From positions 1-49,410 of the forward strand of contig JAUSIS010000008.1 in NCBI GenBank assembly GCA_030647355.1: 49,410 nucleotides of DNA, given 5' to 3'. The translations under genes were made by a program, and so were the position numbers. Within the stretch, counting starts at the first letter, position 1; each line of letters opens with the position of its first letter. The stretch comes from a bacterium. Lineage in GTDB: Bacteria; Patescibacteriota; UBA1384; VFKW01. The notes below the pieces were generated by a model. That model was not told where the DNA came from, ran no database searches, and saw only the letters and a program-made list of their open reading frames with translations. Below are positions 1 to 49,410 of this stretch, in pieces.

Positions 1-1289
1 GCGGCTTGATTTAAGGATTTTACGAACTCACGAGCCGGTTCGAGCCAAGACAATCCTTTTGTCTCAAAGTCGGTTATTTTCTCGGAAAGCGAGAGCTTTT
101 GAGAAACTAGACTTTGTTTTTTGGCGGCGTATTCTTCTGTGGATAAAGCGTCGTCTAAATAGACATCAAGGAGTTTTACTAACTTTGTTTCTATGTTCGT
201 TAATTGTTCTTTCAGAACACTAACCTCGACTTGCGCGTCCTCTCGCGCTTTATCCTGCTCACTGTCCAACGCCACCAAAACTTTTTCGGTGTTTTGGCTC
301 GATAAAGAAACTTTTTGAAGATAAGAAGTGATTTGCTCGGTTAGGGCTTCTTCGCGGAGGTAATGCTTTTCTTGGCAAAGACCTTTCTTTTTCGTACATC
401 GGTAATAGTTATGACCTTTTTGTCTTTCGGCAGTTATTGAGCAACCACACGAAGCACATTTCAAGAGGCCAAGAAAAGCAAAATCACTTTTATGAGATTC
501 CTGCACTTTCCCTCGTTTACTCATCACTTCTTGGCAAGTATCAAAAAGTTTCTTTGAAATTAACGGCTCGTGTTGTCCCTCAAAAATTTCCCCTTTCCAT
601 TTCATCAAGCCAAGATAGAAAATATTTTGTAGATTTTTTTGGATATTGGCGATAACAAGCGGTTTGCCGAGATTACCGACCAAACCATTTTCTCTGCACC
701 AATTTGCGAGAGGGTGAAGCGTATATGCTCCGGTGGCATACATTTCGAACATCTTACGAACCTTTGGTGCTTTCTCACTATCAACATCAATCCCGCGCGT
801 TTTAGGGTTGTTTAGGTAGCCCACCGGAGCCCAGCCGGGCCAAGTGCCATTGCGTATTTTTTGGCGTAGCCCTCACTTCACATTCTCTCGCAAATTATCT
901 ACAAAATATTTTGATTGACCGAACGATATATTGAGCATAAATAATCCTTGTGGTGTGGGCTCAAACCAAAAAGTCGGAAATTTGAGGGCCTTAATCAAGC
1001 CGCGATCTACGAAATGGATTATTTTGCCACCATCAACGCTATTGCGAGCGAGGCGGTCGGGGTGCCAAGAAATAATCCCGTCTGCTTTTCCTCTCTCAAT
1101 CAATAACAACATTTCTGCGAATTTAATTCGCCCGGGTTCTTTTGCGGTTTTGGCTTCCTGAAAGGAAGCGACAATTTCAAGTTCTTCTTTGGCGGCATAC
1201 TCTTGCAACTCTACGAGTTGCGCCTCAATACTTAAAATCTGCCTATCGTCTTCTTCGGTGCTCTTGCGAGCGTACAGTATGTATTTCAT
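1..1289 (-). pseudogene. Large serine recombinase (resolvase N-terminal + recombinase + zinc ribbon + coiled coil), interrupted by an in-frame TGA at 873-875; runs off the left edge
   Basis: Minus-strand reading: MKYILYARKSTEEDDRQILSIEAQ...GIISWHPDRLARN...NLRENVK*GLRQKIRNGTWPGWAPVGYLNNPKTRGIDVDSEKAPKVRKMFEMYATGAYTLHPLANWC...LLKCASCGCSITAERQKGHNYYRCTKKK. The frame is unbroken either side of the TGA. Confidence 0.88.
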
Positions 1290-1450
1290 GTTATTTTTTA
1301 ATCATTTGATTTTTTAAGATAAACAGCGTTAGCTGTTTTTTATTTTGCGATGGTTGACGAAACCATTTGCCTATGTTATCATCTACCATTGAACTTCGGT
1401 TCAACGAAGTAGTACATTCCCAAACCAAAAACTGAAAGGAGGAATCCTCA

Positions 1451-1861
1451 ATGCGAACCAAAACGTCTCGCCTCGGGCAAGTCGTGCGGTTCTGCGTTGC
1501 AGGAGCCGCCGGCGTAATTGCCTACTACGTAGCGCTATACGGCCTTACGGAGTACCTCGGAGTCTGGTATGTCGCTTCTGCAGTGATTGGGTTCATCCTA
1601 AACACCGGACTGAACTTTACGCTCCAGAAATTCTGGACGTTCCAGAACAAGGAAACTCACATGGTCGGTCGTCAGCTCGTGCTGTATATCGCCATGACCG
1701 CTTCCTTCCTCATCGGCAACGCCGTCTTTCTGTACCTCATAGTGGAGCACCTGCACATGTGGTACATCGGAGCACAGATGATTCTCACTGTGGTCATTTC
1801 CATTTTGAGCTTCATCATCTCCGGCAAAATCTTCAAGTCAGAAAGCGGAGGTGTGAAATGA
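1451..1861 (+). CDS. GtrA family multi-TM membrane protein
   Basis: Four hydrophobic segments and the GtrA-like stretch NTGLNFTLQKFWTFQNKE; SD aaaggagg upstream of ATG. Confidence 0.8.
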   Translation: MRTKTSRLGQVVRFCVAGAAGVIAYYVALYGLTEYLGVWYVASAVIGFILNTGLNFTLQKFWTFQNKETHMVGRQLVLYIAMTASFLIGNAVFLYLIVEHLHMWYIGAQMILTVVISILSFIISGKIFKSESGGVK

Positions 1862-2331
1862 GTGACAGGGCGCGTGAACTTCTAGAGCTTCTGTACTTGC
1901 CGGAAGCTGTCTATCTCCAAGAGGTGGTGGACTACTCGGCGGAACGGAAGTCGGTAAGGGGGCGATTCTCTGTACCACGTTCCCACTCATACACTCGCCA
2001 GCCGATTGAATATGTGACGGCGGAGCAGTACGTCCGTTGTCTCTCGCAACTCTCGTATGTCGTAGTCGGCTTCCTGATTCAAGACAAAGTTGCCGACTTT
2101 GACTTCGCGGACCTCGAGACGTTCAAACGGCTTATGGTCGAGTGCAAGATGTGGTTCCGGCGGAGCGACCTCCGCTACCTCAAGAACATCACGAAAGGAA
2201 CGGACTTCGAGTTGTCGTTAACCTTGAAAGAGGTTCGGACGCTCCGAGTGTTCTCAATCTGTGTTCTCGAGATCAGCGGTGTCATCCGTGGCGAACTCGA
2301 GTTTGTTGCCCCACTCAATAACAAGGGGTAA
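1858..2331 (+). CDS. Hypothetical protein, possibly hotdog-fold (FcoT-like thioesterase)
   Basis: ATG overlaps the gtrA-like stop (ATGA), so the real start is 1858 rather than the track's 1759. Weak by-eye resemblance to the FcoT-like hotdog family. Confidence 0.6.
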   Translation: MSDRARELLELLYLPEAVYLQEVVDYSAERKSVRGRFSVPRSHSYTRQPIEYVTAEQYVRCLSQLSYVVVGFLIQDKVADFDFADLETFKRLMVECKMWFRRSDLRYLKNITKGTDFELSLTLKEVRTLRVFSICVLEISGVIRGELEFVAPLNNKG

Positions 2332-2333
2332 CC

Positions 2334-2371
2334 GGGCGCTTCTCCTCGTGGAGTCGCGCCCTTTTCTTTTT
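2334..2371 (+). terminator. Rho-independent terminator
   Basis: gggcgc ... gcgccc stem followed by ttttctttttat, just after the stop at 2331. Confidence 0.7.
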
Positions 2372-2405
2372 ATAAATTTCAAAGAACAAAGAATTTGTCG
2401 CCGAA

Positions 2406-2724
2406 ACTGAAATTTGCTAAAATTTCAGTAGTTCGCTCCCCGAATTCTTGGATTTATGCCGCCAGAGAAAAACTGGAAATTGTTAAGGTTCAAGAATTCG
2501 GGCGGGCGGGTTTTCTTCGGCCTGACGGCCGAAATAAATTCGAGCTATTTTCAAAATACTGCACAATTAAAGAATCTACCTCAATACCATGTAGGTAGAT
2601 TCTTTAATTGGGGACTCAAAGGGAAGTTGAGCGCATCCAGTGGATGTTTCGTCATTTTATATAGATCGGCGGAGCCGAATTCATCTTATGTCAGGCCGCC
2701 CTGATTCTCCGGCAAAGCCGGAGA
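2406..2724. repeat. Cluster of eight consecutive perfect inverted repeats in a non-coding region
   Basis: Arms: 2406-2415/2420-2429; 2439-2450/2491-2502; 2516-2522/2527-2533; 2564-2581/2593-2610 (18 bp); 2634-2638/2642-2646; 2666-2670/2674-2678; 2691-2695/2700-2704; 2706-2713/2717-2724. Confidence 0.85.
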
Positions 2725-2864
2725 CGGCCGACAAAGGCGAGCGAATTTAGCGAGTCTCTTCTTTAATTCCCTAGTTATCCACAGTCTCTAACTGGTTAGC
2801 CCTTATGTATATATCAAGATTAAGTATATTAATCATACCGACTTTACGGAAGGGGTGAACTTAG

Positions 2865-3338
2865 ATGTCGGATGACAAATTGCCAAACGGGGCATGGTGG
2901 GGAATTCCGAATCAGGTCCTATGCTTTAATGTTCAAAAGGTTCCGGCATCTTGGTTCATCAGTGAACTATATAAACTCAACAATCCAATGTTGATCCGGA
3001 GCAGAGTCGTACTCATTCAAACCGATGAGACTCGCTACGAGGGATTGAATCCTGCCGAAGTGACTTATATTGGAGGAGATCCTGAGCAAACAACCTTCTT
3101 CAGCATCAGAGTGGTCTGTATCGGAGTCCGGAAAAACCTTGAAAATCGGAAAAAGGTCATCATCTGCTACCGCTTTTCAAGCGATCCAGGGCTCGAACTT
3201 CTTCAAGAGAAGAGGCTTCGGGATAAGTTAGCTGAACTGCAAGATGCTTGTACTAAAAACGCGAAAATCGTGCCTCCATCCACCGCAACCTATGGCGTTC
3301 TTCCTGGCATCATCGAGCAGCTGGTAACTGATAACTAA
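2865..3338 (+). CDS. Hypothetical protein
   Basis: 157-aa ORF with upstream SD-like ggaaggggtg and a dedicated downstream terminator. Confidence 0.7.
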   Translation: MSDDKLPNGAWWGIPNQVLCFNVQKVPASWFISELYKLNNPMLIRSRVVLIQTDETRYEGLNPAEVTYIGGDPEQTTFFSIRVVCIGVRKNLENRKKVIICYRFSSDPGLELLQEKRLRDKLAELQDACTKNAKIVPPSTATYGVLPGIIEQLVTDN

Positions 3339-3347
3339 GTTCCCTAT

Positions 3348-3370
3348 GGGCCCTCGGGCCCTTATTTTTT
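3348..3370 (+). terminator. Rho-independent terminator
   Basis: gggccc-tc-gggccc followed by ttatttttt. Confidence 0.75.
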
Positions 3371-4754
3371 ATCTCAATTTATCAGGCAAATTGCCTTTAT
3401 ATCCTCGCTTAAAATCTTCCCAATTAGTCGTTTTCTTGCCCTCTAACTGCACTTCCCCCGGCACTAACTTTCCGTCTTCTAAGTGGGCTTTATGAATAAT
3501 CAATCTCTGCCCGCTCTCTTTGCTTTTTTCTTTTTTATCTTTAATTTTGAGCATTACAAATGCTCTTGGCCATGGATCATATGCCCGTATCTTCCTTTCT
3601 ATCATCCCTATCGGTTCATTCCAATTTATTTCTCCATCCTCTTTGCGGATAATTTTAGTATAAGTCGCTTTTACGTCATCTTGCGGTTCAGGCTGAACCC
3701 TATTGCCAAGATACAGAGGCAATGTTTTAATTAACAACTTTGCGCCCTCAATTGCCAATCGTGAACTTAGGGTTTCAGTCGTCGCATCCGACTCTAAAGC
3801 ATATTCCTTTTGCCAAATAATACCGCCCATATCCATTTTTTCATCCATTTTCATTATCGTAACACCGGTTTTTTCCTCTCCGGCTAATATTGCTCCTTGG
3901 ATAGGACTTGCCCCGCGATACTTTGGCAGGAGCGATGGATGGATATTAATTGCTCCATAACCCGGAATTCCTAATACTTTTTCACTTAGAATCTTTCCAT
4001 AAGCACAAACCACTATATAATCCGGGTCTAATTTTTCCACAATCTCTTCAATTTCGCTGTTAGTCTCCGGCTGGAATACTGGCAAACCAAATTCTTGAGC
4101 AATAGTCTTTATTACAGGGGACGCTATCGCCTGGTTTCTACCCGCTGGCTTATCGGTTTCTGTGATTACTCCAACTACATTTAGGTTGTTAGTAATTAAC
4201 GCCTCCAGAGTAGGTGCGGCAAATGCTGGTGTTCCCATAAAAACACATCTTAAATTATTATAGTGTTTCAAATTCTTTATATCTTTCACATGGTCGGTAA
4301 ACAAAACCCCACCTAAATGGTCAATTTCATGCTGAAGGACTCGAGCCAGCAAACCTTTTGCCCGAACTTTGATCGCTTTACCAGATATATCCTGGGCGGA
4401 AACATTAACTTCCTTTGGCCTTGTAACGTCAATTTCCAATCCCGGCAGAGATAGACATCCTTCAGGCATTGTACATTTCTCGCTGGAAAATTTAGTAACA
4501 ATCGGATTAATCAGAACTATTAATGGAAATGGTTTATCGCTATTTGTATCTTTTTCTCGTGGTATATACTCTAAAACGATCATCCTCTTTGATTCTCCGA
4601 TCTGCGGTGCTGCCAATCCTACCCCATCATACTGCCTCATTATACTCACCATTTGAGATGACAATTGTTGTAATTCAAAATCAAAAGAAGTTACTCTCTT
4701 TGCCTTTTCCCGAAGTATTTTTGCAGGGATTGTTATTATTTCTTTTGCTTTCAT
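3369..4754 (-). CDS. Fused peptide deformylase / methionyl-tRNA formyltransferase
   Basis: PDF motifs GVGLAAPQIG, EGCLSLP, LQHEIDHLGGVLF, then directly Fmt LRCVFMGTPAFAAPTLEAL...INIHPSLLPKYRGASPIQ in one 461-aa ORF. Confidence 0.92.
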   Translation of the reverse strand: MKAKEIITIPAKILREKAKRVTSFDFELQQLSSQMVSIMRQYDGVGLAAPQIGESKRMIVLEYIPREKDTNSDKPFPLIVLINPIVTKFSSEKCTMPEGCLSLPGLEIDVTRPKEVNVSAQDISGKAIKVRAKGLLARVLQHEIDHLGGVLFTDHVKDIKNLKHYNNLRCVFMGTPAFAAPTLEALITNNLNVVGVITETDKPAGRNQAIASPVIKTIAQEFGLPVFQPETNSEIEEIVEKLDPDYIVVCAYGKILSEKVLGIPGYGAINIHPSLLPKYRGASPIQGAILAGEEKTGVTIMKMDEKMDMGGIIWQKEYALESDATTETLSSRLAIEGAKLLIKTLPLYLGNRVQPEPQDDVKATYTKIIRKEDGEINWNEPIGMIERKIRAYDPWPRAFVMLKIKDKKEKSKESGQRLIIHKAHLEDGKLVPGEVQLEGKKTTNWEDFKRGYKGNLPDKLR

Positions 4755-4795
4755 GATGATTATATTTTACCTTAAAAATCGGCAAAATTCAATTG

Positions 4796-6628
4796 TTAAA
4801 GCAAACTTTCGGGATCAATTGTTACTTTAATCTTTTCTCCAAATAACAGGTTTCGTATTTGCTCTATCTTGGATTCTTTCCGTAGCTTAATTATAATTTG
4901 GAATTTATAATTTCCCCTCTCCTTTGAAAAATATCCAGGCACAGGCCCGATAATTTCTTCCCTTGGAACGATTTTACTTAACTCGCTATGCAATCGCCCA
5001 ATCCTTTTCATCGCTTTTTCTTTATCAGTATCACCTAGCTCAATTTTTAATATATGTCCATAAGGCGGGTATAGATTAGCCAATCTCTCTTTCAGCAACT
5101 CTCTAAGAAAATATTTATATCTATTTTGGCTAAAAGCTTGATAAATAAGCAGGTCGGTATTATTAGCTTGAATCAGCATCTTTTTTTTGGTAATCATTGC
5201 CAGTCGAAGCATTGTATAAAAAGCAATTTCGCTAGCACTATAATCAGGCTTAGTTAAGAAAAAATCACTGTTTATTACAGCCGATATATATGGTCGAATC
5301 CCCCAGCGAAATATAGCTTGAGTTGAAACATAAATAGCCGCATTTGGAAGTTTTGAAAGCTTGGTGTCCTTGTCCAAATTTATCACTTCATACCGTCCTT
5401 TTGTAATCTGCTTTATCTGTTGTCCTATTTTTTCTACACCAGATCCGACGGTTTCTATATTATTACTCTTGCAAATTGGGCATGAAGTTATTCCCTGTGT
5501 TTTGTAATTGCATAAATAACATACTAATAACTCCTTCTCATGCCGCGCTAACGATACATCGCAATTAGGACAAACAAACTCATAACCGCAATCTGCGCAT
5601 CGTGTTCTTGAACCGAGCCCCTTCTTCGGCACCAATATGACCATCGTTTCTCTATGGTCTATGGTTTCTTCAATTGCTTGAGCAAGTTCAATCGAGATAT
5701 TACTCTTTTCCTTATTCATATCCACTAAACTTATTTTGCATTGCGGCTGCGATAATTTATCATTAACTGGATGGATTGTACCTGCTTTAATCTCTACTAA
5801 TTGCCTCAAGCTTGGTATTATATCTCCTTCCACTATTTGGATACCAAACTGTGTCTGCCAATAATGCGCTACTTCGTTCGAGCGATAAGCTGGTGCCTGC
5901 TCTTCAACATGCCCACTGTTGCTTGCTTCATCTATAATAATTGTGCGGACATTCGCAGGCATATTTAAGAGAATCATCCGGCTTCCAATCACTAAATCAT
6001 ATTTGCCGCTGCGGATCGCTAGCCATTTTTGCCATCTTTTTTTTACGCTTTCGCCCGAGTAATAAGACATTGTTTTGTATTGGGAAAGGATCCCCCCCGA
6101 TTGTCTAATGAAACTCCGCATGAGATTGAGATCTGGAAAAATAATCCAAGTTGTTTTCTTGGATTTTGCATTATCCTTGATAATTTCCCAATAATATTTA
6201 TAGCGATTCTCTGAGCTATCAATTAATAACTTTGATTGCAAGTTAGTCTTGTTTTTCTGTAGTTCCTCGACACTACCTTCGGTATAAGAATCATGTTTCG
6301 GCACAGGGGGCAATATAGAAAACAATGATTCGCTCCAACTTGAAAAATATTTTTGCGCCAACCACTTCGAAAACTCTATCTCCCAAAGACTGAATCTAAA
6401 CTGTTTTTGGAGCACTCGTTTTATATTTTTAATTTCTCCTCGCAAACCTTTTGGCAACGTTTTCGAAAAACCGACGATAATTCCTTCCACCATTCTATTT
6501 GTACCAAAAGGCACTTCCACTATTGATCCTATATGTGTATCAAATAGAAACTCTGGCTTGATTCCATAAGTAAAAACATCGTCCCATTGTTTGGTCTTTT
6601 GGTTAACTAAAACCCTAGCAAATTGCAT
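4796..6628 (-). CDS. priA: PriA-like primosomal protein N' with degenerate helicase motifs
   Basis: Cys-pair zinc region TRCADCGYEFVCPNCDVSLARHEKELLVCYLCNYKTQGITSCPICKSN, N-terminal VLVNQKTKQWDDVFTYGI and C-terminal NLYPPYGHILKIEL. Located next to def-fmt, a common arrangement. Confidence 0.85.
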   Translation of the reverse strand: MQFARVLVNQKTKQWDDVFTYGIKPEFLFDTHIGSIVEVPFGTNRMVEGIIVGFSKTLPKGLRGEIKNIKRVLQKQFRFSLWEIEFSKWLAQKYFSSWSESLFSILPPVPKHDSYTEGSVEELQKNKTNLQSKLLIDSSENRYKYYWEIIKDNAKSKKTTWIIFPDLNLMRSFIRQSGGILSQYKTMSYYSGESVKKRWQKWLAIRSGKYDLVIGSRMILLNMPANVRTIIIDEASNSGHVEEQAPAYRSNEVAHYWQTQFGIQIVEGDIIPSLRQLVEIKAGTIHPVNDKLSQPQCKISLVDMNKEKSNISIELAQAIEETIDHRETMVILVPKKGLGSRTRCADCGYEFVCPNCDVSLARHEKELLVCYLCNYKTQGITSCPICKSNNIETVGSGVEKIGQQIKQITKGRYEVINLDKDTKLSKLPNAAIYVSTQAIFRWGIRPYISAVINSDFFLTKPDYSASEIAFYTMLRLAMITKKKMLIQANNTDLLIYQAFSQNRYKYFLRELLKERLANLYPPYGHILKIELGDTDKEKAMKRIGRLHSELSKIVPREEIIGPVPGYFSKERGNYKFQIIIKLRKESKIEQIRNLLFGEKIKVTIDPESLL

Positions 6629-6760
6629 AATGTCCTCAGCACCACCATATAATATGGCAAGCGCTTTGACAATTAAATTGTTTTTCTTATATAGATTACT
6701 CTTTTACCCTCTATCAAGCTATGGTATATTATAATTACATTAATTAATCGGAAGGAAACA

Positions 6761-6949
6761 ATGGCTCTGCGAGTTGATAAAGAAAAATGCATCGGCTGTA
6801 TGACTTGTGTCTCGATGTTCCCTAATAATTTTAAAATCGGTGAGGATGGCAAGTCAGAAGTTATTTCCCAGGATAATCTAACCGAAGAACAGATTAAAAC
6901 GGCTATCAGTAGCTGTCCGGCAGGCGCCATATTGTCTGTTGATAAATAA
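6761..6949 (+). CDS. Small single-cluster ferredoxin
   Basis: CIGCMTC ... SSCPAGAI: CxxCxxC plus a distal CP. Confidence 0.88.
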   Translation: MALRVDKEKCIGCMTCVSMFPNNFKIGEDGKSEVISQDNLTEEQIKTAISSCPAGAILSVDK

Positions 6950-7022
6950 AACTATCCCGCCCTAGCTATTAGAATTTTTTCTATAGTGCTATGATGGATA
7001 TACAAATAATAGGGAGGGGGTT

Positions 7023-7688
7023 ATGCAGAGACATCATTATAAATTTAAAATGAGAAAGAAAATTAAACAATTAATTCTAGTCTGTTTTTTACTGGTTGTT
7101 GTTATATCGGCCTACTTTGCTATACCAAAATATCTCGGAGCTTCAATCTACCCGCTCTCCTATCAAAATGAAATTATCGCCAGCAGTAAAGAATTTTCAG
7201 TTGATCCAAATTTCATTGCTGCGGTTATACTTACCGAGAGCCGATTTCGTCCTGACGCTCATTCTGGAGTAGGAGCGATCGGCTTGATGCAGATTATGCC
7301 TGCAACAGGCGCCGGTATTGCCAAGCAGCTGGGAGATAAAGACTTTACTACAAGTAAGCTCTATGAACCAGCCCGTAACATACGATATGGAACATATTAT
7401 TTGAAGCAACAGTTGGATAAGTATGGCGGTAATGAAAGCTTAGTTTTAATGCATTATAATGGCGGCCCGAGAGCGGTTAACAGCTATCGAACTCGAGGTG
7501 TTCTGCCCCGCGAAACACAAGGTTTTGTTCGAAAAGTAACAGGTAGTAAAAATATGTATGAAACCATCTACGGAGAATGGTGGAAACCGAAAGAAAAATT
7601 TATTCCACTCGACGATCCATCTCAAAAGCCCACCTTAAACGTAAGAGAATTCTGGCGTGCTCTGATTGCTCCTAAGGGAGGCTGGTGA
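7023..7688 (+). CDS. Lytic transglycosylase (SLT domain), membrane anchored
   Basis: N-terminal TM, then FIAAVILTESRFRPDAHSGVGAIGLMQIMPATG...NIRYGTYYL...ALMHYNGG-like motif. Confidence 0.9.
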   Translation: MQRHHYKFKMRKKIKQLILVCFLLVVVISAYFAIPKYLGASIYPLSYQNEIIASSKEFSVDPNFIAAVILTESRFRPDAHSGVGAIGLMQIMPATGAGIAKQLGDKDFTTSKLYEPARNIRYGTYYLKQQLDKYGGNESLVLMHYNGGPRAVNSYRTRGVLPRETQGFVRKVTGSKNMYETIYGEWWKPKEKFIPLDDPSQKPTLNVREFWRALIAPKGGW

Positions 7689-7691
7689 TCT

Positions 7692-9599
7692 ATGACAAGT
7701 CGTGAAATAAGAGAAAAATTTATTACGTTTTTTCAAAAGGAGGGGCATCGTGAAATGCCTCCTTCTTCTTTAATTTCCGATGATCCGACAACCCTTTTTA
7801 CTACTGCCGGTATGCAGCGATTCAAGCGTCATTATGTTAATCCGGAAGAGGCGCCGGCCAGTCGCCTCGTTACTATTCAACCCTGTTTCCGCACCTCTGA
7901 TATTGAGGAAGTAGGGGATAGCACCCATCTGACATTTTTTGAAATGCTTGGCAATTTTTCTTTCGGCTACCCTACTCTCCCCTCTTCGTACTTCAAAAAA
8001 GAGGCGATCGATTTTGCCTGGCGCTTTTTAACTGAAGAATTAAAAATTGATAAATCTCGCATCTACGCCACCTATTTTCAAGGCGATAATATGGTTGACG
8101 AAGATCATGAATCCAAGCAAATTCTGGAAACGTATTTAGAAAAGGGCTTAACCAAAATAGTAGCACAGGGCTTTGAAGACAATTTCTGGTCATTAGGCAC
8201 AGAAGGTTCTCCCGGTGGCCCAACAGTTGAATTCTATGTTTCACCTCGAGCGAATAAACGTGGCGATGAGTCGAGGGGGGATGGTGTTGAGGTTTGGAAT
8301 TTGGTCTTTAATGAATATATTTTCAAAAAAGGTAATTATCAACCCTCTAAACATAAGGGTGTTGATACGGGCATGGGCTTGGAACGTCTCGCCGTAATGA
8401 TGCAGGATAAAGACGATGTGTTCCAAACAGATCTCTTTACCCCAATAATTGCAAAAATTGAAGAACTGACTGGTAAAAAATATCAAGACAATACCAAAGC
8501 GTTTCGGATCATTGTCGACCACTTACGCTCTTCTTGCTTTCTTCTTGCGGAAGACATGACGCCATCCAATATTGGTCAAGGATATATATTAAGAAGATTA
8601 ATTAGAAGAGCAATAAGATATGGCTGGATGCTTGACTTAAAAAAAAGGGATCAACAACAAATCCTAAACTCCATCCTCTTGCAGTATAATGATATTTACT
8701 CTGCCTTGAAGCAAGAACAAAAGATAACACAATCCTTTCTAGAAGAAGAGAAAAAATTCCAACAAACTATCCAAATAGGTCTAAAAAAAGCAGCTTTCAT
8801 CTTGGAAAAGAAAAAACCTCTACCGGATGATATCTACGCAAAAATCATGCAGCTTCCAAAGAGAGAAGAAACTTTGCATCGTCTCCACATTGCAGAGCCA
8901 TCAGATGAGCTTGATCCTGAATTGCAAAAAATCGGTATCCAAATCACTAACCGCGAATTTCACAATGCCTTTATAACGGGCGAAGAAGCCTTTAATTTAT
9001 TTCAAACCTATGGCTTTCCGATCGAAATAATAACTGAATTGGCGCAAGAAAAGCGTCTATTCGTGGGTGTTACCGCTTTCCAAAAAGAATTAAAAAAACA
9101 TCAGGAAGTTTCTCGTGTTGGCGCCGGTATGTTCAAGGGTGGCCTTCAGGAAACTGGGGAGCAAGAAGTAAAATACCATACTGCCACGCACCTACTACAT
9201 GCTGCGCTTAGAGAAGTTTTGGGTGAACATGTTCAGCAAAAAGGTTCCAATATCACCGCCGAGCGTCTTCGTTTTGATTTTTCTCATCCCGAAAAAATGA
9301 CCCTCGAGCAAATCAAAAAAGTTGAAGGCTTGGTAAACGAAAAAATTAAAGATGATCTGGCAGTTCGTAAAGAAGAAATGACTCTGGAAGAAGCCAAAAA
9401 GAGGGGAGCTTTAGCATTTTTCACCCAAAAATACGGCGATAAGGTTTGTGTATATACTATAAGCGATGAAAAACCCTACTCCATGGAAGTATGCGGCGGT
9501 CCCCACGTTGAACGCACTGGCAAATTAGGTCATTTTAAAATTACCAAAGAAGAAGCATCTTCCGCTGGCATCCGCCGCATTAAAGCGGTTTTGGAGTAA
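7692..9599 (+). CDS. alaS: Alanyl-tRNA synthetase, short form without a C-Ala extension
   Basis: LFTTAGMQRFK, QPCFRTSDIEEVGDSTHLTFFEMLGNFSFG, GYILRRLIRRAIRYG, HTATHLLHAALREVLGEHVQQKGS, MEVCGGPHVERTGKLGHFKI; ends AGIRRIKAVLE*. Confidence 0.95.
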   Translation: MTSREIREKFITFFQKEGHREMPPSSLISDDPTTLFTTAGMQRFKRHYVNPEEAPASRLVTIQPCFRTSDIEEVGDSTHLTFFEMLGNFSFGYPTLPSSYFKKEAIDFAWRFLTEELKIDKSRIYATYFQGDNMVDEDHESKQILETYLEKGLTKIVAQGFEDNFWSLGTEGSPGGPTVEFYVSPRANKRGDESRGDGVEVWNLVFNEYIFKKGNYQPSKHKGVDTGMGLERLAVMMQDKDDVFQTDLFTPIIAKIEELTGKKYQDNTKAFRIIVDHLRSSCFLLAEDMTPSNIGQGYILRRLIRRAIRYGWMLDLKKRDQQQILNSILLQYNDIYSALKQEQKITQSFLEEEKKFQQTIQIGLKKAAFILEKKKPLPDDIYAKIMQLPKREETLHRLHIAEPSDELDPELQKIGIQITNREFHNAFITGEEAFNLFQTYGFPIEIITELAQEKRLFVGVTAFQKELKKHQEVSRVGAGMFKGGLQETGEQEVKYHTATHLLHAALREVLGEHVQQKGSNITAERLRFDFSHPEKMTLEQIKKVEGLVNEKIKDDLAVRKEEMTLEEAKKRGALAFFTQKYGDKVCVYTISDEKPYSMEVCGGPHVERTGKLGHFKITKEEASSAGIRRIKAVLE

Positions 9600-9603
9600 A
9601 TAT

Positions 9604-10330
9604 ATGGAAGGAATATATAATATCGTCTTTATATTTTTAGTCATTTGTATTGGCCTCATGGCTATTCTAGTAATATTCTTTCGTCAGTTTCCCAGCCTAA
9701 TTTCCGAGCCTTTAATTCGAGCATTCCAAACTCAAAAGAAGACAAAAAGCAAAGACGAATTGGCCAAAGAAGCTATAGGTAAAAAATTCGTCGCCAATTA
9801 CTACGGCTTTCTAGTACCACCAGAAAAAATTGGCTCACTACAAAAAAAACTTATTACATTCAGGAAAAAGCGTCCGCCGCTCCAATCGTTCCTAATTCAA
9901 GTTTTGATATATCTTCTTATCACCTACATTCTCATTCCTGAATTAGATCTGCCAATAATTAATCATCTCGCTCTAATTGGATTCACTCTTCTATCTGTCC
10001 CCCAATTATTTTGGAGGTATAAATATCAAATAGATGAAATGGAAATTAAGCAAAACAGTATCTCTGCCAAAGCAGGAGATAATCAATTTGAGGTCGCATC
10101 GGCTGATTTTCAAGTTACTTTAGTTAATGGACTTAAAAAAAAACGGTCCACTATATATAACCAATGTAAATGGAACGACATATGGCTTTTTTACAACCCA
10201 AGAATTAGACGAATATATGTCACAATTACCGGGTTTCAGAAATGAAACTAAAAAAGCCTTAATTATCCAATCAATCTTTTTCCTGTTAGGAATAGCCATA
10301 TTTGCACTTGGAATCATAATGGAAATGTAG
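9604..10330 (+). pseudogene. Membrane protein of unknown function, frame broken at an A9 run (10135-10143); possible slippage or indel
   Basis: Track ORF 9604..10245 and ORF 10127..10330 join in the +1 frame as ...VTLVNGLKKNGPLYITNVNGTTYGFFTTQELDEYMSQLPGF...IFFLLGIAIFALGIIMEM*. Confidence 0.6.
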
Positions 10331-10377
10331 AGCATTTATACGCTGGCGTCCGTCGTATCAAAGCAGCACTCAAATAA
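10330..10377 (+). pseudogene. Fragment resembling the alaS C-terminus
   Basis: Reads EHLYAGVRRIKAALK*, compared with the intact alaS end ...SSAGIRRIKAVLE*. Confidence 0.65.
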
Positions 10378-10404
10378 AAAAAAGCGAAACCGAAGTCTCG
10401 CTTT
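10376..10404 (-). terminator. Rho-independent terminator of the minus-strand gene
   Basis: On the minus strand: aaagcgagac-ttcg-gtttcgctttttttt. Confidence 0.75.
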
Positions 10405-10419
10405 ATAAATGGATTCGGG

Positions 10420-11202
10420 CTAACCCGTGGGTTGCATAGCGAATGAGCCTGTCGCGATTACTGCCTGTGCGTACGAGGCATCCCGCTGAACTTCGCCGAG
10501 GGTCACTCGATTCTCAGCGAAGCAGGTTCTGAACCGCTCCCTGATCTCAGGTTCCAGTTCACTAAGTGCCCATCCCATCTCGTAGGCGATAGCGACCATC
10601 AGCTCGCTTTTCTCGTCTGTAGCAAGTATCATCTGTTTGACGATCGGCATACAGGCAAGCTGGCAGAGCTGCTGAGCGTTCGCCTCATCGGCGCCGATAT
10701 GTCTGTAAAGTCCTTGGAGTAGCGATCTCTCATAGCCCAGACTGCTAGAGAAATCGGAGGTCAAGCGCTGCAGGCGGTCGGTCAGATCTATGATTGCCCG
10801 CTGAGTCAGTTGTCCCCTTTCTGCCAGGGATTTCATCCGGTCGAGTATGGCAAATACAACCACGAGTCGGATATATGTACGAACCGCCATTTCATCTACG
10901 ACCGGGATAGCCCCGAATATTGACTCGATAGCCGACCGAACCTTCGGTCCACCTCGCTTCGCCATCTGGGCCAGTAGCTTGTTTTCGGCAAGCTGTTGTA
11001 GCCCTTCCGGTGCTCTCACATCCTGATAGATTTCGAGCCCGGCCACGATGGTTTCCCTGTTCTCCTCTAGAAAGTCGGAGGGTTGGGTCAGCACCATGTG
11101 CATCCGAGTGAGGATGCTAGATGACACTTTACCCTCATCCCGTAGCAACTGGACGAGAGCTACGAACACAGACAAGCGTTCAGAAAAACTCCATTTCTTC
11201 AT
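10420..11202 (-). CDS. Hypothetical protein, GC-rich, probably helical
   Basis: Long ORF; SD ggaggg 7 nt before ATGAAGAAATGG (start at 11202, MKKWSFSERL...). Confidence 0.75.
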   Translation of the reverse strand: MKKWSFSERLSVFVALVQLLRDEGKVSSSILTRMHMVLTQPSDFLEENRETIVAGLEIYQDVRAPEGLQQLAENKLLAQMAKRGGPKVRSAIESIFGAIPVVDEMAVRTYIRLVVVFAILDRMKSLAERGQLTQRAIIDLTDRLQRLTSDFSSSLGYERSLLQGLYRHIGADEANAQQLCQLACMPIVKQMILATDEKSELMVAIAYEMGWALSELEPEIRERFRTCFAENRVTLGEVQRDASYAQAVIATGSFAMQPTG

Positions 11203-11332
11203 ATCCATCCCTCCAGAAGTATTCAGTATGAATAGTATAGCCCAACAACAAGCCAATGTCAACCATATACCCACTGGCTACTTGCAAGGTCCGAACCAAC
11301 ATGATAACCTATATAAGAGGGGTAGAACCAAC

Positions 11333-12589
11333 ATGGGAATTTTTGATATATTTACTAAAAAAACAAACACTGATGATTATGCCATTTCTCTAGATATAGG
11401 CACTGAATTTGTCAAAACAATAATTTTTCAAGTTAAAGACGGCAAGGGATATGTTAAGGGTGTTGGAAAACAGCGACAAAAATTGTCCGACATGCAAGGC
11501 GGTACAGTAACCGATATCCAGGGAGTAATCAGAAACTGCGAAGCCGCAATTTCTCGCGCCGCCGAACAAGCAGGCGCCCTGCCTCAACAAGTTGTCATCG
11601 GGATAGCCGGTGAATTGGTTAAGGGAGCAACAACCACCGTCCGCTATACTCGCGATAACCCGAAGTTAAAAATTGAACTTCCGGAACTAAAAGAAATAAT
11701 CAACCGAGTACAGCGCCGGGCATTTGAAAGAGCTCGAGAAATTCTCGCTTGGGAAACCGGTCATGAAGAAGTTGATGTTCGGCTGGTCAATGCCGCTATC
11801 GTTGATGTGTTAATTGATGGATATAAAGTAACAAATCCCATTGGCTTTCAGGGCAAAGAGTTGCAAATTGGCATTTACAACTGTTTTGCTCCGATTGTTC
11901 ATTTGGGGGCGCTACAGACCATTGCTGAAGAATTAAAATTAGATTTAATTTCTGTCACCGCCGAACCTTATGCGGTAGCTCGTTGTATGGGGAGCGAAGA
12001 ATCAACTGAATTTTCCGCTATTTTTTTGGACATCGGCGGCGGTACAACAGATATTGCTGTCGTCCGAAATGGCGGTGTTGAAGGTACAAAAATGTTTGCC
12101 CTCGGCGGACGGGCATTTACTAAACGCATTGCTACAGTAACTGGAGAAAACTTTCCCGAAGCCGAGAAATTGAAACTCTCCTATTCTGCCGGCGATGCCG
12201 ATAAAGAAGATAAAGAACTGATTAAGCGAGCCCTCGAAACAGATTGTGAGGTCTGGCTTTCTGGTGTAGAATTAACATTGGGAGAATTCTCAAATGTTGA
12301 TCTCCTGCCTTCTAGAATTTTTATTTGTGGTGGGGGAAGTAATCTTCCTGAAATTGCCAAAAGTTTAAAAACTGATGATTGGCTAAAAACCCTACCTTTT
12401 GCCAGAAAACCGGTAGTTCATCATTTAAAACCGAAAGATGTCACTAATATTATTGACGAAACAGGTGAACTTCAGGACCCTTCAGATGTTACCCCTATGG
12501 CATTGGCTAATGTTGCTTTGGATTTAGTCGGCGAAGAAACCGTGATGGAAAGTATTCTAGGCCGCGTTGTCCAATCACTGCGCAATTGA
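11333..12589 (+). CDS. ftsA: FtsA-like cell division ATPase (actin fold)
   Basis: AISLDIGTEFVKTI, TAEPYAVARC, AIFLDIGGGTTDIAVV, ALGGRAFTKRIA. Start taken at MGIFDIF rather than 11048. Confidence 0.75.
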   Translation: MGIFDIFTKKTNTDDYAISLDIGTEFVKTIIFQVKDGKGYVKGVGKQRQKLSDMQGGTVTDIQGVIRNCEAAISRAAEQAGALPQQVVIGIAGELVKGATTTVRYTRDNPKLKIELPELKEIINRVQRRAFERAREILAWETGHEEVDVRLVNAAIVDVLIDGYKVTNPIGFQGKELQIGIYNCFAPIVHLGALQTIAEELKLDLISVTAEPYAVARCMGSEESTEFSAIFLDIGGGTTDIAVVRNGGVEGTKMFALGGRAFTKRIATVTGENFPEAEKLKLSYSAGDADKEDKELIKRALETDCEVWLSGVELTLGEFSNVDLLPSRIFICGGGSNLPEIAKSLKTDDWLKTLPFARKPVVHHLKPKDVTNIIDETGELQDPSDVTPMALANVALDLVGEETVMESILGRVVQSLRN

Positions 12590-12638
12590 GTTTTATATAA
12601 ACAGAGTATTAAGATAGCTAAATTGTTAAAGGAAATTT

Positions 12639-14420
12639 ATGGATTCAGTGATTTATTTAGAGCCAGACGAAGAGATCACTTCTGTAATTGAGAAACTAAA
12701 GCGTTCCAAGTCGCCCATTGTTGGTATTGTCGCCCCCAGAAACGCTGTACTTCTACAAAGCGTTGTCAATCTAAAATTATTAAAACGCCAAGCTGCCACA
12801 TTAAAAAAAGAAATGGCCTTAGTTACTGCTGATAAAATTGGGCAAAATCTGGCTTTACGCACTGGAATCACCGTTTATGCCAACGTTCACGATACCGAAC
12901 CCCTGGAACCTCTTACTGCCCCTAAACCGGATAGTATAGTGGAAGATGACTTAGCGCCTGCAATACCCATCTCACCGAGCGGAGCTTTCAAGGTCCATCG
13001 CTATGATGAGAGATCTGATATTGTTGACGCTAAGTCTGCTGAACAACTAAATGAGGATGAAAACATTGCGGATTTCTCCTCCCACCCCATAGAACAAAGC
13101 GATCCCCAGCAGTCAGAGAGCGAACCGGAAATTCCTGATGAAAAATCAGAAGACAAACCAGAGACTGAAAAAGAACATAAACCCACCCAAAAAGATGAGA
13201 TACGTTCCGACCCGGCTATCCAAAAAACACATATCAAGAGCAATTATTTGAAAATCGTCCCTGTGCTGGTTGCAGCGCTGATAATTATCGTGGTAGTTGG
13301 TTATCTAGCCCTATCGTCCGTTTCAAAAGCTACTGTCAAAATAGTCGTTTCTGCTGAACCCATCAAGCAGGAGCTTGAAGTTACAGTAACCAAAGACCGC
13401 ACCCAGATTGACGCGGTCAACAACCTTATACCGGGGCGCCTGATTGAATCTATTCAACAAAATAGCCAAAAATATGATGCCAGTGGAAAAAAAGATATTG
13501 GCGAAAAAACTACTGGTAAAATTACACTTTACAACGCTTATAGCTATACCTCAACTATTACTATTGCCAAGGGAACTAAAGTCACGTCCGGGGACAAGAA
13601 TTATTATACTCAAGCCAGTGCCACAATTCCCAAAGCTACGCCTGGCATAGGGATCGATCAAGACGGTCAGCCAATAATAATACCCGATCCCCCTGGTTCA
13701 GTTGAAGTTGATATACTCGCATCAAGCTCAGGCGCTGGATATAACATACAACCATCCAAATTTACTATATCAGGATATTCGGCGAGTAAAGTCTATGGTG
13801 AGAACAAAACAGCCCTCGCTGGAGGTTCGACAAAAGAAGTTACCATCATCACCCAAGCCGATATCGATAAAGCAACCTCCGATATCACCAAAAGTTTATA
13901 CGCTAAAGCTTTAACCGATTTGAAAACCAAATCAGGACAAGCCACTTTCTTGCAAGAGGCACTTAAAAATGAAATTGTTGAAACAAGTTCTAATACTGAA
14001 GTTGGGACAGAGGCTAGTGATTTCACATTTACTGCTAAAACCAAATCCAGCATCCTTATATTTGATAATGGGAAACTAAACGACCTAATAACCCAGGATT
14101 TAACCTCGAAGATTTCCAAAGATCAATCACTCCTGACTACTGATACCAAAAATCTAAAGATAATAGTTATCTCGTCCGACCCCCAAGCCGGTTTAATGAA
14201 AATATCTTTAACTGCCTCCGGAAAAATAGTTCCTAAAATTGATGAATCAAAAATTAAAGCTGACCTAGCCGGGAAAACACGATCTCAAGTGGAATCATAT
14301 TTTCAAGACACCCCTGACATAAAAATGATTGATATAAAACTTAATCCTCCATGGTGGCTAAAGAAAATGCCTAAAACTATTGAAAAAATCAATGTTGACA
14401 TAAGTACCAAAAATAAATAA
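12639..14420 (+). CDS. Large single-TM protein with an acidic linker and a baseplate J-like extracellular region
   Basis: N-terminal globular part, acidic SESEPEIPDEKSEDKPETEKEHK linker, TM VPVLVAALIIIVVVGYLAL, then a Ser/Thr-rich repeat-like region ('GTKVTSGDKNYYTQASATIP'). Confidence 0.65.
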   Translation: MDSVIYLEPDEEITSVIEKLKRSKSPIVGIVAPRNAVLLQSVVNLKLLKRQAATLKKEMALVTADKIGQNLALRTGITVYANVHDTEPLEPLTAPKPDSIVEDDLAPAIPISPSGAFKVHRYDERSDIVDAKSAEQLNEDENIADFSSHPIEQSDPQQSESEPEIPDEKSEDKPETEKEHKPTQKDEIRSDPAIQKTHIKSNYLKIVPVLVAALIIIVVVGYLALSSVSKATVKIVVSAEPIKQELEVTVTKDRTQIDAVNNLIPGRLIESIQQNSQKYDASGKKDIGEKTTGKITLYNAYSYTSTITIAKGTKVTSGDKNYYTQASATIPKATPGIGIDQDGQPIIIPDPPGSVEVDILASSSGAGYNIQPSKFTISGYSASKVYGENKTALAGGSTKEVTIITQADIDKATSDITKSLYAKALTDLKTKSGQATFLQEALKNEIVETSSNTEVGTEASDFTFTAKTKSSILIFDNGKLNDLITQDLTSKISKDQSLLTTDTKNLKIIVISSDPQAGLMKISLTASGKIVPKIDESKIKADLAGKTRSQVESYFQDTPDIKMIDIKLNPPWWLKKMPKTIEKINVDISTKNK

Positions 14421-14542
14421 TTCAAAATCCATAAGATCCAAATGCAAGTCTACCAAAGTATTTTTATTTACCTGAATTTTTTTTTGTGTTATCATAATTT
14501 CTGATCCATATGATTAATATTATATTAATAAAGGTGTAATTT

Positions 14543-14977
14543 ATGAGCTTCTTGGGCTTAGATGTAGGTAAAAAGAGGATTGGAATGGCAATTGGTTCAG
14601 TAATTGCTGAAGAATTTAGTACGCTTACCATCAAAGACCCAGCTAAATCATTTTTAGACGGTAAAATCGGAACTAATCAAGCGGCTCAGCGACTTAGAGA
14701 AATAGTAGAGAGCAATAGAATAGAGAAAATTATCATTGGTAACCCAATTAACCAAGACGATAGCGATACTCAAATGTCTCGAGACATTCAGCTATTTTCC
14801 CAAAAACTAATGAGCTCCCTAGATATTCCAATAGAGATGACTAATGAGTCGCTAACCAGCTACGCAGCCGAGGAAATGCTTAAAGAGGAAGGGCTGTCTA
14901 TTAAAGAAACGAAACTTCGAGTTGATCAAACCGCGGCTAAACTTATCCTTCAGCAATATATTGAAGATCATCCATAA
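14543..14977 (+). CDS. ruvX: RuvX/YqgF family Holliday-junction resolvase-like protein
   Basis: FLGLDVGKKRIGMAIG, IIIGNPI, NESLTSYAAEEML, VDQTAAKLILQQYI. Confidence 0.85.
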   Translation: MSFLGLDVGKKRIGMAIGSVIAEEFSTLTIKDPAKSFLDGKIGTNQAAQRLREIVESNRIEKIIIGNPINQDDSDTQMSRDIQLFSQKLMSSLDIPIEMTNESLTSYAAEEMLKEEGLSIKETKLRVDQTAAKLILQQYIEDHP

Positions 14978-15002
14978 GAATTATTAATATAAGGAACTGT
15001 AA

Positions 15003-15917
15003 ATGCTTAAGAGAATCATCTTAATAATATTTCTCATTATCATAGGCCTCGCTTTTGGTACGTTAATGTATCTTAAGCAAGCAGTCTACACCCCGCTTAA
15101 TAAGTCCGATAATCATAAGAAACTTTTTGTTGTCCCTCAAAGAACTTCAACCCAAAATCTATCACGCAAACTTAAGGAAACAGGATTAATTAAGTCCCCG
15201 CTTGCATTTGTCATATATAGTAAGATAAAAAGAATAAACCTGCAAGCCGGACAGTATAAGTTTTCACCCTCAATGACTATTGCGACTATTGTAAACGATA
15301 TTTCTACCGGAAAGGTAGTAGAATATAAAGTAACATTTCCCGAAGGATTGAGGATAACCCAAATGGCAGATATTCTTGAATCTCAAGAAGTGGTCAAAAA
15401 ACAGGATTTTCTCAAAGCTGCCCAAGGACAAGAAGGATATCTCTTCCCTGACACCTACAGTTTTTCCAGTGGCATAAGCGCCAATCAAATTGTCAAAATT
15501 ATGAAAGATAACTTCCAGCAAAGAACCTCGGAGGTAAGAATAACCCCTAGAATATTAATTTTAGCCTCTATTGTTGAAAAAGAAATAAGTGCAACTGATG
15601 ACCGTTCCAAAATCGCAGGGGTATATACTAATCGTCTTAATATCAATATGCTTCTACAGGCCGATCCAACAGTCCAGTATGCCAAAGGGACCTGGGATGC
15701 AATCACCCAAAGCGATTACGAAACAGTGATATCACCATATAATACATATCTTAATGCCGGTCTTCCTCCGGGACCGATTTGTAACCCGGGGATAGCTAGT
15801 ATAGAAGCCGCCGCCAATCCCGCTAAGCATGAGTACTTCTACTTTTTTCATAAAAATGGCCAGACAGTATATAGCAAAACATTTATAGAACATCAAAATA
15901 ATCTAGCAAAATATTAA
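15003..15917 (+). CDS. mltG: Endolytic transglycosylase MltG
   Basis: VTFPEGLRITQMADIL, EGYLFPDTYSF, LASIVEKEI, LNAGLPPGPICNPGIASIEAAANPA. Confidence 0.93.
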   Translation: MLKRIILIIFLIIIGLAFGTLMYLKQAVYTPLNKSDNHKKLFVVPQRTSTQNLSRKLKETGLIKSPLAFVIYSKIKRINLQAGQYKFSPSMTIATIVNDISTGKVVEYKVTFPEGLRITQMADILESQEVVKKQDFLKAAQGQEGYLFPDTYSFSSGISANQIVKIMKDNFQQRTSEVRITPRILILASIVEKEISATDDRSKIAGVYTNRLNINMLLQADPTVQYAKGTWDAITQSDYETVISPYNTYLNAGLPPGPICNPGIASIEAAANPAKHEYFYFFHKNGQTVYSKTFIEHQNNLAKY

Positions 15918-15944
15918 TTTAAAAAGGGGATAGAAAGGTATTTT

Positions 15945-17726
15945 ATGTGTGGTATAGTTGGGTATATTGGCAAAAAAAATGGAGCTATTCCGGTCATTGA
16001 TGGCCTAAAAAGATTAGAATACCGTGGCTATGATTCTTGGGGAATTGCGGCAAAAGACTCTGGCCGCATTGATTTTCATAAACAAGTAGGTAAAATTGGC
16101 GCCTTTGAGTTAGCCAAGGATTTACCAGAATTCTCGGGAAATATCTGTATCGGTCACACTCGCTGGGCGACTCATGGCGGTGTAACAGAGGCTAATTCCC
16201 ATCCTCATTTCTCCTGCGACAATAAGATTGCTGTAGTACACAATGGGATTATTGAAAATTACCAAGAACTGCGAAAAAATTTGGAGGCAAAAGGCCATAA
16301 ATTCCGCTCTCAAACCGACACGGAAATCATCCCACATTTAATTGAAGAGAAGCTAAAGGAAAAACACAATCTTCCGTCTGCTGTTCGCCTTGCCCTAAAA
16401 GATTTAGAAGGAAGCTATGCCGTAGGTGTTATTAGCCAAGATGATGACATCTTGATTGGCGCCAGAAAAGGCAGCCCGTTAGTGTTAGGCATCGGAAATG
16501 GGGAGTTTTTTCTTGGCTCTGATGTCCCCGCCTTTCTTAAATATACAAATAAAGTCATCTTCCTAGATGAAAATCAAATGGCAATCCTAGATCAAAAAAA
16601 CCAAAGCTATAAAATAATGGATGTAAACACCAATAAACAATTAAACCCGGAAATTGCCACTATAGAATGGTCATTGGATGAGGCGGAAAAAGGCGGACAT
16701 CCCCATTTTATGATCAAAGAGATGCTTGAACAACCTTATGTTATAGAAAAAACGATCAGTGTGGAAGCAAATGAACTGAAAAAAGCCGCTTCGATGATTA
16801 AATCAGCCGAAAGAATCTATATTGTTGCTTGTGGGACTGCTATGCATGCCGGGATGTATGGAGCTTATATTTTTGCCCTAAGAAACAATCTTATTGTGCA
16901 GACCATATCGGCAGGAGAATTCCCGTATTTTGAACACCTGATTTCTACAAATGATTTAATCATTACTGTCTCCCAAAGCGGCGAAACGGCTGATGTGCTT
17001 GAAGCTGTACGCAGTGCCCATCGTTCAGGAGCAAAAGTCCTCTCGCTGGTTAATGTTATGGGCTCTTCGCTAATGCGTATGTCCGATATGTTCCTGCTAA
17101 CTAAAGCCGGTCCCGAAATATGCGTGCTATCAACCAAGGCCTATGTATCCCAGCAGGCAATGTTTGTGATGCTTTCAGCAACACTGGCAGGCGACATTAC
17201 AGCTGGCAAAAAAATCCTTCAGATAGCCAAAAACGATATAGCCAAAATTCTCAAACTAATGAGTTTAGATAAAATTAAAAAACTCGCTAGAGAAATTGCC
17301 ACTGTGCCCAATATCTATGCCATTGGTCGGGGAGTTAACTATCCGTCTGCCCTTGAAGGATGCCTAAAAATCAAAGAGGTTTCCTATATCCATGCCGAAG
17401 GTTTTGCCGGCGGAGATCTAAAACATGGTCCCATCTCGCTTATTGAGCCGGGAGTTCCTGTCTTGGCTTTCGTTGCCAATGATGGCTCCGATAAAGAAAT
17501 CCTTTCCAATGCTATGGAAGTAAAAGCGCGAGGCGCCCGAGTTATAGGCATTTCGTTTGAAAATAATCAGGTTTTTGACGAATATTTTCCTGTGGCTGCC
17601 AATGGTGTATATACTCCTATCTCAGCTATAGTATATACTCAGCTGATAGCTTACTTTATAGCACTAGAAAAAAAATTAGATCCCGATAAACCGCGGAATC
17701 TTGCCAAATCGGTTACTGTAAAGTAA
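15945..17726 (+). CDS. glmS: Glutamine--fructose-6-phosphate aminotransferase
   Basis: MCGIVGYIG, LEYRGYDSWGIA, GHTRWATHGGVTEANSHPH, VSQSGETADVLEA, AEGFAGGDLKHGPISLI, NLAKSVTVK. Confidence 0.97.
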   Translation: MCGIVGYIGKKNGAIPVIDGLKRLEYRGYDSWGIAAKDSGRIDFHKQVGKIGAFELAKDLPEFSGNICIGHTRWATHGGVTEANSHPHFSCDNKIAVVHNGIIENYQELRKNLEAKGHKFRSQTDTEIIPHLIEEKLKEKHNLPSAVRLALKDLEGSYAVGVISQDDDILIGARKGSPLVLGIGNGEFFLGSDVPAFLKYTNKVIFLDENQMAILDQKNQSYKIMDVNTNKQLNPEIATIEWSLDEAEKGGHPHFMIKEMLEQPYVIEKTISVEANELKKAASMIKSAERIYIVACGTAMHAGMYGAYIFALRNNLIVQTISAGEFPYFEHLISTNDLIITVSQSGETADVLEAVRSAHRSGAKVLSLVNVMGSSLMRMSDMFLLTKAGPEICVLSTKAYVSQQAMFVMLSATLAGDITAGKKILQIAKNDIAKILKLMSLDKIKKLAREIATVPNIYAIGRGVNYPSALEGCLKIKEVSYIHAEGFAGGDLKHGPISLIEPGVPVLAFVANDGSDKEILSNAMEVKARGARVIGISFENNQVFDEYFPVAANGVYTPISAIVYTQLIAYFIALEKKLDPDKPRNLAKSVTVK

Positions 17727-17806
17727 TCTACATAAAGAAATCATAAACTAATTTGAAGATTTGCTTTTACTGGTTTATTCCACTAAGATGAACTCAAAGA
17801 GGACTT

Positions 17807-18850
17807 ATGCTAAATGGATTGTTAGGTTTTTTTTCGCACGATATAGGAATTGATCTAGGTACTGCAAATACCTTAGTCTATGTAAGGGGCAAAGGTATTG
17901 TTGTTAATGAGCCGTCAGTGGTTGCTATTAACCAAAAAACCAAACAGATTCTCGCTATTGGCGATGACGCCAAACGGATGGTCGGACGCACTCCTGCCAA
18001 TATTGTCGCCATCAAACCACTAGTAGATGGAGTAGTCAGCGACTTCGAAGTAACCGAACAGATGCTCAAACACTTTATTGCCAAAGTTCATAAAGAGAAG
18101 TTCTCCCTTATCCCGCGCCCCCGTGTTGTTATCGGGATTCCCTATGGTGTTACTGAGGTAGAAAGAAGAGCTGTTGAGGAAGCTGCCATAAACGCCGGGG
18201 CTCGAGAAGTATATCTAATTGAAGAACCAGTTGCAGCTGCCATAGGAGCCAGGCTTCCGATACAGGATGCCAGTGGTAATCTAATTGTAGATATAGGCGG
18301 GGGTACGACAGAAGTAGCTGTTATATCTCTTGGCGGAATAGTTACCAGCCGATCCATCCGTTTGGCAGGTGACGAAATGAATGAAGATATTATTGATTAT
18401 GCTCGTAGTCAGTTTAATCTCTTGCTAGGACCTAGGACAGCCGAGGAAATAAAAATATCCATCGGTTCAGCTTTTCCTCTAAAAGATAGAATTGAGATAC
18501 CAATGCGCGGTCGGGACTTAGTTAGTGGCTTGCCAAGGGAAATAATTGTCAACGATGAGCAGATTCGTAAAGCAATCAGTAAATCGGTCGCTCTCTTGGT
18601 TGATTCAATACGCACAACAATTGAGGAAACCCCCCCGGAGTTAGTTGCTGATATCATGGATCGTGGTATAGTCTTAGCTGGTGGAGGAGCGCTTTTGCGA
18701 GGATTGGATGTTTTGATCACCCAGTCAACCGGTACAGCAGTTCATATTGCGGACGATCCTCTCACTTGCGTTGCACGCGGTACAGGCATTGTGTTGGAAG
18801 ATCTGGAGAATCTTAAGGAAGTTCTTCTCCCAACAGAATTCACTCGATAG
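17807..18850 (+). CDS. mreB: Rod-shape determining protein MreB
   Basis: IGIDLGTANTLVYVRGKGIVVNEPSVVAI, PRVVIGIPYGVTEVERRAV, DIGGGTTEVAVISLGGIV. Confidence 0.97.
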   Translation: MLNGLLGFFSHDIGIDLGTANTLVYVRGKGIVVNEPSVVAINQKTKQILAIGDDAKRMVGRTPANIVAIKPLVDGVVSDFEVTEQMLKHFIAKVHKEKFSLIPRPRVVIGIPYGVTEVERRAVEEAAINAGAREVYLIEEPVAAAIGARLPIQDASGNLIVDIGGGTTEVAVISLGGIVTSRSIRLAGDEMNEDIIDYARSQFNLLLGPRTAEEIKISIGSAFPLKDRIEIPMRGRDLVSGLPREIIVNDEQIRKAISKSVALLVDSIRTTIEETPPELVADIMDRGIVLAGGGALLRGLDVLITQSTGTAVHIADDPLTCVARGTGIVLEDLENLKEVLLPTEFTR

Positions 18851-18865
18851 TACTCAGGAGGCAAG

Positions 18866-19645
18866 GTGCGAAAATACCGACCGCTTATTATACTGATTAT
18901 TATTATAATTATTGGAATAACAATAAGTCCTTTTGGTTTCCTCAATCCAGTTAGGAATTATGCCAACATTCTTGTCTCGCCGGTAACCTCGGCTTTCAAT
19001 AGGACTACTATTGGTGCAAGCGATTTTTTTCATACACTATTCTTTATTGGCCGTATCGTTAAAGAAAACACAGAATTAAAAACCAGGTACAATCAGCTGC
19101 AATCGGATAATATCTCTCTCAAAGAAGTACGCCACGAAAATAAGCTGCTTAAAGGAGAACTGAAGTTTGTTCAGTCAACCAACCTCCAACTCATATCGGC
19201 TAATATAATTTTAAAAAGCCCAAGTGGTTTTATAGATAGCGTTGTAATTAATAAAGGTTCTAGGAAAGGTATTAAAATAAACCAAGCCGTTATTTCACAA
19301 GGATTTCTCATTGGTAAAATTAATAAAGTTTATAAGAACACCTCCGAAGTTATACTTATAACCAGTAGCTCGTCAAAGCTTCCCGCTTATCTTCAAGAAT
19401 CCCGGGGCACTGGTGTCATTCAGGGTGGTCTTAAAGGGCTAAGTCTAGAAGATATTCAATTAGACATCACCCCCAGACCTGGCGAAGCGGTTCTTAGCTC
19501 GGATATTGGAGGAATATTGCCCCGCGGAATACCTATTGGTTCTGTTAAAGAAGTTAGTTTGTCCCATAGCGATATTTCCCGATCGGCAGCTATAAGTTCT
19601 CCTATATTTTTTACTCATCTAGAGATGGTTTTTGTTGTTAAGTAA
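18866..19645 (+). CDS. mreC: Rod-shape determining protein MreC
   Basis: N-terminal TM, coiled coil, beta-rich C-terminus (GFLIGKINKVYKNTSEVILITSSSSKLPAYLQESRGTGVIQGG); follows mreB; GTG start. Confidence 0.9.
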   Translation: MRKYRPLIILIIIIIIGITISPFGFLNPVRNYANILVSPVTSAFNRTTIGASDFFHTLFFIGRIVKENTELKTRYNQLQSDNISLKEVRHENKLLKGELKFVQSTNLQLISANIILKSPSGFIDSVVINKGSRKGIKINQAVISQGFLIGKINKVYKNTSEVILITSSSSKLPAYLQESRGTGVIQGGLKGLSLEDIQLDITPRPGEAVLSSDIGGILPRGIPIGSVKEVSLSHSDISRSAAISSPIFFTHLEMVFVVK

Positions 19646-19647
19646 AT

Positions 19648-20118
19648 ATGAAAAATATAACACCATACATCTTCATCATCCTTTGTGCTTTACTGCAAAT
19701 CAGTGTGATTCCCAATCTTGCAATAGCCGACTCTTTCCCTAATATTATTTTAGTTCTTATTTTAATATTCTTAATTAAAAATAATGATCAAGCGGCAATT
19801 TTATGGATTTTATTAGGCGGATTAGTGCTTGATCTATTTTCACCAACTTTCTTCGGCTATCATAGTCTGGAATTCACCCTAATATTTATTCTCTACCGTA
19901 CTATACTTCGTCCCCTTCTTCTCGACCCCGCCCCTCCTCTAATCCTACTGGTCTTTATAGCCGCTAGCTCACTTTTAGGATTTATCAATATTATTCTCTT
20001 TCGTCAAGGTTTATCGCAATTTCTTCCCATACAAATTATTTACCAATCTTTAATAGGCTTGATTTTATATATTATTATTTCTAAACTATCAAAAGACACT
20101 TACCGTATTAAGGCTTAA
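19648..20118 (+). CDS. mreD: MreD-like integral membrane protein
   Basis: Multi-TM ORF located between mreC and PBP2. Confidence 0.8.
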   Translation: MKNITPYIFIILCALLQISVIPNLAIADSFPNIILVLILIFLIKNNDQAAILWILLGGLVLDLFSPTFFGYHSLEFTLIFILYRTILRPLLLDPAPPLILLVFIAASSLLGFINIILFRQGLSQFLPIQIIYQSLIGLILYIIISKLSKDTYRIKA

Positions 20119-20122
20119 GACT

Positions 20123-22018
20123 ATGAAAAAAAACATTTTTGAAAATTATTCTCCTCTGGGAAGTATCCATCGTACCGCTGAATATGAAGTTGCCCCTGAA
20201 TTGGTTGAGCATAAAGACATTCTCGAACATGCCGACGAACCGAAACAGTTCTTTCGTTATTTTTATTTAGTTTGTTTTATCTCAGCTATTATTTTTGTTT
20301 TCAGACTTGTAAATATTCAAATAACCCACGGTTGGGAAAACCGAGTTTTAGCTGATGGTCATAAAGTAAGGCTACGACAGCTCGAACCTCCTAGGGGAAT
20401 AATTTCAAATAGTTCCGGTCAGCCCTTAGTTAGTAATATTCCGTCATATAGTCTGGATATTTATCCGATGGATCTTCCTAAAAGTCACTCTAACCGCCAA
20501 AAAATCTACCAGAAAATCTCTAATACCACGCACATTCCTATTGAAGAATTTAATCAAATTGATCGCCAGAAATTATATACTTTAGAACCGATCACCATAA
20601 AAGAAAATATCGAGCGAGATTTAGCTATCGCTTGGGAATGCCAACTTAATGATTTAGAAGGGGTGGTTGTAGGTAAGGAATCTAAAAGAGTTTATAGTTC
20701 TCTTCCTGCGCTTTCTCATATCTTAGGGTATGTTGGTAAAATATCAGAAGATGAGTTGAAAGCAGTAAGCCATGGATACAACACTAATAGTCGTATCGGT
20801 AAGACTGGCTTAGAGAATTCCTATGAGAAGGACTTAAGGGGTAAGCCGGGCACTGAAGAGCTGGAAGTTGATTCCAAAGGACGAATCCAACGTACGCTGT
20901 CGCGTACAGACCCAACTACCGGCAATAATCTTATTCTAAGTCTGGATAGCCGCCTACAGACTACTGCCGTAACTGCCTTACAACAAGCATTTATTGAGAA
21001 TAAAAGCGAAAAAGGTGTTGCTATTGCCATGAATCCCAAAGATGGCTCTATCCTTGCCTTTGTCAGTTTACCGGCGTACGACAACAATCTATTTGCTCGG
21101 GGCATTAGTCAGGAAGAATATAATAGTCTGCTTCAAGATAAAGCTCACCCCATGCTTAATCGCGCTACATCAGGGACTTATCCCTCTGGCTCGGTCATCA
21201 AACCTATCATCGCTACGGCTGCCTTACAGGAAAAAACTATTTCACCAACTACCAAATTAGACACTTCCGCAGGAGTTATCAAAATAGGTAGTTGGATTTT
21301 TCCCGACTGGAAAACCCATGGTATTACCAATGTTAGGCAAGCAATTTCCGAATCAAACGATCTATTTTTCTATTCATTGGGTGGTGGATGGCAGAATATT
21401 AAAGGACTAGGAATTTCACGTCTTAATTATTGGTTGCAAAAATTCAGTTTTGGTACCCCAACTGGCATTGATCTACCGAATGAATCTGCCGGACTTGTTC
21501 CAAGTGATGCCTGGAAGCAAAAAATGAAAAAAGAACCTTGGTATATAGGCGATACTTATCATCTGGCAATCGGGCAAGGTTATTTTCTTTCTACCCCATT
21601 ACAGATGGCGGTCGCCACCAGTGCTATCGCCAACGATGGAGACATACTCAAACCCCATCTGGTATCGCAAATTATTGATAGTCGAGGTAATATTATCAAA
21701 ACTAATGGCAAACAGATTATACGTGCTGGAATTGCCGACAAGAGTAATCTACAAATCGTCCGAGAGGGTATGCGCCAAGCTGTCGTATCTGGATCTGCCT
21801 TTCAGTTGCGCAATCTATCTTTTACTTCGGCAGCCAAAACCGGAACAGCTCAATTCGGCGATAATACTTTTAGCCACGCCTGGTTCACTGCCTTTGCTCC
21901 TTATGAAAATCCCGAAATTGTCGTCGTTGTATTAGTGGAAAGCGGTGGACAAGGTTCAATAACATCTGCCCCTGTAGCTAAGGCGATACTCCAATCATAT
22001 TTTGATAATAAAAAATAA
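20123..22018 (+). CDS. mrdA: Penicillin-binding protein 2 (elongation transpeptidase)
   Basis: PRGIISNSSGQPLVSN, SGTYPSGSVIKPIIA (SxxK), SESNDLFFY, AAKTGTAQ (KTG). Confidence 0.93.
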   Translation: MKKNIFENYSPLGSIHRTAEYEVAPELVEHKDILEHADEPKQFFRYFYLVCFISAIIFVFRLVNIQITHGWENRVLADGHKVRLRQLEPPRGIISNSSGQPLVSNIPSYSLDIYPMDLPKSHSNRQKIYQKISNTTHIPIEEFNQIDRQKLYTLEPITIKENIERDLAIAWECQLNDLEGVVVGKESKRVYSSLPALSHILGYVGKISEDELKAVSHGYNTNSRIGKTGLENSYEKDLRGKPGTEELEVDSKGRIQRTLSRTDPTTGNNLILSLDSRLQTTAVTALQQAFIENKSEKGVAIAMNPKDGSILAFVSLPAYDNNLFARGISQEEYNSLLQDKAHPMLNRATSGTYPSGSVIKPIIATAALQEKTISPTTKLDTSAGVIKIGSWIFPDWKTHGITNVRQAISESNDLFFYSLGGGWQNIKGLGISRLNYWLQKFSFGTPTGIDLPNESAGLVPSDAWKQKMKKEPWYIGDTYHLAIGQGYFLSTPLQMAVATSAIANDGDILKPHLVSQIIDSRGNIIKTNGKQIIRAGIADKSNLQIVREGMRQAVVSGSAFQLRNLSFTSAAKTGTAQFGDNTFSHAWFTAFAPYENPEIVVVVLVESGGQGSITSAPVAKAILQSYFDNKK

Positions 22019-22154
22019 CACACAATAGAAAAATATCTAATAATAAATAATTATACAAACTCAATTTTACCAGTTATTCTGGTAACTGGAGTGCTAATAT
22101 TCTTTATACTACCTTCAGAGATCGGAGGTGTAAATTTTTTAAAAGATCTCTACT

Positions 22155-22185
22155 AAATAAGGCGCTTTGCTCCCGCGCCTTATTT
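22155..22185. terminator. Bidirectional terminator between convergent genes
   Basis: Perfect 11-bp stem aaataaggcgc ... gcgccttattt. Confidence 0.8.
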
Positions 22186-22200
22186 GATTAGTTATCAATA

Positions 22201-22917
22201 TCAGATCAATCCCAGTCCATACTTGTTCAATTCGCAATCAGTGGGCTCTACCGCTCTACTTAAGTCGTTTATTGATTGGTTGATAATTCTCAATGCTATC
22301 GTATATTTTCCCTGGTCTAATTTTCTACAGACATCCGAAAATTTTTCTCTTCCGAATCTTTCGTCAATTTTATCCTCAAAAATACTTACATCGTCACTGA
22401 CAAATGCTTCAATTAAAGTTTCTTCACCGACCAGACTGATCAATTTTGTTATAAACTCCACCTCATATCTGTAAGACAGAGATTGCCTTCCTATTACCTT
22501 GTTGCATAAATATTGAACTAAACCTTCATTCAATGCCTTGCAATCGCAACCATCCTTTTTCTTAGTGAAGAATTGTCTTTTTAACCCCGATTTTAAAATA
22601 GTCAGCCCGGGTATTTTTATGGTAGAATGATCGCTTATAGCATGGATTAACTCATGGATTAGTATTTCATGGACTAACTTGCCATCTGCCTTATTTATAA
22701 ATTTTACATTAAAGTAAATTATATGTTTATTGGGATCATAGAAAGCGAGAGTACGAAATTCCTTACCAAAACTCTCTTTCCCGAACCTAGATAGCGTTCC
22801 ATTCTTTAGAGGTTTAATTTTGACTGTGAATATTTTCTCGATAATTTTTTTTGAACATAGAATTCTTTCTTGAATGATCTGTTTTCGTGCCCAATTAAGT
22901 CTGATTTTCCGAGTCAT
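22201..22917 (-). CDS. Putative zinc metallopeptidase (HExxH)
   Basis: LIHELIHAISDHS followed by ALNEGLVQYLC (candidate third ligand), a gluzincin-like arrangement. Confidence 0.65.
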   Translation of the reverse strand: MTRKIRLNWARKQIIQERILCSKKIIEKIFTVKIKPLKNGTLSRFGKESFGKEFRTLAFYDPNKHIIYFNVKFINKADGKLVHEILIHELIHAISDHSTIKIPGLTILKSGLKRQFFTKKKDGCDCKALNEGLVQYLCNKVIGRQSLSYRYEVEFITKLISLVGEETLIEAFVSDDVSIFEDKIDERFGREKFSDVCRKLDQGKYTIALRIINQSINDLSRAVEPTDCELNKYGLGLI

Positions 22918-23242
22918 TATCCTCCTCTTTTATATAATTTACAAAAATGCGACATCGTTCTATCAAATTATCGTCATCATTTACAACAGTGTCAAGCTGT
23001 AAGTAGTCGCTAGTATGGTTAGTAAGAGAAATAAAAATAGAATTTTTTGTATATTATCACAAAATAAATTATCAAAACAGCTATCTTTTACACTATAACC
23101 CCAATGCCCAAAATTAAGAATTCCACGATAATATTAAGTAAGGTTAGATGTTCTTACAAAATCAGCGCCGAACTGAATATCAACAACAGGTTTACTTAAT
23201 CCATGGCAAAAAAAAGCTTGTAGGCATGAGAACGCAAAAAAG

Positions 23243-23271
23243 TTGACATTTACATATCGAAACATTATAAT
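23243..23271 (+). promoter_or_regulatory. Perfect-consensus sigma70-type promoter
   Basis: TTGACA - 17 nt - TATAAT, upstream of the CdaR-like gene. Confidence 0.8.
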
Positions 23272-23318
23272 TGGCACACTCAATTTGTGCAATATGTACA
23301 AAAAATGCAGGGAAGAAT

Positions 23319-24479
23319 ATGGAAAATATTTTAGCTGAGAAGCTCCAAAATTACATAACCAATCTTCTCGGGGGGCAAGTTAGTATTGCAAGTGCTGATG
23401 GCGAAGTGATAACCAGTAGTGAAAAGAAACAAATAGGAACAATAGTTGATTTAAATACTATCCAAGGCTCAAATTATCTCTCTGGATCGTCTAGCGATCT
23501 ATCGAATCCGAGTTTAATCGGCGTGGCGCTCTACTATGAATCAGAGATTCAGGGCTATGTCCTTGTGAACGACGAGAGCCATAAATTTTTTCCACAGATG
23601 ACCTTAATTAAAAGTTTAGCTGAATTACTCATTCAACAATATTACGAATCAATCAAGCCAGATCTCGATTCTACCGACAAGTTTATTTGCAGTTTACTTT
23701 ATAACAAAGATCTTAATAATTTAGAATATTTATCCTCACAAGCCCGAATTCTAGGTTATAGATTAGATATACCCAGGATGGCTTTCATTGTTCATCTTGA
23801 TGGGTTCTGGAAAAATTATCTTAATAATAATATTGAATTTTCCGATGAAAAAGAAAACATAATCCTACGAAAAAAACACGACCTAGAAAAGACTATCTCC
23901 AGTTTCTTTACTAAGGATACTGAAAATATCTCTGCCTATATGGGAGAAGACAAATTCGTTCTTTTTAAAGACGTGAAATCAACACCAGAAGGAAAGGTCG
24001 TCCAGCTTTTAAAAGATAATTTTAAGAACATTATCGCACCTATGGTTAATTTTAATATCTCTAGGGTTTCAGCTGGCATTGGTCGAAGTAGATCGGGTAC
24101 TATTGGGCTAGTCAAGTCCTGCAAAGAAGCCGATGAAGCATTGAATTTAGGCAGGAAAATGTGGGGAGATAACCAAGTTTACTCTTACGATGAGCTAGGT
24201 CTCCTTTCAATCATCGGGCAGGGAGCTAAAGACAAAAAACTATTCTTCTCAAATCAAGTTTTATCCAGACTCGCCGACCCTGATTTAGTAAAGACTCTTC
24301 AGTATTTTTTCGATCAGAACCTCAACTTAACGCAAACATCGGAAAAACTGGGTATCCATAGAAACACGGTCATCTACCGTTTAGATCAAATTGCCAAAAC
24401 TATTAACAAAGATCCGCGCAATTTCGATCAAGCGGTAGAGATAAAAATGGCTCTGCTTGTAGATAAATTACTCAAATAG
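23319..24479 (+). CDS. CdaR/PucR-type transcriptional regulator
   Basis: C-terminal HTH: LNLTQTSEKLGIHRNTVIYRLDQIAKTINKDPRNFDQAVEIKMAL. Start set at 23319 because the track start (23271) falls inside the promoter -10. Confidence 0.8.
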   Translation: MENILAEKLQNYITNLLGGQVSIASADGEVITSSEKKQIGTIVDLNTIQGSNYLSGSSSDLSNPSLIGVALYYESEIQGYVLVNDESHKFFPQMTLIKSLAELLIQQYYESIKPDLDSTDKFICSLLYNKDLNNLEYLSSQARILGYRLDIPRMAFIVHLDGFWKNYLNNNIEFSDEKENIILRKKHDLEKTISSFFTKDTENISAYMGEDKFVLFKDVKSTPEGKVVQLLKDNFKNIIAPMVNFNISRVSAGIGRSRSGTIGLVKSCKEADEALNLGRKMWGDNQVYSYDELGLLSIIGQGAKDKKLFFSNQVLSRLADPDLVKTLQYFFDQNLNLTQTSEKLGIHRNTVIYRLDQIAKTINKDPRNFDQAVEIKMALLVDKLLK

Positions 24480-24491
24480 ATCCACCAACTC

Positions 24492-24584
24492 AAAACAGAT
24501 CTGTTGCACCCTGTCTATCCAGGTAACGAGCATAATTTATTTTTCTCGCATAATTTCTGGGTAGCATGGATACAGATCTGTTTT
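24492..24584. repeat. Two copies of the palindrome ACAGATCTGT, extended as a 13-bp inverted repeat
   Basis: aaaacagatctgt (24492-24504) and acagatctgtttt (24572-24584). Confidence 0.8.
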
Positions 24585-24737
24585 ACTATATCGTAATACA
24601 AAATTATATTTGTTACACAGCAAAATAAACAAAAAACCTAGTGAAATTTTTATGTTTGTTAGCAAAGTCTACTATTGTTTAATAGTGCAACGCAATATCC
24701 TGCATCCGCCAGCTAGCTGATTAGCACATGGTCGGCT

Positions 24738-25121
24738 TCATTTGGTTCGATTTAATATAGTGTTAATTTTTGATACTACCTCATCCGGGGTATGATAACT
24801 TTTTACCAAATAACACTCTGCTCCTAAAGATAGTGCCAGATCTTGGTCGCTATCTGCCGATTCACTTCCTACATTTGTGAGAACAATTACAGGAATACTA
24901 GTTGTTTCCATATCCTGCTTCAATTCTTTTAACACCTCGAATCCGTTTAATCCAGGCATCATAATGTCCAGCAAAATCACATTAGGTTGCTTCTTCGCTT
25001 TCTTGAGGGCAATTTTACCATCCTCTGCTTGTATTACTTTATATCCTTCCATTGATAATTTTTCTTCATACATCTCGGCTAGCATCCGATCATCTTCGAC
25101 TAATAATACTGTGTTGTTCAT
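24738..25121 (-). CDS. Single-domain response regulator (receiver only)
   Basis: VLLVEDDRMLAEMY, VILLDIMMPGLNGFEVL, PVIVLTN, YLVKSYHTPDEV. Confidence 0.92.
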   Translation of the reverse strand: MNNTVLLVEDDRMLAEMYEEKLSMEGYKVIQAEDGKIALKKAKKQPNVILLDIMMPGLNGFEVLKELKQDMETTSIPVIVLTNVGSESADSDQDLALSLGAECYLVKSYHTPDEVVSKINTILNRTK

Positions 25122-25133
25122 ATTGTTCCTTTC

Positions 25134-28100
25134 TTATTTGTTATTTATTGGTACAGAAAATGAGAATATACTGCCTCGACCCTCCGCACTTTTAACCCAA
25201 ATTTCTCCATTTTGCTGTTCAACTAAAGATCTTGTTATATACAGACCTAATCCATACCCTCCTGCCTGGTTACTTAATGGATTGTTGACTCGATAATTCT
25301 TATCAAAAACATTCTCAATCTGAGATGGGGGAATTCCCACCCCATTATCTTCAACCTCTGTCACAACATATTTTCCTTTTCCATCTTTATATAATTTAAT
25401 ACTAATTTTACCATTCCGATGTGTATATTTAATAGCATTATCTACTAAATTACTCAATATTTGTTTAGTTCTATCTGAATCCATTAAGACTAAAACATTT
25501 TTAAGTTGATTATTAGTTTTGAAATCCAATGCAATACCTTTCTGCAAAGCTTTCTGCTTGAAATCAAACATCACCTCTTTGGCTAGATTTTGTAAAGGCG
25601 CAGGTTTTATATTGAAAACCATTCTTTTTTCTTCAATTCTTACCACATTTAGCAAATCTTCAACTAAACCGACTAAGCGCTCGACTGAGCTATATACTCT
25701 ACCAAAATATCTATCTTGCTTCTCATTGAGGGGTCCGGCATCCCCCTGGATTATCATACTCATATATCCTTTGATAGCTGTTAAAGGAGTTCGCAGTTCG
25801 TGAGCAGTCATGGATATAAATTCATTTTTCTTCTGTTCTAACTCCTTATATCGGCTAATATCATTTAATAAAATAATCATCTCGGTCTCACCCTCCCTAT
25901 TACTAAGCGGTATTGCAAAGTGAATTCCCACCCATCGTTTGTTTCTGGATTTTGTATGTAATTCAATCTCGTACAATGAACCTTTTTGCTGGTTCATTTT
26001 GCGGCTACTATTAATTAAATCAATCAGTCCTAAATTATCCCGACCGGTTAGTAGGAACTTATTAGCTGCCTTGCCCATCGCTTCTTCTGTAGAATAACCG
26101 GTTAATCGGCTCATTGCTTCATTCCATAAAGAGATTGATCCATCATTATCAACTGCAAAAATGCCTTCCGCGCTACTCTCAATAAGTACCGACAAACGAT
26201 CTTTTTCTCTTCCAATATTTCCCATCAGTTTTAGGCTTTTCATTAATGATTGAACTTTGTCGCCAGCAATTGAAATTAACTTTACATCGTCTTTATTAAA
26301 TCGTTTACCTTGAAGTTTGTTTCTTACCGCAATTATCCCAGTACAAGCTCCACCCTCTACCAGCGGAACCGTCAGAATTGAATCTGTTTTCCGCGGCAAA
26401 ACTTGATCATTTTTATCTATCTCACCCGACTTTATCACTTGCGGTCTCTTTTTTGTTACTGATAGCTGCGCAATCTTACTATCTGCCAAGATTAGCTTGT
26501 TATATGTTCTCCAATTACTTCTTGCAAGCGGAATCAATTCACCGTCGGTAATCTGTAAAAACACGCTTCCTTCTGCTTGTAATAATTTAGGTAAATATTT
26601 AATTACACGATCAATAGTTTTTAAATGGCTCGCACCCGTTAAATTACTTATCTTAAATAAATCTGTAAGCTGCTCAACCCTTGTAGCCATTTTATTATTC
26701 AAATCCTCAATTTCGGTAAAATTCCTTAAAGTCAAAAGCGCTCCTCCGCTATGCTGGTCTTTTATCGGTTCAAGCCTACCCTTTATTACTCTAAATGGTT
26801 TCTCGCATGTATTCAGTGTCATTGTGAAAGCTCGTCCCTCGGTAGCGGATCTTCGAATCGAATCACTCATATCTATTTGGGGTATAAACATATATCTACA
26901 ATATTTATCAGGTTCACTGAGTATTGAATCTAGCCCCTCGCCTAAAATATCTTTTTTCATACCCAAAAGTTCCTTTACCGCCTGATTATAAAAAATTATC
27001 TCTCCTCGCACATCTAGCAGGATCAATCCTTCTCCGGTAGTACGGTGTATAGTTTCCAAAATATCCCTCTCCCGAGCAACATCAGTATATAGTTGACTAT
27101 TTTCAAGTGTCATTGCTAATTGGGAAGATATGGCGCTGATCAAATTGAGCGTATCGCGACCAAGTTCAGTTGCCGCCGCGTAATGGATAAATAAAAGACC
27201 GAATAACTCACCCTTGCTAATTAGTCCCGAGGCTATAGTATTATTCCAACCTTCTCCATGTTTATGCATCAAACTTTTCACCCATCCTGAATTTTTCCAA
27301 TTATTTAGTAAAATTGGTGAACCGGTCTCGTCAATCAAATGCTTCACCTTAGCCGAACTCATCCTCATTTCATGCTTTCTACCCCCGACATAGCAATGAT
27401 GGGTCGAAGCAAGACTATCTAGATAATTCAAGTCAGTCCAAGTATAAATTGAGCAGGGGACATTACCTAGAATTTCCGTTACTTTAACTATGGCCTTCTC
27501 AACTATCGGTTGTAAATCAGGTGTAGAGTTTAATATTTGCGCTAATTCCAGCCGCTTTTCTCCCACTATCCTTTGGCGATTTGTTTCTATTACATCCGCG
27601 ATTCGCGAAGCAATGATTGAAAAAGTTTGTACCTGTGACTCGGCAAAATATTCGCCTGCCGGTTTCCAAAGATTTAAAACTCCCAAAATCTGGCCTTTTG
27701 TAATTAATGGCACGCTCAGTAGTGATTTATCTTCGTTCTTACTTGCCAAAACATATCGCTTCTCCTTTTTAGTGTGAGGAATAGCCAGTGGCTGACCGGT
27801 TTTAGCCACCCAACCCGCTATACCCTGTCCTAGTTTCAAACGCAATGGTCTCATTCTATTTGGGGAAGTTGTAGTTTCGACAAATAAAATCTGGGAAGGG
27901 GGATCCACCAACATAATATTCCCTCCGGATAGATTCATTACTTGCACAATCTGCCACAATATCTTTTCCGAAATCTCCTTTGGGGGCAAAGTAGAGGACA
28001 TGGTAGATGAGATATGGTAAAGCAAGGCACTTTCTGTTTCTTTTGTTCGATATTCGGTTATATTATTTAAAATAACCGAAATTCCCGATGGCTTCTTTCC

Positions 28101-28385
28101 CTCTACAACAGGAGCTACCGAAACCAAAAAAACCATATCGCCTTTTCTTAATTCACTATTATAAGGGGTTTGATCGGTCCTCGCTTTTTCAACTAATTCA
28201 ATAACTTCTTTGCTAAAATCAGATGAGCAATGTTGATGCGCATCTATTTTTTGTCCAACCAGCCCGTTTATATTGGGAATAAATAATAATTCACCGGCAG
28301 ATTCACTGCAGTATTTTAAATACCCCTCATCGCTGATTATAATTAAGGGAAAATCAATTTTAAGTTGACCCATCTCTTTAAACAT
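25134..28385 (-). CDS. Soluble multi-sensor (PAS/GAF) histidine kinase
   Basis: Several GAF/PAS-like segments, then FISMTAHELRTPLTAIKGYM (H box), LVDNAIKYT, VEDNGVGIP, AGGYGLGLYITRSLVEQQNGEIWVKS. No evident TM. Confidence 0.92.
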   Translation of the reverse strand: MFKEMGQLKIDFPLIIISDEGYLKYCSESAGELLFIPNINGLVGQKIDAHQHCSSDFSKEVIELVEKARTDQTPYNSELRKGDMVFLVSVAPVVEGKKPSGISVILNNITEYRTKETESALLYHISSTMSSTLPPKEISEKILWQIVQVMNLSGGNIMLVDPPSQILFVETTTSPNRMRPLRLKLGQGIAGWVAKTGQPLAIPHTKKEKRYVLASKNEDKSLLSVPLITKGQILGVLNLWKPAGEYFAESQVQTFSIIASRIADVIETNRQRIVGEKRLELAQILNSTPDLQPIVEKAIVKVTEILGNVPCSIYTWTDLNYLDSLASTHHCYVGGRKHEMRMSSAKVKHLIDETGSPILLNNWKNSGWVKSLMHKHGEGWNNTIASGLISKGELFGLLFIHYAAATELGRDTLNLISAISSQLAMTLENSQLYTDVARERDILETIHRTTGEGLILLDVRGEIIFYNQAVKELLGMKKDILGEGLDSILSEPDKYCRYMFIPQIDMSDSIRRSATEGRAFTMTLNTCEKPFRVIKGRLEPIKDQHSGGALLTLRNFTEIEDLNNKMATRVEQLTDLFKISNLTGASHLKTIDRVIKYLPKLLQAEGSVFLQITDGELIPLARSNWRTYNKLILADSKIAQLSVTKKRPQVIKSGEIDKNDQVLPRKTDSILTVPLVEGGACTGIIAVRNKLQGKRFNKDDVKLISIAGDKVQSLMKSLKLMGNIGREKDRLSVLIESSAEGIFAVDNDGSISLWNEAMSRLTGYSTEEAMGKAANKFLLTGRDNLGLIDLINSSRKMNQQKGSLYEIELHTKSRNKRWVGIHFAIPLSNREGETEMIILLNDISRYKELEQKKNEFISMTAHELRTPLTAIKGYMSMIIQGDAGPLNEKQDRYFGRVYSSVERLVGLVEDLLNVVRIEEKRMVFNIKPAPLQNLAKEVMFDFKQKALQKGIALDFKTNNQLKNVLVLMDSDRTKQILSNLVDNAIKYTHRNGKISIKLYKDGKGKYVVTEVEDNGVGIPPSQIENVFDKNYRVNNPLSNQAGGYGLGLYITRSLVEQQNGEIWVKSAEGRGSIFSFSVPINNK

Positions 28386-28926
28386 ATTGGATTGCGCCTA
28401 ATTTCTCAAACATATATCTAGTGACATAAACCAAATTTAACTTTCCTATCTCTTCCGGTTTGTACCAATTTAGAAAAGCGGACTCCTTATTTTTTACTGG
28501 ATTACCCAGACAATGTACCTTAAAATAATAGTACTCATGAATATTCGCCCCTCGGCGGCATCTATCTCCATCAATATCTTCATGAAGAAATAATTCCATA
28601 TCATCAACTATCATTCCAGTCTCTTCGAAAACCTCTCGTTTAACCGCTGCCTCTGGAGTTTCACCGTATTCAACATGTCCGGCAATATTACCATAGCCAA
28701 ATTCAAAAACTCGTCTTTTGGCAATTAGAAATTTACTGTCTCTTTCAATAACCGCCCCCACGCTCACATGCTTTTCTCTCCCGTCACTATGCATTTTTTG
28801 AATAATTCTTCCGCCCGATTGTATTGCTTGTCCTGATTTTTTTTGACAAGCTGGGCAATAAAAATAAACTTCATTATTTTGAATGATTTCTTTTACGTCA
28901 TTTGTTTTACAATAAATACATTTCAT
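28378..28926 (-). CDS. Zinc-ribbon + NUDIX hydrolase
   Basis: MKCIYCKTND...FYCPACQK, then GNIAGHVEYGETPEAAVKREVFEETGMIV (Nudix box). Confidence 0.88.
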   Translation of the reverse strand: MKCIYCKTNDVKEIIQNNEVYFYCPACQKKSGQAIQSGGRIIQKMHSDGREKHVSVGAVIERDSKFLIAKRRVFEFGYGNIAGHVEYGETPEAAVKREVFEETGMIVDDMELFLHEDIDGDRCRRGANIHEYYYFKVHCLGNPVKNKESAFLNWYKPEEIGKLNLVYVTRYMFEKLGAIQYV

Positions 28927-28956
28927 CTTAGCCCTTAATGTCCTTAATATAATAGA

Positions 28957-28975
28957 GGCGGGAAGCTATCCCGCC
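28957..28975 (-). terminator. Terminator of the minus-strand P-loop gene
   Basis: ggcggga ... tcccgcc stem, followed on the minus strand by tctattatatt. Confidence 0.6.
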
Positions 28976-28981
28976 CCCCAT

Positions 28982-29980
28982 TTAGATGATACTCTCCACC
29001 ATAGCAACAAAGCCTGCTTGCTGATCCCCAATAAGGACATTGACATAGCTTGCTCTATCCAAGCACCGGTCGCCATTCCATAGGTCGTAGCTAAGGCGCT
29101 CGTCTTTCTGCGCCATTTTTGTACCACGCTTAGTGTACCACCTGTCTAAAGTCTCCAGTTTAGCCGGCATGTTGTAGATAATCATCGGCCTTGCTGGTAA
29201 CTCCTGCTTTTGGCAAACCAATGCTCCCATTACCAGTTCTGCTGTGTCAAGCCCTCCAGGGAGAAACAACTTCTCCCCCGGTTTATGGCTTCTCAATGCC
29301 TCCTCTAGGACCTTGGAAAGAATGAAATGCCATTCCATTGTTACAGGAGATATGAAATGGCATAGCGTCACTTTATGTTCGAACATCGTGCAGTAAAGCT
29401 CGGCTGACTCCTCGGTATTCGGACCCAGCGCGATAACTTCGCAGTCAGTCACATCGTCACAATCCAACCAGCGACGCTCACCGGCCCTGTGAGCCCTTGA
29501 TGTTCCGGGCGGAAAACGGCCGAGTATCCGGGCAAGTGTAGATTTCCCAGTTGCACTCGCTCCTGATAACCCGACAATATCCTTCGCTCGGGATCTCACT
29601 TTTGCCGATGGAGTGGCAAAACATGATTTGCTGATTTCTCTCCATCGTTTGAGTGTTATCTCGTCTCGCCACGGATCATATGGCTGCAAGTGACCACTGG
29701 CAACCCAAAGTTCAGCGTCTCGAGACCGACAGATCAAGATTTGTCTCCCCGACAACTCTTGATCCACAATCTCTTTCGAAGTTGAGAACCGTGTCCTCTC
29801 GCGGGGCATTCTTACAGCAACCACCGGTAAATCGCCGCCAACCATCGGCCGAAAAAGGCAGACATGTCGATCGCCATCTAGGTAGTGGTCTGTTTTGAAT
29901 GTAATATCGGCTCCAAACTGCAGAGCCGTTTCTCCCAGCTTTGTAAGTAGAGGGTACTCTGATTCTTTATGGGTCTGCAA
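28982..29980 (-). CDS. P-loop NTPase/kinase-like protein with an unknown N-terminal domain
   Basis: Walker A GLSGASATGKSTLARIL; TTG start preceded by ggggaggtga. Confidence 0.7.
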   Translation of the reverse strand: MQTHKESEYPLLTKLGETALQFGADITFKTDHYLDGDRHVCLFRPMVGGDLPVVAVRMPRERTRFSTSKEIVDQELSGRQILICRSRDAELWVASGHLQPYDPWRDEITLKRWREISKSCFATPSAKVRSRAKDIVGLSGASATGKSTLARILGRFPPGTSRAHRAGERRWLDCDDVTDCEVIALGPNTEESAELYCTMFEHKVTLCHFISPVTMEWHFILSKVLEEALRSHKPGEKLFLPGGLDTAELVMGALVCQKQELPARPMIIYNMPAKLETLDRWYTKRGTKMAQKDERLSYDLWNGDRCLDRASYVNVLIGDQQAGFVAMVESII

Positions 29981-30175
29981 CTTGTCTCACCTCCCCTTCT
30001 ATTATACCTGTTGCAGTTATAATTAGTATAATTTTACAGGTTCAGTAAAACATTGTAGTTTTGCACTAAAAAATCCCGATCGGACTATATGTTTTGTAAG
30101 TTCTTACAAACGAATCACATCTTGAGAAAATTCTATTTGGTAGATTGGTTACTGCAGAGTTGAGATAATAAACTA

Positions 30176-30204
30176 TTGACAAAGCGGGGCTTGCTTGCTA
30201 CTAT
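30176..30204 (+). promoter_or_regulatory. Sigma70-type promoter upstream of greA
   Basis: TTGACA - 17 nt - TACTAT. Confidence 0.7.
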
Positions 30205-30271
30205 AGGGACATTCATGTAAGCTATTAATATGTCCTATTTGTATGGACAGGTTTTGTTTTTGGAGGTCGTA

Positions 30272-30736
30272 ATGGTAAGTAAAGATATTCTACTAACTCA
30301 AGAAGGTTTAGAAAAGTTGAAAGAAGAATTAGAAAACCTCAAAGAGAAAGATAGAAAAGAAGTAATTAATAGAATTAAAATTGCCAAAGAATTTGGTGAT
30401 TTATCAGAAAACAGTGAATATGAAGATGCTAAAAATGAACAAGCTTTTATCGAAGGGCGCATACAAGATATTGAAGTGATGATTAAACACTCTAAAATTG
30501 TTTCTGGAGTCGCAACCGGTGAGGCTGTGGGCATTGGTAGTACGGTTGAAGTAGTAGTTGACGGCGATAAAGAAACCTACTTTATTGTAGGTCCGACCGA
30601 ATCCGATCCAATATCCGGCAAAATCTCCTCTGAATCCCCAGTTGGCCGCGCTTTAATTGGCGGTAAAAAGGGGGATAAGGTAACAGTGAATACTCCTGAT
30701 GGGGCTGCGGTATATAAAATAAGTTCAATAAAGTAA
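30272..30736 (+). CDS. greA: Transcription elongation factor GreA
   Basis: LTQEGLEKLKEELENLK, AKEFGDLSENSEYEDAKNEQAFIEGRI, SPVGRALIGGKKGDKVTVNTP; SD tggagg before ATG 30272. Confidence 0.96.
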   Translation: MVSKDILLTQEGLEKLKEELENLKEKDRKEVINRIKIAKEFGDLSENSEYEDAKNEQAFIEGRIQDIEVMIKHSKIVSGVATGEAVGIGSTVEVVVDGDKETYFIVGPTESDPISGKISSESPVGRALIGGKKGDKVTVNTPDGAAVYKISSIK

Positions 30737-30752
30737 TATTTGAGAAATCTTT

Positions 30753-30786
30753 GAAAAACGATTTGGTTGTCTCCAGGTCGTTTTTC
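30753..30786 (+). terminator. greA terminator
   Basis: gaaaaacga ... tcgtttttc. Confidence 0.65.
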
Positions 30787-30795
30787 TGTTATGAT

Positions 30796-30895
30796 AAAAT
30801 CAAGTATGAAAAGTTTGCTTCAGGCAAACTGCCATAATTTTGATTTTTACTTTTTGAATTTTGATTTTGCGACTTTTTGCAAAAGCAAAAAGGAG
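30796..30895 (+). promoter_or_regulatory. Structured 5' leader of lysS with an SD-overlapping hairpin
   Basis: aaaatcaa/ttgatttt (30796-30803/30840-30847) encloses agtttgc/gcaaact (30812-30818/30824-30830). A second hairpin ctttttgc-aaaa-gcaaaaag (30873-30892) overlaps the SD aaaaaggag. Confidence 0.55.
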
Positions 30896-30900
30896 TCAGT

Positions 30901-32451
30901 ATGTTTTGGGTAGACGAAACCATCAATGAAATATTAAATCGTGCCGACGAAAAATATTTAGTCACTGACTACAAAACGCCTTCTGGAAAAATTCATATTG
31001 GCGCTCTACGTGGCGTGATAATTCATGATGTTATTTCTCGTGGTTTGATTGAAAAAAGTAAACAAGCCGAATTTTGGTATGGGTTTGATGATTTCGACCC
31101 CATTGATGGTTTATCTGATGATTTGAAAAATGATTATGGAAAATTTATGGGCATGCCGCTTTGTAATGTTCAATCTCCAGATAAAGACAAAAACTTTGCT
31201 CAGTATTATGCAAAAAGTTTCATTGATGTTATAAATTTGCTCGGTATTAATGTAAAAATTATTTGGGCTTCTGAAATATATAAAAATGGTACTCATAACA
31301 AAGCAATCGAAATTGTTTTAAATAACGCTGATAAAATCCGTCAAATTTATAAAGATGTTTCCGGCGGCGAAAAACCTAATGATTGGTATCCCTTGCACGT
31401 TGTCTGTCCCAAATGCGGCAAAATCGGTACCACAAAAGTCACAGGATGGGATGGTAAAGAAGTTGAATTTGAATGTCTTGAAAATCTTGTCCAATGGGCT
31501 AAGGGTTGTGGCGAAATAGGAAAAATGTCACCTTTCGATGGTAATGCAAAAATGCCGTACAAAGTTGAAACCGCTGCTAAATGGTTCGCTTTTAATACTT
31601 CTGTCGAATTAGCGGGCAAGGATCACTATACAAAAGGCGGTACTTTTTATGTTGCCCGCGCTGTAGCTGATCAAGTTTTCAAAATTAAGCCAGCTTATGG
31701 TTATGGTTATGAATGGTTTCTAGTCGGCGGCAAAAAAATGAGCACCTCCCGTGGAACGGGTGCTTCCGTAGAAGAAATAGCCGCGATTTTGCGTCCCGAA
31801 ATACTTAGATTTCTTATGGTCAGGACCCGCGCTAAAAGATCCATCGAATTCGATGTTGAAGGCGATACCATATCTCTACTATATGATGAATATGATCGTT
31901 GCTCTGCCGCCTACTTAGAAGATCCGGATTCAGATTTAGGTCGTGCCTACTATTATTCAGAAATTGATCCGACCAAAAAACCAGCTGAATATCTCATGCG
32001 CTTTTCCAAAGTTGCCTTTTTTCTTCAAATGCCTCATGTGGATATATTATCAGAAGCCGAAAAAGAGAAAGGCGCTCCCTTATCATCAAGCGAAAAGCAG
32101 GAAATTCAAAACCGAACACAAGAAGCTACCTTGTGGCTTAAAAAATATGCTCCCGAAGAGGCAAAATTTTCTATTTGTGAGAAATTACCGGATTCAGTAA
32201 AAGAATTTACTAATGAACAAAAAGTATATTTAGAAGCCGTTTTGAAAAAACTAAAGGAACTGGACAATTGGGACGGTAAGGCTATCCATACCGTCTTACA
32301 TGAAGTAAAAAATGAACAAAAACTCCCACCAAAAGACGCCTTCTCGGCGATCTACCGAATTTTTATTGACAAAGATTCCGGTCCCCAAGCCGGCTGGTTC
32401 TTAGCCGCTTTGGATAAGAAGTTTGTAATTAATAGATTAGAAGAGGTATAA
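30901..32451 (+). CDS. lysS: Class I (archaeal-type) lysyl-tRNA synthetase
   Basis: TPSGKIHIGALRG (HIGH-like), KKMSTSRG (KMSKS-like), zinc motifs CPKCGK...; ATG at 30901. Confidence 0.9.
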   Translation: MFWVDETINEILNRADEKYLVTDYKTPSGKIHIGALRGVIIHDVISRGLIEKSKQAEFWYGFDDFDPIDGLSDDLKNDYGKFMGMPLCNVQSPDKDKNFAQYYAKSFIDVINLLGINVKIIWASEIYKNGTHNKAIEIVLNNADKIRQIYKDVSGGEKPNDWYPLHVVCPKCGKIGTTKVTGWDGKEVEFECLENLVQWAKGCGEIGKMSPFDGNAKMPYKVETAAKWFAFNTSVELAGKDHYTKGGTFYVARAVADQVFKIKPAYGYGYEWFLVGGKKMSTSRGTGASVEEIAAILRPEILRFLMVRTRAKRSIEFDVEGDTISLLYDEYDRCSAAYLEDPDSDLGRAYYYSEIDPTKKPAEYLMRFSKVAFFLQMPHVDILSEAEKEKGAPLSSSEKQEIQNRTQEATLWLKKYAPEEAKFSICEKLPDSVKEFTNEQKVYLEAVLKKLKELDNWDGKAIHTVLHEVKNEQKLPPKDAFSAIYRIFIDKDSGPQAGWFLAALDKKFVINRLEEV

Positions 32452-32473
32452 TTATAGAGACGGAGGTACTAAG

Positions 32474-34231
32474 ATGCCAGACTTGCAAAATGAAATACAA
32501 TTTGACGCAGAAGATAAGAAACTAAGCGATATATTGATGGGGGAATATAAATACAAAATTCCCCGATATCAAAGACCTTATTCTTGGACAGAAGATGAAG
32601 TATCCGATCTTTGGAATGATCTTATTAATAACGATGCCTCATTTATCGGGTCTTTTATTTTTAATTATGAATATTTTGGTCGAGATAAAACGGTAGAAAT
32701 TATTGATGGTCAACAAAGAATAATTACTTTCACGATTATTATGGCTGTTATAAGGGATTTTTATAAGCATTTAGATGTAAAGAAAGCAAACCTGACACAA
32801 TCACAGATTATTGTATTCAATGATCCGATAAGTGGAGACCCAATATTTAGATTAAAATGCAGCGAAACTTTAGATAATTTTTTCAGAGAATACGTTCAAG
32901 AATATGATACAAAAATTGAAGAATGTACAACTAAACGAAAAGAAGAAAAAAATGTTGTCTACAACTATTCTTTTTTAAAGAAACAAATCGAGAGTGAGTT
33001 GGAGAATTTAAATGAAAATAGTAAAAAGATACAATTTCTTGACGATCTTAAAAGAAAAATATTCGGCTTAAGAATAATTTGGATCAGAATTGACAGAGAA
33101 GAAGATGCCTATACTATTTTCGAAACCGTAAATGCACGAGGTGAGGCGCTTACTACGGCAGATTTATTAAAGAATTTCTTATTACAGAAAATTCAACCAG
33201 ATAGATTTGACGAGATTGATACTGCAAAAGAGTCCTGGGCAAGTATTGTAAATAATATTGAAAATGCCGATGGCCCATTAACGCTGTCAAAATTTATACG
33301 ATATTATTGGCTTTCGAGGTACTCATTTGTTTCAGAAAAACGACTTTATAAAGAAATAAAAATAAAAATAAGTGATCCAGAGGATTTGTTAAACCATTTA
33401 ATTAAAGCTTCAGAATATTACTACAAAATTGCCAATAGTACTATACCTATTGAAGAATGGAATAATGAATTCCCAGACAGAAGAACAAGTCTTAAAATAT
33501 TCGAATCACTAAAAGGTTTACGGTTGATGAAAATAACACAGTGCTACTCGCTACTTTTTTGTCTACTGATGAACAAAAATAAGATTGGTTTTGACTTTAG
33601 TAATTTATTCAAAGTTATAGAAAAATATCATTTTGCTTATTCTGCAGTGTGTAAATTACCAGGAAATGTTGTTGAGAAATTGTATTATAAAACAGCAAAT
33701 AACATTCAAGAGTCGTTTCAGTTAGATCCACAGAAAAGAAAAGATGTAATAAGAAAAATCCTAGAGGATTTTACCAGAAAATTAAAAGACCAGTACCCAA
33801 GCAAAGAATTGTTTATTGAAAAGTTTATGGACATTGATTACAGAAATCCTACTTTAGTTGTCTATATTTTGGCAAATATTGAAAAATCCAAGAGCAAGAC
33901 AGATGAAATAGATTATTTGAAATATACAAAAATAAACATCGAGCATATTTTGCCCCAGGATCCTAGTGAATGGTCTCTTGCGAAAAATGAAGTAAAAGAT
34001 TATGTAAATATTTTGGGTAACCTGACATTAATTGATAGAAAAATCAATGGGTCAATGCAAAATAAAAAACTAAAAGATAAATTAACTGAATTTAGTAATT
34101 CTAAATTAACAATTAATAAAGAATTGTTAAACAAATTCGAGAAATCAAATTACGCATGGGATGAAAAAGAAATAAAAACATATCAAAAAGAACTTGCGGA
34201 ATATGCGTATAATCTGGTTTGGAAAATTTAA
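32474..34231 (+). CDS. DUF262 + DUF1524 (GmrSD-like) protein, candidate defence nuclease
   Basis: IPRYQRPYSWTEDEVSDLWNDL, VEIIDGQQRIITFTI, IEHILPQDPSEW...NILGNLTLIDRKING. Confidence 0.88.
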   Translation: MPDLQNEIQFDAEDKKLSDILMGEYKYKIPRYQRPYSWTEDEVSDLWNDLINNDASFIGSFIFNYEYFGRDKTVEIIDGQQRIITFTIIMAVIRDFYKHLDVKKANLTQSQIIVFNDPISGDPIFRLKCSETLDNFFREYVQEYDTKIEECTTKRKEEKNVVYNYSFLKKQIESELENLNENSKKIQFLDDLKRKIFGLRIIWIRIDREEDAYTIFETVNARGEALTTADLLKNFLLQKIQPDRFDEIDTAKESWASIVNNIENADGPLTLSKFIRYYWLSRYSFVSEKRLYKEIKIKISDPEDLLNHLIKASEYYYKIANSTIPIEEWNNEFPDRRTSLKIFESLKGLRLMKITQCYSLLFCLLMNKNKIGFDFSNLFKVIEKYHFAYSAVCKLPGNVVEKLYYKTANNIQESFQLDPQKRKDVIRKILEDFTRKLKDQYPSKELFIEKFMDIDYRNPTLVVYILANIEKSKSKTDEIDYLKYTKINIEHILPQDPSEWSLAKNEVKDYVNILGNLTLIDRKINGSMQNKKLKDKLTEFSNSKLTINKELLNKFEKSNYAWDEKEIKTYQKELAEYAYNLVWKI

Positions 34232-34249
34232 TAATAATACGGAGATCTC

Positions 34250-35521
34250 ATGCTTGACATAAAATTTATTCGCGAAAACCCGGAAAAAATAAAAGAAAAT
34301 AGCAAAAACCGCTTGGCTAAAGTAGATGTTGATAAATTGCTTGCTTTAGATGAAAAGCGCCGCCGATTAATTCAAGAAATTGATGAAATGCGAGCCAATA
34401 GAAATGCTAAATCCAAAACCAAACCAACGCCGCAAGTTATTACAGAGATGAAAAAACTAGGCGATGAGATCTCTAAAAAAGAAGCGGAATTCAATAAAAT
34501 TGAACCGGAATACCAAGAGCTTCTCCACGGCGTCCCCAATCTCACCGATCCCGAGGTTAAAGTTTCTCAAAACGAAGACGAAAATGTCGTTTTAGAGCAA
34601 AAATATAAACCGACAAAATTCAATTTTACTCCCTTAGACCATATCCAGTTGGCAGAAAAACTTGACTTAATTGACTTCGATCGGGCAACCAAAGTTACTG
34701 GCGCTAAATTCTACTATTCTAAAAACGAGCTTGTTTTGCTCGATTTAGCTTTAACGCGATTCGCTTTTGATATTGCCATTAAACACGGCTATACACCTTT
34801 TATCACCCCCGATCTAGCCAAACGGGAAATATTGGAAGCAGTCGGGTTCAATCCGCGCGGCGAATCCACCCAAGTTTATAATATAGAAAATAGTGATTTA
34901 AGTTTAATAGCTACCGCCGAAATCACTATGGGCGGCTACCATAAAGATGAAATTATCCCCGCAAAAGAGTTACCGAAAAAATATGTCGCTCTATCGCATT
35001 GTTTTCGCACAGAAGCCGGCTCCTATTCCAAATTTTCCAAAGGCATCTTCCGCGTCCATCAATTCTCCAAAGTAGAACTTTTTCAATACACTCTGCCTGA
35101 AAAATCAAAAGAAGCGCATGACGAACTTCTAAAGATTGAAAAAGAAATCTTTGATAAGCTTAATATTCCTTATAGAGTTATTGATCACTGTACTGCCGAT
35201 CTGGGAACGCCCAGTTATCGCACCTTTGATTTGGAAGCCTGGATGCCCGGCAAACCCAATAAAGATGGCTCGATGGGGGATTGGGCAGAGATCACTTCCA
35301 CTTCCAACTGCACCGACTATCAATCTCGTGCTCTTAATATTAAATATCAAGACGAAAAGGGTCAGAAAGATTATATCCATACCTTAAACGGGACAGCTAT
35401 GGTTATGACTCGTCCGATTATCGCCATTTTAGAAAATTTTCAGCAACCCGATGGAACTGTCAAAATCCCCGACGTTTTAATTCCCTATACTAATTTTGAC
35501 AAGATCATTAAATCTAAATGA
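34250..35521 (+). CDS. serS: Seryl-tRNA synthetase
   Basis: MLDIKFIRENPEKIKEN, coiled coil, TAEITMGGYH, LSHCFRTEAGSYSK, GIFRVHQFSKVE, DLEAWMPG, EITSTSNCTDYQSRALNIKY. Confidence 0.95.
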   Translation: MLDIKFIRENPEKIKENSKNRLAKVDVDKLLALDEKRRRLIQEIDEMRANRNAKSKTKPTPQVITEMKKLGDEISKKEAEFNKIEPEYQELLHGVPNLTDPEVKVSQNEDENVVLEQKYKPTKFNFTPLDHIQLAEKLDLIDFDRATKVTGAKFYYSKNELVLLDLALTRFAFDIAIKHGYTPFITPDLAKREILEAVGFNPRGESTQVYNIENSDLSLIATAEITMGGYHKDEIIPAKELPKKYVALSHCFRTEAGSYSKFSKGIFRVHQFSKVELFQYTLPEKSKEAHDELLKIEKEIFDKLNIPYRVIDHCTADLGTPSYRTFDLEAWMPGKPNKDGSMGDWAEITSTSNCTDYQSRALNIKYQDEKGQKDYIHTLNGTAMVMTRPIIAILENFQQPDGTVKIPDVLIPYTNFDKIIKSK

Positions 35522-37713
35522 AAATAAAATTCTTTTCAAAAATATCGAAACGAAAAAAAATAATCCTACTTATTTTATCTATCTGCTCGATAGGCATCTT
35601 AATAGCCGCACTGTTAGTAAGTGAAAAAAAACAGTACAATGCCGATACTCTACAAACAGATCTTAGTATAAAAGGAATCCACCTATATGGTTCTAATAGT
35701 ACACCAACTGGAACAGATGCAAGAAATGCGTTTCATAAATACGTCTATAGCATTTCCATTCCTGATCAGTTCAACTTTATTGGCGTAGATGGCAATATAT
35801 CTATCTCCTCAAAAACCCGTGTGTATTATCAGGCTCTTGTCTCCATAATGAACTCTTCAATCCCTCCAGATGGTCAGTGCCCTACCCTAAATGGCGATCA
35901 TTTCACCTCATACGATCAGATAAAAACAGTTTACCCGGGCGCTCACATGATTTCTGCCTTTAACATTGCGGCAAATCATCCGGGTAGCGAAGAAACGGAA
36001 ACGGTCACTACAAATACGAAAGTTTCTTTCCCGGTAAAAGTCCCAATTACGGGCTGCGTATTTTTTGTTCTTGATGGAGGAGAGCCGGCATACGCCGAAG
36101 ACCCCGTTACCATGACCAGCAATATGATATTGCGCTATGATACCGCTCCTGCTCCTTCTCCCGCGCCATTTTTTATTCCCCTTGCCGGTGAGTATTATTT
36201 TGGAAGAGATACCGGAACTAATATAGCTAACAAGATAAAGTTGTTCACCTGGGAAGATACATTCGTTTATAATGTTGCCCTTGCCATGAGAAATCCCTAC
36301 TATCCTTATTTAAAATTATTATCACTGACCGGCAATATCACTACCGCGGCCATGACTGGTCGCGCATATGCTCCCCCACCTCCAAGCAATTGGAAGACTA
36401 ATTATGGCTACTACTTATATCAAAAATGTCCGCCTCCTGATAACGGGTTACACGGTCCCGAAGATTATTATAGGGTATTGCCCGCCGATGCAACCCAGCT
36501 TTTGGATGTTACTCACAATCTAACAGGGCTAAGTTCAGAACTTACTCCTATTTCAAAAAATATCAATTCTCTGCTTCTTAAACCCGGCAATTGTTTGATC
36601 AATTTTGTCAGAGCCGAAGAACCTAACGGTAATATTGACAGCCGGCCGCTTACGCAACAAAATACTAACAACCCAAATGGAGGAATGATTACGGATAGTC
36701 AGGTTTGGGCATTAGTCCAGCCAGTTCCCTCTGGCACTTTAATCGGCCGTGTATATATAGACAGTAACGGCAATTCTCGCCGTGATTCAGGGGAAGCTTT
36801 TATTAAAGATCCTTCCGCCAGTTGTGCTAGCAGCACCCCGTTGTCGGGTGTTAATGTGTCTTGGGCAGGACAAGTATCTGGCAGCGCTTTGGTAAATAGA
36901 TGTAACCCGGATCCCTATTATACTTATCCGCTTCCAACCGGCGACTATACTGTAAATTTACAACTTCCTTCCGGTTGGCAGTCGACTTCCCCTAATCCCG
37001 TAAGAATATCTGTCACTAATAATCAGTACTCGAACGCGTGGTTTGGCATTAGGCAAACCCCCACTCCTCCAAAATCTAACCCGAATCCTCCAACTCAAAC
37101 TACCCCCACTCCTCCAAAATCTAATACCACCCCGACTACCAATAATCCAAATTCTCCGTCTCAAATTACGCCTGCTGATTCATCGTCTAAATCTACCATC
37201 AAATTGGTAAGTGTAAAAGTTGTCAATTTAGACGGAAAAACACGATCATTAGAAGAGCCGAATTTAGTTTCTAAAGTTATTAATGGAAAACTGCCGGAAG
37301 TGTCTGAGGGAGAAAAATTGATTATTTCAGGTACGGCTTCTCCTGATGCAAAAATTGTTGCGATTTTAGAATCGCACATTATTGATGACAAAACCCAAAC
37401 TGACCCGAGCGGAAACTGGACCTATACACTTGACCCATCGGTCTTAAATCTGAAAGTTGGAGATAAGAAAGTATCCGGACGCGCAATTGACGCTATAGGG
37501 CAAACCTCGGAAACTATCAGTTTTGCATCGTTTTCCTATAAATCCGCAGGATCGATTTCTGTGTTAGCCATTTTAAAGAAAATTGGGTTTTTTATTATAA
37601 TATTCTATATTACCGTAGGACTCGTCGTTCTTTTAGCAATTTTAATCAACAGATTGGTCAAATTTATTAAAAAGAAAAAACTGTTGCCGCCCAAATCCTT
37701 CAGCAAATTTTAG
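35518..37713 (+). CDS. Surface/secreted protein: N-terminal TM, SdrD_B-like module, Pro/Thr linker, Ig-like module, C-terminal TM
   Basis: GTLIGRVYIDSNGNSRRDSGE (SdrD_B-like), TPTPPKSNPNPPTQTTPTPPKSN linker, GEKLIISGTASPDAKI, C-terminal TM and Lys-rich tail. Confidence 0.75.
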   Translation: MKIKFFSKISKRKKIILLILSICSIGILIAALLVSEKKQYNADTLQTDLSIKGIHLYGSNSTPTGTDARNAFHKYVYSISIPDQFNFIGVDGNISISSKTRVYYQALVSIMNSSIPPDGQCPTLNGDHFTSYDQIKTVYPGAHMISAFNIAANHPGSEETETVTTNTKVSFPVKVPITGCVFFVLDGGEPAYAEDPVTMTSNMILRYDTAPAPSPAPFFIPLAGEYYFGRDTGTNIANKIKLFTWEDTFVYNVALAMRNPYYPYLKLLSLTGNITTAAMTGRAYAPPPPSNWKTNYGYYLYQKCPPPDNGLHGPEDYYRVLPADATQLLDVTHNLTGLSSELTPISKNINSLLLKPGNCLINFVRAEEPNGNIDSRPLTQQNTNNPNGGMITDSQVWALVQPVPSGTLIGRVYIDSNGNSRRDSGEAFIKDPSASCASSTPLSGVNVSWAGQVSGSALVNRCNPDPYYTYPLPTGDYTVNLQLPSGWQSTSPNPVRISVTNNQYSNAWFGIRQTPTPPKSNPNPPTQTTPTPPKSNTTPTTNNPNSPSQITPADSSSKSTIKLVSVKVVNLDGKTRSLEEPNLVSKVINGKLPEVSEGEKLIISGTASPDAKIVAILESHIIDDKTQTDPSGNWTYTLDPSVLNLKVGDKKVSGRAIDAIGQTSETISFASFSYKSAGSISVLAILKKIGFFIIIFYITVGLVVLLAILINRLVKFIKKKKLLPPKSFSKF
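37057..37124 (+). repeat. Two exact 23-bp copies of acccccactcctccaaaatctaa encoding the TPTPPKSN linker
   Basis: Copies at 37057-37079 and 37102-37124. Confidence 0.9.
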
Positions 37714-37822
37714 TGCCCCCCACCTAAATATAAAAAAATTACGGTATTTCTTATTGAAAAATCCATTTACTATTATGACAACTATATGACAACATAATTG
37801 TATACTACCCACAGGAGTCTAT

Positions 37823-38158
37823 ATGAATTGCAACTATAAAGTTCGCCATACCAATCTGGATCAAGCGACTTTGGATTATTGTGAAAAACGAATGGCTAGA
37901 ATCAAAAAACTCTTACCGGCGAACTCCTATATGGAAATTGAGTTCATAGATGAATTTGGCAAACGTGGCGGTCTCGACAAACGCGTCCAAGTTGACATCT
38001 CGATGCCGGGAGAAAAGCAAGCTATCCACCTGGAAAATAGCGCTTTGGATTGGAAAAGCTCGATAGATTATCTTCAAAATCGTCTTGAGGAAGATTTACT
38101 TCGCAGAAAAGAAAAACGCATTGATGAGGGTCGCGGTCCTCGCCCGGATAAACTCTAA
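37823..38158 (+). CDS. hpf: Ribosome hibernation factor (short HPF/RaiA family)
   Basis: Size and pattern: DYCEKRMARIKKLLP...VQVDISMPGEKQAIHLENSALDWKSSIDYLQNRLEEDLLRRKEKR. Confidence 0.7.
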   Translation: MNCNYKVRHTNLDQATLDYCEKRMARIKKLLPANSYMEIEFIDEFGKRGGLDKRVQVDISMPGEKQAIHLENSALDWKSSIDYLQNRLEEDLLRRKEKRIDEGRGPRPDKL

Positions 38159-38166
38159 TTTAATTA

Positions 38167-38203
38167 AATACATTTCAATCTTGTGCTAAATGTATTGATT
38201 TTT
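38167..38203 (+). terminator. Terminator after hpf
   Basis: aatacattt ... aaatgtatt gattttta. Confidence 0.6.
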
Positions 38204-38268
38204 ATATATCTTATAGATAGAATGCTGATAAGCGTCATTTTGTAGCAAAAAATAACTCATGGAAGGAA

Positions 38269-39603
38269 GTGGTGGTTTTGAAACCTTGGCTACAAGGAAC
38301 GCAGTGTGTTGGAGAAAAAGGGCAGCTGGAAATTGGCGGCTGCTCGACATTCCAAATCGCCTATGACTATGGGACCCCGGTTCATGTTATAGACGAGAAG
38401 TTCGCCCGTCAAAGGATGTTAGAATACGTCGAGGCGTTCGAGGATTCCTATGGTTATTCTCATGTCTCCTTTGCCGGCAAGAGCTTTCTCTGCTCGGCGT
38501 GGTGCTATGTCCTAGAGCAAGAGGGGATGGGACTGGATGTCTGCTCGCAAGGGGAACTCCATGTAGCCCGCAAGGCTGGCTTTCCACCGGAAGCCATAAC
38601 TGTCCACGGCTGTGCCAAAGATCGAGAGTTTTTGGAAGCAGCCATTGACTATCGTGTGGGACGGATTGTCATTGACAATCTGGATGAAATCCGCGTGATC
38701 AGCAACCTAGCTGACCAATTCGACGTCAAGCAAGGTGTCTTGATTCGAGTCGTTCCCGGCGTGGATACCCACACCCAAGCCAAGATCTCCACCGGTGCTC
38801 CGAACACGAAGTTCGGTTGCCACATTGTCGGAGGCATTGCTACAGAGGGGGTTAGGGAGATCCTCGACTCGCCGAATCTCGTATTCGGTGGACTCCACTC
38901 GCACATCGGCTCATCAATCACCGATTTCCAAGGATTCTACGACCAGATTGACGAGGTCTTGCAGTTCGCTCGTGCGATCGAGAAAGACTTCAAGGCCGAA
39001 ATCCCTGAGGTGAATATCGGCGGTGGTCTAGGCATTGCCTATCTGCCCGACGAGCAAGTGCCCACCATCACCGAATTTGTCGAGGCGATCTGCTCTCACT
39101 TCAAGGCGTCTCTCGAGAAGTATGAAGTGGCAAGTAAGCCGCAGTTGAGCGCGGAACCTGGCAGGAGCATCATCGCTCCGGCTGGAATCACTCTCCAGAA
39201 GGTCTGTGTTGTCAAAAAGATCCCGGACGGCACCGTCCATGTCATCCTCGACGGGGGGCTGTCAAACAATCCGCGTGTCGTCATGTATGACGCCAAGTAC
39301 CACATGTTCTTGGCCAATCGCCCCCAGGCTCAGCACGACATGAGAGTCACGGTTTCCGGCAGCCATTGCGAGACTGACCTTATTCGCGAGGATGTTTTGG
39401 TCCCGCACGACATCCGTCCGGGAGACATCATGGTTGTCCAATGCACGGGTGCATACGGGCATGTGATGTCGAGCAACTATAACGGAACCTGCCGACCGGC
39501 AGTTATCCTGGTCAATGACGGAGCAGCGAATCTCATTGTGCAGCGCGAGGAGTTCGACGATCTGGTTTATCGAGACTCGGTGCCAGCGCGCCTTCTCAAG
39601 TAA
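38269..39603 (+). CDS. lysA: Diaminopimelate decarboxylase-type PLP enzyme (fold type III)
   Basis: SHVSFAGKSFLC, GMGLDVCSQGELHVARKAGF, GGLHSHIGSSI, NIGGGLGIAY, SAEPGRSIIAPAG. Confidence 0.88.
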   Translation: MVVLKPWLQGTQCVGEKGQLEIGGCSTFQIAYDYGTPVHVIDEKFARQRMLEYVEAFEDSYGYSHVSFAGKSFLCSAWCYVLEQEGMGLDVCSQGELHVARKAGFPPEAITVHGCAKDREFLEAAIDYRVGRIVIDNLDEIRVISNLADQFDVKQGVLIRVVPGVDTHTQAKISTGAPNTKFGCHIVGGIATEGVREILDSPNLVFGGLHSHIGSSITDFQGFYDQIDEVLQFARAIEKDFKAEIPEVNIGGGLGIAYLPDEQVPTITEFVEAICSHFKASLEKYEVASKPQLSAEPGRSIIAPAGITLQKVCVVKKIPDGTVHVILDGGLSNNPRVVMYDAKYHMFLANRPQAQHDMRVTVSGSHCETDLIREDVLVPHDIRPGDIMVVQCTGAYGHVMSSNYNGTCRPAVILVNDGAANLIVQREEFDDLVYRDSVPARLLK

Positions 39604-39616
39604 TAGACATCAACCA

Positions 39617-39644
39617 AGGCGGCCATCAGCGGTCGCCTCTTTTC
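39617..39644 (+). terminator. Terminator after lysA
   Basis: aggcggcc-atcagc-ggtcgcct then ctttt. Confidence 0.65.
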
Positions 39645-39739
39645 ATATCAAAATTAATAACCCCATAAATATATTTTTATTAACCTCTGCGCTTTTATTG
39701 AGCCGTAAATTGTAGTAATATTAACCTGAAAGGGAAATT

Positions 39740-42355
<2,616 letters not shown>

Positions 42356-42477
42356 TGAGTGAAAAACAAGTAAGCGCAGTCCCGCACTTTACACTTTGTG
42401 TTATAATTGGACATAGTCCATTTAACCGAAAGTAATAGTGCGTGGATGTCACGGTAAATAATAACCGCAGGGGAGAT

Positions 42478-42942
42478 ATGTCCCAAAAATCTCAAAAATT
42501 ATATCCGATTATTGGAACTGGCATCTATATACTAAATGATAAAGCCGAACTTTTGTTAATGAAGCGAATCAGCCCCAATGGACCCGGCACATGGTCGCCG
42601 GCTGGCGGTCATCTTGAATTTGGGGAAGCTTTTGACGATTGTGTTCGAAGGGAAGCCAAAGAAGAATGGGGGATTGATGTTGGCAATATCCGTTTATTAG
42701 GATTGACAAACGATATATATCAGGCAAACAAACACTCTGTGACCCTCCATTTTGCCTGCTCTATCACAAAAGGCGAGCCGACTATCACCGAACCGCACAA
42801 TTTCACCGAAATTGGCTGGTTCAAGCTCAATAATCTTCCCTCCCCTCTCTTTCACCCTGTTGCCAATTTCTTACAAACTGAATTCGACTGTTTTTGTGGA
42901 AGTGGCAAGAAATACAAGAAATGCCACAGAATAGCCACATGA
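42478..42942 (+). CDS. NUDIX hydrolase with a C-terminal SEC-C-like zinc motif
   Basis: WSPAGGHLEFGEAFDDCVRREAKEEWGID (Nudix box) and tail [20 protein letters not shown] ggggag before ATG 42478. Confidence 0.88.
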   Translation: MSQKSQKLYPIIGTGIYILNDKAELLLMKRISPNGPGTWSPAGGHLEFGEAFDDCVRREAKEEWGIDVGNIRLLGLTNDIYQANKHSVTLHFACSITKGEPTITEPHNFTEIGWFKLNNLPSPLFHPVANFLQTEFDCFCGSGKKYKKCHRIAT

Positions 42943-43029
42943 TTGATAGCAAAATGACTTTCTCCTATTCAATACCCAAGGATTTGAATTCAACCTCAAA
43001 ATGAGTTATATTTGTTGGAGAGGTAATTC

Positions 43030-43713
43030 ATGCCCATTATTGAATTGCATAATGTTTCAAAAGAATATGGTCGCACGAAAGTTTTGCATGATGTGAGTGT
43101 CTCTTTTGATAAGGGTGAGTTTGTTTCGGTAGTCGGTCACAGTGGAGCCGGCAAATCAACCATCGTTAAACTGTTAACCTGCGAAGAAGTCCCAACTCGC
43201 GGCCGAATAATAGTTGCCGGCCGCGACATCACCCAGCTCAAACCTAAAGAACTGCCATACTACCGCCGGAAAATTGGCGTCATCTTCCAAGACTTTAAAC
43301 TTCTCCCCCAAAAAACTGTCTACGAGAATGTCGCTTATGCCCTCGAAGTCTGTGACTATCCTAATGCTGATATTAAAAAGCGCGTCTCCAAAGTTGTAGA
43401 ACTTGTTGGTCTATCGCATCGCGTCCATAATTACCCGAATGAATTATCGGGCGGTGAGCGCCAACGGGTAGCCATCGCCCGAGCGCTTATCCACAGCCCT
43501 AAAATATTAATTGCCGATGAACCGTCTGGTAATCTCGACCCTGTAAATACTTGGGAGATCATGGAATTGCTTTATCGTATTAACCGCAGCGGCGCTCTTG
43601 TTATTCTGACTACCCACAATAAAACTGTCGTCGATCGGCTCAAAAAACGCGTCGTTTTAATGAAAGGCGGACGTATAATCAGCGATGAGCAATCCGGAAC
43701 TTATGTCATATAA
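43030..43713 (+). CDS. ftsE: Cell division ATP-binding protein FtsE
   Basis: VGHSGAGKSTIVKLL, VIFQDFKLLPQKTVYENVAYALE, NELSGGERQRVAIARAL, ILIADEPSGNLDP. Confidence 0.95.
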   Translation: MPIIELHNVSKEYGRTKVLHDVSVSFDKGEFVSVVGHSGAGKSTIVKLLTCEEVPTRGRIIVAGRDITQLKPKELPYYRRKIGVIFQDFKLLPQKTVYENVAYALEVCDYPNADIKKRVSKVVELVGLSHRVHNYPNELSGGERQRVAIARALIHSPKILIADEPSGNLDPVNTWEIMELLYRINRSGALVILTTHNKTVVDRLKKRVVLMKGGRIISDEQSGTYVI

Positions 43714-43816
43714 AGGTAAAAAGTAAAATGCATATAGCAAAAACACAAATTAAAAATATTAAAACTAGCAGGTCTTTGCTTTTTTCTATTTTATCTTTAC
43801 TTTCAACGGAGTTGTT

Positions 43817-44746
43817 ATGAATATCCGTTCGCTTTACCGCATAATAAAATTTGGCCTTACCAATTTCTGGCGCAACCGTTGGCTTTCTTTAGCCGCCACC
43901 TTAATGATGACAATTACACTTCTTATTATCAGCTTCTTCGCAATATTAAATTTATCTGTTAATACTGTTTCACAAACCATCCGTTCGCGCCTAGATATGG
44001 AAGTTTTCTTCTTTGACGATCTGGTTCCCGAAGCAAAAATCCTCGCTTTAGCTCAAGACCTCAAGGGTCAGGCAAATGTCAAAGATGTCCACTTCGTCAG
44101 TAAAGCCGAAGCCCAGGAAAATTTCCAAAACTACGAAATAGATCCGGCCGTTATTCAAATAGCCAACGAAATGAATGTCTATCCCCGTAGTCTTAAAATT
44201 AAAGTCAACGATCCGGAAAAAATATCCGATGTCTCCAGTTTTATAAAACAAGCCAAATATTCCGACATTGTCTGTAAAGAATTAAAATGTTTGTCATCAA
44301 ACTCAAAACAAACTCAAGACACCACAAATACTCTCATTAACTACACCCGTTTCATTAAACGCATTGGCTGGGCAACAGGTGCCATCTTCGTTCTCGTCTC
44401 GATACTCATCATCCTAAACACTATTAAACTTACCATCTTTACCAGACGGGACGAGATTGAGATCATGAAGCTGGTTGGGGCAAATCATGCCTTTATCCGC
44501 TTGCCATTCGTGATCGAGGCGGTTCTTTACGGGCTTTTAGCTACCATTATCTCCCTTGGGACTATTACTTTGATTATTAAATTCACTACTCCCTACATTT
44601 CCCGCTCTCTCAAAATAGTTAATTTAGATATGATGCGTTTTTTCCAAGATCATCTATTTCAGATTATTCTCCTGCAACTAGGGGTCAGTCTCATAATTTC
44701 CATTTTCTGCAGCGTTATCTCGATTCGCACTCACCTGAAGACCTGA
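43817..44746 (+). CDS. ftsX: Cell division protein FtsX
   Basis: Four TMs and FtsX pattern FGLTNFWRNRWLSLAATLMMTITLLII...TRRDEIEIMKLVGANHAFIRLPFVIEAVLYGL. Confidence 0.93.
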   Translation: MNIRSLYRIIKFGLTNFWRNRWLSLAATLMMTITLLIISFFAILNLSVNTVSQTIRSRLDMEVFFFDDLVPEAKILALAQDLKGQANVKDVHFVSKAEAQENFQNYEIDPAVIQIANEMNVYPRSLKIKVNDPEKISDVSSFIKQAKYSDIVCKELKCLSSNSKQTQDTTNTLINYTRFIKRIGWATGAIFVLVSILIILNTIKLTIFTRRDEIEIMKLVGANHAFIRLPFVIEAVLYGLLATIISLGTITLIIKFTTPYISRSLKIVNLDMMRFFQDHLFQIILLQLGVSLIISIFCSVISIRTHLKT

Positions 44747-44770
44747 CCCCATTGACATTGAACTCTAAGC

Positions 44771-44798
44771 TTGACAGCCGAGCTGCCTATGCTAGTAT
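44771..44798 (+). promoter_or_regulatory. Sigma70-type promoter with an extended -10
   Basis: TTGACA - 16 nt - TGCTAGTAT. Confidence 0.6.
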
Positions 44799-44861
44799 TA
44801 AATCACGGCTTTTCTCGTGCTTATCGCTAAGATCGGCACAAATCAAGGAGGGTGTTGCTAA

Positions 44862-46100
44862 ATGCTCAAGATAGAGTTGGCAAATAGAAAAACTTTATCA
44901 CTAACCCGCAAAGGCGTAATCACGCTGATGCTTTTTACTATTTTATTGGCTTTTCTACCAGTTTCTGCTTATGGCGCTACTCTTGATGAATTGGAACAGC
45001 AAAGGATTGAAGCCGCGCAGAGGGCTAACGACCTCAAAAAACAAGCTGCTGAAAAAACAAACCAAGTAGATGACCTTGCCACGATAACGCAGAAACTTTC
45101 AAAACAAATCTCGGATCTTCAGTATAGAATTAATTCCCTTCAAAATAAAATCAATATTAATGAAAAATCCATTACTGAAACTGAATCGCAAATCCAACAG
45201 AAGCAAGCCGAACTTGAGATTAATATGCAAAAGCAAGCCGAAGCTATTCGGACATTATATGTTGTTGGCCGCAAAAGTACTCTCGAAACCTTGATAACCA
45301 GCAATTCGCTCTCAGAAACAGTCGCCCGAAAGCAGTATCTCTCTGCGTTATCAGGAAAGATCGAATCAATGATGAAGGAGATAAAACAGCTGAAGAAAGA
45401 CTTGGAAGCCAAGAAAGTAGATTTACAGAAACGTAAGGAAGACCTTATTGGGCAAAGAGAGCAGGTAAAAATCCAACAAGCAGACCTGCTTAACCAAAAA
45501 CAAATTCAGAACAGGCTTCTGAATGATACGAAAAATGCCCTCGCTGATTTACAAAGCCAACAAAGAGCAATGCAACGACAAGTGGCAGATATTCGTCAAA
45601 AAATTCAGGCTCTTAGTGCACAAAAAAATTGGGGTAACGGAATCATCTCTGATACTGATCTAAGTTGGTACCAAACACAAACAGGTAATTCTGCAAGTCT
45701 TGGCCCCTATACTATCAATGATTCAGGTTGTTTAATCACCTCTATTGCTATGGTGGCAACCTTTTATGGAACATGGGTTACTCCAACAACCATAGCAGGG
45801 AGTGGCTATATAGGGAGTGATGGGTTAGTTCCATCCCCCTTTACAGGTTATGGCGTGAGAGTTGACAGAGGCGTTCCCGTAGATTGGAGTGTTGTCAACA
45901 GTGATCTTGATAGTAACCGTCCTGTGATAGTGAGTCTATTTATCCCTGGATTTGAGTCAATTAATTCTGATGGCTCATCCCATTTTATAGTGTTAAAAGG
46001 TAGATCTAGCGATAAGTATATAATGCATGATCCCATTGGCACTGGCCGTAGCTATAGTTTAAGTCAGGTTAGATCAATGAAGCGAGTCCATGAGCTATAA
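44862..46100 (+). CDS. Secreted coiled-coil protein with a C39-like cysteine peptidase domain, candidate FtsEX-controlled hydrolase
   Basis: Signal/TM, CwlO/PcsB-like coiled coil, then SGCLITSIAMVATFYG (Cys), SSHFIVLKGRSSDKYIMHDP (His, Asp). Confidence 0.8.
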   Translation: MLKIELANRKTLSLTRKGVITLMLFTILLAFLPVSAYGATLDELEQQRIEAAQRANDLKKQAAEKTNQVDDLATITQKLSKQISDLQYRINSLQNKININEKSITETESQIQQKQAELEINMQKQAEAIRTLYVVGRKSTLETLITSNSLSETVARKQYLSALSGKIESMMKEIKQLKKDLEAKKVDLQKRKEDLIGQREQVKIQQADLLNQKQIQNRLLNDTKNALADLQSQQRAMQRQVADIRQKIQALSAQKNWGNGIISDTDLSWYQTQTGNSASLGPYTINDSGCLITSIAMVATFYGTWVTPTTIAGSGYIGSDGLVPSPFTGYGVRVDRGVPVDWSVVNSDLDSNRPVIVSLFIPGFESINSDGSSHFIVLKGRSSDKYIMHDPIGTGRSYSLSQVRSMKRVHEL

Positions 46101-46167
46101 CTACTAATCTTGTCTTCCCACTCTAATTTGTTATCATGAAGCCAGACGCTTTTGATTGTGGGGTAAA

Positions 46168-47178
46168 ATGGATGTAGAAAACTTAGTCAGTCCGGTTATT
46201 CAAGGATCTGACGATAATATTCTTGATGCGACTTTGCGTCCGAAAAAACTGACCGATTTTATCGGTCAACACACTACCAAACAAAACCTCCAGGTAGCAA
46301 TGTCGGCCGCCAAAGGCAGAGGCGAATCTCTCGATCATATTTTAGTCTATGGACCTCCTGGATTAGGCAAAACTACTCTCGCCAATGTTATCGCCCATGA
46401 AATGGCTGTCAGTATCCGTACCACCTCCGGACCGGCAATCGAACGGGCAGGCGATGTAGCCGCAATCCTTACCAGCTTAGAACCCGGCGACGTTTTATTT
46501 ATTGATGAAATCCATCGTCTCAACCGCAACATTGAAGAAATGCTTTATTCGGCCATGGAAGATTTCGCTATAGATTTAATTATTGGCAAAGGTCCTTCCG
46601 CCCGCACCCTGCGGCTCGATTTACCAAAATTTACTTTGATTGGCGCCACCACGCGCATTGCCTCACTCTCCTCGCCCTTGCGCGATCGCTTTGGCATGGT
46701 CTACCGGCTTGATTTCTACGATCCGCCTGACATCGAAAAAATCATCAATCGCTCGGCTAAGATACTCAAAATTGATATTGATAAAGCCGGCTTATCAACT
46801 ATATCCTTGTGTGCCCGCCGCACTCCCCGAATTGCCAATCGTCTTTTGAAACGTGTTCGCGACTATGCTCAAGTTCATGGCAACGGCGTAGTTGATGCTG
46901 TCACATCCAAAAAATCTTTGGACTGCCTGCATATTGATCATTACGGTTTAGATGAGATAGATAGAAGAATGCTCCGGACAATTATTGAAAAGTTTAGTGG
47001 CGGTCCCGTCGGTCTTAGTACCATCGCCGCCGCTATCGCTGAAGAGAAAGAAACCATTGAAGAAGTTTACGAACCCTACTTAATCCAAATGGGATTGCTT
47101 GAGCGCACCGGACGCGGCCGCAAAGCTACTCCTCACGCCTACTCTCACCTCGGTCTCGCCCCACCGCATGCAGTCTAG
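46168..47178 (+). CDS. ruvB: Holliday junction branch migration ATPase RuvB
   Basis: [83 protein letters not shown]. Confidence 0.97.
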
Positions 47179-47239
47179 CCCATCGCTCCTTCTCTTTGCT
47201 TTTTACTTTTTTAGTGTGTTACAATAATGACGAGGTTTT

Positions 47240-47425
47240 ATGGGTCAAGCATTGATTGGTTATACAATCTATCTTTTTCTTGTAGTTGTCATCAACGCCG
47301 CCGTGATTTATCATTTTACTAAGTACTGTTTTAAAGGCGACATTACTAGGGTAGTGGTAGTTTTTTATTCTATTGCAATGATTGCTACAGTGGTGATTAC
47401 TTTATTTTTATTAGGCATTATTTAG
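47240..47425 (+). CDS. Small two-TM membrane protein
   Basis: 61-aa hydrophobic ORF directly upstream of the bPH protein. Confidence 0.6.
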   Translation: MGQALIGYTIYLFLVVVINAAVIYHFTKYCFKGDITRVVVVFYSIAMIATVVITLFLLGII

Positions 47426-47432
47426 AGGCGAT

Positions 47433-48335
47433 ATGACTGAATCAGAACCACAATTTTACTTCCCAGACCAGAAACCCGATGAAAAAGTCTTCTTATTTGT
47501 CCGTCGTCATTGGATTAGTTTCGCCCCTACGATTCTCATCTCCATATTTATGATTTTTTTCCCCATAGCTGTGATAATAGGTATTATCTACGGTTTTAAA
47601 ATCGAGGTAAATCCCATAATTGTTCAATATATCATTCTGTCAGTTAGCGCTTATATTTTATTCATCATGACTTTTTTTATAGTCGGCTGGGTAGATTATT
47701 ATTTTGATGTACTGATAATTACCGATGAAAGATTAGTCAACATCGAACAAAACGGTTTATTCAACCGCCATATCTCCGAGCTGGATCTACTGCGCGTGCA
47801 AAATGTTTCCACCTCTGTAAAGGGGATATTGCCGACAATGTTCGACTATGGCTGTGTTGTAGTCCAGACTGCCGGTGAAAATCCTATGAGTGGTGCCAAT
47901 AGCAGAACAAGCGATTTTACTATGGAGAGTATGCCCGGTCCCCAGCATATTGCCCAAACCATCCTCCATCTTCACCAAGAATTGGTTTCCAAGCGGGGAC
48001 AAACCAAAGCCGCTCTCTATGGGGAAGGCGAGATACATCCCCACTCTCACGGAGACGATGATAATACTGAAAATCCAAATGAAAATGATAAAAACGATAA
48101 AAAACCCAAACCTGTCGGCGAAGATAGCCCAAAAGAAAAAGACAATACCCCTAAAAACACAGAGGAACCTCAAGAGAGTATATATGCCCATAAACTAAAA
48201 ACCAGCGAGGGTAGTGAATTGGAAACCGTCTCGCCAAAAGATCAAGAAGATACAGAGCCACCACAACCAGCCGCCACATTAAGACACGTAAAAGACGAGG
48301 GCCAACTAAGAGAAGGGGAAACAATAGATCTATGA
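47433..48335 (+). CDS. bPH-domain membrane protein with an acidic/low-complexity C-terminal tail
   Basis: Two TMs, then YYFDVLIITDERLVNIEQNGLFNRHISELDLLRVQNVSTSVKGILPTMFDYGCVVVQTAG. Confidence 0.75.
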   Translation: MTESEPQFYFPDQKPDEKVFLFVRRHWISFAPTILISIFMIFFPIAVIIGIIYGFKIEVNPIIVQYIILSVSAYILFIMTFFIVGWVDYYFDVLIITDERLVNIEQNGLFNRHISELDLLRVQNVSTSVKGILPTMFDYGCVVVQTAGENPMSGANSRTSDFTMESMPGPQHIAQTILHLHQELVSKRGQTKAALYGEGEIHPHSHGDDDNTENPNENDKNDKKPKPVGEDSPKEKDNTPKNTEEPQESIYAHKLKTSEGSELETVSPKDQEDTEPPQPAATLRHVKDEGQLREGETIDL

Positions 48336-49285
48336 ATTATCGTCTTGCGGCAACATTTTTTATTGCCCTAACTATGGTTTTTTTTCGCCTGCCTCATGCT
48401 GAAGCAGTCGCAGCTAACCGGATTATATGGGATACACCCCAGATAATTCCCGATTCTTTCGTTGTTCCCGCTGATACTACTTTAATAATTAAATCAGGGG
48501 TAACAATTACCACAACTAATCCCGATGGAGCAAATCTCGAAATCTTAGGTAACATCGTCACTTCCGAAGGCGATCCGATTCTATTTAATAATATCAACAT
48601 AACTATACAATCCTCATCCATCGAGCTTTCGCATATTATCAATTCCGAACTTCACGGCTCGATCAATATCGAGCAAGGTAAAGTCGAAATTACGAAAAAT
48701 AAAATAATTTCACCCGATATTGGCATAGCGATCTATCAATCCGACAATATTATCATCAGCCAAAACGACATTCAAGCCACCGAATCGGCGATAACCGTGG
48801 AGCAGTCAGAAAACATTGAAATTACCAAAAATAATATCCATACATCGGACATAGGCATTCTTGTAGGAGAAGGTACTTCCGGTAATCTGGAATTTAATAC
48901 ACTTACCGGCAATGGCATCGGTGTTCAAATTAATACACAAGATACCCTTACTTTTAGTAAGAACAATATATATCAAAATAATCTCACTCGCCTCTTCCCG
49001 GATGATTTAGATCGCAACTTCGGCGTGAAAGTCATAAATTATTCCGGACTGCTCAACGCCGCAAAAAATTGGTGGGGCTGCCCGACCGGTCCTCTTTTGG
49101 AGCGTTTGGACGATAATGTCTGCGAGGTGATATCGGAAAATATAGACTTTCAAAGTTGGCTCGAAGCTCAAGCAGTTTATCATCTCGAAAACTCCGACCT
49201 GATCATTCATGAAATTATGACCAATCCTTCAAGCGGTTCCAAAGGAGAATGGCTGTCAACGCAAAATAGAAATGTCCGCTTTTAG
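48332..49285 (+). pseudogene. Right-handed beta-helix (NosD-like) secreted protein, truncated inside a lamin-tail-like domain
   Basis: Repeats IIISQNDIQATESAITVEQSENIEITKNNIHTSDIGILV..., then LIIHEIMTNPSSGSKGEW followed by the out-of-character tail LSTQNRNVRF*. Confidence 0.7.
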
Positions 49286-49410
49286 CAATTTAGAAATGTC
49301 CCTTTTTTGGTGCACAATGACAAACTTTTTCCATGGATGATTTGCTTTCGGCGTCCAGGGAATTTGCGGATTTTCTTTCTCCTTTCTTTTTACAATTATT
49401 AGTTTTTGCG
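49254..49410. mobile_element. Probable left end of an insertion sequence, runs off the window
   Basis: Starts TGTCAACG; two copies of tagaaatgtcc (49267-49277 and 49291-49301) at 24-bp spacing; interrupts the upstream gene. Confidence 0.55.

Follow-up and report, generated by a model that had tools for sequence, protein, structure and literature searches.

Genomic context of the hairpin-rich stretch

The analysed DNA, referred to as the window, is a stretch of 49,410 nt from a draft patescibacterial genome (contig JAUSIS010000008.1 of assembly GCA_030647355.1, here C3 of genome G000; other genomes, contigs and loci are given as G, C and L numbers). The features at its left end are listed in Table 1. 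The first 141 bases of the window overlap exactly with the reversed end of contig C10. Past this overlap, C10 carries site R (CATAGGAAATGTC...) and then tRNA-Leu(taa) at C10:308-391. The overlap therefore places site R and the tRNA gene directly beyond the C-terminus of the recombinase, a link that rests on 141 shared bases in a draft assembly. The resulting island is about 2.7 kb long and contains, in this order, tRNA-Leu(taa), R, the recombinase gene (antisense, with one TGA), the GtrA-family gene, the 157-aa gene, a terminator-like stem, a promoter-like hairpin and repeat A. It is followed by an 18-bp hairpin and repeat B.

Table 1 Features of the island and its right flank (window positions)
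Feature	Position	Strand	Basis or remark
Serine recombinase gene	1..1289	-	PF00239 match; 3' end continues on C10 towards tRNA-Leu(taa)
Promoter-like TTGACG-17-TATCAT before cargo gene 1	1354-1382	+	Promoter scan
Cargo gene 1, GtrA-family membrane protein	1451..1861	+	PF04138, E=2.6e-17; GC 0.52
Cargo gene 2, 157 aa, no known family	1858..2331	+	GC 0.53
Terminator-like stem GGGCGC...GCGCCC and T tract behind the cargo	2334..2372	+	Sequence
Promoter-like TTGTCG-17-TAAAAT (2395-2423) overlapping 10-bp hairpin 2406-2429	2395..2429	+	Promoter scan
12-bp inverted repeat	2439..2502		Right arm within A, left arm an inverted copy just upstream of A
Repeat A, island terminal repeat: GCCGCCAGAGAAAAACTGGAAATTGT... 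GC hairpin 2516-2533 ...TTCGAGCTATTTTCAAAATACTGCACA	2452..2565	+	Copies in own genome and in genomes of the phylum
18-bp perfect hairpin at the outer edge of the island	2564..2610		Same kind as behind B-bearing tRNA genes
Repeat B, tRNA-downstream, 3' part missing	2611..2757	+	91% identical copy behind tRNA-Glu; covariance model finds more
Repeat C, nested in B, with hairpins TCGGC-GGA-GCCGA and TCTCCGGC-AAA-GCCGGAGA	2647..2735	+	Genome copies

The recombinase gene has an in-frame TGA near 871-873 (minus strand), at a position where relatives read through (NLRENVK*GLRQK). Compared with an intact homolog, it shows 74% identity over 294 aa, apart from this one TGA. The gene is probably dead, or the sequencing read is in error. 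The genes flanking the hairpin-rich stretch, described as GC-rich in an earlier note on this DNA, have a GC content of 52-53% on one side and 46% on the other, compared to 40% for the window. The promoter-like sites stem from a scan whose match count was not above that of shuffled sequences; the layout of the second one (TTG.CG, 17 nt, TGCTAA.AT) is also found ahead of A in other genera. Likewise, a GC stem with T tract resembling the one behind the cargo precedes A in G023, G046 and G003.

Hairpin content and folding

The earlier note had counted eight stem-loops between positions 2406 and 2724, all of which are readable in the sequence. Exact long stem-loops are found at 2406-2429 (10 bp), 2439-2502 (12 bp), 2516-2533 (7 bp), 2564-2610 (18 bp, loop of 11) and 2706-2724 (8 bp), while the 5-bp stem-loops, e.g. 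CATCC-AGT-GGATG and TCGGC-GGA-GCCGA, have little weight if standing alone. If perfect arms of 7 bp or longer are counted (loops up to 45), 110 of the 319 bases lie in such arms; 300 dinucleotide shuffles average 13.8 (sd 14.0, maximum 60). The hairpin density was held to be unmatched in the window, and the 320-base segment indeed ranks first among 614 across it. Folding against shuffled controls, a check that had been proposed along with these claims, was likewise favourable for positions 2406-2757 (z = -7.1 on the plus and -8.3 on the minus strand; 0 of 100 shuffles equal or better). Since the stems are perfect DNA palindromes, folding on both strands is no argument for an RNA. Tested singly, two hairpins fold better than shuffles, the 18-bp one (z = -9.3) and the 10-bp one (z = -7.0); repeat A (z = -1.1) does not. 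Rather than forming a single feature, the region is composed of several adjacent repeat families, each with copies elsewhere. It straddles the right-hand insertion junction of the island near base 2564: to the left lies the terminal repeat A, and to the right lie the 18-bp hairpin and repeat B, a pair that is otherwise located directly behind tRNA genes of the same genome.

Distribution and composition of repeat A

Further copies of A in the own genome are located at C10:8070-8224, C10:9064-9147 (inverted), C5:309164-309343 and across the C12/C5 contig ends. A search for copies, also proposed earlier, retrieved A from 40 of 380 genomes of the phylum, representing 39 genera and including the own genome (sequence-only model trained on 12 copies, with rough E-values). 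A borders small cargo genes, frequently in the arrangement tRNA, R, recombinase, inverted A, cargo, A, and once in three tandem cassettes. It adjoins the recombinase in G003, G023, G050 and G184.

The first 27 bases of A equal recombinase codons 33-42, and a second motif, L, joins recombinase codons 45-52 to the 3' flank of the recombinase gene. The presence of recombinase sequence in both A and L suggests that the cassettes descended from recombinase units by deletion. A decayed piece of the recombinase gene was considered for A and dropped as a full explanation, as the sequence beyond the 27 bases is a conserved sequence of its own. The last bases of A were compared with the end of the local tRNA: they match exactly at tRNA-Leu (GCACCA/GCACCA) and tRNA-Ile (CCACCA/CCACCA), in 5 of 6 positions at tRNA-Gly (GCACCA/GCTCCA) and in 4 of 6 at tRNA-Asn (GAGCCA/GAGCTG). 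At the far border of the window island, this repeat of the tRNA end (GGCACCA vs TGCACA) is weaker than in other genera, several of which share 5-6 bases there. The edge itself, GCACA (2561-2565), runs into the hairpin starting at 2564, similar to GCA|CAAAT at tRNA-Leu(caa). Copies of A at L013, L014 and L012 differ by small hairpin inserts, e.g. CCCCACTTCGCCCTGTGGGCTACGAAGGGG, TTCTCGATAAACTCGAA and a REP-like block (TCGACTTCGCTCACCACAGG); it looks as though hairpins had been inserted into other hairpins.

Sequence to the right of the junction

The 18-bp hairpin is not itself a repeat, and similar A/T-rich hairpins of 15-19 bp are located directly behind B-bearing tRNA genes. Only 2 of the 43 tRNAs of the genome, both with B, are immediately followed by a perfect hairpin of 12 bp or more; tRNA-Leu(taa) has no such hairpin. 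The hairpin is near-perfect at the Gly copy of B and comprises 17 bp at the tRNA-Lys remnant. Preceded by such a hairpin, B is found directly behind tRNA-Glu(ctc), tRNA-Leu(caa), tRNA-Gly(tcc) and the tRNA-Lys remnant. Repeat C is nested in B in the window and behind tRNA-Glu, and stands alone at C5:210786; the B copies at Gly, Leu and Lys lack it. Among 55 genomes of the class, B (covariance model) and C are found only in the own genome. Six matches of B in Rhodococcus, Actinoplanes and an Acidobacteria MAG, obtained by a pattern search of genome contigs, were taken as chance, as were 61 matches to CGCATCCAGTGGATG in viral contigs, which lack the B context.

Half of the hairpin-rich stretch, i.e. 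the 18-bp hairpin and B, is sequence downstream of a tRNA gene. B was at first considered as part of the recombinase island. For the own genome this was dropped, as four copies of B stand behind a tRNA (or remnant) and hairpin with no recombinase present. In G019 and G023, A is followed by a B-like piece and then by a duplicated tRNA 3' end. To fit the T-loop of tRNA-Leu(taa), B should begin with GGGAATCGAA, but in the window it begins with GGGACTCAAA and resembles the B behind tRNA-Leu(caa); B may therefore have been copied from there. The window copy lacks the 3' end that carries the tRNA duplication. Right behind the truncated B and before the def-fmt gene lies a GC-richer guest gene (2865-3338, plus strand; 157 aa, no family) with its own terminator, which may have removed the 3' end of B. 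In the adjacent def-fmt gene, peptide deformylase and methionyl-tRNA formyltransferase are apparently fused in one 461-aa frame (3369-4754, minus strand).

Recombinase family and docking at tRNA genes

An intact homolog (L266) has Resolvase, Recombinase and Zn-ribbon domains. The best NCBIfam resemblance of the recombinase is to CcrB/XisF/CcrA, far below the cut-off. Close and distant relatives are present in 26 of the 55 class genomes, with a maximum of eight in one genome. Of 25 loci that could be evaluated, 20, the own locus included, have a tRNA 3' end at 385-762 bp from aa 294 and antisense to the recombinase; the other five lack a tRNA within 900 bp (in one of them it lies at 908). The recombinase frame enters the antisense strand of the tRNA at L218 (2485-4026), L266 (1144-2675), L221 and others, so that the last codons are antisense tRNA sequence.

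Complete islands are found in G184 (C1) and G003 (C17), with the order tRNA, R, recombinase, inverted R, inverted A, motif L, cargo gene, A. On C17 of G003, the two R copies form a perfect inverted repeat of 99 bp, which starts within the GCACCA of the tRNA. On another contig of G003 (C39), three L-gene-A cassettes are arranged in tandem; elsewhere, cassettes are mostly single. The cargo genes are small and varied and include membrane proteins, a methyltransferase-like gene and many genes without known family. The window island has neither inverted R nor inverted A nor motif L. It looks dead or dying, because these inner inverted copies are missing and the recombinase carries the TGA.

An empty site is provided by two sister species of one genus, a comparison that concerns a related island and not the window island itself. 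In G017, a 1,065-bp R-cargo-A unit immediately follows the ACCA of tRNA-Leu(caa) and ends with CTGCACCA before tRNA-Leu(tag). G027 has both tRNAs in the same order, separated by a short spacer only, without the unit. The comparison demonstrates insertion behind the tRNA. R of G017 starts like R of the window island (CATAGGAAAT..).

Origin of the hairpin-rich stretch

We interpret the hairpin run as the right border of a serine-recombinase island that is docked at tRNA-Leu(taa) and has hairpin-bearing terminal repeats, belonging to a family that also comprises cargo cassettes without a recombinase. The probability of this reading is estimated at roughly 75%. The anatomy is as follows: the CCA end of the tRNA borders on R, followed by a large serine recombinase pointing at the tRNA, the cargo and an A that ends in the last bases of the tRNA (here ..GCACA), behind which the old downstream sequence resumes. 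Docking at tRNA genes, R and A borders, cargo, units without recombinase and one empty site are read directly from the genomes. The recombinase would catalyse the reaction with A as its substrate. It would join the R/A sites to the CCA end of the tRNA gene, leaving the tRNA intact and placing all that lies between R and A behind it. Where one small gene has an inverted A ahead and an A behind but no recombinase, the unit would be a non-autonomous cassette, probably moved in trans, and the inverted pairs may allow inversion. To the right of the junction, the former tRNA-downstream sequence would consist of the A/T-rich hairpin, probably a terminator, and of B with C inserted.

Two options raised in the earlier note, a recombination site and a MITE-like palindrome island, pointed in this direction together with the nearby serine recombinase: A is the end of a serine-recombinase island and has copies in the own genome and 39 others. 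A palindrome island built from independent MITE- or REP-like repeats, with the recombinase as a coincidental neighbour, is unlikely. A, B and C are indeed separate dispersed repeats with different sets of copies, and B and C were found in only one of 55 genomes of the class. However, A adjoins the recombinase in four genomes and begins with codons of its gene, insertion behind the tRNA is precise, and the existence of canonical islands weakens the proposal further. The REP-like option fails in the strict sense, as the genome has no Y1/RAYT transposase: the Y1 (TnpA-REP) family PF01797 has no match there and was found in five control genomes.

A structured ncRNA that starts at the promoter-like site (2395-2423) and spans A and the hairpins would account for the strong folding, seen on both strands, and for the promoter-like site ahead of A in several genera. 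It is nevertheless very improbable, since no Rfam family matches the region above threshold, the folding of A by itself is at the level of shuffles, the alignment of 12 copies of A retains only three consensus pairs and both strands fold equally well. For B only, a role as RNA element of the tRNA transcript can be proposed: with a 5' end complementary to the T-loop of the preceding tRNA, it might control tRNA folding or processing. The ends of B match their own tRNA exactly at Leu, Glu and Lys and with one mismatch at Gly, and two-sided changes occur in 9 of 33 predicted pairs, in three sequences only. We regard this role as unlikely, given that there are only five copies, that no tRNA precedes B in the window and that the direct copy of the tRNA end at the 3' side fits an insertion scar equally well. 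That an ordinary group of transcription terminators was combined by chance is hardly credible. Terminator-like stems do end both guest genes (one at 3348-3361), and the 18-bp hairpin may be a tRNA terminator, but the arm content is far above all 300 shuffles and the conservation of A in 39 genera refutes a chance combination.

Comparison with known systems

Serine-recombinase elements, tRNA-docked cargo elements and integrons are each known. The SCCmec Ccr recombinases and the serine integrases of phages and ICEs share the Resolvase, Recombinase and Zn-ribbon domains and site-specific insertion with cargo. In contrast to these, the islands described here are 1-3 kb long, dock at the CCA ends of many different tRNAs and have long, hairpin-bearing inverted terminal repeats as well as one-gene cassettes without a recombinase. 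REP/BIME and MITE palindromes are similarly dispersed, palindromic and non-coding; the differences are the missing Y1/RAYT transposase and the fact that A borders cargo and recombinase. Tycheposons are tRNA-integrating cargo elements that were first described in Prochlorococcus. They have a tRNA at the border, cargo of variable content, the tyrosine recombinase xerD and a length of 4-200 kb (PMC10872708). The islands described here share the tRNA border, the cargo and the variable content, but have a serine instead of a tyrosine recombinase and a size of about 1-3 kb.

The likeness to integrons lies in a recombinase that points away from a row of one-gene cassettes with a hairpin-bearing site after each, three of them in tandem in G003. 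Differences are the serine recombinase in place of a tyrosine recombinase, the docking at tRNAs and the arrangement of sites as inverted pairs around each gene. A classical integron was rejected, as the enzyme adjacent to the array is a serine recombinase and not an IntI-type tyrosine recombinase. More tentatively, and with odds below even, the islands could form a phylum-wide, integron-like cassette system driven by a serine recombinase. The CCA ends of tRNAs would then serve as docking platforms, the recombinase would swap R/A hairpin sites, and cassettes of one gene each, with a promoter and terminator of their own, would accumulate in rows and be rearranged, inversion included.

Most of these bacteria are known only from draft metagenome genomes, and little is understood about their uptake of genes. 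The A-type island end is shared by dozens of related bacteria with small genomes, in combination with differing cargo. With its recognisable R and A borders, a compact tRNA-docked island offers a handle for spotting recently acquired genes across the phylum. Such an island further points to a counterpart of integron cassettes based on a serine recombinase, with an enzyme and sites open to laboratory test. Text searches among 5.39 million open-access papers yielded no description of tRNA-docked serine-recombinase cassettes in Patescibacteria/CPR.

Further observations at tRNA genes

The tRNA-Lys(UUU)-like remnant (L120, C10 of the own genome at about 27.5-27.9 kb) has its 5' half upstream and in opposite orientation to the 3' half. 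The 43 tRNAs found include no intact tRNA-Lys(UUU) and no tRNA-Phe, which may reflect a gap in the draft assembly or in the search. Duplicated tRNA 3' halves are located behind many tRNAs of the same genome, e.g. tRNA-Thr(tgt), tRNA-Gln(ctg), tRNA-Trp, tRNA-Ala(cgc) and tRNA-Gly(ccc), often joined through a short GTGAGGGA-like linker. These halves look like scars of older insertions into the T-loop.
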